The position numbers were made by a program, and so were the translations under genes. From Deferribacter desulfuricans SSM1 (lineage in GTDB: Bacteria > Chrysiogenota > Deferribacteres > Deferribacterales > Deferribacteraceae): a stretch of 64,000 bases of DNA. The notes beneath the pieces were generated by a model. The model made no database searches. It saw only the letters and a list, made by a program, of their open reading frames with translations, and was not told where the DNA came from. Positions 1 through 64,000 of this stretch are shown piece by piece (within the stretch, counting starts at the first letter, position 1; each line of letters starts with the position of its first letter). The stretch covers positions 1,889,501 through 1,953,500 of the forward strand of contig NC_013939.1 of assembly GCF_000010985.1 (NCBI RefSeq), written 5' to 3'.

Positions 1-370
1 TGATAAAATTACCATTTTTGTACCAAAATTCATTAGTGTGAGATACTGCGAAGCCGTTATTATTCATAAATTCTAATTGCATTTCAAGTTTTCTCGGAAG
101 CCAAATGTCATCAGAATCTAAAAATGCTATATACTCCCCTTTCGAAACAGTTATCCCAAAATTTCTTGCAGCACTTACCCCCCTATTTTTCTCTAATCTA
201 AAAAATCTAATTAAGTCCAAATATGGGTATATTTTCGATTTTATATCAATTTCAGAGCCATCATCCACAACTATTATTTCAAAATTTTTATAAGTTTGCC
301 ATAAAACAGATTCAATGGCATCTTTTAAAGAGTTAACTCTATCTTTGACAGGGATAATAACAGAAATCAT
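1..370 (-). CDS. Family 2 glycosyltransferase, N-terminal part (C-terminus outside window)
   Basis: About 123 residues are visible, reading from the ATG at 370 toward the left edge, so the C-terminus is missing. The translation has the GT-A nucleotide-binding pattern of family 2 glycosyltransferases: an opening VIIPVKDR strand, VVDDGS after it, a KNRGVSAARN segment, and the metal-binding FLDSDD box followed by IWLPRKLE. Such enzymes transfer a sugar from a nucleotide-sugar to a glycan or lipid, usually in surface polysaccharide synthesis. Acceptor and sugar cannot be inferred from this part. No strong ribosome site precedes the ATG. It follows the Lrp-type gene by 7 bases on the same strand and may be co-transcribed with it. 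Confidence 0.88.
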   Translation of the reverse strand, partial: MISVIIPVKDRVNSLKDAIESVLWQTYKNFEIIVVDDGSEIDIKSKIYPYLDLIRFFRLEKNRGVSAARNFGITVSKGEYIAFLDSDDIWLPRKLEMQLEFMNNNGFAVSHTNEFWYKNGNFI

Positions 371-377
371 AACATAG

Positions 378-830
378 TTAAATATTTCTCATTCTATCCA
401 TTATGGTTGAAAATACCAAAATTGTATTTGTTTGTCTTACTCCATTAATATTTCTTATTTTTTTAATAAGTTTAGATAACGTTTCAGTATTTCTTGTGAT
501 AACCTTTAACAGCATAGTAAAATCACCTGTAACATGATGGCATTCAACTATATCATCATCAAAATTTGATAGCATAACTTCAAAATCTTCGATATGCTGA
601 GCATTATCAATTGATATACCTATAAATGCAAGGATATCATAACCGAGAGCTTTGTAGTTTATTTTAGTAGTATACTGCTCAATAATCCCTTCTTTTTCTA
701 ACTTTTTAATCCTCTCGATAACTGAAGGTGGCTTCATCCCTACAGCTTTAGAGATATCCGCATAAGAAGTCCTACCATCTTCAATTAAAATATTTATTAT
801 CTTTTTATCTGTTTCATCAATATGCTTCAT
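378..830 (-). CDS. Lrp/AsnC-family transcriptional regulator
   Basis: A 150-residue protein, the normal size for Lrp/AsnC regulators. The N-terminal 60 residues form a winged helix-turn-helix (DETDKKIINILIEDGR, then ADISKAVGMKPPSVIERIKKLE). The C-terminal half is the RAM/AsnC effector-binding domain (HHVTGDFTMLLKV, then the VRQTNTILVFSTI strand). Family members sense amino acids or other small molecules as octamers and regulate amino-acid metabolism. The ligand is not readable here. It lies 3 bases downstream of nth and appears to be in the same transcript. Confidence 0.93.
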   Translation of the reverse strand: MKHIDETDKKIINILIEDGRTSYADISKAVGMKPPSVIERIKKLEKEGIIEQYTTKINYKALGYDILAFIGISIDNAQHIEDFEVMLSNFDDDIVECHHVTGDFTMLLKVITRNTETLSKLIKKIRNINGVRQTNTILVFSTIMDRMRNI

Positions 831-833
831 TTC

Positions 834-1496
834 TTACCTCCATCTATCTACATTTATTTTATCACACTTATCATAAAGTATGCAAGCTGAGCATAAAGGT
901 GATATAGGCTTGCAAATATGCTGACCATAACTCACAAGAATTTCGTTCCACTTCTTCCACATATGTTTTGGCAATATTTTCCTAAGATCCATTTCTGTTT
1001 GCTCTGGTGTTTTAGTTTTTACTACACCAAGCCTATTACATATTCTGTGGACATGAGTATCAACACAAATCCCCTCTTTATCAAACCCTTCAACCAACAC
1101 AAGATTTGCTGTTTTCCTCCCCACACCTTTAATTTTTAAAAGCTCCTCTAGCGAATCAGGGACTCTACCTTCATACTTTTCTATTAACGTTTTAGAAACT
1201 TCTTTTAAAACTTTTACTTTTTTTCTATAAAAACCAGCTGGATATAGTATTTTTTCCAACTCTTCATCTTCCATTTTTAAAAGTTTATTAGGTGTATCAG
1301 CTACTTCAAATAACTTTTTTGAAACCTCTAACGTAACCTCATCTTTGGTTCTAAGAGAAATTAAACAACTCACTAAAACCTTAAAAGGATCTCTACCATT
1401 TTTCTCAGCAATTTTAGTGACTGATGGACTTTTAAGATTTTCATAAGCTTTCAATAATAAATCATATATTTCTTTAATATCATTCCTGTTCTTCAA
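834..1496 (-). CDS. nth: Endonuclease III, [4Fe-4S] DNA glycosylase/AP lyase
   Basis: A 220-residue base-excision repair enzyme that removes oxidised pyrimidines and nicks the abasic site. The helix-hairpin-helix reads [16 protein letters not shown], with the catalytic Lys in GRKTA, followed by the catalytic Asp in VDTHVHR. The C-terminal cluster has the canonical Cys spacing C-x6-C-x2-C-x5-C (CKPISPLC, then SAC, then DKC). The substrate-pocket segment reads SLRTKD rather than the Escherichia-type SAQATD, a variant seen in archaea and thermophiles. The start codon is TTG, overlapping the preceding gene by 17 bases, with GAGGG six bases upstream. Confidence 0.96.
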
Positions 1497-1731
1497 GAAG
1501 TTCCCTCATTTTAGGTTTTATATGAATTTCACTTAAATCAAATTTTTTTAATGATTGAGCAATAATATTCAATTTATATTCTGTTGAGGCTTTTTTATCT
1601 ATTATGATATAATAATTTTCGTTTACTCTACACAATCCACCTCGGGCGTTTGTTTTTTCATATCTTATTTTAATACCCAATTTTGCAGCAAGTTCTTCAA
1701 AATCTTTTAATAACTTTTTCTTATCTTTCAT
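1480..1731 (-). CDS. Small conserved-looking protein of unknown function
   Basis: An 83-residue, charged, soluble protein that I do not recognise. It has a Lys/Glu-rich helix at the N-terminus ([21 protein letters not shown]), a [17 protein letters not shown] hairpin-like segment, and a second helix ending in RELLEEQE. There is no signal peptide or membrane segment. It is the first gene of the unit that continues into nth, whose start lies inside its last codons, so the two are probably translationally coupled. A GGGTGGG stretch precedes the ATG. The GGLCR...YYIIIDK pattern recalls small orphan proteins found in many anaerobes, but no function can be assigned. Confidence 0.8.
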
Positions 1732-1752
1732 TAACCCACCCTTGCTGATACT

Positions 1753-1780
1753 TTTATATTTTTTTCTTTGATTAAATCAA
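1753..1780 (-). promoter_or_regulatory. Sigma-70-type promoter for the 1731 to 378 gene unit
   Basis: On the minus strand TTGATT (1780-1775) and TATAAA (1758-1753) are separated by 16 bases, about 20 bases before the ATG at 1731. It lies back to back with the promoter of the riboswitch operon. Confidence 0.5.
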
Positions 1781-1789
1781 CTAAAATAA

Positions 1790-1818
1790 TTGACATTTTA
1801 ACATTTTAAGTATTATAT
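1790..1818 (+). promoter_or_regulatory. Sigma-70-type promoter for the SAM-riboswitch operon
   Basis: A perfect -35 hexamer TTGACA (1790-1795), a 17-base spacer and TTATAT (1813-1818) place the start of transcription near 1825. That is just before a stable hairpin and the SAM aptamer. Confidence 0.65.
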
Positions 1819-1828
1819 GTGTATATGT

Positions 1829-1862
1829 TTGCCAATCCTATCTGAATATGGTAGATTGGCAA
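1829..1862 (+). other. 5'-leader hairpin immediately upstream of the SAM aptamer
   Basis: TTGCCAAT (1829-1836) pairs perfectly with ATTGGCAA (1855-1862), and CTA/TAG pairs inside it. With the predicted transcription start near 1825, this hairpin would form the very 5' end of the mRNA. There is no T-tract, so it is not a terminator. A 5'-end stabilising stem or an operator-like inverted repeat are both possible. Confidence 0.5.
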
Positions 1863-1868
1863 GATGAA

Positions 1869-1978
1869 CTCTTATCAAGAGTGGTGGAGGGAACGGGCCC
1901 TGTGAAGCCACAGCAACCGGTCAGCATTTTGCTGATGACAGGTGCTAAGTCCCGCCCTGAAAGAGGGGAAGATAAGAG
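1869..1978 (+). ncRNA. SAM-I (S-box) riboswitch aptamer
   Basis: The segment holds the S-box core: the P1 5' strand CTCTTATC, AAGAGTGGTGGAGGGA, GGCCCTGTGAAGCC, CAGCAACC, a variable hairpin CAGCATTTTGCTG, AGGTGCTAAGTCC and the closing P1 strand GATAAGAG. These match the SAM-I consensus in order and spacing. S-adenosylmethionine binding stabilises P1. Here that frees the downstream terminator and shuts the metX operon when SAM is abundant. Confidence 0.96.
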
Positions 1979-1990
1979 GTTGATGAATAC

Positions 1991-2028
1991 AAGCCTCTTT
2001 ATCTTCGCATAAAGAGGCTTTTTTTTTT
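1991..2028 (+). terminator. Riboswitch-controlled intrinsic terminator
   Basis: A 12-base perfect stem AAGCCTCTTTAT / ATAAAGAGGCTT with a six-base loop is followed by a run of ten T. Its 5' arm (CCTCTTTATC, 1994-2003) can alternatively pair with the P1 3' strand GATAAGAGG (1971-1979) with one bulged A. That forms the antiterminator expected when SAM is low. Confidence 0.93.
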
Positions 2029-2052
2029 ATACAAAATTAAGAGGATTAAAAG

Positions 2053-3186
2053 ATGAAAGAAAATTCAGTGGGATTAGTTAAAACTAAATACGTAACCTTT
2101 AAAGATGATTTTTATTTTGAAAGTGGAAGAATCTTATCGCCAATTACTGTAGCTTATGAAACATATGGCAAACTAAACGAAAAAAAAGATAATGCCATAT
2201 TAATCTGCCATGCACTTACAGGTAGTGCACATGCAGCAGGATACAACTCTCCAGATGATCAAAAGCCTGGCTGGTGGGATGATATGATAGGACCAGGCAA
2301 AGCGTTTGATACTGACAAATACTTCATCATTTGCTCCAATTTTTTAGGTAGCTGTTATGGGACTACTGGACCTGCATCAATAGACCCTAGTACAGGGAAA
2401 CCATACGGTTTAAAATTTCCCGTTTTTACTGTAAAAGATATGGTAAAACTTCAAAAGAAACTTATAGATTACCTTGGTATCGAAAAACTATTATGTGTTG
2501 CTGGCGGTTCTATGGGGGGGATGCAAGCTCTTGAATGGGCTGTGACATTTCCTGAAAAAACATACTCCATTATCCCAATTGCCACCGCAGGCAGAATAAC
2601 TCCTATGGCAATAGCTTTCAACACAATTGGTAGATTTGCCATTATGAAAGATCCAAACTGGATGAATGGTGATTATTATGGAAAAACTTTTCCACGTGAT
2701 GGCTTAGCTATTGCAAGAATGGCCGGCCATATCACCTATATGTCTGATAAATCATTCCATAAAAAATTTGGTAGGAGATACGCTACCTTTGGAGGGATTT
2801 ACGATTTCTTCGGATATTTTGAAGTGGAAAATTATTTGCGTTATAATGGTTATAAATTTACTGAACGTTTTGATGCAAACAGTTATCTTTACATCATTAA
2901 AGCTATGGATATTTTCGATTTATCATATGGTTATGGCTCATATGAAGAAGCAATTGGCAGAATTGAAGCTGATTCGTTGTTTATCACTTTTACATCAGAT
3001 TTCCTTTTTCCTTCATATCAAACAGAGGAAATTGTTAATATAATGAAAAACCATGGGAAAAATCCTGAGTGGGTAAATATAGAATCTGATTATGGACACG
3101 ATGCTTTTCTCCTTGAGTTTGACACACAAACATCATGCATAAAAGAGTTTTTATCAAAAATTTATAACAAAGTTGCAAATCAATGA
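2053..3186 (+). CDS. metX: Homoserine O-acetyltransferase
   Basis: A 377-residue alpha/beta-hydrolase enzyme of the MetX family that O-acylates homoserine, the first committed step of methionine synthesis by direct sulfhydrylation. The family signature NAILICHALTGSAHAAG lies near residue 50. The nucleophile is Ser at about 153 in GGSMGG. The acid is in the FTSDFLFP segment, and the catalytic His is in DYGHDAFLLE. Length matches MetX (about 370-380). The ATG at 2053 follows AGAGGA. It is directly under a SAM-I riboswitch, as expected for a Met gene. The acyl donor (acetyl or succinyl) cannot be fixed by eye. The next gene overlaps by 4 bases (ATGA). Confidence 0.96.
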   Translation: MKENSVGLVKTKYVTFKDDFYFESGRILSPITVAYETYGKLNEKKDNAILICHALTGSAHAAGYNSPDDQKPGWWDDMIGPGKAFDTDKYFIICSNFLGSCYGTTGPASIDPSTGKPYGLKFPVFTVKDMVKLQKKLIDYLGIEKLLCVAGGSMGGMQALEWAVTFPEKTYSIIPIATAGRITPMAIAFNTIGRFAIMKDPNWMNGDYYGKTFPRDGLAIARMAGHITYMSDKSFHKKFGRRYATFGGIYDFFGYFEVENYLRYNGYKFTERFDANSYLYIIKAMDIFDLSYGYGSYEEAIGRIEADSLFITFTSDFLFPSYQTEEIVNIMKNHGKNPEWVNIESDYGHDAFLLEFDTQTSCIKEFLSKIYNKVANQ

Positions 3187-3896
3187 GTTTTGATAACGCA
3201 GCTCTAAATTATTTTTTCAGCTCTGACCACAAGGAAGGTTTCGATCTTGATTACTGTAAAGATTATTTCAGCGACTATACTTTTGATAAACTTCTTGATG
3301 TAGCCACTGCCACTGGTCACTTTATAAAAGTTTTTAATGCAAAACTTACTGTTGCCACTGATATTAGTTTCAATATGCTAAAAACTGCTAAAATAAAAAA
3401 TAATTTAGAAAACTGTATAAACTGCAAAGCAGAAAATCTACCGTTTAAAAATAAAATATTTGATATTGTTACCTGCAGGATAGCATTACATCATTTTAGA
3501 AATCCAAGGAAATTCTTTAAAGAAACACATAGGGTTTTACAAAAAAACGGTTTTTTCGTACTCATCGACAGCATAGTTGATATCGAAGATGCATACTTAA
3601 ATGTCATAGAATTTATAAGAGACAATTCACATTTTAGGAGTTACACAATAAATGAAATCTTAGAATTTGCTAATAATAAATTCAGATTATTAACTTTTCA
3701 ATCTCAATTTAAAAGACACAACTTTAAAGAGTGGGCAACAAGACTAAATCAGGATGAAACAACTTTGCTGAAAATTAAAGAATCCTTCATGGAACTACCA
3801 GAAAAAATAAAAGAGGAATTACGCATAGAATTTGAAGATGGAGAAATAATCTCTTATACTGATAAAAAAGGGATATTTATATTTCAAACCATATGA
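3183..3896 (+). CDS. Class I SAM-dependent methyltransferase
   Basis: A 237-residue Rossmann-fold methyltransferase of the UbiE/Methyltransf_11 type. Motif I reads LLDVATATGHF instead of the usual E/DxGxGxG, the acidic residue of motif II is in TVATDIS, and the IVTCRIALHHF segment is the post-motif region. The substrate is unknown. It overlaps metX by ATGA and fetA by ATGA, so it is translated from the SAM-riboswitch operon. In many proteobacteria metX is followed by metW, also methyltransferase-like, but this sequence does not look like MetW. A role in SAM-dependent or methionine-linked metabolism is inferred from position only. Confidence 0.85.
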   Translation: MSFDNAALNYFFSSDHKEGFDLDYCKDYFSDYTFDKLLDVATATGHFIKVFNAKLTVATDISFNMLKTAKIKNNLENCINCKAENLPFKNKIFDIVTCRIALHHFRNPRKFFKETHRVLQKNGFFVLIDSIVDIEDAYLNVIEFIRDNSHFRSYTINEILEFANNKFRLLTFQSQFKRHNFKEWATRLNQDETTLLKIKESFMELPEKIKEELRIEFEDGEIISYTDKKGIFIFQTI

Positions 3897-4576
3897 TAAA
3901 ACTAAAAAATGTTAATTATAAAAACAATAACACTTATATTTTAAAAGATGTTAATTATCAATTTGACAAAAAAACTTTTTACACAATTTTTGGTAAAAGC
4001 GGCAGTGGCAAAAGCTCCCTTTTAAAATCCATAGTAAACCTTATTAATTTTACAGGGGAAATAACTGTTTTTAATAAAAATATTCTTGATTTACCTCCGC
4101 AAAAATTACGCTCTAAAATCTTGTATTTACACCAAGAACCTTTGCTTTTTGGTGACAAAGTAATTGACGATATAAAAACAATTTACAACCTAAAAATTCA
4201 CAAAGAAAAAAAACTTGATATCAATTTCTATTTAGAGTTACTAAAAAACTTTGGTTATGATAAATCGTTTTTGGAAAAACCCATTAAAGAGCTCTCAGGT
4301 GGGCAAAAACAGATCGCTGCAATTTTAAGAGCTATAACCTTAAAACCAGACTTTTTACTATTAGATGAACCCACATCAGCACTTGATATCAATAGCGAAC
4401 AAATTTTGATTGACCTTTTAAACAATATTAAAAAAGAAATTGGGATAATTTCTATCTCACATTCAATCAATTTAATCACAAACAGTGATATACAAGTGCT
4501 TATATCAAACGGAACAATATTAAGTGATTATAAAAAAATAGATGAGACAGAAATAAAGAAGGTTTTAAATGAATAA
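3893..4576 (+). CDS. fetA: ABC transporter ATP-binding protein, FetA/YbbL-like
   Basis: A 227-residue cytoplasmic ABC ATPase with Walker A GKSGSGKSS near residue 35, signature LSGGQKQ, Walker B LLLDEPTSALD and the H-loop His in SISHSIN. It is paired directly with a UPF0014 (FetB) permease, which defines the FetAB system. In Escherichia coli FetAB exports iron and protects against oxidative stress. It overlaps the methyltransferase by 4 bases and fetB by 8, so stoichiometric coupled translation is likely. The symbol rests on the neighbour, as the ATPase alone would be a generic ABC protein. Confidence 0.85.
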   Translation: MIKLKNVNYKNNNTYILKDVNYQFDKKTFYTIFGKSGSGKSSLLKSIVNLINFTGEITVFNKNILDLPPQKLRSKILYLHQEPLLFGDKVIDDIKTIYNLKIHKEKKLDINFYLELLKNFGYDKSFLEKPIKELSGGQKQIAAILRAITLKPDFLLLDEPTSALDINSEQILIDLLNNIKKEIGIISISHSINLITNSDIQVLISNGTILSDYKKIDETEIKKVLNE

Positions 4577-5351
4577 TATAATTGACATCAATAGCACCGG
4601 TTTGATGATTATATACTTCTTGGTCTTTATCAATCTCATTTTGGTAGAAGTACTAAAATTTAAGCTTTTTAAACAATTTTTAATCGCAATTACCAGAATG
4701 TCTATACAGCTTTTTATAGCAGGTTTTATTCTAAAGTATATTTTTCAACTAAATACTTTTCATATAATAATTTTAGTTTTTCTTGTAATGGCTCTTTTTG
4801 CGAGCAACATCATACTTAAAAAAGCAAAAGTCCCTGTCAAAAATCTTTTCTTCTATATTTTCTTGTCAATAACATTGGTAACGCTATTTATTGGCTTCAT
4901 ATTTATTAAAATAATAATAGGCTTAACACCTTGGTATGAAGCCAGATATTTTATACCATTGATGGGTATGATTTTAGGAAACTCTATGAACGGATGTGCA
5001 CTAGCAATTGAACGCTTTTACTCCCAAATAAAGAATCAGCAAAAAGAAGTGGAATCCCTACTCTGCCTAGGTGCTTCAACTTTTGAAGCTGTAAAAGAGA
5101 TAATTATAAACTCACTAAAAGCAGCCTCCCTCCCCTATATAACTTCTATGAGCGGTATAGGTCTTGTATTTTTACCTGGAATGATGACAGGGCAAATTTT
5201 ATCAGGTACAAACCCTATTGTAGCTGTAAAATATCAACTATCTATAATGATTGTAATTTTTACAAGCGTCATATTTTCCTCTTTACTTGTGGTTTTATTT
5301 AGCTATAAAATATTTTTTGACAAATATGGAAAAATAAAAAATTATGAATGA
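4569..5351 (+). CDS. fetB: ABC transporter permease, UPF0014 family (FetB/YbbM)
   Basis: A 260-residue integral membrane protein with about seven hydrophobic segments. It carries the UPF0014 pattern: RMSIQLFIAGFILKYIF near residue 45, the MGMILGNSMNGCALAIERF block, the cytoplasmic LCLGASTFEAVKE coupling helix, and SMSGIGLVFLPGMMTGQIL. Family members form the membrane part of the FetAB exporter (iron in E. coli). Length matches the family (about 260). The gene overlaps fetA and the chloride-channel gene by 8 bases each, so it sits mid-operon behind a SAM riboswitch. Confidence 0.9.
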   Translation: MNNIIDINSTGLMIIYFLVFINLILVEVLKFKLFKQFLIAITRMSIQLFIAGFILKYIFQLNTFHIIILVFLVMALFASNIILKKAKVPVKNLFFYIFLSITLVTLFIGFIFIKIIIGLTPWYEARYFIPLMGMILGNSMNGCALAIERFYSQIKNQQKEVESLLCLGASTFEAVKEIIINSLKAASLPYITSMSGIGLVFLPGMMTGQILSGTNPIVAVKYQLSIMIVIFTSVIFSSLLVVLFSYKIFFDKYGKIKNYE

Positions 5352-7125
5352 TTTTTTTAAAAAGATAAATTTCCCTGTTATCGGTCGATGGTTCATTTTA
5401 GGAACAATTGTTGGAATAATAGCTGGTCTTGGAGCAATTATATTTTTTATAATGTTGCAAGGCACTTCATACTTTTTTCTTGATTATCTAGCTGGTTTAA
5501 GGATTGGTGAAACTGCTGGTGAGCCTTCACTATTTGGTCATGCTACAACAGAATTTAAAAGATGGATGTTATTTATCATCCCTGCTATAGGTGGATTATT
5601 AAGTGGATTTTTAGTTTATCAATTTGCTCCTGAGGCTGAAGGACACGGGACAGATGCTGCTATTGAAGCAATCCATTTTAAAAATGGTTATATTAGATGG
5701 CAAGTGCCATTAATCAAAACAATTGCAAGCGCAATTACAATTGGTACAGGTGGTTCAGGCGGTAGAGAAGGCCCTATTGCCCAGATTGGTGCTGGTTTTG
5801 CATCTTTCTTAGGAAGAAAACTAAATATAACAGATAGAGAAAAAAGAATTTTAACAGCTGCTGGAATGGGAGCTGGAGTTGGAGCTATTTTCAGAAGCCC
5901 TTTAGCTGGAGCAATATTTGCAGCCGAAGTTTTATACTCCTCAAGCGATTTAGAAGCAGAAGTTTTACTCCCTTCCACAATAACATCTATTATTGCCTAT
6001 TCAATATTTTGTAGTATTTTTGGATGGGATTCACTATTTCTTACGCCAGATTTCAAATTTACAAATCCTTTAGAACTTTTTACTTATACCATTTTAGGTT
6101 TTGCATGTGCATTTTTTGGTTATTTATATGTAAATATCTTTTATAAAACTCACAATATATTTAAATCGCTCAAAGTTTCAAATTATTCAAAACCTGTGAT
6201 TGGTGGTTTTTTAACAGGTCTAATCGGATATTTTATTCCACAAGCATTAGGTGGTGGTTATGCCAATATTGAAAAGGCAATGAATGGTGAGTTAGCAATA
6301 TGGTTCCTTTTAATTTTAATTTTTGCAAAAACTTTTACAACATCATTTAGTATTGGAAGTGGTGGAAGTGCTGGAATATTTGGTCCATCAATGGTGATAG
6401 GTGCATCTGTTGGTGGATTTATGGGGTTATTACTTCAAAAAATTTTCCCAACAGTAGTTGCTAACCCAGGAGCTTATGCTCTTGTGGGTATGGCAGGTTT
6501 TTTTGCAGGAATTGCAAATACACCTTTATCAACAATCATCATGGTATCTGAGATGACAGGAAATTATCATCTATTAGTTCCAGCTATGTGGGTATCATCT
6601 ATTTCGTTTCTAGTTCTTAGAAACACTACAATATATATATCACAAGTTAGATCAAGGAGTGATTCACCTATACACAAAGGTGAATTTTTTATTCAGATCC
6701 TTCAAGAAATTAAAGTGGGCGATATAATGCGTAAAGATCCAATTATCATTAAAGCAGACATGCATTTTAAAGATATTTTGGAGTTTATTCCAACAACTAA
6801 ACATAACAGCTTCCCTGTTATAAATGATGAAAACAAATTAGTTGGTGTATTAAGATTCGAAGAGATAAGAGAATTTGTGTTTGAAGAAGGACTTGAAGAT
6901 ATTGTAGTAGCAGGAGAAATATGTGACACAGAAACTCCTGTGATAACACCTGAAGCTACACTTGCAGATGCTATAGAAACAATCGGTTTTAAAAACATTG
7001 AACTACTTCCAGTAGTTAATACATTGGAAGATAGAAAACTGGTAGGGATAATTACAAGAAGAGATATCATAACCATTTATAATAAAGAATTGAGAAAACA
7101 GAAAAAACAAGAAGCCCTCTTCTAA
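5344..7125 (+). CDS. ClC-type chloride channel/H+ antiporter with C-terminal CBS pair
   Basis: A 593-residue protein. Residues 1 to about 430 are the ClC membrane domain. The anion-selectivity motifs are GTGGSGGREGP (with the gating Glu) near residue 140 and GSGGSAGIFGPS near residue 340. Residues about 455 to 590 form two CBS domains (VGDIMRKDPIIIKADM and the AGEICDTETPVITPEA repeat), which usually bind adenine nucleotides and gate transport. Family members move Cl- or exchange Cl-/H+; fluoride-specific CLC-F is less likely because the motifs are the classical ones. It is the last gene of the overlapping metX operon. No terminator is obvious after it, and a dispersed repeat follows within 40 bases. 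Confidence 0.94.
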   Translation: MNDFFKKINFPVIGRWFILGTIVGIIAGLGAIIFFIMLQGTSYFFLDYLAGLRIGETAGEPSLFGHATTEFKRWMLFIIPAIGGLLSGFLVYQFAPEAEGHGTDAAIEAIHFKNGYIRWQVPLIKTIASAITIGTGGSGGREGPIAQIGAGFASFLGRKLNITDREKRILTAAGMGAGVGAIFRSPLAGAIFAAEVLYSSSDLEAEVLLPSTITSIIAYSIFCSIFGWDSLFLTPDFKFTNPLELFTYTILGFACAFFGYLYVNIFYKTHNIFKSLKVSNYSKPVIGGFLTGLIGYFIPQALGGGYANIEKAMNGELAIWFLLILIFAKTFTTSFSIGSGGSAGIFGPSMVIGASVGGFMGLLLQKIFPTVVANPGAYALVGMAGFFAGIANTPLSTIIMVSEMTGNYHLLVPAMWVSSISFLVLRNTTIYISQVRSRSDSPIHKGEFFIQILQEIKVGDIMRKDPIIIKADMHFKDILEFIPTTKHNSFPVINDENKLVGVLRFEEIREFVFEEGLEDIVVAGEICDTETPVITPEATLADAIETIGFKNIELLPVVNTLEDRKLVGIITRRDIITIYNKELRKQKKQEALF

Positions 7126-7162
7126 ATCACACTTCATATTAAAACAGGTAATACAATAGAAC

Positions 7163-7420
7163 GATGCACAGTAATAACTGCCAATTTCCAGATTGCTTCG
7201 CCAAAGATCGATATGACAACGATACAATCATCGCGAGAAAGCGTAAGCTGACGAAGCGATCTCAAGTAAAACGTTGAAACAGGAGATTGCTTCACTTCGT
7301 TCGCAATGATAAACAGGTTTTCGTCATTGCGAGGAGCTTTAGTGACGAAGCAATCTAATAATTATAACAATTATCAATATGTTAGTCTGATGTTCAACAT
7401 GTTCAACCATTGTGCAACAA
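7163..7420. repeat. Dispersed MITE-like repeat, copy A (long form)
   Basis: The element lies in a 396-base gene-free gap. The left end GATGCACAGTAATAACTGCC is a decayed form of the GTTGCACAATAATAACTGC end seen in copies C and D. The right end is ATTGTGCAAC (7409-7418), its reverse complement. The interior holds several copies in both orientations of the motif GATTGCTTCGnnn...CGCAATGA, plus GCGTAAGCTGACGAAGCGATCTCA shared with copy B. It has no coding capacity. The rest of the gap, 7126-7162 and 7421-7459, shows nothing. Confidence 0.8.
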
Positions 7421-7459
7421 CTTAAATATTTCTATTAAACTTATTATCTAACTCCAAAC

Positions 7460-7488
7460 TTGACTTTTACACTCTTTTTTTCTATAAC
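7460..7488 (+). promoter_or_regulatory. Sigma-70-type promoter for the 120-residue protein gene
   Basis: TTGACT (7460-7465), a 17-base spacer and TATAAC (7483-7488) lie 33 bases before the ATG at 7522, just outside the right end of repeat copy A. Confidence 0.6.
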
Positions 7489-7521
7489 AACGTTTAAAAA
7501 TACACAAATGAGGTATTCAGC

Positions 7522-7884
7522 ATGGATAGACTCCAAGTTATTTCACATAAAGGCAAGACCATAATATACTTAGATTTTTCAAAAGCCACACCTATGGAAT
7601 TTTACCAACTAATTGAAGAGGGGAAAAAGGTAATAAGTTCTCTTCAAAAAGGGAGCGTTTACACTTTGGTAAATGTTACTGATTTAATGGGTGGGAAAGA
7701 ACAACAACTTGCCTTAAAAGATTTTGCCGAACATAACAAGCCTTTTGTAAAAGTAGGTGCTGTTGTGGGTGTTACTGGATGGAGGAAGGCAGTATATAGC
7801 TTGATACTAAGATTGACAGGAAGAAAAAATCTAAAACTTTGTAATACATTAGAAGAAGCTAAAGATTGGCTTGCTACTCAATAA
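7522..7884 (+). CDS. Small soluble protein, possibly SpoIIAA/STAS-like
   Basis: A 120-residue cytoplasmic protein with alternating strands and helices. The order is KTIIYLDFSKA, a helix MEFYQLIEEGKKVISSL, the strand VYTLVNVTDL, then KVGAVVGVTGWRKAVYSLI and a C-terminal helix LEEAKDWLAT. This resembles small STAS/SpoIIAA-like proteins of the type that follow YDLVNVTD-like strands, but the family call is tentative and the ligand is unknown. It is monocistronic with its own good promoter, and converges on the exonuclease gene with a 7-base overlap of the 3' ends. Confidence 0.75.
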   Translation: MDRLQVISHKGKTIIYLDFSKATPMEFYQLIEEGKKVISSLQKGSVYTLVNVTDLMGGKEQQLALKDFAEHNKPFVKVGAVVGVTGWRKAVYSLILRLTGRKNLKLCNTLEEAKDWLATQ

Positions 7885-8480
7885 CAATAAGATACAAGAT
7901 CACTCAACAGCAGAGAACCTTTACGTTGACTCTCTATCTCAATTAGTTTTTTAAAAATAATAGCTGTATGAAGCGCATCATAAATAGCCCTATGCCTATA
8001 ACTACCATTTATTTTCAATTTTATATTAAAATGTTGAATTAACGAATCAAGACTATAACTTTTAAGTCCAGGTATTATTCTCCTTGATAACTTGAGAGTA
8101 TCAATAACCGCAATTAAGGGGCAATTCATCCCAGTTTTTTTATAAAAATAATCGATAAATTTAAAATCAAAAGGAGCATTGTGAGCTACAAAAACAGTAT
8201 TTTCGACATATTTAGAAAAGTGAGGTAATACTTCTTCGATAGTCGGTGCATCTTTTACCATTTCATCACTGATTTTATGAATTTTATATGCTTGAAAAGG
8301 GATAGGTTTCTTAGGATTTATCAAAGTAGAAAACCCCCTATCTAAACGAATGTTGAGCCCTTCATCCAACCTAACCGCTGCTATTTCTACTAATCTTGCA
8401 CCTTTGTAAGGACTCAGACCAGTTGTTTCAGTATCTACAACAGTAAATTTATAGGATTTTACTTCGTTATTCATTTTCAA
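7878..8480 (-). CDS. DnaQ-like 3'-5' exonuclease (DEDDh family)
   Basis: A 200-residue exonuclease of the DNA polymerase III epsilon type. Exo I is VVDTETTGLSP near residue 15, Exo II is VAHNAPFDFKFID near residue 100, and Exo III is HRAIYDALHT near residue 165, giving the DEDDh catalytic set. It could be the proofreading subunit or a stand-alone exonuclease of the PolC/DinG-associated type. No polymerase gene is nearby. It is the last gene of pdxA-ksgA-exonuclease and starts inside the end of ksgA (14-base overlap). A second in-frame ATG lies two codons downstream. Confidence 0.92.
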   Translation of the reverse strand: MKMNNEVKSYKFTVVDTETTGLSPYKGARLVEIAAVRLDEGLNIRLDRGFSTLINPKKPIPFQAYKIHKISDEMVKDAPTIEEVLPHFSKYVENTVFVAHNAPFDFKFIDYFYKKTGMNCPLIAVIDTLKLSRRIIPGLKSYSLDSLIQHFNIKLKINGSYRHRAIYDALHTAIIFKKLIEIESQRKGSLLLSDLVSYCY

Positions 8481-9276
8481 TCATTTCAAAAAGTTTTATA
8501 AAATCGTCTAATGACAATTGCTCTGCTCTAATCTTTTCTCCAAAATGCTTATCAATCTTTTCTAATTGCTCTTTGCTCAAATAAGATAAGTTATTTTTCA
8601 ATGTCTTCCTCTTACTTTTAAAACAACTCATCACAAAATCAAAAAATCTTTTTTCTTTGTTCAAGTCATTAAAATATCTCTCTCTTGGGATAAATTTTAA
8701 AACAGTAGATGTAACCTTGGTATTAGGCCAGAAATTTGCACCTGATATATTCCTAATCTTTTCAATATTAAAATAGTATTGGGCAAAGATAGAAAGTGAA
8801 GAGTAAGTTTTAGAACAGGGTTCACTGGTCAATCTATCAGCAACCTCTTTTTGAAACATAAAAGTCATTAACTCTATATCATCTATAAAATCTACACATT
8901 TTTCAAAAATTTTGACTGATACATTATATGGAAGATTTCCAGCAAACTTAAGCTTACCATCAGGCAAATCATCTCTAGTTATTTCAATAAAATCTTTATT
9001 AATGATTTTTAGATTTTTGAAATAATAAAGATATCTTGATAAAAAATCGCAAACATCACTATCTATATCAACTACAGTCAAATTTACCCCTTTCTGCAAT
9101 ATTTCATATGTTAAGACACCGCAACCTGGTCCTATTTCAACTACATTATCATGTTCTTTTAAATCTAAAAAACTAACAATTTCACTTATAAAATGTTTAT
9201 TAGTTAAAAAGTGCTGACCAAGTGATTTTTTCGTTTTATTAAATTCTGATTTATAAGCTTTGATTAAGTTTAACAT
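8467..9276 (-). CDS. rsmA: 16S rRNA dimethyladenosine transferase
   Basis: A 269-residue KsgA/RsmA enzyme that dimethylates two adjacent adenines in the 3'-end hairpin of 16S rRNA. It carries KKSLGQHFLTN near residue 15, the SAM-binding VVEIGPGCGVLTYEI, the acidic VVDIDSD, and the family hallmark FAGNLPYNVSVKI. The C-terminal helical domain includes CFKSKRKTLKNNL. The start overlaps the end of pdxA by 26 bases. Length is normal. Confidence 0.97.
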   Translation of the reverse strand: MLNLIKAYKSEFNKTKKSLGQHFLTNKHFISEIVSFLDLKEHDNVVEIGPGCGVLTYEILQKGVNLTVVDIDSDVCDFLSRYLYYFKNLKIINKDFIEITRDDLPDGKLKFAGNLPYNVSVKIFEKCVDFIDDIELMTFMFQKEVADRLTSEPCSKTYSSLSIFAQYYFNIEKIRNISGANFWPNTKVTSTVLKFIPRERYFNDLNKEKRFFDFVMSCFKSKRKTLKNNLSYLSKEQLEKIDKHFGEKIRAEQLSLDDFIKLFEMIENE

Positions 9277-10234
9277 TTTTTACCATATCCTTAGCAACTT
9301 CTATTGCCCTTTGTAAACTTCCATAATTTGCTAAATTTTTACCAGCAATATCATAAGCTGTGCCATGATCGACAGAAGTCCTAATTATTGGCAAATTAAG
9401 AGTAACGTTGACTGCTGCACCAAAACTTTCCATTTTAACAGGAATTAACCCTTGATCATGATATATACAAACAACAAAATCAAATTCACCCATCAATACC
9501 TTTGGGAATAGTGAATCAGCAGGAAATGGGCCATGTACATCTATATTTTCACTTTTTAATTCATTTATAACAGGGGTTATTATTTTAAGCTCTTCATCCC
9601 CAAGCACACCCCCATCTCCAGCATGAGGGTTTAATCCACAAACTGCAATTCTGGGTTTTTGAATTCCAAAAAAACGCCCTGCGCTATTTGCATTTAAAAT
9701 TGCTTTTTTAACAGCTTTTTTATCAATTCTATCTGCTATATCCTTTATTGCTAAATGAGTAGTTACAAGAACTACTTTTATTTTATCCCCCACAAGCATC
9801 ATACTAAAATCATATGTATTTGTTAAATAACCTAGATATTCAGTATGACCAGGAAAATCATATCCAGCTAAATTTATAGCCTGCTTATTTATAGGCGATG
9901 TTACTAGAGCATCTGCTTGCCCATTTAATACCATCTTAGTTGCTTTTTCTACAAATAACATAGAAGCTTTGCCACATTCCTTATTAACAACGCCATAACG
10001 GATACTTTCTAAGTTTACTTTCTCATCAGGCTCTACAATCACACAATTATATTTATCAAAATCATCTTTAAGTACATTTTGAAAAGTATTCTTAATGATA
10101 TTTTTATATCCAACCACAAACAGTTCATAATCGTCAGGCTTTTTATTGCAGTAATCACGTATCATTTTACAACAAATTTCTGGACCAACCCCTGCAGGAT
10201 CTCCAATCGTAACTGCAATCTTAATCTTTTCCAT
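9251..10234 (-). CDS. pdxA: 4-hydroxythreonine-4-phosphate dehydrogenase
   Basis: A PdxA enzyme of 327 residues from the chosen ATG, the normal length. It oxidises 4-phosphohydroxythreonine in the pyridoxal-5'-phosphate pathway. Visible signatures are IAVTIGDPAGVGPEI at the N-terminus, SPINKQAINLAGYDFPGHTEYL (metal-binding His), GLNPHAGDGG (second metal His) and CIYHDQGLIPVK (third). A longer frame opens at a TTG at 10255, but I prefer the ATG at 10234, which begins directly before the conserved IAVT strand. A GGGGGA lies 13 bases upstream. It leads an operon with rsmA and the exonuclease. A TATAAT at 10323-10318 may be its -10 box. Confidence 0.96.
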   Translation of the reverse strand: MEKIKIAVTIGDPAGVGPEICCKMIRDYCNKKPDDYELFVVGYKNIIKNTFQNVLKDDFDKYNCVIVEPDEKVNLESIRYGVVNKECGKASMLFVEKATKMVLNGQADALVTSPINKQAINLAGYDFPGHTEYLGYLTNTYDFSMMLVGDKIKVVLVTTHLAIKDIADRIDKKAVKKAILNANSAGRFFGIQKPRIAVCGLNPHAGDGGVLGDEELKIITPVINELKSENIDVHGPFPADSLFPKVLMGEFDFVVCIYHDQGLIPVKMESFGAAVNVTLNLPIIRTSVDHGTAYDIAGKNLANYGSLQRAIEVAKDMVKNVKLNQSL

Positions 10235-10402
10235 ACTTGTTATATATTCCCCCAATCATTTTAAATCAAGAAAATTTATTATTTTACAATAAACAAAGTA
10301 GCAGGTTATTGCACTACATTATAGGATATCTTATAATATAAATCATTTAATCTAAGATTTATTTAGATTGCTTAGGGTTTCTACACCTATAATTGGAAAT
10401 AT

Positions 10403-12904
10403 TTACTCATAACTTGCAAATTTTTTAGGGTCTAGCTGTTTGATGGTTTTGATAGGCAATAAACCCGCTAAAATTACAAACAGCACAAGGACTAAGAGTA
10501 AAAGTGATGTTTTGATAAAGTTAACATGATATTCAATTGACCAGCCAAAAGATTTTGTATTTACCACTTTGATGATTATTAGACTTAATACACTTCCAAG
10601 CAAGACTCCATAAAAAGCACCAAAGAAACCGATTACAGCTGCAGACAGTGTGTAGATTTTAGATAAAAGCCTGTTATTTGCACCTAAATATTTTAAAATG
10701 CTAATCTCTTTTCTTCTCTCAAGGGCTACTGCATAGAGCATATTCCCCATACCAAAAAGTGATACAATAAGAGCTATCCCCTGAATAGCATAAGTAATAG
10801 CAAAGCTCTTATCAAAGATTTTGATAACCTTTTTCCTGATAACATCGTTATTGAAAATATCTAAACTTCCATCTTGATTAATTAAGCTTTCTAATTTGCT
10901 GATAACACTATCTGCATCAACCCCTTTTTTGAGATAAATACTGACTTGAGTAAATTTTAATTCGTCCCAATACCTTTTTTGAAAAGAATTATCAAAGATT
11001 ATAAATCCATTTACATTAGAATAACTTGTAAAAATTTCTCTGATTTTAAATTTTTCCTTCCCCTTTGGCGTGTCAATTTCTATAAAATCCCCTACTTTTA
11101 AACCGTATCTAATTTTAAAATACTCTGAAACAGCTACACTTTTTGTTACTTCAAAATTATCGATACCGTTATGATACTTTTTAACAACCTTTTCCTCTCC
11201 AAAACCTAAAAGTATCTCTTTCCCTTTAAAAGTCCCCGGCATAGCACGAAAAGTGCTGACAGCTTCTACCCCATCAACAGTTTTGATTTTATATAAAGTA
11301 TTTTCATCAAGGGGCTCAAAACAAAAATTGGACGAACAACTTGCGGACTTGATAAAAATATCTGCTCTAAGGTTGTTATCTATCCATTTTGTGAGTGAAA
11401 TTTTAAAGGAATCTATTAAAGTAACCATGCTGATAACAAGTGCCGTTGAAATAGCTACACTTATTAATGCAATGGCAAATCGGTATGAGCTACTGAAAAT
11501 ATCTGCAAAAGATATAAAACCTGCTGTCTTAAATATCTTTTTTATAAATTTTTCTACAAAAATTATAAGCTTTTCAAGATATAAAAATGCTGCAGCACAA
11601 AAACCAATCAGTATAAAAAAAACTCCTACATAGGATAGATAAGGATACTCAGAAATATTGTAGTAATAATCAAAAAAGCTAAACAGTATTCCTAATCCAA
11701 TAAAAAAAAGTCCAACTAAAAACCAAATTTTATAATATTTTTTAAATTTTAGCTCAAAAGTCCCTCTTCTTACAGTTTCTACAGGGTTTACCCTGGCTGC
11801 TTCTATCGCAGGAAAAACAGAGGATAAGAGTGAGATGCAGATACCCAAAAAAACAGCATAAAATGAATATGAGTTAAACGAAAAAATGTTTTTTATATAA
11901 ACAGGTTTAAAGATTGTACTTATTGTTTCTTCAACTACAGCAGAAGAATATATGCTTAAAATTTGTCCCAATAATAGCCCTAAAATTGAGCCCAAAATAC
12001 CAAGGAAAAGTGATTGAAAAATAAACAAAAATAAAATCTGCAATTTTGAACTTCCCAATGCCCTTAATGTGCCAATTTGTTCCCTTTTTTTGACAACGGT
12101 AATAAAAATAGTATTAAAGAGCATAAAGAATCCTACTAAAAAAGCTATAAAACTTATAAAATAAAGGTTCATTTTAAACGATTTTAAGATTTCCCCTTGA
12201 TTTTTTATAAGCACAGATTTCTTTTGCAAAAGAAGATTTGCAGGCAACAAAGATTTTAGCTCATCAACCTGCTCTTGTTCTAAATTTACATCAATCCTTG
12301 ATACTTTTCCAAAAAATTTAAATTCTTCCTGAAAATTACCAATATCCTGATAAATACCTGAAGGCACTTGCTCTGAATCTATAATTCCAGCTATAAAAAA
12401 CTTTTTTCTTCCATCTACATTTAGGAAAAGCTCTTCATTTACTTTTACTTTTAATCTTTTTGCAATGTCATCTGTAATAAATATTGCATTTTGCTTTTGA
12501 AAAAAACTCTGCAAATCTAAATTTGAGTCTGTTATGTCAATATTACTGTTTTTTATTGCTTTAAGTAAATCTATTGCAAATATAGGGATAACTAATTTTT
12601 CATCTTCTGATTGAGCATTATTTTTTATGACAGGGTAATTTCTTATCTGTCTATCGTTTAAAATTTTAATTATACTTTCGTCAAAAGGTTTGCCAAATTT
12701 GTCATTTATCTCATAATTTGCTATAGGATTTAATTTTTCTATATCACTTGACATACTTTTTATTGCACTTTGGGTGGAATTTAAGATAGATAAAAACAAG
12801 CCTACACCAAGAGCTACACCAAAAATGGATATAAGGCTAAAGAGCTTTTCCTCTTTTAAATTTCTCAAAGCAAAAATAAATATGAGTCTTAAACTGTTAA
12901 TCAC
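10403..12904 (-). CDS. ABC transporter permease with two FtsX domains (LolC/MacB/AttFG type)
   Basis: An 833-residue inner-membrane protein. One hydrophobic helix lies near residue 30 and is followed by a large periplasmic domain to about 240. The first FtsX-type block follows (FFMLFNTIFITVVKKREQIGTLRALGSS), then more helices to about 390. A second half repeats the plan: helix near 470, periplasmic region, then FGMGNMLYAVALERRKEISILKYLGA near 720 and terminal helices. The [R/K]-[E/K]-x-I-x-x-L-[R/K]-x-L-G coupling motif occurs twice, so both permease halves are fused. The start is GTG, overlapping the ATPase gene by 8 bases. With the ATPase and AttH it forms an AttEFGH-like system, whose cargo is presumably an envelope lipid or peptide. 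Confidence 0.88.
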   Translation of the reverse strand: MINSLRLIFIFALRNLKEEKLFSLISIFGVALGVGLFLSILNSTQSAIKSMSSDIEKLNPIANYEINDKFGKPFDESIIKILNDRQIRNYPVIKNNAQSEDEKLVIPIFAIDLLKAIKNSNIDITDSNLDLQSFFQKQNAIFITDDIAKRLKVKVNEELFLNVDGRKKFFIAGIIDSEQVPSGIYQDIGNFQEEFKFFGKVSRIDVNLEQEQVDELKSLLPANLLLQKKSVLIKNQGEILKSFKMNLYFISFIAFLVGFFMLFNTIFITVVKKREQIGTLRALGSSKLQILFLFIFQSLFLGILGSILGLLLGQILSIYSSAVVEETISTIFKPVYIKNIFSFNSYSFYAVFLGICISLLSSVFPAIEAARVNPVETVRRGTFELKFKKYYKIWFLVGLFFIGLGILFSFFDYYYNISEYPYLSYVGVFFILIGFCAAAFLYLEKLIIFVEKFIKKIFKTAGFISFADIFSSSYRFAIALISVAISTALVISMVTLIDSFKISLTKWIDNNLRADIFIKSASCSSNFCFEPLDENTLYKIKTVDGVEAVSTFRAMPGTFKGKEILLGFGEEKVVKKYHNGIDNFEVTKSVAVSEYFKIRYGLKVGDFIEIDTPKGKEKFKIREIFTSYSNVNGFIIFDNSFQKRYWDELKFTQVSIYLKKGVDADSVISKLESLINQDGSLDIFNNDVIRKKVIKIFDKSFAITYAIQGIALIVSLFGMGNMLYAVALERRKEISILKYLGANNRLLSKIYTLSAAVIGFFGAFYGVLLGSVLSLIIIKVVNTKSFGWSIEYHVNFIKTSLLLLVLVLFVILAGLLPIKTIKQLDPKKFASYE

Positions 12905-13553
12905 TTATCCAATCTCTAATACGGCCATCTTTAATACGGATTATTCTATCGGTAAATTTTGCAATCTCTTCATTGTGAGTAACCATAACAATCGTAGTAT
13001 TATATTTTGCATTTAAACTCTTTAAAATATTTAAGATTTTTTCACCAGTGAGTGTATCAAGACTTCCTGTTGGCTCATCAGCCAAAATAATCTTAGGCTT
13101 TTTTATTATTGTGCGTGCTATTGCAACCCTTTGCTGCTCACCACCTGATAGTTGATGTGCAAAATTGTTTATTTTATGTTTAATATCAAGGATATTTAAT
13201 ACTTCTTCTATCTCATCTTCATTATTAATGCCATTTATCAAAAGTGGGATTAATACATTTTCATAAACTGTAAGATTGTTGAACAGATTAAAAAACTGAA
13301 AAATAAAACCTATATACTTTTTTCTAAATTCAGTTAATTCTTCTTCATTGAAATTTGTAATATTTACACCATTAATTATAACTTCTCCAGTATTAGGTTT
13401 ATCCATTGCACCAATTATATTCAAAAGTGTGGATTTACCTGAGCCTGATGGGCCCATGATTGATACAAATTCTCCATCTTTGATATGTAAATTTATATCT
13501 TTTAAAACTTTTGTTTCACCATAACTTTTACATAGATTTTTAAGAGCTATCAT
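12897..13553 (-). CDS. ABC transporter ATP-binding protein, LolD/MacB/AttE type
   Basis: A 218-residue ATPase from the chosen ATG. Walker A is [12 protein letters not shown], the Q-loop lies in [10 protein letters not shown], the signature is [13 protein letters not shown], Walker B is [11 protein letters not shown] and the H-loop is VMVTHNEE. This pattern, with [12 protein letters not shown] after Walker A, is typical of the MacB/LolD/FtsE clade that powers FtsX-type permeases without substrate-channel transport. A TTG four codons upstream (13565) would bury the TTGGAG ribosome site, so the ATG at 13553 is preferred. It is sandwiched between the AttH-like gene and its permease. Confidence 0.93.
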
Positions 13554-13581
13554 CAATTTCTCCAATATTTTTTACAATATT

Positions 13582-14616
13582 TCAATATCCTGTAAGCTCC
13601 ATATAAGCCTTTCCATGAAAATCCCCATAAACCTTACAAGCACCTTCAAAATAATAATTAAAAGTGGATTTTGAAGCTACAAACTCTTGATTCTTAACAA
13701 GGGATTCCACAAATATCTTCTTATCGTTTATCTTGATTTCCCACTTTATAGGGTATTTTGCAGAAGTTATTTTTGATTTGTAAAATTCTAAAGGTTTTAG
13801 TTTTACTTTATCAAAATCAAGATTAATTTTATTGCCGCTTTTATCAATAATTGCCGCGTATGAGCTTTTGTCAATTTTACCATCTTTATCTTTAATTTGA
13901 TAAATGATAATCTCTCTGCCATCATCAAGCATAATTGAAAACCAGTCCCAACCTTTTAATTTATCGGTGCTGTAATCTGAATTAATTTCTCTGTCAAACC
14001 AGCTTTCCCCCGAAACGGAATATTTTTTCTCATCAATCTGTAAATATCCGGTAGTTTTCATCCTTGTAATTGAAAAATATAATGAAGCGCACTCCTCACA
14101 TCCGTAAATCTTATTTGAATAACCGTTTTCTCCGTTTAAAATAGGATTTTTGGTAGGTATCAATTTTATATCAATACTAAAATTTTTAGCTTTTGCTTTT
14201 ATGTCAATTTGCTCAATACTACCGGTAACTAAATCATCAAAAACCTTTACATACAACTTATTATCACTTGCTGCAGCTTCATTATAGGCTCCTCTTGATG
14301 TATCATCTTCAAAGTAATATTTTTGATTGTTTATGTCTGTAATTGCAAAATGAGAAATATAAATCCTGTTTAGCCCAAATTTGCTTTTATACTTTTTCTT
14401 ATTCACATTTACCACAAATATTGTAAGCTCATAGCCAAATCTTTTCCCATCATTTGAGTTTAAATGCCCTGTAAAATACCACCATTGACTTACAAAATTA
14501 TCTTTATAATAAAGGTCATTAGGCAGATTTACACGGTCAGTTGCCTTTAATTTTACAAAGTCTGATGCAAAAGCAAAATTTGTAAACAAAAGTAATATTA
14601 AAATAAATAATCTCAA
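13582..14616 (-). CDS. Secreted AttH/carotenoid-1,2-hydratase-like lipocalin
   Basis: A 344-residue exported protein. The signal peptide is the first 17 residues (RLFILILLLFTNFAFA) with cleavage likely before SDFVK. The mature part has the AttH/CrtC-like double lipocalin pattern: FVSQWWYFTGHLNS near residue 40, RFGYELTIFVVNV, YISHFAITDI, then VSGESWFDREI and LKGWDWFSIMLDDGREI. Family members accompany a MacB/LolCD-like ABC transporter (AttEFGH in Vibrio) and may bind a lipid at the outer membrane. The start is TTG, seven bases after GAGGG. A ten-codon frame (14648-14616) ends on this start. Confidence 0.85.
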   Translation of the reverse strand: MRLFILILLLFTNFAFASDFVKLKATDRVNLPNDLYYKDNFVSQWWYFTGHLNSNDGKRFGYELTIFVVNVNKKKYKSKFGLNRIYISHFAITDINNQKYYFEDDTSRGAYNEAAASDNKLYVKVFDDLVTGSIEQIDIKAKAKNFSIDIKLIPTKNPILNGENGYSNKIYGCEECASLYFSITRMKTTGYLQIDEKKYSVSGESWFDREINSDYSTDKLKGWDWFSIMLDDGREIIIYQIKDKDGKIDKSSYAAIIDKSGNKINLDFDKVKLKPLEFYKSKITSAKYPIKWEIKINDKKIFVESLVKNQEFVASKSTFNYYFEGACKVYGDFHGKAYMELTGY

Positions 14617-14876
14617 GCACCAACCCTCATAAGATATCTATTCATATCAAATTTCCTCGTAAGGCTATTTTCAGACATATACCTTACTTTGCCAAAAATT
14701 TCTCTCTCTTTAAAAGCCCTATAATGAATTTCAAATCATTATTCTATGAATTATAATATATTTTTTCATATTTAAGTTTTAACATACATAACTTAAAAAA
14801 TAAACTTGTAATGATTTTAATTTAGGTTTTTATAGACTTTAATTTTTTATATATATTTCACTTAAAAGAGATGAAA

Positions 14877-15824
14877 ATGGATCCTGTTACTCATATTGGG
14901 AGCGGACTTTTAAGCGGTTCATATTTAAAAGATAAAAAAAGTGACAAAAGTATATACATAATTTCAGTGATAGGCGCACTTTTGCCGGATATTGATAATA
15001 TCATTGGACTTGCAGGTAATCCTCAGCTTTATCTGATTCACCATCGCGGGATAACTCACTCTTTTTTAGGTGCTATTCTACTTTCATTCGTTTCAGCACT
15101 CTTATTAAAATATATTTTTTTTCGTAAAACAGATTTAAAAAAGATATTTTTAATTTTTACATTTTTTAGCTTTGTTCACATATTTTTGGATTTAATTACA
15201 AGTTACGGTACGCAAATTGCTCTCCACTTTACAAATGAAAGATACACTCTTGAGTGCACATTTATAATAGATCCTATTTTCACAGTCACTATATTGATAT
15301 TCTTTTTCATTTCAAAAAAACTTACTTCTAAAAAAATTAGATTAATATTGTTTAGCTTTATCTTTGTTTATCCTCTGTCAAATTTAGCACTTAAGGCTAT
15401 TTACACAAATATGTTAGAATCAAGATACCCTGATAAAAAGGTTTATTTAAGCCCCTCACCTTTTACACCGATTTTTTGGAAAGTAATAATGGAAGATAAT
15501 TCTTCATATTATGTTGCCACAAAAACATTATTCGCTGATACAAATTTAAATGATTTTGAAAAATACACTTCATTAAAAACCAACAATTTATCTAATATAT
15601 TTACTGTAGATGGTTTTTTAAAAACTTACTACTGGTTTACAAAATATCCTATCATTCAAAAAATAGGTAAAAACACTTATAAAATCTCAGATTTAAGATT
15701 TATGTTTACCTTGAAGAGCTTAAATATCAAAAGGGAAACTCCTTTCAGCATTATATTGACTACCAATGAGGACAAATCAAAAATAGTAAATTATAAATAT
15801 AACTTTGAGGGTGTTACACAATAA
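14877..15824 (+). CDS. Membrane-bound metal-dependent hydrolase (YdjM/LexA-binding DUF457 type)
   Basis: About 315 residues. Conserved His/Asp residues lie in DPVTHIGSG, ALLPDIDNI and HHRGITHSFLG, the metal-site pattern of the YdjM/DUF457 family, followed by SFVHIFLDLITSYGT. About four to five hydrophobic segments span residues 60 to 190, and the C-terminal 130 residues look extracytoplasmic. The activity is unproven and is often described as phospholipase-C-like. The ATG at 14877 is preferred over 14871 because AAGAG is six bases upstream of it. The last codons (Gly-Val-Thr-Gln-stop) lie inside the terminal repeat of MITE copy B, so the natural C-terminus has probably been replaced. The 254-base gap before it shows only AT-rich DNA and a 6-base inverted repeat at 14659-14687. 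Confidence 0.85.
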   Translation: MDPVTHIGSGLLSGSYLKDKKSDKSIYIISVIGALLPDIDNIIGLAGNPQLYLIHHRGITHSFLGAILLSFVSALLLKYIFFRKTDLKKIFLIFTFFSFVHIFLDLITSYGTQIALHFTNERYTLECTFIIDPIFTVTILIFFFISKKLTSKKIRLILFSFIFVYPLSNLALKAIYTNMLESRYPDKKVYLSPSPFTPIFWKVIMEDNSSYYVATKTLFADTNLNDFEKYTSLKTNNLSNIFTVDGFLKTYYWFTKYPIIQKIGKNTYKISDLRFMFTLKSLNIKRETPFSIILTTNEDKSKIVNYKYNFEGVTQ

Positions 15825-16085
15825 CAATTGCTTAGCACCTCAGATTGCTTTGATAACGCTCGCAATAGCAGCGAAACAGTCATCGTGAGAATGCGTAAGC
15901 TGACGAAGCGATCTCACCTACGACGTTTAATCATGAGATTGCTTCACTTCGTTCGCAATGACAGAATTTATGGGTCATTGAGAGGACAAATGCGACAAAG
16001 CAATCTCATAATAATGATAATTATCAACAAGTTAGTCTATTGTGGAACATCCTCAGCAAAACTTAATTTATTGTGCAATAGCCTC
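15811..16085. repeat. Dispersed MITE-like repeat, copy B (long form)
   Basis: The left end GGTGTTACACAATAACAATT (15811-15830) and right end ATTGTGCAATAGCCTCAA (16070-16087) are imperfect inverted repeats. A second right-end-like ATTGTGGAAC lies at 16039-16048. The interior shares GCGTAAGCTGACGAAGCGATCTCA and GAGATTGCTTCACTTCGTTCGCAATGA with copy A, and CACCTCAGATTGCTT...CGCTCGCAAT with C and D. The left end supplies the stop codon of the upstream hydrolase gene. It has no believable reading frame. It occupies most of a 486-base gap before ssrA. Confidence 0.8.
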
Positions 16086-16103
16086 AATCTTACACAAATT
16101 TAG

Positions 16104-16310
16104 TTGCACTATGAAGCTTTAGAGAAGGTATTATCTTTAGTAATATTAGAGATGAATGGCAGTTACAAATCCCGAAAGATGAAACATTGGGATTATTTTT
16201 TAGCAGTATTGAAAAATAAACGGGCTGAAAAATACTTAAATGAATATAACTCATGTTCACAATTAGGAAACAATCTTTTTAGAATATTGTCAGAATCCAG
16301 ACATCAATTA
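16104..16310 (+). pseudogene. Possible gene remnant between repeat B and the ssrA 3' end
   Basis: An open stretch without stops reads as helical, protein-like sequence (EALEKVLSLVILEMNG, then HWDYFLAVLKNKRAEKYLNEY). It begins with no recognisable ribosome site (TTG at 16104) and would run into the antisense of the tmRNA gene. It may be the fossil of a gene disrupted by the repeat or by integration at the ssrA 3' end, a common integration site. I do not recognise the family. Chance is also possible. Confidence 0.25.
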
Positions 16311-16654
16311 TGGAGGCGGCGGGAATCGAACCCGCGTCCGAGGAAACTTCGGCTTAAGGCGCTACATGCTTAGCCTATGTTTTTTTAGTCCTGCTGGCGA
16401 CCCCATAGGCAGGGTATCCAGCAGCAAGCCTCTAAAATCTCGCCTACTGCTTAGAGGCGTCACAGTAGGCAAAGCCTGCTAAATTGGCGCCCAGCCTGAA
16501 GCCGCAGGCAAGCCTCAGGTGGACGTCGCTGTCTAATTAAGCAGCGAGTGCAAGTTCGTCGTTTGCAACTATTTTTGTCTGGTTGTTTTACGAGGCACCA
16601 GACCTCGGCATGCTCCTTAAGCCTACGATTTCCCCGTCGAAACCTTTCGCCCCC
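16311..16654 (-). ncRNA. ssrA: Transfer-messenger RNA (tmRNA)
   Basis: A 344-base tmRNA in the one-piece form. The 5' end GGGGGCG pairs with CGCCTCC at the 3' end, followed by discriminator A. The CCA is not encoded. A T-arm GCGGG-TTCGATT-CCCGC is present. The resume region TAGTTGCAAACGACGAA encodes the tag ANDELALAA followed by TAA. The downstream half contains GC-rich pseudoknot segments. It rescues stalled ribosomes together with SmpB, whose gene ends 41 bases upstream on the same strand. A -10-like TATAAG lies just before the 5' end. Confidence 0.97.
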
Positions 16655-16695
16655 TTATACTTATAATGTTATTAACATAATTGATTTTATCAAGT

Positions 16696-17151
16696 CTATT
16701 TTATCTTGTACTTATTTTTTAATGTTCTTGATATTTCTCTATCTAAATCTTTCTTCTTAATCGCTTCTCTTTTATCATGCAATTTTTTCCCTTTTGCTAA
16801 AGCAACTTCAACCTTAACAAGGTTATTTTTTAAATATACCCTCAAGGGTACTAATGTTAACCCTTTTTCTTGAACTTTTCCAGCCAATCTCTCAATTTCT
16901 CTTTTGTGTAATAATAATTTCCTTGTACGAGTTGGATCATGGTTCATAATATTACCTTGTTCATAAGGGGATATATGACAATTTAACAAAAATGCTTCAC
17001 CATTACTAATTCTAATAAAAGAATCTCTTAAATTTATTCTACCATTCTTAGCAGATTTAACCTCTGTCCCTTTGAGTACAATACCAGCCTCATATTTCTC
17101 TAATATTTCATAATCATGATAAGCTTTTTTATTTGTAGCTAACACTTTCAT
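16696..17151 (-). CDS. smpB: SsrA-binding protein SmpB
   Basis: A 151-residue protein that binds tmRNA and delivers it to stalled ribosomes. Family signatures are [20 protein letters not shown] at the start, [32 protein letters not shown] and the C-terminal basic tail [20 protein letters not shown], which mimics an mRNA. The frame is open 16 codons further, but the conserved SmpB N-terminus starts at the ATG at 17151. An AAAGGG lies upstream of it. It is followed immediately by ssrA, its RNA partner, and preceded by the tRNA operon terminator. Confidence 0.97.
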
Positions 17152-17183
17152 ATGTATAATAATACCCTTTTGAAATAAATTGT

Positions 17184-17222
17184 AAATAAAAAAAGCCATC
17201 TCGTTATTTCGAGATGGCTTTT
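17184..17222 (-). terminator. Intrinsic terminator of the tRNA operon
   Basis: A 13-base stem AAAAGCCATCTCG / CGAGATGGCTTTT, read on the minus strand, is followed by a T-rich run (17194-17184). It lies between the tRNA-Asp 3' end and smpB. Confidence 0.9.
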
Positions 17223-17225
17223 AAA

Positions 17226-17300
17226 CGGGGACGACGAGACTCGAACTCGCGACCTCCGGCTCGACAGGCCGGCGTTCTAACCAAACTGAACTACGCCCCC
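17226..17300 (-). tRNA. tRNA-Asp (anticodon GTC)
   Basis: Acceptor GGGGGCG / CGTCCCC with one G-U pair, D-arm with TAGTTCAG, anticodon loop CTGTCGA and T-arm GCGAG-TTCGAGT-CTCGT. The CCA is not encoded. Fourth in the Lys-Glu-Val-Asp cluster. Confidence 0.96.
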
Positions 17301-17306
17301 TGAAAA

Positions 17307-17379
17307 TGGGCGGTGCAGGGATCGAACCTACGACCCCCGGCTTGTAAGGCCGGTGCTCTCCCAGCTGAGCTAACCGCCC
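17307..17379 (-). tRNA. tRNA-Val (anticodon TAC)
   Basis: Acceptor GGGCGGT / ACCGCCC, D-arm TAGCTCAGC, anticodon loop CTTACAA and T-loop TTCGATC. Discriminator A; the CCA is not encoded. Confidence 0.96.
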
Positions 17380-17386
17380 ATATTCA

Positions 17387-17461
17387 CGTCCCCAGGGGGA
17401 TTTGAACCCCCGTTACCGGCTCGAAAGGCCGGTGTCCTAGGCCAGGCTAGACGATGGGGAC
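17387..17461 (-). tRNA. tRNA-Glu (anticodon TTC)
   Basis: Acceptor GTCCCCA / TGGGGAC, anticodon loop CTTTCGA in a CCGGC/GCCGG stem, T-arm GGGGG-TTCAAAT-CCCCC and discriminator G. The CCA is not encoded. Confidence 0.96.
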
Positions 17462-17466
17462 ATTAA

Positions 17467-17542
17467 TGGTGAGCCGTGCAGGCTTCGAACCTGCGACCCA
17501 CTGCTTAAAAGGCAGTTGCTCTACCTACTGAGCTAACGGCTC
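17467..17542 (-). tRNA. tRNA-Lys (anticodon TTT)
   Basis: Acceptor GAGCCGT / ACGGCTC, D-arm TAGCTCAG, anticodon loop CTTTTAA and T-loop TTCGAAG. Unlike the others in the cluster, the CCA is present in the DNA (17469-17467). It is the first gene of the operon. Confidence 0.96.
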
Positions 17543-17578
17543 ACTCTCAACATCAGCTATCTCGCTGACGGGATTTAG

Positions 17579-17607
17579 CTTATAACAAAACAATAAAATA
17601 AAGTCAA
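17579..17607 (-). promoter_or_regulatory. Promoter of the Lys-Glu-Val-Asp tRNA operon
   Basis: TTGACT (17607-17602), a 17-base spacer and TATAAG (17584-17579) on the minus strand. The leader before tRNA-Lys contains a TCAGC/GCTGA hairpin, likely removed during processing. Confidence 0.8.
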
Positions 17608-17625
17608 CAAATTTTTTCATCTTTT

Positions 17626-17808
17626 TTAAATTTTTTTATGCTTTGGAGTAAAATACAAACAATCTATTCCTGAACTTTTTTTCACTTCAAACATAGGTAA
17701 AACTTTAGATTTAAACCCTATTTTTTTACAACCATATGGATGCATTTTATCCCATGTAATAAAAAAATTTTTACAACTATAACAGGAAATCTTACCTTTA
17801 TTTTTCAA
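17626..17808 (-). CDS. Small four-cysteine protein of unknown function
   Basis: A 60-residue basic protein with Cys at positions 9, 12, 27 and 50. These are a CYSC pair, then GCKKIGFKSK, then GIDCLYF, arranged like a small metal-binding fold. I recall similar short proteins in other anaerobes with the conserved segment NFFITWDKMHPYGCK, sometimes mislabelled as uracil-DNA glycosylase, which this is far too short to be. The start appears to be a TTG overlapping the end of the upstream gene by 11 bases. The function is unknown. Confidence 0.7.
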   Translation of the reverse strand: MKNKGKISCYSCKNFFITWDKMHPYGCKKIGFKSKVLPMFEVKKSSGIDCLYFTPKHKKI

Positions 17809-18097
17809 TTTTACTCATTACAGATTCTACTTTTTTATCAAGTCCTGACTTTCTATCTCTTCTATAATCAATCTTAATCGAGATTGATATTCTATTACAG
17901 TCCTTTAATTCTTCTACTGCATCAGCTACAACATTCAAAACCTCTTTCAAATTTTCACCTTCAACAATTGTACCCATTGGAGTTAGTTGCCAATTAAAAC
18001 CACTCTCTTTAATTTTTTTAACTACTCTTGCTACATATTTTGAAACACTCTCTTCTTTACCTATCGGTGTAGCAGAAAAAAATACCATAGCACTCAT
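17798..18097 (-). CDS. MTH1187/YkoF-like (DUF77) thiamine-binding-type protein
   Basis: A 99-residue protein of the MTH1187 family (Thiamine_BP/DUF77). The pattern is VFFSATPIGKEESVSKYVARVVKKIKESG, then the strand WQLTPMGTIVEGE and a final SISIKIDYRRDRKSG. It has a ferredoxin-like fold and forms tetramers. Some members bind thiamine or its precursors, but the physiological role is not established. AGAGG precedes the ATG. It overlaps the next small Cys-containing gene and follows the methyltransferase gene by 17 bases. Confidence 0.88.
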   Translation of the reverse strand: MSAMVFFSATPIGKEESVSKYVARVVKKIKESGFNWQLTPMGTIVEGENLKEVLNVVADAVEELKDCNRISISIKIDYRRDRKSGLDKKVESVMSKIEK

Positions 18098-18114
18098 ATG
18101 CCACCTCTTATATT

Positions 18115-18810
18115 TTATTCTTTCAGCAGCATCTCAAATTCTTTGCTATTTTGAAATATAGGTGGTTCTATTTTAAGTTCAACCCCTGCATCTTTAATAA
18201 ATTCAATAAAAACGATTTTAGCTGACGATTTTTCATTAGGATGAAGAAACTGAATTCTTTTAGGCTCCAATCCATATTTCCTACCAAGATATATTGGTGT
18301 TACAAACAGATCTGCATCATAGCATATATAGAAATATCCCCTATTTTTAATGACACCTCTAACATAACTAAACAATTTATCAATTGGCATGAGATCATCA
18401 AATCTAGCTTGATTCTCGATATCGCTTTTACATATTCTTCCTTTTTTTCTATTACGATAAGGTGGATTACATATTACTAAATCATACATCCTATCAGGTT
18501 TAAATCTGAATATATCATTATTGTGTGGATAAATTTTATTTTCATATCTATTCATTTTTATTGTTTCAACTAAACATTCGTACATTACTTTATCAATCTC
18601 AACGGCATCAATACAATCTATATTAAACTGTTTAGCTAGCAATACAGAAAGTACACCACTTCCACTACCGATATCTAATGCATTTTTAAATATTTTGTTC
18701 TTATTAATAAATCTAAATAATAATGGAGAATCAACTGAAAATCTGAAACCATTTTTTGGCTGGACTATAAAAATATCTTTATAGATGATTGAATCTACAG
18801 TTTTATCCAT
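18115..18810 (-). CDS. tRNA1(Val) adenine-N6 methyltransferase-like (TrmN6/YfiC)
   Basis: A 231-residue N6-adenine methyltransferase. The N-terminus has the YfiC-like IVQPKNGFRFSVDSPLL. The SAM site is ALDIGSGSGVLSVLLA near residue 45, followed by AVEIDKVMYECL. The catalytic N/D-P-P-Y motif is LVICNPPYRN near residue 110. It probably methylates A37 of tRNA1(Val), as in E. coli, but other RNA or small targets are possible. The ATG lies directly after the ATP synthase terminator and has no clear ribosome site, so expression may come from read-through. Confidence 0.85.
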   Translation of the reverse strand: MDKTVDSIIYKDIFIVQPKNGFRFSVDSPLLFRFINKNKIFKNALDIGSGSGVLSVLLAKQFNIDCIDAVEIDKVMYECLVETIKMNRYENKIYPHNNDIFRFKPDRMYDLVICNPPYRNRKKGRICKSDIENQARFDDLMPIDKLFSYVRGVIKNRGYFYICYDADLFVTPIYLGRKYGLEPKRIQFLHPNEKSSAKIVFIEFIKDAGVELKIEPPIFQNSKEFEMLLKE

Positions 18811-18814
18811 ATAA

Positions 18815-18842
18815 ATAAAAAAAGCGGCTTAAAAAGCCGCTT
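18815..18842 (-). terminator. Intrinsic terminator of the ATP synthase operon
   Basis: On the minus strand AAGCGGC-TTTTTAA-GCCGCTT is followed by TTTTTATTT. The stem begins within the atpC stop codon, so the gene and its terminator overlap. Confidence 0.92.
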
Positions 18843-19257
18843 ATCTTTTATATCTCTCAGCTACAGAAACCCTTAGCAATTCTCTTTGTAATTGAGCTTC
18901 CACTTTTCTAAACTTAATTTCATCCTCTTTTCTAGCAGCTTCCAACGCTTTTTCAGCTTCCAGCTTTCTCCTGATAGCTTCTTCTAAGTCAATTTCTCTA
19001 CCAAGTTCTGCACTTTCAGCCAACACAGTTACAACATCATCAGATACTTCTAAAAATCCTCTATCCAGTGCAACATACTCCTCATTACCATCCTTTTTAT
19101 ATATAAGCTCACCAACACGTAAAGCAGTTAAAAATGGTGTATGCCCTGGTAAAATTCCAAAATCACCTTCTACACCAGGAGCAATCACCTCATCAACTTC
19201 ATCATTTAATAGTTCACGCTCTGGTGACACTAATATAAAGCGAAGTTTTTCAGCCAT
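18841..19257 (-). CDS. atpC: F1F0 ATP synthase epsilon subunit
   Basis: A 138-residue epsilon subunit of the F1 central stalk. The N-terminal beta sandwich shows KLRFILVSPERELLNDEVDEV and GDFGILPGHTPFLTAL. The C-terminal helical hairpin (EEAIRRKLEAEKALEAARK) is the auto-inhibitory part. Two adjacent ATGs exist (19260 and 19257). The second is better spaced from AGAGG in the end of atpD. It is the last gene of the cluster. Confidence 0.96.
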   Translation of the reverse strand: MAEKLRFILVSPERELLNDEVDEVIAPGVEGDFGILPGHTPFLTALRVGELIYKKDGNEEYVALDRGFLEVSDDVVTVLAESAELGREIDLEEAIRRKLEAEKALEAARKEDEIKFRKVEAQLQRELLRVSVAERYKR

Positions 19258-19259
19258 CA

Positions 19260-20684
<1,425 letters not shown>

Positions 20685-20687
20685 TCA

Positions 20688-21545
20688 TTATTTTAAAGCT
20701 TCTGCACCATTTACTATATCTAAAATTTCTTTTGTAATTGCAGCCTGACGGGCTTTGTTAAAGCTAAGAACAAGCTTATCTATGAGTTCACCAGCATTTC
20801 TTGTAGCATTATCCATTGCAGCCATTCTCGCACCATGCTCACCTGCTGTGGACTCAAGCAAAGCTCTAAATATTGTAAAATTAATATATTTTGGCATAAT
20901 ATTATTTAAAAGAATATCTGGTTTTGGTTCATATAAATAATCTATCAAAACTTCATCTTCAGTTTTTTCAAAAACAAGAGGTAATATCTTTACAACTCTT
21001 GGAACATGATAAACTATAGATTTAAATTCGTTATATAAGATATATACCTCATCAAACTTTTCTTCTAAAAAGTTATTAACTATGGTCTCACCAATTTTTA
21101 CAGCATCATCAAATGTAACTCTTCCCCCAAAGCTGGTATATTTCTCTAAAATATCAACATCCCTTTTTCTGAAGAAGTCATAACCCCTTCTTCCAACACA
21201 TATAAGCTTAACTTCTTTATCTTGATTCTCTTCAATAAATTTATTTGCAGCTTTTATGACATTTGCATTAAAGGCACCACAAAGCCCTCTATCTGATGTA
21301 AACATCACAAGACATACAGAATTCACATTCTCTTTAGCTTTAAGGAAAGGGTGTAGCTCAGGATTCACCCTTTTCCCTATTGATGTAACAACATCATATA
21401 TTTTGTTTGCATATGGTCTCGCAGCTTCCATAGCTTCTTGAGCTCTTCTCAATTTTGCTGCAGAAACCATTTTCATAGCTTTAGTTATTTTTTGTGTACT
21501 TTTAACCGAAGCAATTTTCCTTTTAATATCCCTCATCCCGGGCAT
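20688..21545 (-). CDS. atpG: F1F0 ATP synthase gamma subunit
   Basis: 285 residues, normal length. The N-terminal coiled-coil helix reads RDIKRKIASVKSTQKITKAMKMVSAAKLR. The C-terminal helix holds ARMAAMDNATRNAGELIDKL, the family signature. The Rossmann-like middle has MFTSDRGLCGAFNA. The subunit is the rotating shaft between alpha3beta3 and the c-ring. It sits between atpA and atpD as in most bacteria. Confidence 0.98.
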   Translation of the reverse strand: MPGMRDIKRKIASVKSTQKITKAMKMVSAAKLRRAQEAMEAARPYANKIYDVVTSIGKRVNPELHPFLKAKENVNSVCLVMFTSDRGLCGAFNANVIKAANKFIEENQDKEVKLICVGRRGYDFFRKRDVDILEKYTSFGGRVTFDDAVKIGETIVNNFLEEKFDEVYILYNEFKSIVYHVPRVVKILPLVFEKTEDEVLIDYLYEPKPDILLNNIMPKYINFTIFRALLESTAGEHGARMAAMDNATRNAGELIDKLVLSFNKARQAAITKEILDIVNGAEALK

Positions 21546-21558
21546 TATAATCTCCTAA

Positions 21559-23067
21559 TTAAGCATTAAACTGCTTTTTAAATTCTTCAACAGCAGCTTT
21601 CATTTTATTAGTTAAATCATCATCTAAAGCTTTTTTAGTCCTTATATCTTCTAAAATATCAGGTTTATTTGTTTTCACATAATTTGTAAATTCTTTTTCA
21701 AATCTCTGGATACTTTTTGTTGGGATATCATCTAAATAACCATTTACACCTGTAAATATGATAAGTACCTGCTCTTCTACTGGAACTGGCTGATACTGAC
21801 CTTGCTTTAATATCTCAACAAGCTTTTCACCTCTGTTTAACTGTGCTCTAGTAGCTGCATCAAGGTCACTACCAAACTGAGCAAAAGCAGCAAGCTCTCT
21901 ATACTGAGCAAGATCAAGTCTTAATCTACCAGCAACCTGTTTCATAGCTTTTATTTGAGCAGAACCACCAACCCTTGATACTGAAAGACCAACGTTAACC
22001 GCCGGTCTGATACCAGCATAAAATAAATCTGTTTCTAGGTATATCTGACCATCAGTAATTGAAATAACGTTTGTTGGAATATATGCAGAAACGTCACCAG
22101 CTTGTGTTTCAATAATAGGCAGAGCTGTTAAAGAACCAGCCCCGTTTTCATCATTAAATTTTGCTGCTCTTTCAAGAAGCCTTGAGTGTAAGTAAAAAAC
22201 ATCACCAGGATAAGCTTCCCTACCAGGAGGTCTTCTAAGCAACAAAGACATCTGCCTGTAAGCAGTAGCATGTTTTGACAAGTCATCATATATCAAAAGT
22301 GCATGCTGACCTCTATCTCTAAAATATTCACCCATTGTACAACCAGCAAAAGGAGCAATAAACTGTAGTGGCGCAGGGTCACTGGCTGTAGCAGCAACAA
22401 TTATAGTATAATCCATAGCTCCATGTTTTTCTAATGTATCAACCACCCTTGCAACAGTTGATCTTTTTTGACCAATAGCCACATAAACACAAATAACATT
22501 TTGTCCTTTTTGATTTATAATAGTATCAATAGCAACAGCTGTTTTACCAGTTTGTCTGTCACCAATAATTAATTCCCTCTGCCCTCTACCTATAGGTATC
22601 ATAGAGTCAATCGCTTTGATACCTGTTTGCAAAGGCTCGTGAACAGGCTTCCTTTTAACAATACCAGGAGCAATCTTTTCAATAACATCGTACTCTTTCG
22701 CATCGATAGGACCTTTACCGTCAATAGGCTGCCCTAGAGGGTTAACTACCCTTCCAACTAGCTCTGGCCCAACTGGTACCGATGCAATTCTACCAGTCCT
22801 TTTAACAATATCACCCTCTTTAATATGCTCGTATTCCCCCATGATAACAATACCAACGTTATCCTCTTCAAGGTTAAACACAATACCATATACTCCACCT
22901 GAAAGCTCAACAAGCTCCCCAGCCATTGCATTATCAAGACCATATACTTTCGCAATACCATCACCGGCACTTAAAACCGTACCGATCTCCTCCATCTCGG
23001 CTTTTTGCTCAAAGTTCTCAATCTGTTCTTTGATAATTTTACTTATCTCTTCAGCTCTTATCTGCAT
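21559..23067 (-). CDS. atpA: F1F0 ATP synthase alpha subunit
   Basis: 502 residues. The non-catalytic nucleotide site shows [13 protein letters not shown] near residue 170, and the alpha signature [25 protein letters not shown] near residue 280. The N-terminal beta barrel begins after the [14 protein letters not shown] helix that contacts delta. The Arg finger region [10 protein letters not shown] is intact. It is followed by atpG after 13 bases. Confidence 0.98.
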
Positions 23068-23091
23068 ATAGCTTAACTCCTTCTTATTAAT

Positions 23092-23634
23092 TTATATTTT
23101 TAACAATACATCTTTTAATCTTTTAAGTTGTCCTGCTATACTTACATCATACAAATCGCTTTTCACCTGAGCAATAAAACCACCCAAAATATCTTTTTCC
23201 ACCTCAATATTCAGATTAACCTTTTTAGCTGTAACCCTCTCAAGTGCACTTTTTATTTCGTTCTTTATCCTATCATCATATTCATCTGCCACCTTAACAT
23301 AGGCATCAACTTCACCTTTTTCTTCCATCAACAAGTATCTATAATAAGAATAAATCTCCACCAAAAGATTTAACCTGCCTTTTTCGATTAATATCATCAT
23401 AAAATTGTAAAGGGCCTCAGAAATCTTACCATCATCAAAAAGTTTTTTAAATACTTTCTCTTTATCCTCTTTTTTGATTAACGGATTTTTTACAAACTGT
23501 TTAAAATCTTCAGATGTTTCAAATAATTCTACCAACCCTTTCAATTCATCTAAAACGGTATCTATAATCCCTTTCTCTTTTGCATAATCGAAAAGAGCAC
23601 TAGCATATCTTTTAGCAACAGCCGTAACTATCAA
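23092..23634 (-). CDS. atpH: F1F0 ATP synthase delta subunit
   Basis: 180 residues, a peripheral-stalk subunit that caps alpha3beta3. The N-terminal helical domain begins VAKRYASALFDYAKEKG. The C-terminal signature VNLNIEVEKDILGGFIAQVKSDLYD ends in the conserved SIAGQLKRL. It overlaps atpF by 4 bases. Confidence 0.96.
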   Translation of the reverse strand: MIVTAVAKRYASALFDYAKEKGIIDTVLDELKGLVELFETSEDFKQFVKNPLIKKEDKEKVFKKLFDDGKISEALYNFMMILIEKGRLNLLVEIYSYYRYLLMEEKGEVDAYVKVADEYDDRIKNEIKSALERVTAKKVNLNIEVEKDILGGFIAQVKSDLYDVSIAGQLKRLKDVLLKI

Positions 23635-24206
23635 TTTTGCACCTCTAACATCTTAATATATTTTTCAGCTATTTTCTCTTTTGTTTCTTTATCTAATGTA
23701 CTATTTAGCCTTTCCTCAGCCAATTTTATTGCCAAATCAACAGTCAACGCTTTCAGCTCCTCTTTAGCCTTAACCACCTCAGATTCGATAAGGTTTTCTG
23801 CAAACTTCTTTAATTTTTCAATATTTTTCTCAGCATCTTCCAATATCAACTCTTTCTCTTTTTCTACAGCATCCATAGCTCTTTTCTTCATCTCCTCGAG
23901 CTCTTTTTCCATTGAAGAAAGTTTACTTTTATAATTATTTAACTCTTTTTCTGCCTCAGCTTTAGCTCTTTCTGCTTCTTCTATCGCCTTTTTAATTTCA
24001 TCTGTTCTGTTAACCAAAAGATTCTTGACTGGATTCTTTAATAGCTTAATTAATATAAAAGCAAATACTATAAAAGTAATAAATCTCCAGGTAAAATCCT
24101 TTACTAAATTAACCCCATGTTCACCTTCATTTGCATAAACTAAGGTTGTAATTAATATAAAATTCAGTACAAAAAATAACCTCTTCACAAAAATCCTCCT
24201 AAGCAA
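23631..24206 (-). CDS. atpF: F1F0 ATP synthase b subunit
   Basis: 191 residues. Besides the usual membrane helix (FITFIVFAFILIKLL, about residues 40-55), it has an extra N-terminal hydrophobic stretch (RLFFVLNFILITTLVYA) that looks like a signal peptide, giving a longer N-terminus than the E. coli b subunit. The rest is a long charged coiled coil (EAERAKAEAEKELNNYK onward). Such signal-like extensions occur in b subunits of several anaerobic phyla. It starts inside the end of the b' gene (8-base overlap). Confidence 0.94.
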   Translation of the reverse strand: MLRRIFVKRLFFVLNFILITTLVYANEGEHGVNLVKDFTWRFITFIVFAFILIKLLKNPVKNLLVNRTDEIKKAIEEAERAKAEAEKELNNYKSKLSSMEKELEEMKKRAMDAVEKEKELILEDAEKNIEKLKKFAENLIESEVVKAKEELKALTVDLAIKLAEERLNSTLDKETKEKIAEKYIKMLEVQN

Positions 24207-24621
24207 CCTTAATAATCTTATCCAATATCATTTCAGAAAGTTTCTTAGCTTCAGCTTCAAGCTCTACTTTAGCCTTCTCTTTTTCTATCTCAATCTGCTT
24301 TCTTGCATCTTCAACTTTTTTATCCAATTCACTTTTTACTTTTGAAACCTTTTCTGTTGCTTCGTTTATAGCTTCCTGCCTAATTTTATTCTGATATTCA
24401 GAAATCTCTTTTTTTACATTCAACATTTTTTCTTCATATTCACTTTTGAGTCTTTCAACCTCTTTAAGCATCTCTGCTGCACTTTTTTGCAACTCCTTTA
24501 TTCTAGAATCCCTTCTTTCAATCGTACCAATAACGGGATCATAAATAAGTTTTTTACCAATGATAAGAATCAGTAAGAAGTTGATAACCTGCAAAAACAG
24601 TGTAAAATCTAAATTTATCAT
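24199..24621 (-). CDS. atpF2: F1F0 ATP synthase b' subunit
   Basis: 140 residues: one membrane helix (FLQVINFLLILIIGKKLIY), the IGTIERRDSRIKEL turn, and a long coiled coil rich in Glu/Lys. With the following b gene it forms the b-b' heterodimer of the peripheral stalk, as in photosynthetic bacteria and many anaerobes. GGGAGG precedes the ATG. It is the first gene of the cluster. Subunits a and c are not in this window. Confidence 0.93.
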   Translation of the reverse strand: MINLDFTLFLQVINFLLILIIGKKLIYDPVIGTIERRDSRIKELQKSAAEMLKEVERLKSEYEEKMLNVKKEISEYQNKIRQEAINEATEKVSKVKSELDKKVEDARKQIEIEKEKAKVELEAEAKKLSEMILDKIIKVA

Positions 24622-24685
24622 TTTCCCTCCCGATCAAGCTTCTAAAAAGATTGTATACTGTACACAATAACTAAATGTTTTGAAA

Positions 24686-24714
24686 CTCATACCAAAACAA
24701 TCATATATTGTCAA
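24686..24714 (-). promoter_or_regulatory. Promoter of the ATP synthase operon
   Basis: A perfect TTGACA (24714-24709), a 17-base spacer and TATGAG (24691-24686) on the minus strand lie 65 bases before the b' ATG. Confidence 0.65.
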
Positions 24715-24744
24715 CGATTTTTTTTACTAATATAAAACAATATT

Positions 24745-25899
24745 TTATGATTTTAGCGCTTCTATACCCGGTAAGCTTCCATATTCAATATATTCAAGAG
24801 AAGCTCCTCCACCCGTAGATATATGATCAATCTTATCAGCACAACCAGCTTTTTTAACAGCACTTACAGAATCACCACCTCCGACTACCGTTGTAGCATC
24901 AATCTCAGCAAGTATTTTGGCAATACTGAATGTCCCTTCAGAAAATTGTGATTTTTCAAAAACACCCATTGGGCCATTCCATAACACTGTTTTACTAACC
25001 TCAAGAACTTCTCTATATTTCAATATTGTTTTTTTACCTATATCCAATCCCATTTTATTCTCTGGAATTTCAATATTATCTATATATTCTGGCTCCCCAT
25101 CTAAACTATCAGACACAATATGATCTAAAGGTAAATAAATAGAAACACCTCTTTCTTTCGCTTTATCTAAGATCTCATTTGCAACCTCAAGGTAATCATC
25201 CTCAACCAATGAGTTCCCCACATTATAACCCATACTCTTTAAGAAAGTATATGCCATAGCACCACCAATAAGTATATTATCAACTAAAGCTAAAAGGCTT
25301 CTTAAAACACCTATTTTATCACTTACTTTAGCTCCACCGATAATTGTTGTAAAAGGTCTTTCAGGTGATTTTAATAGCTTTTCAAAATATCTTACCTCTT
25401 TCTCTATTAAGAATCCTGCACATTTTTCATCAACACTTTTAGGTAAACCATAAACTGAAGCATGTTTCCTATGACAAGTACCAAAAGCATCATTAACATA
25501 AATATCTGTAAACTTTCTTAGTTCATTAATAAAAACTTCATCATTTTTCTCTTCACCTTTGTAAAATCTAAGGTTTTCAAGTAAAACTATATCACCGCTT
25601 TCCATTTTTTCTACGTAATTAATAACCTTTTCACCAATACAATCATCAATAAAAGGGATACCCAAATACTCGGCAACAGGTTTTAGTGAAAATTCAGACT
25701 TTCTCTCCCCTTTAGGTCTACCAAGGTGGCTTGCTAATATAACCTTTCCCCCACGCTCTTTTATATAATTTACAGTTGGTAACGCCTCTTTAACTCTTGT
25801 ATCATCTTGAATCACACCATCTTTAATGGGCACATTAAAATCCACACGTAAAAATACCTTTTGACCTTCAAAATCCATATCTTTTACGTTCTTAACCAT
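24745..25899 (-). CDS. pgk: Phosphoglycerate kinase
   Basis: 384 residues, a little shorter than the usual 390-400. It converts 1,3-bisphosphoglycerate and ADP to 3-phosphoglycerate and ATP. Signatures are VFLRVDFNVPIKDG near residue 15, ASHLGRPKGE, the ENLRFYKGEEKN stretch, TIIGGAKVSDKIGVL, the nucleotide site VLWNGPMGVFE, and TVVGGGDSVSAVKK with TGGGASLEY at the C-terminus. It lies 67 bases after gap with a terminator between them, so it may be attenuated or have its own start. Confidence 0.98.
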   Translation of the reverse strand: MVKNVKDMDFEGQKVFLRVDFNVPIKDGVIQDDTRVKEALPTVNYIKERGGKVILASHLGRPKGERKSEFSLKPVAEYLGIPFIDDCIGEKVINYVEKMESGDIVLLENLRFYKGEEKNDEVFINELRKFTDIYVNDAFGTCHRKHASVYGLPKSVDEKCAGFLIEKEVRYFEKLLKSPERPFTTIIGGAKVSDKIGVLRSLLALVDNILIGGAMAYTFLKSMGYNVGNSLVEDDYLEVANEILDKAKERGVSIYLPLDHIVSDSLDGEPEYIDNIEIPENKMGLDIGKKTILKYREVLEVSKTVLWNGPMGVFEKSQFSEGTFSIAKILAEIDATTVVGGGDSVSAVKKAGCADKIDHISTGGGASLEYIEYGSLPGIEALKS

Positions 25900-25933
25900 T
25901 TTAACTCCCTCCGTAAGAAAATTAATGTAACAA

Positions 25934-25960
25934 TAAAAAAAGGGGCAAGCGCCCCTTTTT
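25934..25960 (-). terminator. Terminator or attenuator between gap and pgk
   Basis: The GGGGC-AAGC-GCCCC stem is extended by A/T pairs and followed, on the minus strand, by seven T (25940-25934). It would end or attenuate transcription leaving gap before pgk. Confidence 0.85.
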
Positions 25961-25966
25961 GCATTC

Positions 25967-28279
<2,313 letters not shown>

Positions 28280-28283
<4 letters not shown>

Positions 28284-28945
28284 ATAGGTTTCCCTTTTGT
28301 GAGGCAAAACACATCCACTTTTTTTGCACCATTTTTTAATAAAACTTTAGAACATTCATTTATTGTGGCACCTGTAGTCATTATATCATCAACTAGTAAT
28401 ATTTTCAAACCTTTTAAATTTGCTTTAGCTTTAAAAGCTCCAGAGATATTTTTTATCCTTTCATGCTTTTTGCATCTCCATTGGTATTTTGTATTCTTTA
28501 CTCTTTTTAATAACAACTTATATTTTATACCATATTTTTTAGATAAAATTTTTGAGATTAAATATGCAGGTTGTATAATGCGTCTAAATTTACGAGTGAA
28601 ATGTGCAGGAACAGGTGTGATATAGTCATAGTCTCCAGGTATATCAACATTACTCAGCAAAAACTCAAAAACACTTTTATACTTTAAACCATAATGAAAC
28701 TTCACATACTTCATGAAGTTACGCATAACACTATTGTACCAGTAAACAATGTACATTTGTTCATAATATTTTTGACTTAAACAGTTTTTACAAAATTTGG
28801 ATTCTACTTCTAAAGGATAACCACAGGAATTACATCTAAAGACAATCTGTTCAAAAGAGTTAAAGCACCTATTGCACAAAATATCTCTAAAATTTATTTG
28901 ACAACCACATACCAAACACTCAGCATAAAATATTTCATTTAGCAA
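28280..28945 (-). CDS. comF: ComF-family phosphoribosyltransferase-like protein
   Basis: 221 residues. The N-terminus has paired Cys motifs (CLVCGCQINFRDILCNRC and FRCNSCGYPLE, then CKNC) forming zinc sites. The C-terminal half is a type I phosphoribosyltransferase domain with the PRPP loop ILLVDDIMTTGATINE. ComF proteins take part in DNA uptake or recombination in some bacteria and bind PriA. The start is TTG, 11 bases inside the end of gpmI. The stop overlaps the next start by ATGA. Confidence 0.9.
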
Positions 28946-30452
28946 TTAGCGATTCACCTGTCATCTCGTTAGGTTTATCAATGTTTAATATTTCAAGCAT
29001 TGTTGGTGCTATATCTGCAAGTTTCCCCATCCCATCTTTCAATTTACAATCATAATTATATATAATAAATGGAACAGGATTAAGTGTATGAGCAGTATGA
29101 GGTTGGTTATTCTCATAATCCCACATCTGCTCCGAATTGCCATGATCTGCTGTAACCAATAAAACAGCACCTAATTCATCAGCAATTTTAACCACCCTGC
29201 CCAACGCTTCATCAACAGCTTTACATGCTTTTATAGCTGCATCCAACACTCCAGTATGTCCAACCATATCAGGATTAGCAAAATTCATTATAACAACATC
29301 TATATTTTCATTTGTAACTTTTTCTTCAAATCTATCAACAACCTCAAAAACAGACATTTCAGGTTTTTGATCATAAGTAGCTACTTCTTTAGGGGAAGGG
29401 ACTAATATCCTCTCTTCACCTTCAAAAACAAGCTCTCTACCACCATTGAAGAAAAATGTTACATGGGCATATTTTTCAGTTTCGGCAATCCTAAGCTGTC
29501 TAAGCCCCTTTTTACTAATTACTTCTCCAAAAATATTTTTAAGATTTTCAGGAGGGAAAGCAACTGGCACATTAAAATCTTTCTGATATTCTGTCATAGT
29601 TATAAATTCTACATCAGGCTTACTACCTCTATCAAAATACTCAAACTCTTCATCAATAAAAGCTCTCGTCAGTTCCCTTGCTCTATCAGCTCTAAAATTA
29701 AAGAAAAATATACCATCACCATCTTTTACAATACCATTTTTATCAACTACCGTTGGGGTAATAAACTCATCAGTTTCCCCTCTATAGTATGCCTCAATAA
29801 CTGCTTTTTCTGGATCATCAAAAAACAGCCCTTCACCTTTTCTTATGGCATTAAAAGCTTTTTCAACTCTATCCCATCTCTTATCTCTATCCATTGCAAA
29901 ATATCTACCGGAGATAGTAGCTATAACTCCATAATCGTTTTCGTTTAAAAATTTATTCAAATCTATTATATAATTAATCCCACTTTTTGGTGGTGTATCT
30001 CTACCATCCATAAAAGCATGTATATAAATTTCATTTACCCCTTTATTCTTAAAAAAACGAATCAAACCTTTTAATTGCTCTATATGACTATGAACACCTC
30101 CATCACTAACCAAACCAAAGAGATGAACACGATTATTTTTAGATTTAACATTATCTATAAAATCCAGAATATTACGGTTATCGTCCAATTCGTTATTTTC
30201 GATTGCCTTATTAATCCTAACGATATCTTGATATACTATTCTTCCTGCGCCTATATTCGTGTGACCAACCTCAGAATTACCCATTTGCCCTTTTGGTAAA
30301 CCAACCCACTCCTCACTAGCATTCAAGAGTGTATGTGGGCAATTATTCCACAATTTTAGAAAATTTTCTGGATTAGAAAGTATTACTGCATTATTATCCT
30401 TATCCTCTCTATACCCCCAACCATCAAATATGAGTAAGATAAGCTTTTTCAT
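28935..30452 (-). CDS. gpmI: 2,3-bisphosphoglycerate-independent phosphoglycerate mutase
   Basis: 505 residues, a metal-dependent alkaline-phosphatase-superfamily mutase interconverting 3- and 2-phosphoglycerate. The N-terminal metal Asp lies in LILLIFDGWGYRE, the phosphoserine nucleophile in GQMGNSEVGHTNIGAGR near residue 60, HAFMDGRDTPPKSG near residue 120, and the C-terminal metal site in VTADHGNSEQMWD. It is near gap and pgk in one orientation, making a partial lower-glycolysis cluster. It is 3 bases downstream of the dksA-like gene. Confidence 0.98.
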   Translation of the reverse strand: MKKLILLIFDGWGYREDKDNNAVILSNPENFLKLWNNCPHTLLNASEEWVGLPKGQMGNSEVGHTNIGAGRIVYQDIVRINKAIENNELDDNRNILDFIDNVKSKNNRVHLFGLVSDGGVHSHIEQLKGLIRFFKNKGVNEIYIHAFMDGRDTPPKSGINYIIDLNKFLNENDYGVIATISGRYFAMDRDKRWDRVEKAFNAIRKGEGLFFDDPEKAVIEAYYRGETDEFITPTVVDKNGIVKDGDGIFFFNFRADRARELTRAFIDEEFEYFDRGSKPDVEFITMTEYQKDFNVPVAFPPENLKNIFGEVISKKGLRQLRIAETEKYAHVTFFFNGGRELVFEGEERILVPSPKEVATYDQKPEMSVFEVVDRFEEKVTNENIDVVIMNFANPDMVGHTGVLDAAIKACKAVDEALGRVVKIADELGAVLLVTADHGNSEQMWDYENNQPHTAHTLNPVPFIIYNYDCKLKDGMGKLADIAPTMLEILNIDKPNEMTGESLIAK

Positions 30453-30455
30453 AAA

Positions 30456-30818
30456 CTACATCCTTATTAGCCCTTTTTTCTCCAATTCTGTTTTACACTC
30501 TGTGCAATACCTAGCAAATGGAACATACTCCAATCTTTTTTCCTCTATTTCTTCTTCACAACTAATACAAATACCATAAGTCCCATTTTCAATCCTTTTT
30601 AATGCATCTTCAACAAGCCTTAATTTAAGAGCATCCGTTTCCACTCTTCCTAACATCAAATTCCTATTATAAATTTTATAAGCTTCATCAGCTGAATCCA
30701 AACCATCCCCTTTACCAATATCAATAGCCTCAGCATATTTTTTCTGCAATTTATCTATCAACTCACTTCTCATTTTCAAAAGTTTCTCTTTGAAATAAGC
30801 CAACTTTTCTTTATCCAT
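30456..30818 (-). CDS. DksA/TraR-family zinc-finger protein
   Basis: 120 residues. An N-terminal coiled coil (EKLAYFKEKLLKMRSELIDKL) precedes the acidic GDGLDSADEA segment and a C4 zinc finger CISCEEEI...RYCTECK. DksA-like proteins enter the RNA polymerase secondary channel and modulate transcription, often with ppGpp. The coiled-coil tip here reads GKGDGLDSADEA, resembling TraR/YocK-like members rather than classical DksA's DxxDxA, so the exact role is uncertain. The ATG at 30818 has GGAGG five bases upstream. A CTCAAG/CTTGAG hairpin lies in the leader (about 30839-30855). Confidence 0.9.
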   Translation of the reverse strand: MDKEKLAYFKEKLLKMRSELIDKLQKKYAEAIDIGKGDGLDSADEAYKIYNRNLMLGRVETDALKLRLVEDALKRIENGTYGICISCEEEIEEKRLEYVPFARYCTECKTELEKKGLIRM

Positions 30819-30867
30819 TTCTACCTCCAAGCCCTCAAGAAATAACTTGAGAGTTTTTATTCTATCT

Positions 30868-31299
30868 CTATTTATGATACGGATGCCCTTTATTTATCAT
30901 AACACCTCTATAAATTTGCTCTGCCAAAACAAGCAAAGCATGCTCATGACAAAATGTCAACTTTGACAAAGAAAATAGTTCATTGCATTCTTTTTTCAAG
31001 TCATTTGGTAAACCATCTGCTCCGCCTATCAAAAATGCTATATCTTTAAATGTATTATCAAGATATTTTTTAGCAAATGTAACTGAATCCATCGTTTTCC
31101 CTTCTACATCTAAACCAACAAGATAACAATCTCTTGAAAACTGCTTATATTTGTTAATATCCTTTGATTCAACTCCAGAGCTTTTAAAATCGATTAGCTC
31201 TATATCGTGGTACACTTCAAGCCTCTTAAAATACTTTTTTAACAGCTCAATTAAATTTCTATCAGTTATTTTAGCGCCTATAATTATCTTTATCCGCAT
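30868..31299 (-). CDS. rlmH: 23S rRNA (pseudouridine1915-N3)-methyltransferase RlmH
   Basis: 143 residues of the SPOUT RlmH family. The conserved knot includes FLIGGADGLP and the C-terminal LTFCHEHALLVLAEQIYRG followed by the GHPYHK end. It methylates pseudouridine 1915 of 23S rRNA. The ATG begins only a few bases after a strong promoter, and no Shine-Dalgarno sequence is visible, so translation is nearly leaderless. Confidence 0.97.
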   Translation of the reverse strand: MRIKIIIGAKITDRNLIELLKKYFKRLEVYHDIELIDFKSSGVESKDINKYKQFSRDCYLVGLDVEGKTMDSVTFAKKYLDNTFKDIAFLIGGADGLPNDLKKECNELFSLSKLTFCHEHALLVLAEQIYRGVMINKGHPYHK

Positions 31300-31312
31300 A
31301 AAAGTTGTTGTC

Positions 31313-31341
31313 TCTATAAACTATCAATATTCCAATGTCAA
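31313..31341 (-). promoter_or_regulatory. Promoter of the rlmH-dksA-gpmI cluster
   Basis: TTGACA (31341-31336), a 17-base spacer and TATAGA (31318-31313) on the minus strand put the start near 31306, about 7 bases before the rlmH ATG. This is the strongest promoter pattern before the glycolytic cluster. Confidence 0.75.
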
Positions 31342-31431
31342 CAATCTTTATATTTACTTACCTTTATTTCAGTTTGTTATGAAGGACTTTACTATTATTA
31401 CAAAGAAGTTTATCGTCTTAACAATAAAAGC

Positions 31432-32073
31432 CTACTTAAACCCTTTTTTACCTCTCAAAGGGACAAATACACAGGCAGAATAATCCTCTGATACTATCTT
31501 ACCTTCTTCTAGCTTTATATATCTTTTTAACCATTGAGTAAATCTATCCCCCTCAGGGACAACAAGGTATCCACCTACCTTTAATTGCTCAAAAAGCTCC
31601 TCAGGCACACTTTCTGTTGCAGCTGTAATAATTATTTTGTCATAAGGAGCATAATCTTTCAATCCAACACTGCCATCACCCAAAATAACGGTAACATTTT
31701 TTATACCTGCTTTTTTTAGATTGCTTTTAGCAAAATCCACAAGTTCAGGAATTATCTCTACTGTATAAACATGCTTACAAAGTCTTGAGGCAATTGCCGC
31801 TTGATAACCAGATCCAGTACCAATTTCAAGTAAAATATCGTCCTCATTTAAATCAAGCAGTTCTGTCATCTTTGCAACCATATAAGGCTGTGAAATAGTC
31901 TGTCCGTACCCGATAGGAAGCGGTGAATCATCATAGGCCCTATCTTTATATTCTTCTAAAACAAATAACTCTCTTGGAACATTTAAAAAAGCATCAAGAA
32001 CCCTTTTATCCTTAACATCTCTACCTTGAAGCTGCTCTTTAACCATCAACATTCTTTTAAATTCAAACGACAT
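31432..32073 (-). CDS. pcm: Protein-L-isoaspartate O-methyltransferase
   Basis: 213 residues. SAM-dependent repair of isoaspartyl residues in damaged proteins. The family signature includes IGYGQTISQPYMVAKM near residue 55, the SAM site LLEIGTGSGYQAAIA and VYTVEIIPELVDFA. It overlaps the end of pncB by 11 bases. The 132 bases between it and rlmH hold the rlmH promoter only. Confidence 0.97.
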   Translation of the reverse strand: MSFEFKRMLMVKEQLQGRDVKDKRVLDAFLNVPRELFVLEEYKDRAYDDSPLPIGYGQTISQPYMVAKMTELLDLNEDDILLEIGTGSGYQAAIASRLCKHVYTVEIIPELVDFAKSNLKKAGIKNVTVILGDGSVGLKDYAPYDKIIITAATESVPEELFEQLKVGGYLVVPEGDRFTQWLKRYIKLEEGKIVSEDYSACVFVPLRGKKGFK

Positions 32074-33232
32074 ACAACCCCTTTTTTATCTTATCAAACT
32101 GAGAAACTACACGATTTTTGATAGATTCAATATCCTCTTCCCACAAAATTTTCCCATTCTCCATTACCTTCTTAGTAATCATTACCATTCTGTTTCCACA
32201 ATCACAAATAATTTCATCATCACTTTTTACACTAAACCTTTGATTTAAACAGTTTTCACACTGATACGCATATTTAAACCCAGACATTTTACCTTTTTTA
32301 CTTAATGGCTTACCATCTATCTCAACAATATCCATTGAAAAGTCCATAACTTTTGCATTGGAAATGCTTGTACCAACTCCAAAACCATCAATCACAGATT
32401 TAAGCTCAATTATAGCTTTTTCATCAAGGCCACCACTAGCAAAAAGTTTTACATGATTAAAACCTCTTATATCAAGCTCCCATCTTATCTCTTCTGCAAT
32501 TTTTTTCAAATTTCCTCTTCGAGAACCAGGTGTATCAAGCCTAATACCATAGAGTTTATCCTTTAAAAATTCTGCAACCCTCAAAGATTCAAATCTCTCG
32601 TCACCAAAAGTATCTATTAACGCAATTCTTCTTACATCCTCATCAACCACCGCATCATATAGTTTCATAGTTTCAAGGGTATCACCAACTTGAATTATCA
32701 AAGCATGGGGGATAGTTCCAGATGCTTTTTTCCCAATTAACTTTTCAGCAAAAACAACAGAAAAACCATCACATCCACCAATATATGCGTATTTATCAAC
32801 CATACCAGAAATTGCAGGATGAACTCTTCTTGCACCGAAAGATAAAACAATTTTATCGCCAGCTGCTATTTTACATTTTGCAGCTTTTGTAGAAATCCCA
32901 GAAGAGTGACATAAAAATCCTAAAATAGCTGTCTCATATATACCAAAATCTAGATAATTCCCTATAATCGTCATTACTGGAGTATTTTCAAAAAAAATGT
33001 TCCCTTCTGGTATAGCATAAACATCAACAGGTTTATTTTCTAATAATTTTAACACATTAGTAAGACCAGCAAAAATACCAAACGGATACTCTTCAGGCAT
33101 CCCTTTTTGAGCAACTTCCATGGTCACTCTTTTATTAATATTATTTTTCCTTAGCACTTCCTCAGTTCTTATAAAATACACATCCGTTGTAAGCCCTTTT
33201 AATATCTCCTCTTTTGTTGGTAGATCAAACAT
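32063..33232 (-). CDS. pncB: Nicotinate phosphoribosyltransferase with C-terminal zinc ribbon
   Basis: 389 residues. Transfers phosphoribose to nicotinate in NAD salvage. The N-terminus is FDLPTKEEILKGLTTD. The core holds IVLSFGARRVHPAISG and ALIDTFGDERFESLRVAE, GIRLDTPGSRRGNLKK and FASGGLDEKAI, followed by GVGTSISNAKVMDF. The C-terminal 60 residues form a zinc-ribbon-like part with CENC and CDC pairs, as in archaeal-type enzymes. The start is the ATG at 33232 after GAGGGG. The frame is open 36 codons more, but those codons run into the adjacent MITE. Confidence 0.93.
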   Translation of the reverse strand: MFDLPTKEEILKGLTTDVYFIRTEEVLRKNNINKRVTMEVAQKGMPEEYPFGIFAGLTNVLKLLENKPVDVYAIPEGNIFFENTPVMTIIGNYLDFGIYETAILGFLCHSSGISTKAAKCKIAAGDKIVLSFGARRVHPAISGMVDKYAYIGGCDGFSVVFAEKLIGKKASGTIPHALIIQVGDTLETMKLYDAVVDEDVRRIALIDTFGDERFESLRVAEFLKDKLYGIRLDTPGSRRGNLKKIAEEIRWELDIRGFNHVKLFASGGLDEKAIIELKSVIDGFGVGTSISNAKVMDFSMDIVEIDGKPLSKKGKMSGFKYAYQCENCLNQRFSVKSDDEIICDCGNRMVMITKKVMENGKILWEEDIESIKNRVVSQFDKIKKGLYVV

Positions 33233-33266
33233 CACGCCCCTCTCATTAGCATTTTTTATAAATTGA

Positions 33267-33412
33267 GTTGCACAATAATAATAGCTTAAGCACCTCAGAT
33301 TGCGTCGCTGATGCTCGCAATAACGGCATTTTAGAGTCATTGCGTGGCAACAAAAGTTGCCGACGCAATCTTAAAGCTACATTTATATCAAAAAATTGCT
33401 CCATTGTGCAAC
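33267..33412. repeat. Dispersed MITE-like repeat, copy C (short form)
   Basis: The cleanest copy: GTTGCACAAT at 33267-33276 and its exact reverse complement ATTGTGCAAC at 33403-33412 bound 146 bases. The interior begins AATAATAGCTTAAGCACCTC and contains the CGCAAT...TCATTGCG motif. It lies 34 bases upstream of the pncB start codon, inside the 343-base divergent gap. The rest of that gap (33413-33575) is AT-rich with no clear structure. Confidence 0.87.
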
Positions 33413-33575
33413 AGCCTCAAAATATATGTCTCATATAACCTGACTAACTCATTATATTATTAATTACATTGATCTACAAGTAAATTTATTCTTTTAACTG
33501 ACTATTGATTTTTTAAAAACAGAAAATATCTTATTTACTGCTTATTGCCCAATGTAACTAAAAATGGAGGATAAA

Positions 33576-34715
33576 ATGAGAATAGGTTTTATCTCATCTT
33601 ATCCACCGGTGGAATGCGGAATAGCCACATATACACAGTATCTAACTGATGAGCTTAGAAAAAAAGGGGTTGATACATATATTGTATCCCATTATGGCTC
33701 TCAAGGAAAAAATGTTTTTCCTGCCTTTGATTATGATGATCCCGATTTTTCTGATAAATCTTTTTCCATGATGATGAGATTTACCCCAGATATAGTTCAT
33801 ATCCAGCATGAGTTTGGTTTATATAGTGGAAAGTTTGGGCTCAACATTATACCTTTAATCTTAAATTTTAGATTAATTGATATACCAGTAATTACTACAT
33901 TACACACCGTGTATAAAGATATGCCCAAAGAGCATAAAATCATCACTGATGCAATAGTTAGAAACAGCATCAAAGTAATCGTCCATGAAAATTATCAAAA
34001 AGATACTTTATTAAATGTCATTGATAAAAGTTTTGAAGATAAAATTGCAGTTATTCCACACGGATCTAGAGTTATAAAAGAAATAGATAATGCTAAAAAA
34101 ATCTTAAATTTGCCTGATAATTCTATAGTGTTAACTCAAATAGGTTATTTCAGGCCTTCAAAAAATTTTGAAACTACAATAGATATCTTTAACGAATTAG
34201 CTAATAAATACGAAAATATCCTATTAGTTATCGCAGGAAAAATCAGAGGTATAGAGCACAGAGAATATAGAGACATTATCTTCAAAAAAATAGAAGAATC
34301 ACCGTTTAAAAATAGAATTTATCTCATCAGAGGTCAACTTTCACAATCCTCATTTGATACAGTAATTTCAGCTTCAGATATAATCATTTTGCCATATAAA
34401 ATAAACTCACAAAGCGGGATACTTGCCCATTGTCTTGCCTTTGGAAAACCTGTTGTTTCAAGTGCCACACTTTCTATGGTACAAACTTTTGAAAAGTCCA
34501 AATCAGGTTTTGCTTGTAATACTCTTGAAGAATATATAGAAAAAACAGCTGCTTTGATCGAGGATGAAAGTTTAAGAAAATCTATGTCAATCAATGCAAA
34601 AATTTATGTAAAAAATGAAATATCATGGGATATAATTGCAAATAAGCATATTGAACTTTATAAAAAACTTACAAAAGTCAATATAAATTTAGATAATATA
34701 ATAACTTTAGATTAA
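33576..34715 (+). CDS. Family 4 glycosyltransferase
   Basis: 379 residues of the GT-B fold. The N-terminal acceptor half begins IGFISSYPPVECGIATYTQYL. The middle has VHIQHEFGLYSGKFG and VITTLHTVYKD. The C-terminal donor half contains TQIGYFRPSKNFET, VIAGKIRG, ASDIIILPYKINSQSG with the family Glu-like EX7E region replaced by SQSGILAHCLAFGKPVV. The donor sugar is unknown. The ATG at 33576 has GGAGG five to six bases upstream, so a more upstream ATG (33564) is rejected. The next gene encodes a GH130-like enzyme 11 bases later, suggesting joint function. Confidence 0.9.
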   Translation: MRIGFISSYPPVECGIATYTQYLTDELRKKGVDTYIVSHYGSQGKNVFPAFDYDDPDFSDKSFSMMMRFTPDIVHIQHEFGLYSGKFGLNIIPLILNFRLIDIPVITTLHTVYKDMPKEHKIITDAIVRNSIKVIVHENYQKDTLLNVIDKSFEDKIAVIPHGSRVIKEIDNAKKILNLPDNSIVLTQIGYFRPSKNFETTIDIFNELANKYENILLVIAGKIRGIEHREYRDIIFKKIEESPFKNRIYLIRGQLSQSSFDTVISASDIIILPYKINSQSGILAHCLAFGKPVVSSATLSMVQTFEKSKSGFACNTLEEYIEKTAALIEDESLRKSMSINAKIYVKNEISWDIIANKHIELYKKLTKVNINLDNIITLD

Positions 34716-34726
34716 GGGGAGACATC

Positions 34727-35662
34727 ATGGGCAGATTTGATATATTTGAAAGAGATAAAAATAACCCAATCATCACTAGAGATGATATTCCATACAGATG
34801 TAATACTGTGTTTAATGCTGCTGCAACTGAATTTAACGATGAAATTCTACTATTGTTGAGAGTTGAAGATATTGATGGACACAGTCATCTCACTTTGGCA
34901 AGATCAAAAGATGGTGTTAATTTTACTGTTGATGAAAGACCATGGATTACACCAAGTAACGATGAAGAATATGCAATTTACGAAATATATGGTGTCGAAG
35001 ACCCAAGAATAACGAAAATAGATGATACATATTACATAACCTATGTGGCTTTTGGACCTTATGGACCAAGAGTAGGTATCGGTTATACTAAAGACTTTAA
35101 AGAGTTTACTAGAATTTGTTTTGCAACTGTTACTGATGACAAAGATGCAGTCCTATTTCCAGAAAAAATCAATGGAAAATATTATCTTATCAACAGGCCT
35201 GGTGGAATGGCAGGAGCTGGTGGTACTATATGGATTTCAGAGTCACCAGACCTGATTTATTGGGGAAATGCAAAAGCGATACTTTCTCCTGAACCTGGTT
35301 GGGGTAATTATAAGCTGGGAGCTTCAACTCCACCTATTTTGACTGAAAAAGGTTGGTTACTACTTTATCATGGAGTTAGGAAAACAGCTGGAGGAAATCT
35401 TTATAGAGTTGGAGCAATGCTTTTAGATCATGAAAAACCTTGGAAGTTAATAAGCTATACACCCCACTTTATATTTGCCCCTAGGGATTTTTATGAAAGG
35501 GTTGGAGATGTCCCAAATGTTGTATTCCCTTGTGGATGGATTCAAAAAGGTGATGAACTGTTAGTTTATTATGGAGCAGCAGATACTTCTATATGTTTAG
35601 CACGAACAACTGTTGATAAAATATTAGAAAACTGTACAGCAACACCTAAAATTTGTTTTTAA
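34727..35662 (+). CDS. GH130-family glycoside phosphorylase (mannoside type)
   Basis: 311 residues of a five-bladed beta-propeller GH130 protein (DUF377). Visible motifs are NPIITRDDIPYRCNTVFNAA near residue 15, LLLRVEDIDGHSHL, the YGVEDPRI blade, DAVLFPEKINGKYYLINRPG, and WLLLYHGVRKTAG. GH130 enzymes phosphorolyse beta-1,2- or beta-1,4-mannosides to alpha-mannose-1-phosphate, and some act on related glycosides. GGGGAG precedes the ATG. Its partner is the GT4 gene just upstream. Its end overlaps the stop of the opposite-strand gene by 4 bases. Confidence 0.92.
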   Translation: MGRFDIFERDKNNPIITRDDIPYRCNTVFNAAATEFNDEILLLLRVEDIDGHSHLTLARSKDGVNFTVDERPWITPSNDEEYAIYEIYGVEDPRITKIDDTYYITYVAFGPYGPRVGIGYTKDFKEFTRICFATVTDDKDAVLFPEKINGKYYLINRPGGMAGAGGTIWISESPDLIYWGNAKAILSPEPGWGNYKLGASTPPILTEKGWLLLYHGVRKTAGGNLYRVGAMLLDHEKPWKLISYTPHFIFAPRDFYERVGDVPNVVFPCGWIQKGDELLVYYGAADTSICLARTTVDKILENCTATPKICF

Positions 35663-36375
35663 AGCGCTTGTAGCCATCTCTTTTCAATGAAGGGTTTTAC
35701 CCCCTTCATCCCTGCACCTTTTGAAACAGCATCTATAATCCCATCACTTTTTACAAAACTACCAGCAATATTTGCAAATTTTGCAAGCTCATTAGATAAA
35801 GGTGTTGTTGGCCCCATCAAGATTTTTATAGATGAATCGTTACAATAACATAAAAAATCTTCTGTGGTTTTATTGACCAATGTCGTACCGGATATAATAA
35901 CCACATCACAAGCTGGAAGATAAAACTTAGCCATATTTGGAGGTATAACACCTGGCAAATCTTTTAATTCAAAAATAAACAATTCATCCACGATATCTTT
36001 AATTTTTTCAATAACTGGTTTAAAAAATCCTACAATTGCAACCTTTTTATTATTAAAATCTATCCTTTCTAAAATATCATCATTATCACTTTCTCCATTA
36101 TCAAGACACGAATTAATTGTAGCAAGGCCAATAGCTGATTCTAATATGTCAACACTGAAAAAAAGTCTTGCAATCTCTTTTGCTGGCTCACCTTTTAGAT
36201 TTCTATTTAGGATATTACAACCACCCCCAATTTCATTTCTAAAGGTATAAGCGAGACCAATCCCTTCCTCAGTTTTCACAGCTACATAGCTTAAGCCTAG
36301 GACATAATCTAAGATGGTAAGATTTTCTAATTTATTTTCGACTTCTTCAAAAATAAGATGGCTCAAAAGCTTCAC
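35659..36375 (-). CDS. DUF4213/DUF364 protein (putative metal-chelation type)
   Basis: 238 residues with an N-terminal enolase-like alpha/beta part (VLGLSYVAVKTEEGIGLAYTFRNE) and a C-terminal Rossmann-like DUF364 domain (VAIVGFFKPVIEKIKDIVDELFIFEL, then LPACDVVIISGTTLVNKTTEDFL and KILMGPTTPLSNEL). The family was proposed to act in heavy-metal chelation, but no activity is demonstrated. The gene overlaps hisE by 4 bases and ends against GH130. Confidence 0.85.
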   Translation of the reverse strand: MKLLSHLIFEEVENKLENLTILDYVLGLSYVAVKTEEGIGLAYTFRNEIGGGCNILNRNLKGEPAKEIARLFFSVDILESAIGLATINSCLDNGESDNDDILERIDFNNKKVAIVGFFKPVIEKIKDIVDELFIFELKDLPGVIPPNMAKFYLPACDVVIISGTTLVNKTTEDFLCYCNDSSIKILMGPTTPLSNELAKFANIAGSFVKSDGIIDAVSKGAGMKGVKPFIEKRWLQAL

Positions 36376-36656
36376 TTATGACGCCTCTCAAGCTCACTTA
36401 AAACATCTTCAAATTTTATATCTTTATACTCCAAAGTAACAAAAAAATGATATAATAAATCTGCAAACTCGCTTGTGATTCTCTCATCACTCTCTTTCAA
36501 ATAAGCTTTTAAAAACTCTGCAAACTCCTCACCGAGTTTTTTTACAATCTTATTTTCACCAGCTTCAAAAAGTGAATTGGTGTAAGAGCCCTCTTTTGGA
36601 TTTAACTTCCTATCTCTAATAGTTTTAACCAATTTCTCTAATATATTTAGATTCAT
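36372..36656 (-). CDS. hisE: Phosphoribosyl-ATP pyrophosphatase
   Basis: 94 residues, a stand-alone HisE of the MazG-like all-alpha NTP-pyrophosphatase fold, performing the second step of histidine synthesis. The pattern is NPKEGSYTNSLFEAGENKIVKKLGEEFAEF followed by the metal-binding ITSEFADLLYHFFVTLE. It is 12 bases downstream of hisF and overlaps the DUF364 gene. HisI is not fused to it. Confidence 0.95.
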   Translation of the reverse strand: MNLNILEKLVKTIRDRKLNPKEGSYTNSLFEAGENKIVKKLGEEFAEFLKAYLKESDERITSEFADLLYHFFVTLEYKDIKFEDVLSELERRHK

Positions 36657-36668
36657 TTAAACCCCTTT

Positions 36669-37430
36669 TTATAGTCTAACAGGTACACCATTTTTTTTAA
36701 GAAACTTTTTAACCTCTTTTATAGAATACTCTTTATAATGAAAAATAGAAGCTGCTAATGCTGCATCCGCTTTCCCTTTGGTTAATCCTTCTAAAATATG
36801 CTGCAAATTGCCCACACCACCTGATGCAATAACAGGTATTTCCACAGCCTCAGCCACTGCTCTTGTCAGCTCTATATCGTACCCCTCTTTTGTGCCATCC
36901 ATATCCATACTGGTAAGTAGTATCTCACCAGCACCATAAAGCTCCATCCTTTTTGCCCATTCTATAGCATCTATACCTGTAGGAGTTCTACCACCATGGA
37001 TATAAACTTCCCATCCATAACCATCTGATTTCCTTTTAGCATCTATAGCAACTACTATACATTGAGAACCAAAAACACTTGAAGCTTCTCTTACAAAATC
37101 AGGATTTTTTACTGCAGCAGAGTTTATAGACACTTTATCAGCACCAGCTTTCAAAAGATTTCTAATATCCTCAATTGTCCTTATTCCACCACCAACAGTT
37201 AGTGGGATAAAAACCTGCTCAGCAGTCTTTTTGACAACATCAATAATTATCCCTCTATTTTCAGCACTTGCAGTAATATCAAGAAAAGTAATCTCATCTG
37301 CACCTTCCAAATCATACTGCTTTGCCACCTCTACAGGATCACCAGCATCTTTTAGATTAACAAACTTCGTCCCTTTTACGACCCTACCATCCTTGACATC
37401 AAGACAGGGGATTATCCGTTTTGCAAGCAT
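36669..37430 (-). CDS. hisF: Imidazole glycerol phosphate synthase subunit HisF
   Basis: 253 residues of the (beta/alpha)8 cyclase. The catalytic Asp lies in [18 protein letters not shown] and the second in [17 protein letters not shown]. The phosphate-binding loops are [13 protein letters not shown] and [13 protein letters not shown]. It receives ammonia from HisH, which is not encoded nearby. It follows a HIT-family gene by 9 bases. Confidence 0.98.
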
Positions 37431-37439
37431 CTTTAACCT

Positions 37440-37853
37440 TTATTTGAGTTTATTAGCTATCTTTTTAGCAAATTCTGCCATCTGCTCATTTGATTCATAT
37501 TGTTTATGCTTAATAGCAAATCTAATCCCATCATTTTCATATCTAGGGATTAAATGAATATGTGAATGAAAAACTTCCTGCCCCCCTGCAGGCTCATTAT
37601 TTTGCACAATATTTAAGCCATCACAGTTTAAGGCTGATTTTATTGCATTTGCAAGCTTTACCAATACTGGATAAATTTTTTCACCTATTTCCTTATCTGT
37701 GTCATAAATATTTCTAAAATGCTTCTTAGGTATTAACAATGTGTGTCCAAGATGAACAGGCCTGATATCAAGAATAGCTATAAAATCATCATCTTCATAA
37801 ACCTTTGCAGATGGTATTTCACCAGAAATTATTTTACAGAATATACAATCCAT
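37440..37853 (-). CDS. HIT-family nucleotide hydrolase (HINT-like)
   Basis: 137 residues. N-terminal Cys pair CIFCKII (structural metal site), the strand FIAILDIRPVHLGHTLLIPK, and the catalytic histidine triad in EVFHSHIHLIPRY. Such proteins hydrolyse nucleoside phosphoramidates. It is first in the operon with hisF-hisE, as in several anaerobes. Confidence 0.94.
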   Translation of the reverse strand: MDCIFCKIISGEIPSAKVYEDDDFIAILDIRPVHLGHTLLIPKKHFRNIYDTDKEIGEKIYPVLVKLANAIKSALNCDGLNIVQNNEPAGGQEVFHSHIHLIPRYENDGIRFAIKHKQYESNEQMAEFAKKIANKLK

Positions 37854-37923
37854 CTCCCACCTCTAAAAATTTAAACTTTATATAAATTTTTATAAGCTTT
37901 TGTAAGAAAATTCAACCTTTTGT

Positions 37924-40900
37924 TTAAAACAGTTTTTTAGCAATACCAATAGCATCTTCTATAATCACATAAAGTCCAGGCACCAAAATCAGAACTATAA
38001 AAGTGGAAAAAAGTATCCCAAACCCCAAAGATATGGCCATCGGTATTAAAAACCTTGCCTGAACAGAAGTCTCAAAAATCATGGGCATCAATCCAAAAAA
38101 GGTTGTGAGAGTAGTAAGCAAAATCGGTCTAAATCTTTTGAGCCCTGCTTCATATATTGCATCATGAAATGTGGCATTTTCCTCTCTTCTTTTTCTATTT
38201 GCAAAATCTATCAAAACAAGAGAATCGTTTATCACCACACCAGCAAGGGCCACAATACCAAACATACTAACTAAATTAAGATCATACCCTAATAAAATAT
38301 GCCCAACAAGAGCACCAATTATACCAAAAGGGATAACTGTCATAATTATCAATGGTTGAAAATAACTCTTAAAAGGGATAGCAAGCATGACATAAATAAC
38401 CATTATAGCAACTAACAATCCTTTAAATAAAGCAGACATGCTATCTCGCATATCAGATTGTTTCCCCTCAAAGCTATAGTTTAAACCTGGAAACTTCCTT
38501 TGTAGCTCTGGTAAAAATTCACTTTTCACCACTTCCAAGATCTTATTTGTTTGATTTTCAGGGGTCACATTTGCTGTTACATTGATAATCCTTCTAAAAT
38601 TTCTCCTATCTATTGTAGTATAAGACCTACCTCTTTTAATCTCAGCTATTTCTTTTAATGGCACTTTAGAACCGTTTGGTAAATCAACCAAAAATGTTTT
38701 GAAAAAGTATTCAAAATCCCTCTCTTTTGCATCAGCCCTTACCATAATCTTTACTTCATCGGTACCTCTTAAAAACCTTTTAGCCTCAGCTCCATAATAA
38801 TAGTTTCTAAGCTGTCTTGCCAAATATGTCGAATCAATACCAAGAGCCTTCCCTTTGTCATTTAATTTTATATCAAATTGCAATTTACCGTCTGCAAAAC
38901 CTTCATCGATATCAGATACGTTATTAAAAGTTGCAAGATAATTTGCAAGCTCTTTACTTGCAGCTCTTAAAGTTTTAATATTTCTATGCTGTAACTCAAC
39001 AGTCAAAGAAGCACCATGGCCTGGGCCACCAAAATCAGAGAAAAATTTAATTGTTTTTATCCCTGTTAAATCTTTGGACTCTTTTCTCCATAAATTTGTA
39101 AATTTGGTAGTTGTTATCGGCCTAACATCTGGATCACTTAAATAAACCTGTATAAAGCCACTATTATTATTTATATTTGTCAAAATACCTTGAGCAAGCT
39201 TTTCCCCACCATTTTCTTCAATAATTTTTTTAGCCTTTTCAGTGAGAAACTCTGCCACTCTTAATGTATCAAACACACTGCTTTCAACTGGCAAAACAAA
39301 CTTAACATAGGCAAAATCAGATTCCACCTTTGGGAAAAAGACTATCCCTATTCTACCACTTTTGACAAAACTAACAGCAACAATTAATACCATCAAAGAA
39401 AAAACGAAAGTAACGTACCTAAATCTTATACAAAACTTCAAAATGGGACCATACACAGAGTGGATAAATTTTAAAATATATTTACTAATGGTTTGCTGAA
39501 CCCTATTTATCATTTTTAATATAAACATAGGTTCTTCTTTTTGATGCCCGATATGAGATGGTAAAATAAATAGACTTTCAAGGAGTGAAATAGTAAAAAC
39601 AGAAACCACAATAACAGGTATAATTCTAAATATTTTACCCATTACTCCTGGAACAAAATACATCGGTAAAAAAGCCACCATATTTGTCAAAACACTAAAT
39701 ATCACAGGGACCATAACTTCTCTGCCACCAATCAATGCAGCCTTTTTAAATGGCAACCCCTGCTGTCTGTATCTGTAAATATTCTCTCCAACAACGATAG
39801 CGTCATCCACAACGATACCAAGACAGATTATAAAAGCAAAAAGTGATACCATATTTATTGACACATCAAATTGAGGGAACAACAACATCGAACCAAGAAA
39901 AGAGATAGGTATCCCAAGCATCACCCAGAAAGCAAGCCTTATCTCTAAAAACAAAGCTAATAATGAAAAAACAAGAATTAGACCAAGTTTTGCATTTCTC
40001 AAAAGCAAATCTATACGCTGAGCAAAAATTTTTGATCTATCATTTACATAGTCAGTGTATAGCCCAGGTGGTAGCTCATTATTAATCTCTTTAATAAACT
40101 TTTTTACAGTTTCCGCTATTTCTATCGGTTTTTGATCGCCAACTCTATAAACTCTAATACCAATAGCTGGCAAATCGTTATACTTTAAAAAAGTATTAGT
40201 CTCTTCAAAATTGTCTGAAATTTTTGCTATCTCACCAAGAGTTATCGCTCTTCCATAATCACTTAAAACAATCGGAATATCTTTTAAATCTTTGCCATAC
40301 TCCCTTCTCTCCGTTACTCTGATTAGGATATCCCCTTTTGCTGTTTCAATTTTACCAGCTGGCAATTCGAGGTTGTAATTTTTTATTTTATTTGCAACAT
40401 CAGAAATTGTCAGATTAAACTTTCTTAAAACATCTCTATCTAATTCTATCTTTATCTCATAAGGTTTATCACCTAAAAGTTCTACACTGCTTATATTTTT
40501 ATATTGAAGTAATCTATCTTTAATATTATCAGCCCATTCCCTCAAAACTTTTTCATCTTGATTCCCATACAGAATCAGCGTGATTACTTCTCTTTTCCTA
40601 GATGGGATATAAACTTTAGGCTCTTCAGCATCTTCTGGAAAAGTAGTAATCCTATCTATTTCACTTTTTACATCCTGATAAAGCTGGTTAATATCTGCAT
40701 CAAGGGTGGCCTCAATGACAACTTCTCCCACTCCTTCATTAGCTGTTGATGTAACCTTTTTTATTCCATCAAGCCCATCCACTGCTTCTTCTATCGGAAG
40801 TAAAATCCCTTTTTCTATCTCATCTGGGCTTGCTCCAGGATACGCAACTTCTACAATTACCGAATCTATAGTAAATTCAGGGAAAACTTCCTGTTTTATT

Positions 40901-41010
40901 TGAGTACTCCAGTAAAGCCCACCAACTATAAGGAAAATCATAAGAATATTTGCAGCAACAGGATTATCAATAAACCAGCCAATAGCACCCTTTTTCATAC
41001 CATTTGCCAT
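37924..41010 (-). CDS. RND-family efflux transporter (AcrB/HAE1-like inner-membrane pump)
   Basis: 1028 residues with the RND plan of two related halves. Twelve helices flank two large periplasmic loops. The first half contains VIVEVAYPGASPDEIEKGI near residue 50 and the proton relay helix region LGIVVDDAIVVGENIYR near residue 400. The second half has IIMTVIPFGIIGALVGH and GVVINDSLVLIDFANR near residue 940. It exports drugs, detergents or metabolites by proton antiport as part of a tripartite system. Its ATG overlaps the stop of the adaptor gene (TAATG). Confidence 0.95.
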   Translation of the reverse strand: MANGMKKGAIGWFIDNPVAANILMIFLIVGGLYWSTQIKQEVFPEFTIDSVIVEVAYPGASPDEIEKGILLPIEEAVDGLDGIKKVTSTANEGVGEVVIEATLDADINQLYQDVKSEIDRITTFPEDAEEPKVYIPSRKREVITLILYGNQDEKVLREWADNIKDRLLQYKNISSVELLGDKPYEIKIELDRDVLRKFNLTISDVANKIKNYNLELPAGKIETAKGDILIRVTERREYGKDLKDIPIVLSDYGRAITLGEIAKISDNFEETNTFLKYNDLPAIGIRVYRVGDQKPIEIAETVKKFIKEINNELPPGLYTDYVNDRSKIFAQRIDLLLRNAKLGLILVFSLLALFLEIRLAFWVMLGIPISFLGSMLLFPQFDVSINMVSLFAFIICLGIVVDDAIVVGENIYRYRQQGLPFKKAALIGGREVMVPVIFSVLTNMVAFLPMYFVPGVMGKIFRIIPVIVVSVFTISLLESLFILPSHIGHQKEEPMFILKMINRVQQTISKYILKFIHSVYGPILKFCIRFRYVTFVFSLMVLIVAVSFVKSGRIGIVFFPKVESDFAYVKFVLPVESSVFDTLRVAEFLTEKAKKIIEENGGEKLAQGILTNINNNSGFIQVYLSDPDVRPITTTKFTNLWRKESKDLTGIKTIKFFSDFGGPGHGASLTVELQHRNIKTLRAASKELANYLATFNNVSDIDEGFADGKLQFDIKLNDKGKALGIDSTYLARQLRNYYYGAEAKRFLRGTDEVKIMVRADAKERDFEYFFKTFLVDLPNGSKVPLKEIAEIKRGRSYTTIDRRNFRRIINVTANVTPENQTNKILEVVKSEFLPELQRKFPGLNYSFEGKQSDMRDSMSALFKGLLVAIMVIYVMLAIPFKSYFQPLIIMTVIPFGIIGALVGHILLGYDLNLVSMFGIVALAGVVINDSLVLIDFANRKRREENATFHDAIYEAGLKRFRPILLTTLTTFFGLMPMIFETSVQARFLIPMAISLGFGILFSTFIVLILVPGLYVIIEDAIGIAKKLF

Positions 41011-42164
41011 TAATCTACCCTATTAATAACTTTTACTGGCAACCCTTCTACTACAGATGAAAGGTTTGTTACGATTATTTGAGAATTTTCGTCAATATCG
41101 TAAGTATAAACATAGTTTTCATCTTCAAATAAAATTTTTATTTTCTTTAAATGTAACTTATTATCTTTTACAATCCATACAAATTCATCTTCTCTTACAA
41201 CTCTTTCAGGAAGTCTAACAATACCTTTCAACTCTTTACCTATCAAATCAAAAGTTACATAGTCATACAAAAAGATGTTTGGATTAAAACTATCTATTTT
41301 TAAAATTACTTTTAAAAGTAACCCTTTTTCATCCAATGCTTTTTCTAATTTAAATAATTTAGCATCAATTTTTTCCCCATCATTATAAACAACTGCATTT
41401 ATATTTTTATTAATATCTAAATATTTCAAATCAGCCTTTGTAATATTCCCTCTTACATAAACCATATCTGCATCAATTATATCAGCAATTTTTACACCAC
41501 TGTTTACATACCCTCCCACATCAATATATTTTTTCAATACATAGCAGTTAAAAGGAGCTTTAATTACTGTTCTTTCCAAATCAAGTTTAGCTTGCTTTAT
41601 ATTTTCCTCTGCTATTTTTATATTCTCTTCGATTTTTTTAATATAAGGTTCTCGTTTTAAAACATACAAAGATTCATTATCTATATCTTTAATAAAATCT
41701 TTAGCTGAGTTTAGCTCTTTTAGAGCTCTATTTCTTTTTGATTTTTCTAAAATCAGATCCTCTTTCAACGAATTTAGATTAGCAAGCTCTTTATTTAATC
41801 TTATCTTATAATCTGTATCATCAATTTTGATTAATGTTTCCCCTTTTTTAATAAAACCGCCTTCTATCAAATTTTGATTCACATATACAACTTTGCCACT
41901 AACCTCAGGCACAATTGAAACTTCCTTTGCTGGATAAATTCTGCCAAAACCTTTAATGATATAATTTGTATCAACTTTTTCACCTTTGGTAACTTCAACA
42001 TTTACAAAAATCTTTTTAGGCTTTTTTCTCTTTGCAACCTTTTTTGTTTTAATCAGATATTTTGATAAACTTAAACCACCAAAAACAATAACAACTATTA
42101 AAATAAAAGATAAGATCCTCTGCAATACAGATTTTTTGTAATAACCATTACTGTTCTTTTCCAT
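41010..42164 (-). CDS. RND efflux periplasmic adaptor (HlyD/AcrA family)
   Basis: About 384 residues. One membrane anchor near residue 25 (ILSFILIVVIVFGGLSLSKYL) is followed by the lipoyl/barrel part KEVSIVPEVSGKVVYV, a helical hairpin (residues about 105-185), and the return lipoyl strand TVIKAPFNCYVLKK, then the beta-barrel domain. It links the RND pump to the outer-membrane channel. The ATG at 42164 has GAGGT seven bases upstream. It overlaps the channel gene by 17 bases. Confidence 0.93.
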   Translation of the reverse strand: MEKNSNGYYKKSVLQRILSFILIVVIVFGGLSLSKYLIKTKKVAKRKKPKKIFVNVEVTKGEKVDTNYIIKGFGRIYPAKEVSIVPEVSGKVVYVNQNLIEGGFIKKGETLIKIDDTDYKIRLNKELANLNSLKEDLILEKSKRNRALKELNSAKDFIKDIDNESLYVLKREPYIKKIEENIKIAEENIKQAKLDLERTVIKAPFNCYVLKKYIDVGGYVNSGVKIADIIDADMVYVRGNITKADLKYLDINKNINAVVYNDGEKIDAKLFKLEKALDEKGLLLKVILKIDSFNPNIFLYDYVTFDLIGKELKGIVRLPERVVREDEFVWIVKDNKLHLKKIKILFEDENYVYTYDIDENSQIIVTNLSSVVEGLPVKVINRVD

Positions 42165-43536
42165 GTTTAACCTCTTTGTAATATCTCCCACCTAATGCTT
42201 TATAAAAACTCACAAGACTTTCTAAATAGCTCAACTTTTTATCGATAAGATCAAGTTTGTAATCGATAAGTTTTAATTCTTCAGAAATCAAATCTATCAA
42301 GCTATTTTCGCCAGATAGATATTTTAACTTTATTAATTGATACTGTTTTTCCTCTTTTTGTAAATTTTTCGTTGTAGTCTCAAGCTGACTTAATGAATTG
42401 GAAATATTTAAAAAACCATTTTCAACATCAACTACAGCCTGATAAACTGTTTTTTTATAATTTATAAAGGATTCATCTACTTTAATCTTGTTAATCAATT
42501 CATTATATTTCCTTTTATTAAAATCTATTAACGGATAAAAAAGGTTTGCAGCAATATTTAAGACCCAGTTATCAAATATACTACTTATTTCGTTTGAGCT
42601 ATATTTGTAAGAAGCAGAAATACTAAAAGTTGGAAATCTCTCTAATCTCGATATCTTATATGCCGCAAAGGATTTCATCAAATTTACTTCAGAAAGCCTT
42701 ATGTCTGGTCTAAGTCTTATTAATTCTAAAGGTACAGGTGTTTTTATATCAAAATCAACTTCAGGTAGTGTCCTATCTTTTAGCTCTATATCAATATTAT
42801 TATAACCTAATAAAATTTTTATCCTATTTTCATAAATGTTTTTGTTATTTTTTAATAATTTTATTGCATTTTCAGTAGAAATTATTTGCTGATCGATCAA
42901 ATAAAGCTCTTTTAAACTAATTTCCCCAGAGAAGTATTTATTTTCTAATAATCTCTTTTGATTTTCCAATAATTTTAATTTTGCGTTTAACAAATATTCT
43001 TTTTCAAAAATTGCTAAAGTATTTAACCAATTTGTAGTTATCTCCCCAGCAATAGTATTAAATAGTGCATCATAATCAAATCTTTTCTCCAATACATTTA
43101 GCTCTGTAAGCTTTATCCCTTCTCTAATTTTTCCCCATATATCTATCTCGTATGATGCGGATAAACCTAAATAATAATTGTTTACAGTGACAGTATTAAA
43201 CCCTTTATTCTTGGTTTTTGTTCTCTCATAACCAGCGTTTAAACCAATTTCTGGAAATAATGCAGTTCTATCCTTTTTATATTGTAAATTCGCTTCTTCT
43301 ACTGTTTTCACAGCTAATTTTAGGTCAAAGTTATTTTTTTGGGCAAAAATAATTAAACTATTTAGGTCATCTGAGCCAAAGCTTTTCCACCACTCTTTAT
43401 CATATTCTTTAACCCCTTCAATTTTAAATTTATAATCTGCTGGCAAATCAGAATTGTTTAATTTAGGTATTTCTTTGGTTATACAACCTGTCAAAAGTAA
43501 AATAATTGAAAAATAAAAAAATAAAACTCTCATCAC
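42148..43536 (-). CDS. TolC/OprM-type outer-membrane efflux lipoprotein
   Basis: 462 residues. The signal sequence FFYFSIILLLTGC ends in a lipobox Cys near residue 18, so the protein is probably lipidated. The rest shows two TolC-like repeats of long amphipathic helices, with NTIAGEITTNWLNTLA and NAKLKLLENQKRLLENKYFSGEISL in the first half and LIRLRPDIRLSEVNLMKS opening the second. The first codon may be GTG (43536) or the ATG at 43533, which overlaps the tetR stop. It completes the tripartite pump. Confidence 0.93.
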   Translation of the reverse strand: MMRVLFFYFSIILLLTGCITKEIPKLNNSDLPADYKFKIEGVKEYDKEWWKSFGSDDLNSLIIFAQKNNFDLKLAVKTVEEANLQYKKDRTALFPEIGLNAGYERTKTKNKGFNTVTVNNYYLGLSASYEIDIWGKIREGIKLTELNVLEKRFDYDALFNTIAGEITTNWLNTLAIFEKEYLLNAKLKLLENQKRLLENKYFSGEISLKELYLIDQQIISTENAIKLLKNNKNIYENRIKILLGYNNIDIELKDRTLPEVDFDIKTPVPLELIRLRPDIRLSEVNLMKSFAAYKISRLERFPTFSISASYKYSSNEISSIFDNWVLNIAANLFYPLIDFNKRKYNELINKIKVDESFINYKKTVYQAVVDVENGFLNISNSLSQLETTTKNLQKEEKQYQLIKLKYLSGENSLIDLISEELKLIDYKLDLIDKKLSYLESLVSFYKALGGRYYKEVKHGKEQ

Positions 43537-44156
43537 TCAAACCTTTTATAATTTTCTAAACCAGCCAAACTAAATTTATATATATGATCCGTTAATTTTT
43601 TAATAAGTTCTACGTCATTTTTATTTTTCACAATTTCTTTTTGTATCATAGGATTAATTTTTAAAAATAAACACTGACTCATTATACTATAACCCATTAA
43701 ATGAAGTCTATCAAAATCGTTTATCCCAGTAATCCCTTTTACAATATTAAAAAGTGTCTCTCTATACCTAGACTTAATCTCAGCTAAAATATCATCACAA
43801 ATACCACTAGATTGCATAGATTCGTGTAAAAAAAGTTGTGGTAAATATCTTGACTCGTCTTCAGAATAACCTCTCTTAACTACAGTCTCAATAAAAAGAT
43901 ATAGTTTTTTCTCATAAGGAATATCTAAATTATTCAATTTTAATAAAGGCATTTTCTCTTCAGCTATTTCAAATGCCTTTTTAAATATTTCCCGATATAG
44001 ATTTGCTTTAGATCTAAAATAGTAATTAACTGAGGCGATATTAACACCGGCTTTTTTACAAATTCCAGCTACAGACGTTTTTCTATAGCCATTATCTGCA
44101 AAAAGCTCCAGTGCTGCTAAAATTATTTTATCTCTTTTATCCATCTTAACATCCAT
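43533..44156 (-). CDS. TetR/AcrR-family regulator of the efflux operon
   Basis: 207 residues. The N-terminal helix-turn-helix is KIILAALELFADNGYRKTSVAGICKKAGV followed by SVNYYFRSKANLYREIF. The C-terminal ligand-binding helices include EDESRYLPQLFLHESMQSSG, resembling CerR/YbiH-type regulators. It is the first gene of the efflux operon and most likely represses it. An in-frame ATG at 44144 is an alternative start. The operator is not identifiable by eye. Confidence 0.9.
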   Translation of the reverse strand: MDVKMDKRDKIILAALELFADNGYRKTSVAGICKKAGVNIASVNYYFRSKANLYREIFKKAFEIAEEKMPLLKLNNLDIPYEKKLYLFIETVVKRGYSEDESRYLPQLFLHESMQSSGICDDILAEIKSRYRETLFNIVKGITGINDFDRLHLMGYSIMSQCLFLKINPMIQKEIVKNKNDVELIKKLTDHIYKFSLAGLENYKRFE

Positions 44157-44223
44157 TTCAAATAATCATTTAAAATATCTATTTAAAATTGTCAATAAAA
44201 AAAGGTGATGCATAGTAGTCAAG

Positions 44224-44312
44224 GGTGTTGCACAATAATAACTGCTTAATCACCTCAGATTGCTTCGCTAACGCTCGCAATGACAGCAATTTTGGGTCAT
44301 TGCGCCCTTGCC
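44224..44312. repeat. Dispersed MITE-like repeat, copy D (truncated)
   Basis: The left end GTTGCACAAT (44227-44236) continues AATAACTGCTTAATCACCTC and the shared GATTGCTTCGCT...CGCTCGCAATGA core, closely matching copy C to TCATTGCG near 44303. The right terminus is missing; only a GCAATCT remnant at 44410-44417 hints at the lost part. It lies in the 311-base gap between tetR and tRNA-Leu. The rest of the gap has no clear structure. Confidence 0.75.
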
Positions 44313-44467
44313 ATTCAGTGTAGTAGATGCTGAGTTTAAAATTTTTAATATTCTATGTTTTAAATGTATAACTATCAAAGTTTAAACACTAACGGCGGGG
44401 AAAGCAATCTGGAACTTAAACATATTTTACTGTACAAAAATTTATTAAAACCTTGAGAATCCAGAAA

Positions 44468-44553
44468 TGCCCAAGGGGGGACTCGAACCCCCACGGCCTT
44501 TTACGGCCACAGGATCCTGAATCCTGCGTGTCTACCAATTCCACCACTTGGGC
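44468..44553 (-). tRNA. tRNA-Leu (anticodon CAG)
   Basis: 86 bases with a long variable arm. Acceptor GCCCAAG / CTTGGGC, D-arm TGGTGGAATTGGTAGACAC, anticodon loop TTCAGGA and T-arm GGGGG-TTCGAGT-CCCCC. Discriminator A; the CCA is not encoded. Confidence 0.96.
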
Positions 44554-44565
44554 GAAACAAAAAAA

Positions 44566-44594
44566 CATATATGTATTTTAGTACCCCTTGTCAA
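44566..44594 (-). promoter_or_regulatory. Promoter of tRNA-Leu
   Basis: TTGACA (44594-44589), a 17-base spacer and TATATG (44571-44566) on the minus strand, ending 12 bases before the tRNA 5' end. Confidence 0.75.
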
Positions 44595-44612
44595 CAAATA
44601 TAATAATCAAGC

Positions 44613-45641
44613 TCAATCTAATCTCTTTTCCCACTCAAAAGCACTTTTACAAATCAACTCTAAATTATCAAATTTTGGCTGCCAACCAAGTTTATTTAAG
44701 ATTTTGCTATTATCAGCAATCAGTTTTGATGGATCGCCAGCTCTTCTACCAGTTATTTCCACTTTAAAATCAACACCACTGACTTTTTTCATTGTATTTA
44801 TAACCTCTTTTACCGTATAACCATGCCCATATCCACAATTAAAAATATCACTCACATTCTCATTTAAATAATCAAGTGCCTGCAAGTGAGCCATTGCAAG
44901 ATCATCGACATGAATATAATCTCTAATACATGTACCATCTTTTGTATCGTAATCATCACCAAAAATATAGATTTTATCCCTTTTCCCTGTAGCTGTTTCA
45001 GCTGCCACTTTTATCAAATGTGTCGCTTCAGGAAATGCCTGACCAATTCGAGGATTTATATCCTCTATTGTTTTTGCATTGTTCATATCTGCACCAGCCA
45101 CATTAAAGTACCTTAAAATCACATATTTAAAATCGTTATTTGCCTTTGCAGTATCGATAAGCACTCTCTCGCTCATCATTTTACTCATACCGTAAGGGTT
45201 AATTGGACTTAAAATCGTTGTCTCTTTTACTGGTACCTCTTCAGGCTCCCCATAAACTGCAGCTGTTGATGAAAAGATAAATCTTTCAACCCCATAATTA
45301 GTTGCCAGTCTAATCAAATTTGTGGTATTTACAGTATTATTCATATAATATTTGAGAGGATTTTCCACACTTTCTGGCACAATAATGCTTGCTGCAAAAT
45401 GTATTATTGCATCAAAAGAATATGATTTAAAAATCCCCTCTACTAAACTAAAATTGGATAAATCAGCTTCAATTATTTTTAATCTACCATTCACATCAAT
45501 TTTTTTCAAAGTATCAACATTCTTTCTGCTACCTGTAGAAAAATTATCAAGAATAACAACATTATCAGATCTTTTCTCAAGAATCTCCTTTACTACATGA
45601 CTACCAATATAACCAGCTCCACCAGTAACAAGAATATTCAT
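44613..45641 (-). CDS. galE: UDP-glucose 4-epimerase
   Basis: 342 residues of the extended short-chain dehydrogenase family. The NAD+ site is LVTGGAGYIGSHVVKEI. The catalytic Ser/Thr-Tyr-Lys set appears as FSSTAAVYGEP and NPYGMSKMMSER. The substrate region CIRDYIHVDDLA and YNVGYG-like FNCGYGHGYTVKEV are conserved. It interconverts UDP-glucose and UDP-galactose for surface sugars. AAGGGGGG precedes the ATG. Confidence 0.97.
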   Translation of the reverse strand: MNILVTGGAGYIGSHVVKEILEKRSDNVVILDNFSTGSRKNVDTLKKIDVNGRLKIIEADLSNFSLVEGIFKSYSFDAIIHFAASIIVPESVENPLKYYMNNTVNTTNLIRLATNYGVERFIFSSTAAVYGEPEEVPVKETTILSPINPYGMSKMMSERVLIDTAKANNDFKYVILRYFNVAGADMNNAKTIEDINPRIGQAFPEATHLIKVAAETATGKRDKIYIFGDDYDTKDGTCIRDYIHVDDLAMAHLQALDYLNENVSDIFNCGYGHGYTVKEVINTMKKVSGVDFKVEITGRRAGDPSKLIADNSKILNKLGWQPKFDNLELICKSAFEWEKRLD

Positions 45642-45682
45642 AAGCCCCCCTTAACTATAAATATAGAAATTAATATTATAAA

Positions 45683-45814
45683 TTAATCTTTATTACAAGA
45701 ACAACTACCACCTGTATGAGAACAACACCCATCCTTATTTTTGTTCTTCATAAACAATATAAAAATAAAAAATACAAATGTCACAATCACTACAAATATT
45801 ATAAAATCGATCAC
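45683..45814 (-). CDS. Tiny Cys-rich membrane protein after nqrF, possibly NqrM-like
   Basis: A 43-residue protein with one membrane helix (IDFIIFVVIVTFVFFIFILFM) and a short tail containing four Cys (DGCCSHTGGSCSCNKD). The start is GTG at 45814. GGAGG overlaps the end of nqrF at the right spacing, and the nqrF stop lies one base upstream, so translation is coupled. In other bacteria nqrM, a short membrane protein with four conserved Cys downstream of nqrF, inserts iron into Na+-NQR. The architecture is the same, but the sequence also resembles FeoB-associated Cys-rich proteins. The assignment is therefore an inference from position and topology. Confidence 0.65.
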   Translation of the reverse strand: MIDFIIFVVIVTFVFFIFILFMKNKNKDGCCSHTGGSCSCNKD

Positions 45815-45815
45815 A

Positions 45816-47039
45816 TTACCCTCCAAAATCATCAAAAAGGATATTTTCTCTTTCAACTCCCAGAGAATCAAGCATCTTTAATACTGCTTCAATCATAACA
45901 GGTGGGCCGCACAAATAATATTCACAATCTTCAGGTGCAGGATGATTTTTTAAATAATTTTCATAGACAACCTCATGTATATATCCTGTAAACCCATCCC
46001 AGTTATCCTCAGGTTGAGGATCTGATAATGCTATAAACCATTCAAAGTTATCATGCTCTTTAGCAAGTCTATCGAAGTCCTCTACATAAAAAAGCTCTCT
46101 CTTGCTTCTTGCACCATACCAAAATGTTATCTTCCTATTTGTTTTTACCCTTTTTAATTGATCAAAAATATGAGAACGCATTGGTGCCATACCAGCACCA
46201 CCACCGATAAAAACCATTTCATTATCTGTATCTTTTACAAAAAACTCACCATAAGGGCCCGAAACGGTTACTTTATCTCCAGGTTTCAAACTAAAAACAT
46301 ATGAAGACCCTTTACCAGGTGGAATATCTTTTCTATTTTGAGGTGGAGTTGCAATTCTCACATTGAGCATTATTATCCCCTTCTCTAATGGGTAGTTTGC
46401 CATAGAATAAGCTCTTACAACAGGCTCATCTACCTTGGATACAAGTTCAAATAAACCAGCTTTTTCCCAATCTTCTCTATATTCTTCATCTATATCAAAA
46501 TCTTTGAAATAAGCAGTATAAGGTGGCACCCACACTTGAATAAAACCACCTGCTTTGAAATCAAAATCAACACCCTCAGGGATCTTTAAAACCAGCTCTT
46601 TAATAAAAGTAGCCACATTTTTGTTTGAAATCACTTCACACTCAAGCTGTTTTGCACCAAAGACATCAGGAGATACCTCAATTTTTAAGTCATTTTTAAC
46701 CGTTACCTGACAGCTCAGTCTTACCCCTTCCTTTTCCTCCCTTTTTGAAATATGTGATAGCTCTGTAGGGAGAATATCACCACCACCTTCCAACACCTTC
46801 ACTTTACACAAACCACATGTTCCCTGGCCACCACAAGCAGAAGATAAATAAATCCCATTTTCAGCCAATGCAAATAAAAGCTTACCACCTTTTTGTGTAA
46901 CTAATGGCTCTTTTTCATCATTTATATAAATTTTTACTTCGCCTGTTTGAACAAGCTTACTTTTTGCATATAAAATAACAGCTACAAGCATCAAAATAAT
47001 AAATGTAAAAGATAATACCCCTAAAACTATTTCTATCAA
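45816..47039 (-). CDS. nqrF: Na+-translocating NADH:quinone reductase subunit F
   Basis: 407 residues. N-terminal membrane helix ([15 protein letters not shown]), then a plant-type [2Fe-2S] domain with [16 protein letters not shown] and the distal Cys in VRLSCQV. The FAD domain holds RAYSMANYP and the NADH domain [13 protein letters not shown], ending in [10 protein letters not shown] and the FDDFGG C-terminus. It is the electron-input subunit, oxidising NADH. It is the last Nqr structural gene. Confidence 0.98.
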
Positions 47040-47056
47040 AATCCCACCTCAATACT

Positions 47057-47671
47057 CTATAATTTTATTCCTGAAAAAATCATAAAAGCAATTGCCATTA
47101 AACCAGCTACAATAAAGGTTAAACCGACCCCTTCAAGCCCTTTAGGTGGATTGCTATATTTTAATTTATCTCTTATACCTGCAAGTAAGATAATTGCCAA
47201 AGCCCAACCCATACCTGATCCAAGCCCATACACTATCGATTCAATATGTGTATATTCTCTTTGAACCATAAAGAGAGAGCCACCCAATATTGCACAATTT
47301 ACAGTAATTAACGGAAGATAAATACCAAGTGAGTTGTAGAGTTTTGGAAAAAACTTATCCACAACCATTTCCAAAATTTGAACCATCGCAGCAATCACAC
47401 CAATGTATGATACAAGTCCAATAAACGATAAATCTACATTTTTCAAACCAAGCCAGCTCAAAGCTCCGTCTCTTAGAATATATTGATAAAGGACATTGTT
47501 AGCTGGCACTGTAATAAACTGCACAATGATAACAGCCATCCCAAGCCCAACAGCTGTTTCCATCTTTTTAGAAACAGCTATAAATGTACACATACCAAGG
47601 AAAAAGGATAATGCCATATTTTCTATAAATATAGATTTTACAAAAAGACTAAGCAAATGCTCAAGCATCAT
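47057..47671 (-). CDS. nqrE: Na+-translocating NADH:quinone reductase subunit E
   Basis: 204 residues of the NqrD/NqrE/RnfA/RnfE membrane family with six helices. Conserved Cys-containing helices include [26 protein letters not shown] and [14 protein letters not shown], the sites that share an Fe centre with NqrD. A second ATG follows directly. It overlaps nqrD by 11 bases. Confidence 0.96.
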
Positions 47672-48275
47672 AATCCCCTATCTGCCTTTTAACATGCCAG
47701 ATTAAAAGCCCAATAATAAAAAATGCACTTGGTGCAAGTAAGAACAAACCGTTTGGAGTGTACCAACCACCCTCAGATACAGGTTTTAGAATTGTAATAC
47801 CGAGTAATTTACCAGAACCAATTAACTCTCTAATTATTGCCACTACTATCAAAATCCCACCATAACCGACACCATTACCTATTCCATCTAAAAAACTTTC
47901 TATTGGGCCATTCTTCAGTGCAAAAGCCTCAGCTCTACCCATAATAATACAGTTTGTTATGATTAGCCCCACAAACACAGATAATTGTTTACTTATTTCA
48001 AAGAAATACGCTTTTATAAACTGGTCTGCGATAATAACTAAAGTGGCAATTATAGTTGTCTCAACAATAATTCTTATATTTGTAGGGATATTATCTCTTA
48101 TCAGTGAAATAAAAAGGTTAGAAAAAGCCACTACAAAAGTAACAGCCAAAAACATCACAATCGCAGTCTCAAGTTTAGAAGTCACAGCCAAAGCAGAACA
48201 GATCCCCAACACCTGAACAGCAATCGGGTTATCTCTAAATATAGGTTTTAAGAGGACTTCTTTATACTTTTTCAT
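47661..48275 (-). CDS. nqrD: Na+-translocating NADH:quinone reductase subunit D
   Basis: 204 residues. The pattern [21 protein letters not shown] holds one Cys of the NqrD/NqrE Fe site and [19 protein letters not shown] the second. Six membrane helices. It is 10 bases downstream of nqrC. Confidence 0.96.
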
Positions 48276-48285
48276 CTAACATCCT

Positions 48286-49053
48286 CTAAAATGTATTTTT
48301 CATCAAAAATTTTTTATAACCTCTATCACCCAACCAAAATTTAACCATATTATTTACCCCAGCAGTTGTAAGTGAAGCACCGCTTAAACCATCAACCTGA
48401 TAAATCTTTTCAGCAGAATCAGGATTTACCTCACCTTTAATCACTGTCAATTTTAATCTACCATCCTTATCATAAATCATCTTACCAACCCATTTTCTTT
48501 TCCAAGTAGGGTTATCCACTTCTCCACCAAGCCCAGGAGTTTCCTTATGCTCATAAAAAGTTATACCGCAAATTGACTTATCTTTTGCATTAATACAGAG
48601 AAATCCGTATAATGTTGACCAGAGCCCTTTACCATAAATTGGGACTATAATTTTATTAACACTATTATTTTCTTTAACAAAATAAATTAAAACCTTCTTT
48701 GGTATCCTTCCTATACTTGCCAAATCCTCTTCAGGCTTTAACTTTATAGATTTTGTATCATCATTAAGCATCTTTTTAAAATTTTTATAATAACCACCAA
48801 TATCTTTGATATCCTCTAAATTATATGTTTCCATATCCAATAATTTTGGCAGCAGCTTTTTCCCCAAAATTTCATTTATATTATTTCTTTCATCTATCCC
48901 TGCAACCTGAATAACATTCTTTAAAACATCTTTAATCTGATTTTTCTCTTGAACAGGTTTCAATAATACAGCAGCTGCAGAAACAAGTATAGAGCAAACA
49001 AAAGATATGACAAAAGCAACAAAAAGAGTTTTTCTTTTGCTATCAGGCTGCAA
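48286..49053 (-). CDS. nqrC: Na+-translocating NADH:quinone reductase subunit C
   Basis: 255 residues. One N-terminal membrane helix (FVAFVISFVCSILVSAAAVLL) and a periplasmic FMN-binding domain. The covalent flavin site reads VDGLSGASLTTAG, where the acceptor position of the S-G-A-[TS] motif is Ser rather than the usual Thr. ApbE would perform flavinylation, but no apbE gene is in the window. It overlaps nqrB by 11 bases. Confidence 0.97.
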   Translation of the reverse strand: MQPDSKRKTLFVAFVISFVCSILVSAAAVLLKPVQEKNQIKDVLKNVIQVAGIDERNNINEILGKKLLPKLLDMETYNLEDIKDIGGYYKNFKKMLNDDTKSIKLKPEEDLASIGRIPKKVLIYFVKENNSVNKIIVPIYGKGLWSTLYGFLCINAKDKSICGITFYEHKETPGLGGEVDNPTWKRKWVGKMIYDKDGRLKLTVIKGEVNPDSAEKIYQVDGLSGASLTTAGVNNMVKFWLGDRGYKKFLMKNTF

Positions 49054-50239
49054 CTTTATTTCTCCTTTTAATAACTGATTTTATTACAAAATAATCTATT
49101 GTTGGCGCTACAATATTTGCAAAGATTATAGCAAGCATAGTCCCCTCTGGATAAGCAGGATTTACAACTCTTACAAGCACTGTTAAAGAACCTATAAGAA
49201 AACCATAAATCCATCTTCCTCTATCTGTATAAGCAGCACTTACAGGATCTGTCGCCATGAAAGCTACTCCAAAAGCAAATCCACCCAAAACCAAGTGCCA
49301 ATAAAAAGGTAGATTAAACATATAATTTGTTTGACTACCAATTAGGTTAAAAAGTGTAGAAGTAAAAATCAGCCCTATTACTGCAGAAACCATTATACGC
49401 CATGATGCCACATTACTAACAACCAAAATTAAAGCACCCACGATACATAGGAGTGTAGATGTTTCACCCATTGAGCCAGGGATAAATCCTAAAAAAGCAT
49501 CCATCCATCTATAATGTTCACTAATTATATTATTAGATGATGCAAGTGTTAAAGGAGTAGCAACACTAACAGCATCAATACCAGTCCAAACTCTATCACC
49601 TGTCATACTTGCAGGGTATGAAAAAAACAAAATAGCCCTTGATATCAGTGCTGGGTTTACAACATTCATCCCAGTGCCGCCAAAAAGCTCTTTCCCAAGC
49701 ACTAATCCTAATGAAAGAGCCACTGATGCTTCCCACAATGGGACATTTGGTGGGAGAATTAAAGGATATAATAAGCTTGTTACAAGAAACCCTTCACTTA
49801 TTTCATGTTTTCTAACAACAGCAAACAATACTTCCCAAAAACTACCCACAACCATAGTTACTGCATAAAGGGGTAAAAAGTATGCAAGCCCCACAGCAAA
49901 ATTACTAACAATACTACTATCAAAACTTACATGGAACCATTTTAAAACATCCCAACGAAAACCATCTGGAATTATATTATATTCATTAATTAAAAGGTTC
50001 GTTTGTAATCCTGTATTATAAATAGCAAATATTGTTACTGGTAAAAGTGCTATAACAACAAAAATCATTACCCTTTTAAAATCAGCTACATCCCTTATGT
50101 GACACTTGCCTGAAGTTTTTGTATCTGGTGAGAAAAAGAAAGATTCTGTTGCTTCATAAAGAGGATACCATCTGCTATATTTACCACCTTCTTTAAAGTG
50201 CTCACCTATCTTATCAAAAATCTTTTGCAACCTTTTCAT
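49043..50239 (-). CDS. nqrB: Na+-translocating NADH:quinone reductase subunit B
   Basis: About 399 residues with ten membrane helices. The covalent FMN motif is DAVSVATPLTLA near residue 220. The riboflavin/quinone region includes NVVNPALISRAILFFSYPA and the C-terminal GGFAFGVAFMATDPVSAAYTDRGR. It is the main Na+-channel subunit. The ATG at 50239 overlaps the nqrA stop (TGATG) and has AAGGA six bases upstream. A start two codons earlier (50245) is also open. Confidence 0.97.
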   Translation of the reverse strand: MKRLQKIFDKIGEHFKEGGKYSRWYPLYEATESFFFSPDTKTSGKCHIRDVADFKRVMIFVVIALLPVTIFAIYNTGLQTNLLINEYNIIPDGFRWDVLKWFHVSFDSSIVSNFAVGLAYFLPLYAVTMVVGSFWEVLFAVVRKHEISEGFLVTSLLYPLILPPNVPLWEASVALSLGLVLGKELFGGTGMNVVNPALISRAILFFSYPASMTGDRVWTGIDAVSVATPLTLASSNNIISEHYRWMDAFLGFIPGSMGETSTLLCIVGALILVVSNVASWRIMVSAVIGLIFTSTLFNLIGSQTNYMFNLPFYWHLVLGGFAFGVAFMATDPVSAAYTDRGRWIYGFLIGSLTVLVRVVNPAYPEGTMLAIIFANIVAPTIDYFVIKSVIKRRNKVAA

Positions 50240-51558
50240 CACCATTCCTTCTCTATTGTATCAAGTAGCTCTCTTGAATGTTTTATAAAATCGATTTTAC
50301 TTGGACAAACATATGTATATAAAGAAAAATCCTCTTCACCTAAAGATAAAATACCAAGATCTATGGCTCTATCAATATCCTTTGTCAAAACAGCCCTTAA
50401 TAATGCCAAAGGTTCTGTATCAATAGCTGTAACTTTATTGTACGAAGATATTGGAATAATAGGTCTCAGGCTACCGTGCATCGATGTATCAAAAATATAC
50501 TTTTTAGGTTTAATAAATTTAGAAAGAGCAACGCCTAAAACTGTAAAATATTTTCTTGATGGGGAAATCCACCCAAACAGCCTCTTTTCACCCCCTTCTT
50601 TTATGATTGAAACCTGATTATCGTAAAAACCAACAAAAGGAGCATTTTCATCAATCTTTCTTCCATACAAATAACATCCAGAAATATATCTATAATCTTT
50701 GCTTAAATCCTGTATATTATCAAGCCTGCTCCCTTTTAATATCTTAAATATACCATTTTCTTGAAAGCCATAACCAGCAATAGAAACATATTTATAGGGA
50801 TTAATTTTACCTGTATTAAAAAAATAACCGATATCAATTACAGCTTGATAATCTATGTACCATACTTCTTCTTCCATTGTTGGCTTTCTTAAATAATCGA
50901 TATGGGTACCAGCAAGTCCAGCAGGGTGAGGACCATGAAAAACAGCTACTTCTAATAAATTATCTTCAGATAACATACTTTTATTAAAATCTTTATCAAC
51001 ACATAAAAATGTCTTTACACCAAAAGCTTCCTTTAAGACATTTACCCCTTTTATGAAATTTTCTTTTTCCTTTTCAATGATAAAATTAGGTTCTGGTGCA
51101 AAACCTCTTGTATCTATAGCTGTTACAAAAATTGCTACAGGTTTTGATGTAGAAGAAGGGATTTTATCAAAAGGTCTCTTTCTAAAATATGGCCAAAATC
51201 CATATTTTAATAAAATATATTTATAATTCAAATTGTTATCTTTAAAATCGATAGCTTCTACAGATGTATGATCCTCAACTTCTATACTCAAGTATAAAAA
51301 TTTTCTCTTTTCACCCCTTACAATATTCTTTACAACACCATTTACAGGGGAAACAAAAACCACATCTTCATCTTTTCTATTAATAAAAATTGGTGAACCA
51401 GTAGAAACCTTATCCCCTTCATTCACTAAAAACTTTACCTTTAAACCTGTAAAATCATCACCCACAAAACCAATTTCGCGAGATAACTTTTCCCCTTTAA
51501 AATCACAGACCTTACCAAAAGGGAGCTCAAGCCCCCTTTTAATCTTAATCTCTTTCAT
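50239..51558 (-). CDS. nqrA: Na+-translocating NADH:quinone reductase subunit A
   Basis: 439 residues, a soluble peripheral subunit. It begins IKIKRGLELPFG. The lipoyl-like KVKFLVNEGDKVSTGSPIF and VFVSPVNGVVKNI follow, then AIDTRGFAPEP and HGPHPAGLAGTHIDYL near the middle. It leads the six-gene nqr operon. A promoter with TATAAT lies 30 bases upstream. Confidence 0.97.
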   Translation of the reverse strand: MKEIKIKRGLELPFGKVCDFKGEKLSREIGFVGDDFTGLKVKFLVNEGDKVSTGSPIFINRKDEDVVFVSPVNGVVKNIVRGEKRKFLYLSIEVEDHTSVEAIDFKDNNLNYKYILLKYGFWPYFRKRPFDKIPSSTSKPVAIFVTAIDTRGFAPEPNFIIEKEKENFIKGVNVLKEAFGVKTFLCVDKDFNKSMLSEDNLLEVAVFHGPHPAGLAGTHIDYLRKPTMEEEVWYIDYQAVIDIGYFFNTGKINPYKYVSIAGYGFQENGIFKILKGSRLDNIQDLSKDYRYISGCYLYGRKIDENAPFVGFYDNQVSIIKEGGEKRLFGWISPSRKYFTVLGVALSKFIKPKKYIFDTSMHGSLRPIIPISSYNKVTAIDTEPLALLRAVLTKDIDRAIDLGILSLGEEDFSLYTYVCPSKIDFIKHSRELLDTIEKEW

Positions 51559-51587
51559 TACCAGCCCTTTATTTTAAAATTATTACA

Positions 51588-51615
51588 ATTATATTTATAA
51601 ATTCCAATTAATCAA
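51588..51615 (-). promoter_or_regulatory. Probable promoter of the nqr operon
   Basis: TTGATT (51615-51610), a 16-base spacer and a perfect TATAAT (51593-51588) on the minus strand precede nqrA by about 30 bases. Confidence 0.6.
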
Positions 51616-51622
51616 GTAGATT

Positions 51623-52963
51623 TTACTTAACCTTGACTTCACAACCTGTACTTTTCTTTATATCTTCTAAATCAGAAAATGGTGAAATTTCAAGTAAATA
51701 TAACCCTTCACTGTTTATTTCAAACACCCCTTTATCAGTTACAAGCATATCTACAACCCCTTTGCCCGTTATAGGTAAAGTACACTCTTTCAGTATCTTT
51801 GGTTTTCCATCCTTTGCAACATGCTCCATCATTACTATAACCTTTTTAACACCACTAACCAAATCCATAGCTCCACCAGGCCCTTTTACCATTTTGCCAG
51901 GTATCATCCAGTTTGCCAGATCCCCTTTCTCACTCACTTGCATACCACCTAAAACGGACAAATCAATATGGCCACCTCTAACCATTGCAAAAGATTCTGA
52001 AGAGTCAAAAAAAGCTGCACCTTTCTTATATGTAATAGTTTGCTTGCCAGCATTTATCAAATCAGGGTCTGCATCTTTTTCAGTCTTAGGAAACGGACCA
52101 ATACCTAACAAACCATTTTCCGAATGCAGTGTAATATCCATATCATCAGTTATAAAGTTAGCTACAAGAGTTGGCATCCCTATTCCAAGATTTACATACA
52201 TCCCCTTTTTCAATTCCTTTGCAACCCTTTTTGCCATCCACTCTCTTTTCTCATTCATTTTAGCTTCAGTCATATTTTCTAATGTTGTTAATTGCTCAAT
52301 TCTCTTTTCGTATCTTTCACCTAAAACAATCCTATCCACATAAATACTTGGTAAATGGATATAATGAGGATCAATCTCATCAACAATCTCTTCAACCTCA
52401 ACTATTGTAAACTTTGCAGCCTTAGCACAAACTTCATTGAAGTTGTTTGCAGTATACCTAAAGATTACATTCCCTTTTTTATCAGCCTTCCAACCCTTAA
52501 CAATTGCAAGATCAGGTCTGATACTTTCTTCTAACACATATTCTTTACCATCAAATACTTTAATTTCTTTCCCCTCTGTTAATATAGTACCATAACCTGT
52601 CATTGTATAAAAAGCTGGGATTCCTGCTCCCCCAGCTCTCAATTTTTCAGCTAAAGTACCTTGAGGTACGAGCTCTAACTCAAGCTCACCATTTAAATAT
52701 TGCTGTTCAAAAATTTTATTTTCTCCCACATAAGAGGATATCATTTTTTTTATTTGACGCGTCTGCAGTAATATACCTAATCCAAAATCATCCACACCAG
52801 CATTATTACTGACAAATGTTAAATCTTTTACCTTTAGCTCTTTAATTGCATTAATAAGATTTTCAGGGATTCCACAAAGTCCAAAACCACCCGCAGCGAC
52901 AACCATCCCATCTTTTATAACATCTTTAATAGCCTCTATTGAGGACTTTAAAATTTCTGCCAT
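51623..52963 (-). CDS. 3-oxoacid CoA-transferase, fused A and B subunits
   Basis: 446 residues in a single chain. Residues 1 to about 225 are the A subunit ([23 protein letters not shown], then [16 protein letters not shown] and [10 protein letters not shown]). Residues about 240 to 446 are the B subunit ([18 protein letters not shown], then the catalytic Glu in [11 protein letters not shown] and [14 protein letters not shown]). The linker is short and contains [15 protein letters not shown]. This is succinyl-CoA:3-ketoacid-type CoA-transferase, using CoA exchange among short acids. Two separate genes are the usual bacterial state. It sits 10 bases after the aldehyde dehydrogenase. Confidence 0.93.
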
Positions 52964-52973
52964 AATACACCTC

Positions 52974-54398
52974 TTAATTTAAATTAAACATAACCATCCT
53001 TATTTCTGTCATTTCATCAACAGCGTATTTAACCCCTTCTCTACCAAGTCCAGAAAGCTTCACACCACCATAAGGCATATTATCCACTCTAAAAGTTGGA
53101 ACATCATTAACCATGACACCCCCAAACTCAAGTCTATCTATTAAATAAAAAGCGGTCTTGATATTCTCAGTAAATACTCCCACTTGTAAACCATACTTTG
53201 TATCATTTACCTGTTTTATAGCATCATCTAAATCTTTGAATTTAAATAGTGATACAACAGGTGCAAACACTTCATCTTTAACAACCTTCATATCACTTGT
53301 GCAGTTTTCAAGAACTGTTGGATAATAAACACTTCCTTCCCTTTTCCCTCCGACTAACACTTTTGCACCTTGCTCAATCGCCTCATTTACCCATTGTTCA
53401 ACTCTCTCAGCTTCTTTCAAGTCTATCATCGGGCCGACAACTACATTATCGCTCAATTGATCACCAACTCCCATCTCTGCAACACTTTTTACGTAAAGCT
53501 CTTTAAATTCATCATACTTGTCTTCATGTATGTAAATCCTCTGAACACTGATGCAAACTTGACCAGAATTTGCAAAACCACCAACAACACAAGTTGGTAA
53601 TGCTTTATAAATATCAGCATCCTTATTAATAATAACTGGTCCATTGTTACCAAGCTCTAATGTAACTCTTTTAATCCCTGATTTTGCTTTAATCTGTAAG
53701 CCAACCTCTGGTGAACCAGTAAAAGTAATTTTTGCTACCTTTTCAGAAGTAACAATGGCATTCCCCACAGTAGAACCAGAACCCACAACTAAATTTATCC
53801 CATCTGCAGGAAAGCCTGCCTCTAAAATTACTTCAATAAGTTTTACAGCTGTAATCGGTGTCGAAGTAGCCGGTTTTAAAACTATTGGGCAGCCAGCTGC
53901 TATAGCTGGACCAACTTTATGAGCAACAAGATTCAATGGGAAATTAAATGGTGTTATCGCTCCAACAACACCCACAGGATACCTCTTATAATAGCCAAAT
54001 CTATTTTTACCACTAGCAGCCGCATCAAGTGGCACAACTTCTCCACTTAATCTTCTTGCTTCATCCGCACTAAATTTAAAAGTTTCAATTGCTCTTGCAA
54101 CTTCTCCTCTTGCAAATTTAATAGCTTTACCAGACTCTAAAGAAATCGTTTCAGCAAACTCATCAAATCTATCGGCTATTAAATCTGCAATCTTATCTAA
54201 AATATCACCTCTTTCTTTTGCAGTTAAAGACGCAATTTTTTCTTTTGCATTATAAGCTGTATCGATTGCTTTATTTACATCGTCAATAGAAGCTTCATAA
54301 ACCTTAGCAAATGGTTTATTATCATAAGGGTTAATTACATCGATAATTTTTTCTGTTTCCTGCCACTTCCCATCCCAAAAAAGCTTATATGTTTTCAT
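52974..54398 (-). CDS. NAD(P)-dependent aldehyde dehydrogenase
   Basis: 474 residues of the ALDH superfamily. The cofactor fold has [19 protein letters not shown] and [26 protein letters not shown], the catalytic Glu in LELGNNGP (near residue 250) and the nucleophile in [15 protein letters not shown] near residue 285. The C-terminal [20 protein letters not shown] is intact. It resembles lactaldehyde/succinate-semialdehyde-type enzymes, but substrate cannot be fixed. Its acyl product could feed the adjacent CoA-transferase. Confidence 0.94.
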
Positions 54399-54548
54399 AA
54401 AACACCCCCCGATAATATATTTTATATAACTGAATTTAACTCATAACTTAAGCCATATCAAGGAATTTTAGACTAAAAGGAATATTGCTCTAATAAAATT
54501 ATGATTTTAACTCATTTCGAAGTTAAATTACTCATTAATAAACAGAAT

Positions 54549-54589
54549 AAAAAGAAAAAGCTTTCTGAGTCATAAACTCAGAAAGCTTT
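54549..54589 (-). terminator. Intrinsic terminator downstream of the glutamate dehydrogenase gene
   Basis: A 14-base perfect stem AAAGCTTTCTGAGT / ACTCAGAAAGCTTT with a five-base loop (54557-54589) is followed on the minus strand by TTTTCTTTTT. Confidence 0.93.
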
Positions 54590-54604
54590 AAAAATCTTAT
54601 GAAG

Positions 54605-57600
54605 TTATAAAATATTTAAAAACATTTCTAAAATAACGTTAAAAGGAACAAGCGTAGCAACTTTTCCAGATTCAACATCATTTATAAAGTTATTATAGTT
54701 ATTAAAGAATGTTTCTTCTTTATTTTGTAGCTTTTTAACAAATTGAGCATCGAGAGACACCTTCTCTAATAATCGTTTTTGTAAATACTTTAATTTCTTA
54801 AGCAGGTTTTCCCTATTGATTCTATCCCACTCACTACTAATTGGCACATTTTTAATTGCAGTTTTCATATCAAGGAATTTAAATGTTTCACCTATTTTAA
54901 AATAGTTATTTAAAGCTGTATCAATATCAATATCTTTAGATATTACCACCTCAAAAATATCAAAAACAGGTTTCAAATATTTAATATTTGCTATCTCTTT
55001 TGCCAATTTCCTTGAAAACCCACCATCAACTAACTCTTCAGTAAAAAATTTCATCTGTTCTTTTATAGTTCCAGTCATTTTAGATGTAATCTTAGAAGCA
55101 ATTTTTAAGAAAATGTCCTTATTTTCTAACAATAATTTTTCATAAGTCTCATTAACCAGCCATTCAACGCCAAGTTTTAATGTTTTCTCAATTTCAATCA
55201 GTGCTCTATATTGAGATTCTGCTTTTGCCTTGTTATCAAGGGCATAAATACTCTCTCTCAGTTCTTCAACATTCAACAGTTCATCAATCTGTAAATATTT
55301 CTCCATTAATTTTGCAAAAGACTGATTAGTATTTTTATAAAGCTCTATAAAAAATGTAATTCCCGTTTGATTAATAACTTTATTAACCATAACAGTTGCT
55401 ACAATCTCTTTAGCCAGCCTATGCTCAAAAAGGTGCTCTCCGAATCTTTTAATCATATATTCTGGGTAATAGCTCAAATAAAGTTTTCTAATAATTGGAT
55501 CATTAAGATCAATATTTTTCTCTATTTCGTTATATAAAAATATTTTTACATAAGATAATAACACAGCTAACTCAGGTCTTGTAATATCTCTCTTCTCTTT
55601 AATAAAATTAATATTTTCCAGTTTAAAATCTAATAAACCTATATCCTTTAAAAATCTTGCGGTTTCCTCAAAAATAATCGGATTATCTTTAGAACGAATA
55701 AGGTCACAACTTACTGTTTGAGACTGCATATAATTATCATGAAGAACTAATTTTTCAACAGCTTTAGTCAAATCCAAAATAAGTTTATTCCTCTCCTTAA
55801 CATCTTTAATGAGTTTTTTCTTTAAAAATTGATCAAGAATAATTTTTAAGTTAACCTCATGGTCAGAAATATCAACACCAGCAGAGTTATCAAGAGCATC
55901 AGTGTTTATTTTACCGCCAAGAGAAGCAAACTTAATCCTTGCTTTTTGTGTAAAACCTAAATTACCACCTTCACCAACAACTTTAACTTTTAAATCCTCA
56001 GCATTTACCCTAACAGCATCATTTGCATGATCACCAACTTCTTCATTTGTTTCACTAGAATCCTTCACATATGTCCCGATACCACCGTTCCATAATAGCT
56101 CAACATCCATTTTTAAAATCATCTGTATTAACTCTTGACCAGACACTTCGTCTTTAGTTGTTTTAAACATCTCTTTCATTTGAGGTGTAAGTTTTATACT
56201 TTTTGCAGATCTATCAAAAACTCCACCACCTTCAGAAATTAACTCAGGGTTATAATCTTTCCATGTAGATCTAGGCAACTTAAACAACCTTAACCTTTCT
56301 ATATAACTTGTCTCTGCATCTGGATTTGGATCAATAAAAATATGTATATGGTTAAATGCAGCAAGCAACCTAATCTTTCTTGACAACAACATACCATTAC
56401 CAAAAACATCACCAGACATATCTCCAATACCAGCTACTGTAAACTCCTCTTTTTGAATATCTTTACCTAACTCTCTAAAATGCCTTTTTACACACTCCCA
56501 AGCACCTTTTGCGGTTATACCTATTTTTTTATGGTCATAACCGGTTTTACCACCTGAAGCAAATGCATCACCAAGCCAAAAACCGTATTCGATAGAAATA
56601 CTATTTGCTATATCACTAAAAGTGGCAGTCCCTTTATCAGCAGCAACAACAAGATATGGATCCTTTTCATCATAAACTACCACATTATCAGGATGAATAA
56701 TTCTACGCCCTTGATAATTATCAGTAATATCCAATAACCCTCTAATAAATGTTTTATACTGTTCAATTACGTGTTCCATGTCCTTTTGTCTATCAGAAAA
56801 CCTCTTTTTGACAATAAACCCACCCTTAGAACCAGTAGGAACAATTACAGCATTCTTAACCACCTGCGTCTTCATCAATCCTAAAATCTCTGTCCTAAAG
56901 TCATCAGGCCTATCGCTAAATCTTAAACCGCCTCTAGCAACCTTACCGCCTCTTAAATGAACCCCTTCCATTTTTGGGCTGTGAACATATATTTCATAAA
57001 GTGGTTTTGGGTCAGGGATAAAATCAAGTTGTCTGCTTGAAATCTTTATAGAAATATAATCTCTTTCTGGAGTTTTATAAAAGTTTGTTCTAACAATTGC
57101 ATCTAATAGCTTAAATATTTTTCTAAATACAGTATCTTCAACAAGGGTCTGAACTTCCTCTAAACAGCCCCATGCAACATCTTTCACTTCATCATAGTTT
57201 CTAACAGTTTTTGTAATATCAAATTTTTCTTCAAACATTCTAACTACATGTTTTGAAATATGATGATATTTCAGCAAAGTCTGATTAATCGTAACTTTAC
57301 TTAGGGTAACATCAACTTGTGAAACATAATTTCTCAATGTTCTTAAAACTTCTATTTCTCTATAAGTTAACTCTTCTAATAATAAAAGCCCATTTAGCTT
57401 ATCATTTTCACATCTTTCTTCAATAACGGCAGTAACAATCTCTGGCAATATCTTTTTAAACCTTTTCAAAAACTCTTCAGCATCTTCCACATTTGCTATT
57501 AAAATACTACTTATGTATAGAGTTTCTTCCCCTTTCTTTACTTCATAAATTTCATCCTCAATAACCTTTAAACCTATATTGTCTATAACAGGCATTATCT

Positions 57601-59290
57601 CTGTAAGCAAAATTCTTCTATCTGAATAAAGTTTTAAATAGACCTGATTTTCTACAGAAGACAAACGGGAAACCAACCCTTTTAAATCATACAGTATTTC
57701 AACATCTTTAACAGCCTCTTGAGGAGGCATTTTTGATTTATAACTTTCAGACAAGCTATTGCTAAATAAAGCAAATATATCATCAACCTTCCTGCCAGTA
57801 AATTTATAAGACAACATCTCATAAAAGATATCGTTCCAATCTTTTATTTCATCAATAACTATGTCTTTTAATTCCTCTTCCTTAACCGCATCTAAATCTT
57901 TAATATCTTTTGCTAAGATATGTAGATGCAAGAATGTATAGCCATGTTCATCATATCTTATTGAGATATCTAAAAGTTTCCCATTGTATTTTTCTGCTAC
58001 TTTTTTACTTATATTGTTAACAACTTCTGCAGAAAACCTATCGGTAGGAAAAATTATCAAGGCATACAAATGTTTTGATGGTTTAAAATCTTTAGTATAA
58101 ATTCTAATCTGATTCTTACCTTGAATTGTCAACAACAACCTAATAACATCTACCAAATCTGAACTATCCAAATTAAATATCTCGGTTTTAGGATAATTGT
58201 TTAATGTATCCTGAATCCACTTATAATCATGAGAGCCTTTAACAAATTTGAAGTACTCAAACAAATTATCGATTTTTTTCCTTAAAATTGAAATTTTATG
58301 GGGTGGAGTAGCTATCCCTTGCTTACCAAATACACCTAATACTGTTACCGCTCTACATTTTCCATTTTCATAATCAACAAACATTATCCTATCATAATTT
58401 CTTCTCTTTTTGATTTTGGATTTGTATATAGCTTTATCCATAACAACAGGGTAGCCTTCAACAAACCTTAGACGCTTTTCTTTAATCGCCTCTACAAGTT
58501 TTGGTATAATCTTTGTTGTCCTATTAAGCTTATAAACACCTAACTGATCTGCTTTAAATTTCTCATTTTTTAAGTCTGTGATATCTAATATTCTTACCCC
58601 TTGAATAATAAAAGTCCCATCAATCAGCCAATTAATAAAATCTGACACTTCAGGATTTTTATTTTTATAGTACTCTGAAAGATTTGTTAGCACCTTCACC
58701 ATATTTGGAAAATCATCAACCGCAAGAGCAATCTCTTCATATATATTAGCAATTTCTGCTGTTATTTCATTAAGCCTTGATTCATCAATTTCTTCCAAGA
58801 AGATGATAACAAAAGATTCATTATTGAATCCCAAATCTGATTCACCAATTTCAACCACTTCCCCTTTTTTATCCCTCTTCACATTAAAAATAGGGTGTAG
58901 TAAAAATTGCTGATTATATCTAATTTCATAAAAGTACTCTCTAATACTATCTACAATAAAAGGTCTATCATCAGTAACAACAGAAATTATAGAAAAATTA
59001 CCTATAAAAAACTTTGTATCGAGAGAGTGAATTTTATCCAAATAAAACTTCTTCTTTTTCCTATTGTTCAATACATCGAATAGGTAATCTAAAAAACTGA
59101 TTAAATCATTATCGCTTAAAATACTAAGCAAGTTTTGAGGTAAATGAGAATATAACAATTTAGCAAAATCATATTTTACACTATTTTCACCATAACTTTT
59201 TGATATTAAATCCAAATAACGCTTATAAACATTCTCCTGCCCTTGATGTTTTAAAATTTCTTTGGCTGTTAAACATGATATATTAAGCAT
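54605..59290 (-). CDS. gdh: Large NAD-specific glutamate dehydrogenase (GDH-180 type)
   Basis: 1561 residues, matching the approximately 180-kDa class (about 1600 residues). The N-terminal third holds ACT-like regulatory segments (VTDDRPFIVDSIREYF near residue 75). The catalytic core shows GGLRFSDRPDDFRTEILGLMKTQ, the Lys in VPTGSKGGFIVKK, TVAGIGDMSGDVFGNGMLLS and VVGEGGNLGFTQ. It oxidatively deaminates glutamate to 2-oxoglutarate. AGGAG lies six bases before the ATG. It is monocistronic with a strong terminator. The 183-base gap upstream is AT-rich with a TATAAA near 59320 only. Confidence 0.98.
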   Translation of the reverse strand: MLNISCLTAKEILKHQGQENVYKRYLDLISKSYGENSVKYDFAKLLYSHLPQNLLSILSDNDLISFLDYLFDVLNNRKKKKFYLDKIHSLDTKFFIGNFSIISVVTDDRPFIVDSIREYFYEIRYNQQFLLHPIFNVKRDKKGEVVEIGESDLGFNNESFVIIFLEEIDESRLNEITAEIANIYEEIALAVDDFPNMVKVLTNLSEYYKNKNPEVSDFINWLIDGTFIIQGVRILDITDLKNEKFKADQLGVYKLNRTTKIIPKLVEAIKEKRLRFVEGYPVVMDKAIYKSKIKKRRNYDRIMFVDYENGKCRAVTVLGVFGKQGIATPPHKISILRKKIDNLFEYFKFVKGSHDYKWIQDTLNNYPKTEIFNLDSSDLVDVIRLLLTIQGKNQIRIYTKDFKPSKHLYALIIFPTDRFSAEVVNNISKKVAEKYNGKLLDISIRYDEHGYTFLHLHILAKDIKDLDAVKEEELKDIVIDEIKDWNDIFYEMLSYKFTGRKVDDIFALFSNSLSESYKSKMPPQEAVKDVEILYDLKGLVSRLSSVENQVYLKLYSDRRILLTEIMPVIDNIGLKVIEDEIYEVKKGEETLYISSILIANVEDAEEFLKRFKKILPEIVTAVIEERCENDKLNGLLLLEELTYREIEVLRTLRNYVSQVDVTLSKVTINQTLLKYHHISKHVVRMFEEKFDITKTVRNYDEVKDVAWGCLEEVQTLVEDTVFRKIFKLLDAIVRTNFYKTPERDYISIKISSRQLDFIPDPKPLYEIYVHSPKMEGVHLRGGKVARGGLRFSDRPDDFRTEILGLMKTQVVKNAVIVPTGSKGGFIVKKRFSDRQKDMEHVIEQYKTFIRGLLDITDNYQGRRIIHPDNVVVYDEKDPYLVVAADKGTATFSDIANSISIEYGFWLGDAFASGGKTGYDHKKIGITAKGAWECVKRHFRELGKDIQKEEFTVAGIGDMSGDVFGNGMLLSRKIRLLAAFNHIHIFIDPNPDAETSYIERLRLFKLPRSTWKDYNPELISEGGGVFDRSAKSIKLTPQMKEMFKTTKDEVSGQELIQMILKMDVELLWNGGIGTYVKDSSETNEEVGDHANDAVRVNAEDLKVKVVGEGGNLGFTQKARIKFASLGGKINTDALDNSAGVDISDHEVNLKIILDQFLKKKLIKDVKERNKLILDLTKAVEKLVLHDNYMQSQTVSCDLIRSKDNPIIFEETARFLKDIGLLDFKLENINFIKEKRDITRPELAVLLSYVKIFLYNEIEKNIDLNDPIIRKLYLSYYPEYMIKRFGEHLFEHRLAKEIVATVMVNKVINQTGITFFIELYKNTNQSFAKLMEKYLQIDELLNVEELRESIYALDNKAKAESQYRALIEIEKTLKLGVEWLVNETYEKLLLENKDIFLKIASKITSKMTGTIKEQMKFFTEELVDGGFSRKLAKEIANIKYLKPVFDIFEVVISKDIDIDTALNNYFKIGETFKFLDMKTAIKNVPISSEWDRINRENLLKKLKYLQKRLLEKVSLDAQFVKKLQNKEETFFNNYNNFINDVESGKVATLVPFNVILEMFLNIL

Positions 59291-59473
59291 GGTGCACTCC
59301 TAAATATTATTTTTATAACATTCAACTAATACAACAAAGATAATGATAATACAAGGTATTTTATTAATAATTAAAAAATTATATTACTTATGATTGAAAT
59401 ATTATTTTTTTAGAATATAAACATTATTTTCATATGTTAATTAAAACAAACAATCAATTAAACTTAATTTTAA

Positions 59474-60055
59474 TCATACAAAACACTTTTTAATCAAATT
59501 TAACATTTTAAACAAAATACGACCTGTTAGCCCCCAAATTATCAAATCATCGTATTTATAGAAATAAACTTCCCTCTTTTCGCTATTTCTCACCCAGTTT
59601 TCAGTCCAAAAAATATTCTCATTATAAAAATATGTTACAGGTACAGTAAAAATTCTTTCAACCTCAGTTTCATCCTTTTTAAAATTCACTTCTTTCAAAT
59701 TCTTTGCAACAAAACCAACATAGGGAGTAACTTTTATATTTGTTATGGAGTACTCGTCATCTAACTTACCCAATATTTCAACATCACTTATTGAAATACC
59801 TGTTTCTTCAAAAGTCTCTCTGAGAGCTGTATCTCTCAAAGTATTATCATCATCTTCAGCTCCACCACCCGGGAAAGATACTTCACCACTATGATTATTC
59901 AACCAAGGTTGTCTCTTTGTAAAAATAATTTCTAAATTATCATCATTGTAGATAAAAGGGATTAAAACTGCAGCAGATTTATCAATGGCCTTTTTTTTAA
60001 CTCTCTTGTATCCAGCTAAAACTTCAACTATACAATCAATCTTGTTTCTCTTCAG
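59474..60055 (-). CDS. Nudix hydrolase (CoA pyrophosphatase-like) with non-AUG start
   Basis: About 194 residues. The Nudix box is GGGAEDDDNTLRDTALRETFEETGI, preceded by HSGEVSFPGG, as in YeaB/NudL CoA-pyrophosphatases. The conserved strand before it, SAAVLIPFIYNDD, is in frame but has no ATG, GTG or TTG upstream. The frame closes at a TGA, then offers CTG at 60055 seven bases after AAGGAG, or ATT at 60040 overlapping the upstream stop. The only conventional codon (TTG at 59902) would delete the conserved N-terminal strands. The coordinates use CTG. The coding assignment is firm, the start is not. Confidence 0.85.
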   Translation of the reverse strand: MKRNKIDCIVEVLAGYKRVKKKAIDKSAAVLIPFIYNDDNLEIIFTKRQPWLNNHSGEVSFPGGGAEDDDNTLRDTALRETFEETGISISDVEILGKLDDEYSITNIKVTPYVGFVAKNLKEVNFKKDETEVERIFTVPVTYFYNENIFWTENWVRNSEKREVYFYKYDDLIIWGLTGRILFKMLNLIKKCFV

Positions 60056-60368
60056 ACTGAAACTCCTTCTTCAACATATCAATTTTGGACTCTAATTCTG
60101 CTATTTTCATTTCCATCTTTTTTAGATCATCCTTTGAGACCAGATTCATCTTTTCTGCAAATGATTTCAAAAGCTTTTCTAAAGCATCTTCAAGCTCTTT
60201 GCTGTTTTTATCTATATTTTCAACAATATCTTTTAAAAATTTTGAGTCTTGATTTAAAGCACCTTCACCTTTTTTAATCAGTGATTCATAAAATGTTCTT
60301 GCCTTTTCTTCAGTTAAAGCAGCTAACCCCAACCCCAAAACAATAAATTTTTTAGCTAAATCATTCAT
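60036..60368 (-). CDS. Phasin-superfamily-like small coiled-coil protein
   Basis: About 110 residues. It has a hydrophobic GLGLAALTEEKARTFYESLIKKGE segment near the N-terminus, then helices up to a terminal coiled coil (KMEMKIAELESKIDMLKKE). This matches the phasin/polyhydroxyalkanoate-granule-associated-like family (DUF), whose members occur without PHA in many anaerobes. The role is unknown here; no PHA synthase is seen. The ATG at 60368 has GGAGG five bases upstream, so an upstream TTG is rejected. It overlaps the Nudix frame. Confidence 0.8.
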   Translation of the reverse strand: MNDLAKKFIVLGLGLAALTEEKARTFYESLIKKGEGALNQDSKFLKDIVENIDKNSKELEDALEKLLKSFAEKMNLVSKDDLKKMEMKIAELESKIDMLKKEFQSEEKQD

Positions 60369-60387
60369 AGCTACCTCCAAAATAACT

Positions 60388-61308
60388 CTAATTTAAAAAG
60401 TCATTTAACTTTCTCTTCAATGCCTTCTTTTTAAGCTTATTTAATGCCCTAGCTTCAATCTGACGAACCCTCTCTCTACTGATATTCAAGATTTCCCCAA
60501 TCTCTTCTAAAGTTTTTGGAGTTTCCCCTTCTAACCCAAATCTCCATTTTATTATCTGAGCTTCTCTCTCATTTAATTCATCGACAATCTCTTCTATATT
60601 TGCCTTTAGAGTGTTTAAAAAAATCTCTTCTTCAACACTTTTTCCACCTGACTCTAATAAATCTATAAAAGCTCGATCTTCACCATCTTTTATAGGCGCT
60701 TCTAAAGAAAGATAATTTCTCGAAACTCTCAAAACATTCTCAATATCTGCAGGATCCATATCTAAATACACTGCTATCTCATCCGGAGTGGGTTCTCTCC
60801 CCAGCTCTTTACTCAAAACTTCTATAGCTTCATTAATTTTGTAAAGAATACTTGCCTGTTTTAAAGGCAGTTTTACAGTACCAGATTGTTCTGCAAGAGC
60901 TTGGATAATAGCCTGTCTAATCCACCATACTGCATAAGATATAAATTTTACACCACGCTCAGGATCAAACCTTTTGGCAGCTTCAAGTAGTCCAAGATTC
61001 CCTTGATTAATTATATCAGCAAGAGGCAATCCAGTATTTTTATACCTATTTGCAATTGATACCACAAATTTCAAGTTCGATAACACCAACTTTTCAAGGG
61101 CTTTTTTATCCCCTTGCTGAATCCTTTTACCTAATTCATACTCCTCTTCTCTACTCAAAGGCTGAAATTGAGATATACGATTAAGATAGTTCTTTAAACC
61201 ATCCTCAGAAATATCAGTAATCAAAGGTATTTCAACAAAATCTTTTTCATCTAAAGATTCATCTATTTCTACTAACTCTTTATTTTTATCAGTATTTATA
61301 TCTTCCAT
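60388..61308 (-). CDS. RNA polymerase sigma-70-family factor (RpoD/RpoS-like, group 2)
   Basis: 306 residues. Region 1.2 (NYLNRISQFQPLSREEEYELGKRI), region 2 (NLKFVVSIANRYKNTGLPLADIINQGNLGL then FISYAVWWIRQAI), region 3 (LGREPTPDEIAVYLDMD) and region 4 (GEILNISRERVRQIEARALNKLKKK) are all present. Region 1.1 is absent, so it is smaller than the vegetative RpoD of most bacteria. It is probably an alternative group 2 factor. The regulon is unknown. The ATG at 61308 is chosen over a TTG at 61329. It is followed by the phasin-like gene. Confidence 0.95.
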   Translation of the reverse strand: MEDINTDKNKELVEIDESLDEKDFVEIPLITDISEDGLKNYLNRISQFQPLSREEEYELGKRIQQGDKKALEKLVLSNLKFVVSIANRYKNTGLPLADIINQGNLGLLEAAKRFDPERGVKFISYAVWWIRQAIIQALAEQSGTVKLPLKQASILYKINEAIEVLSKELGREPTPDEIAVYLDMDPADIENVLRVSRNYLSLEAPIKDGEDRAFIDLLESGGKSVEEEIFLNTLKANIEEIVDELNEREAQIIKWRFGLEGETPKTLEEIGEILNISRERVRQIEARALNKLKKKALKRKLNDFLN

Positions 61309-61420
61309 ACCCCCACCATTTATCACCAATATTTACTCTAAAGATAAACAATTAAACTCTTTTGTTCATTTATTATAACATATTTTTTTGATATTTACTA
61401 ACAGAATTGCAAATTAAAAT

Positions 61421-61452
61421 AAAAAAAAGCAGAAGGGAAACCCCTCCTGCCT
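61421..61452 (-). terminator. Intrinsic terminator of clpB
   Basis: On the minus strand GCAGGAGGG pairs with CCCTTCTGC (one G-U) around a GTTT loop and is followed by TTTTTTTT. Confidence 0.88.
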
Positions 61453-61453
61453 T

Positions 61454-64000
61454 TTAAAGTTTTTCGATTACTAATTCTTCATTTTGGAAAACAACCTTTA
61501 TCTTTTCGCCCTGTTTAATATTCCCTTTAATAATCTCCTCAGCTATCTTATTCTCTATCAATCTCTGAATTGCTCTTTTCATTGGTCTTGCACCAAATTT
61601 TGGATCATATCCAGCCTTAACAACCATATCAATAGCACTATCGTCAAACTCAACTTCGATATTATTCTCAGCCAAACGTTTAGCAAAATTGTTTAACAAC
61701 AGCTTAGCAATCTCTCTTAAATGTTCATCTCCAAGTGGATGGAATACTATTATATCATCCACCCTGTTTAAAAACTCTGGTTTAAAGTAGTTGCTCAACT
61801 GATGAAATACCAGATTATGAATCCTTTCATACTTTTCCTCCCAGCTCCCTTCTTTTGCAAACTCCTGCTGTATCAAATCACTTCCTATATTAGAAGTCAT
61901 AATAATTACAGTATTTCTAAAGTTTACTGTTCTACCTTTAGAATCAGTTAACCTACCATCATCAAGTATTTGCAACAATAAGTTAAACACATCAGGATGA
62001 GCTTTCTCAATCTCATCCAGCAAAATCACACTATATGGTCTTCTTCTTACCCTTTCGGTTAGTTGGCCACCTTCTTCATAGCCTACATAACCAGGAGGAG
62101 CACCTATCAATTTAGCCACAGCATGTTTTTCCATATATTCACTCATATCAATACGAATCATAGCATCTTCCGAATCAAACAAGAATTCAGCCAACGCTTT
62201 CGCAAGCTCAGTTTTACCCACACCTGTTGGACCGAGGAAAATAAATGAACCGATAGGCCTTTTTGGATCATTCAATCCAGCTCTACTTCTTCTGATAGCC
62301 TCACTTACAGCTTTTATAGCTTTATCTTGACCGATTACACGCTTATGTAGATACTCTTCCATTTTAATAAGTTTATCTGCTTCTTCTTCTAAGAGTTTAT
62401 TAACTGGTATCCCTGTCCATTTCGAAACAATTGCAGCGATATCCTCTTCATCAACCTCTTCTTTAAGCATCTTCTTATTCTTCTGAATCTCTTTCAACTT
62501 ATTATTTACTTCTTCAAGCTTTTGTTGCAACTCAATCAACTTTCCATACTTTATCTGTGAAGCAAGCTCCAAATTTCCTTCTCTTTCAGCTTTTTGCATC
62601 TCTATTTTAGCCTGTTCAATCTCCTCTTTTATCTTACGGGATTCCATAATGAGATTCTTTTCATTCTGCCAATGAGTTTTCAACTCGTTTATCTTTTCTT
62701 GTAAGTTACTAATTTCTTCTTCAAGCTTAACTAATCTGCTTTTACTTGCCTCATCTTTTTCCTTTTTCAAAGCCTGACGTTCTATTTCAAGCTGTCTCAA
62801 TTTTCTTTCAAGTTCATCTAACTCAGTTGGTAAACTGTCTATCTCCATTCTAATTTTTGCAGCAGCTTCATCTATTAGGTCTATTGCTTTATCTGGCATT
62901 TGCCTATCACTTATATATTTATGCGCAAGATATGCAGCAGCGACCAATGCTGCATCTTTTATCCTTACACCATGATGAACTTCATATCTTTCTTTTAAGC
63001 CACGTAAGATTGAAATTGTATCTTCAACTGATGGCTCATCCACAAATACAGGCTGGAATCTCCTTTCTAACGCTGCATCCTTTTCTATATATTTTTTATA
63101 TTCATCTAGTGTCGTTGCACCAATACAGTGTAGCTCACCTCTTGCTAACGCTGGTTTTAATATATTTGCAGCATCCATAGCACCTTCAGCTGCACCAGCT
63201 CCAACAAGGGTATGCAACTCGTCAATGAAGAGAATAATTTCGCCTTCACTCTCTTTGATCTCTTTTAAGATAGACTTCAGCCTTTCCTCAAACTCACCTC
63301 TAAACTTTGTACCTGCGATTAAAGCACCCATATCAAGAGCAAGAACCCTTTTATTTTTCAAAGAATCAGGCACATCTCCATTTGCTATCCTTTGGGCAAG
63401 CCCTTCCACAATAGCAGTTTTACCAACACCAGGTTCACCAATTAACACTGGGTTGTTTTTTGTCCTTCTTGACAAAACATGTATTACTCTACGAATCTCC
63501 TCGTCCCTACCTATAACTGGATCAAGTTTACCATTCCTTGCTGCTTCAGTTAAATCTATGGTGTATTTTTCCAAAGCATTCATTTTTTCTTCAGGATTTT
63601 GATCTGTTACCCTACTTGAGCCTCTAATCTCTTTTATAGCTTTTTCAACTACTGCTCTATCTATACCATATTTTGTTAGAATCTGTCTCAAACCATAACC
63701 TGCGTGCTCAACCAAACCTAAAAGAAAATGTTCAGTTGATACATATTCATCTTTAAACTGTTTAATCGATTCAAAAGCATAATCGATAGCTTTTTTTGCA
63801 TCTTGAGACATATAAACTTGTTCAGAACCACTAACCTTTGGTAAACCATCAATAGCTTTTATCAAATCTTCTTTTAAAGATGCTATATTAACACCTATTT
63901 TCTGCAAAAGAGGGACTATCAACCCATCTTCCTGAGTGATCAAAGCATATAATATATGATCTGGTAATAATTGTTGTTGCTGTTTATCTTCAACCAACTT
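61454..64000 (-). CDS. clpB: ClpB disaggregase, N-terminal end beyond window
   Basis: 848 codons visible. About 22 N-terminal residues are outside, judged against E. coli ClpB (HDNQFIEP aligning with the visible [11 protein letters not shown]). The frame remains open at the edge, so the apparent TTG at 63997 is internal. The N domain is followed by NBD1 (GEPGVGKT, then [15 protein letters not shown]), a long middle coiled coil ([20 protein letters not shown] and on) and NBD2 ([34 protein letters not shown]). The protein dissolves aggregates together with DnaK. Read from the minus strand, its 5' end is missing. Confidence 0.97.

Follow-up and report, generated by a model that had tools for sequence, protein, structure and literature searches.

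The window, by which we mean the whole stretch of 64,000 nucleotides of Deferribacter desulfuricans SSM1 analysed here, carries on its minus strand an nqrA-F operon that is complete by NCBIfam models. It runs from nqrA (50239-51558, TIGR01936) through nqrB (49043-50245, TIGR01937), nqrC (48286-49053, TIGR01938, with the flavinylation-type motif DGLSGAS), nqrD (47661-48275, TIGR01939) and nqrE (47057-47671, TIGR01940) to nqrF (45816-47039, TIGR01941, 677.8 bits). All four cysteines of the intramembrane [2Fe-2S] site (Cys26 and Cys109 of NqrD, Cys28 and Cys126 of NqrE) are found where that site expects them. The apbE gene of this organism is not in the nqr operon and is located elsewhere in the genome.

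Behind nqrF, on the same strand, lies a small gene (45683-45814; 43 codons plus TAA) whose product, MIDFIIFVVIVTFVFFIFILFMKNKNKDGCCSHTGGSCSCNKD, we propose to be an NQR maturation protein. Its GTG start stands one base beyond the nqrF stop (TAA at 45818-45816), and a GGAGG ribosome-binding site (45820-45824, minus strand) lies within the last nqrF codons, 5 nt before the GTG. An earlier note, made from the letters of the window, had described just this frame, start and GGAGG, and the sequence bears it out. The choice of start deserves brief explanation: the ATG within TAATG at the nqrF stop is out of frame with the small gene, and in-frame TTG or ATG codons within nqrF would extend the protein up to 62 aa; it is the alignment with 16 relatives that places the start at the GTG, a start codon peculiar to the D. 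desulfuricans genome, the relatives having ATG. About 40 nt past the small gene comes a gene for a GalE-like epimerase (window 44613-45641), with no terminator-like site between the two, followed by a tRNA-Leu (CAG) at window 44468-44553.

The protein consists of a membrane helix and a Cys-rich tail. By sequence the helix covers codons 4-22 (45749-45805, minus strand); AlphaFold2 predicts a single helix over residues 2-28, with a mean pLDDT of 94-95 over the first 20 residues. Directly after the membrane helix, as read from sequence, comes KNKNK, and we infer that this side of the helix is cytoplasmic. The four cysteines (residues 30, 31, 38 and 40) fall in a candidate metal-binding tail, CCSHTGGSCSC (codons 30-40; 45695-45727, minus strand), which AlphaFold2 models as disordered and with low confidence. 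One membrane helix followed by the Cys tail GCCSHTGGSCSC is also what the earlier note had seen, and both the sequence and the AlphaFold2 helix agree with it.

Conservation of the small gene

Our sample of the phylum comprises 51 genomes, of which 23 have nqrF and 28 do not. A search for homologues behind nqrF in other genomes, suggested by the earlier note, was rewarding: in 19 of the 23 nqrF-bearing genomes a small ORF with a transmembrane helix and a Cys tail starts at -1 to +6 nt relative to the stop codon of nqrF, in four families and in seven of the nine nqrF-bearing genera. As a background we took 398 ORFs of at least 150 aa (from the window and 400 kb of DNA of the phylum), among which the sole positive is nqrF itself; none of the 397 other ORF ends has an ORF with a transmembrane helix and three cysteines at -8 to +10 nt. 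Pooled within five genera, pN/pS of the small gene is 0.155/0.618, about 0.25, a sign of purifying selection. Because of this occurrence, set against the background, and of the pN/pS ratio, the small gene is a real protein-coding gene. In two relatives a terminator-like stem stands directly 3' of it; given this stem and the conservation at nqrF, it very probably closes the nqr operon in those genomes.

The family is variable in sequence: its members are 43-77 aa long, their alignment has only three invariant columns, and many relatives space their cysteines as CxCx4Cx5C, as opposed to CC-x6-C-x-C in the D. desulfuricans protein. A profile (A2) built from 17 of the nqrF-linked proteins finds exactly one strong match per genome in all 19, each at nqrF; the strong matches outside the build set are those of G008 (almost a duplicate of one inside it) and of G065 (E 8.3e-17). 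Strong matches are absent from all 28 nqrF-less genomes, two of which (G022 and G069) give weak ones, and a genome of the same genus as D. desulfuricans, G001, lacks both nqrF and the small gene. The association of the two genes has a Fisher P of 4.6e-4 by genus and of 1.8e-10 by genome, the latter being optimistic owing to the relatedness of the genomes. In the small genes of family f8 (L018, L019, L025) we also observed a perfect inverted repeat, GGCTCC-TGCGG(A/G)TGC-GGAGCC, which lies in the Cys codons and is conserved at the DNA level.

Comparison with NqrM

We know of no factor for NQR's intramembrane [2Fe-2S] centre other than NqrM; Cys33 of Vibrio NqrM was reportedly found to be essential by Kostyrko et al. 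in 2016. The V. cholerae protein is seemingly required for the insertion of this centre (PMC12174285). The Pfam model of NqrM, PF04400 (cut-off 22 bits), does not match the small protein, nor, at cut-off, anything else in the D. desulfuricans genome. The phylum-wide search took in 22 of its 23 genomes with nqrF (D. desulfuricans and 21 relatives; G065 falls outside this set), and none of them has a match at cut-off. As the built-in controls of the search stayed under the cut-off, 20 other NQR-bearing genomes served as positive control. The model was found above cut-off in 14 of the 15 proteobacterial and Nitrospira genomes among them, which argues that the search is sensitive; control genomes without it at cut-off include those of Melioribacteraceae, Verrucomicrobia, Phycisphaerae and two Hydrogenedentota. 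The earlier note had seen no classical NqrM and would have taken a genuine one elsewhere in the genome as evidence against its reading of the small gene as an NqrM analogue; with the control working, the search of the genome came back empty.

The small protein resembles NqrM in its single N-terminal helix, its basic residues, the roughly four cysteines of its tail and the placing of its gene at the operon end. The first cysteine is residue 30 (30-32 in the family), as compared with about 33 in NqrM. Like NqrM, it occurs solely alongside NQR and is encoded last in the nqr operon, family f2 excepted (see below). The protein has 43 aa against about 58-88 for NqrM, and its gene directly follows nqrF, whereas the order in Proteobacteria is usually nqrF, apbE and then the NqrM gene. 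The typical NqrM spacing is Cx11CxxCx6C, unlike CC-x6-C-x-C, and the GSCGG motif with the subsequent long spacing (Cx6-14C, then CxxCx3-6C) is absent from the small protein; GSCG does occur in some relatives (family f8 and G065), yet it is followed by a short spacing, unlike in NqrM. The analogy drawn in the earlier note is borne out in part: there is a real gene, coupled to nqrF in most nqr-bearing members of the phylum, and no classical NqrM was found, but in Pfam the protein looks nearer to FeoB_associated (below cut-off) than to NqrM, from which it also differs in Cys spacing.

Other phyla provide possible intermediates. In all eight Ignavibacteria-type Bacteroidota loci (L079, L291-L297), a transmembrane protein with the motif CCGGG[HN]C is encoded behind nqrF-apbE, some 1.05-1.8 kb past nqrF itself. 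Less strict versions are seen in Verrucomicrobia (L083) and Phycisphaerae (L129). The Ignavibacteria-type protein has no significant Pfam match and is a candidate for a second NqrM replacement. These proteins share with the small protein the place at the operon end, the helix plus Cys tail and the CC or CxC at the start of the tail, but they differ from it in their length (67-77 aa), in having an extra cysteine further on (often HSC) and in lying behind apbE. We also considered Planctomycetota as a source of variants and set them aside, those with a gene near nqrF having mostly a canonical NqrM.

Four profile sets were compared: A2 (the nqrF-linked family), A3 (NqrM), A4 (feoB-linked proteins) and A5 (the CCGGGHC proteins). 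A3 and A5 match with a profile probability of 97.1% over 58 columns and A2 and A5 at 96.0% over 22 columns; the direct comparison of A2 with NqrM is weak (83.7% over 13 columns, mainly the junction of basic residues and cysteines), and A4 reaches 2.4% with A3 and 18.8% with A5. A common descent with NqrM is suggested by these profiles. In HMM cross-scores, composition-shuffled decoys reach similar values in some cases; short proteins with a helix and cysteines are hard to distinguish, so homology is suggested at most.

Proposed role and alternatives

Given the position, the layout and the complementary occurrence of the two kinds of protein, we think it likely that the small protein is a dedicated maturation protein of Na+-NQR, a minimal, lineage-specific equivalent of NqrM in Deferribacterota. 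It stands outside PF04400 and, by cut-off, outside PF12669 as well, and it probably works like NqrM. In this scenario it would be made together with NqrF through translational coupling and anchored by its N-terminal helix in the membrane beside NqrD and NqrE, with the Lys-rich linker and the four-Cys tail on the cytoplasmic side, as the positive-inside rule would have it. The tail may bind iron or a small Fe-S unit and hand it to the four NqrD/NqrE cysteines, where the intramembrane [2Fe-2S] centre would form, and NQR assembly would then need the small protein. With a candidate of 43 residues that has the layout of NqrM and is absent from relatives lacking nqrF, one can directly test how [2Fe-2S] is built without NqrM; the candidate also offers a minimal model for the loading of an intramembrane [2Fe-2S] centre.

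Whether the protein is an extremely diverged but true descendant of NqrM is a variant of this explanation and compatible with it. The A5 set, which bridges NqrM and the nqrF-linked family, speaks in favour of such a descent, as do the identical slot and layout; the decoys, on the other hand, show that short transmembrane Cys proteins score alike by composition alone, and PF12669 is equally possible as an origin. We hold descent from NqrM to be a serious possibility, if somewhat short of an even one.

The translational coupling and the strict link to nqrF would suit an assembly factor and a subunit equally, so that one might prefer to see in the small protein a seventh NQR subunit, structural or regulatory, whose Cys tail binds metal or senses redox state in the finished enzyme. 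We consider this unlikely: a poorly conserved protein of 43-77 aa would be unusual as a subunit packed in a well conserved complex, and the Vibrio NQR structures list only NqrA-F (PMC12174285).

The nearest Pfam family of the small protein is FeoB_associated (PF12669), which it matches at 23.4 bits (E 7.4e-5), below the cut-off of 27 bits; its relatives score 16.6-25.7 bits or do not match, and NCBIfam models assign the small protein to no family. It is similar to the FeoB_associated proteins in size, in its helix plus Cys tail and in this sub-threshold profile match, but those are coupled to feoB and the small gene to nqrF, besides the score lying below the curated cut-off. FeoC is another small Cys-containing accessory protein, but it is cytoplasmic and linked to feo (PMC8749426), and the small protein has no Pfam match to it. 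The role of the FeoB-associated family, and even its translation, has been described as open (PMC8749426). None of the papers in the library searched ties these small proteins to nqr.

Genuine feoB-linked proteins do exist in the phylum: in families f6 and f7 they are encoded behind feoB, with the FeoB_C and Gate domains confirmed next door, and G034 and G032 have a feoB-linked and an nqrF-linked protein in one genome. The A2 profile passes over the feoB-linked proteins, which sets the nqrF-linked ones apart as a lineage of their own; compared directly, the two sets give 75.3% over 11 columns. According to the earlier note, homologues sitting mainly next to feoB would have counted against a link to NQR; they sit at nqrF, which the small gene adjoins in 19 genomes, apart from the feoB-linked proteins. 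One could still argue, from the best Pfam match and from the bona fide paralogues behind feoB in the same phylum, that a protein of the PF12669 type moved behind nqrF and continues to serve general ferrous-iron traffic, not NQR. This seems improbable to us, since genomes such as G034 and G032 have both forms, of which the nqrF-linked profile skips the feoB-linked one, the small gene is absent from nqrF-less genomes, and the NqrM and A5 profiles give the feoB-linked proteins scores close to zero. Finally, a functionless chance or decaying ORF, as might be suspected of something so short and AT-rich, with a non-ATG start in D. desulfuricans, deserves virtually no credence, being already refuted by conservation (19/23 against 0/397, a pN/pS of 0.25 in five genera) and opposed by the terminator-like stem right after the gene in two relatives.

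If the small protein does act in NQR maturation, proteins close to the FeoB-associated family would gain a possible function. It is tempting to go further and to suppose that NQR biogenesis widely uses a membrane-anchored iron donor with a Cys tail, replaced or remodelled past recognition in different phyla (NqrM, the CCGGGHC proteins, a short Deferribacterota form recruited from the FeoB-associated kind). We regard this generalisation as doubtful; if the recruitment is true, iron for uptake and iron for an Fe-S centre embedded in the membrane would both come from a single kind of small protein. A third small transmembrane Cys protein, GCGCGDGKSCCGG, which adjoins neither feoB nor nqrF, was observed in G006 and G019 (L070 1480-1614, L072 1489-1623).

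Exceptions

In family f2 (G002, G009, G016) NQR is intact and no small gene lies behind nqrF. Three of the four genomes of this family, G016, G002 and G022, have a transmembrane Cys gene of 43 or 33 aa that overlaps the hemD stop (ATGA), the two shorter genes coding for just two cysteines each; at the hemD site of G009 such a gene is missing. The hemD-coupled gene (L225 753-884; L230, L231) is possibly a relocated nqrF-linked gene. In G018 the candidate lies 138 nt downstream of nqrF, within a long open frame (L205 5242-6516), in which a transmembrane helix with CSCGGGGGSC runs on in frame into a lipoprotein-like protein of 424 aa; this is a draft genome, and the long frame may reflect misassembly or a foreign contig.

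In most of the Bacteroidia-type nqr loci of our sample no candidate lies within some 6 kb, and NQR may therefore not always need one. One Bacteroidota nqr locus, L304, encodes a transmembrane protein with another type of tail (FAGTCASNNP...CSVCG) 1168 nt behind nqrF.
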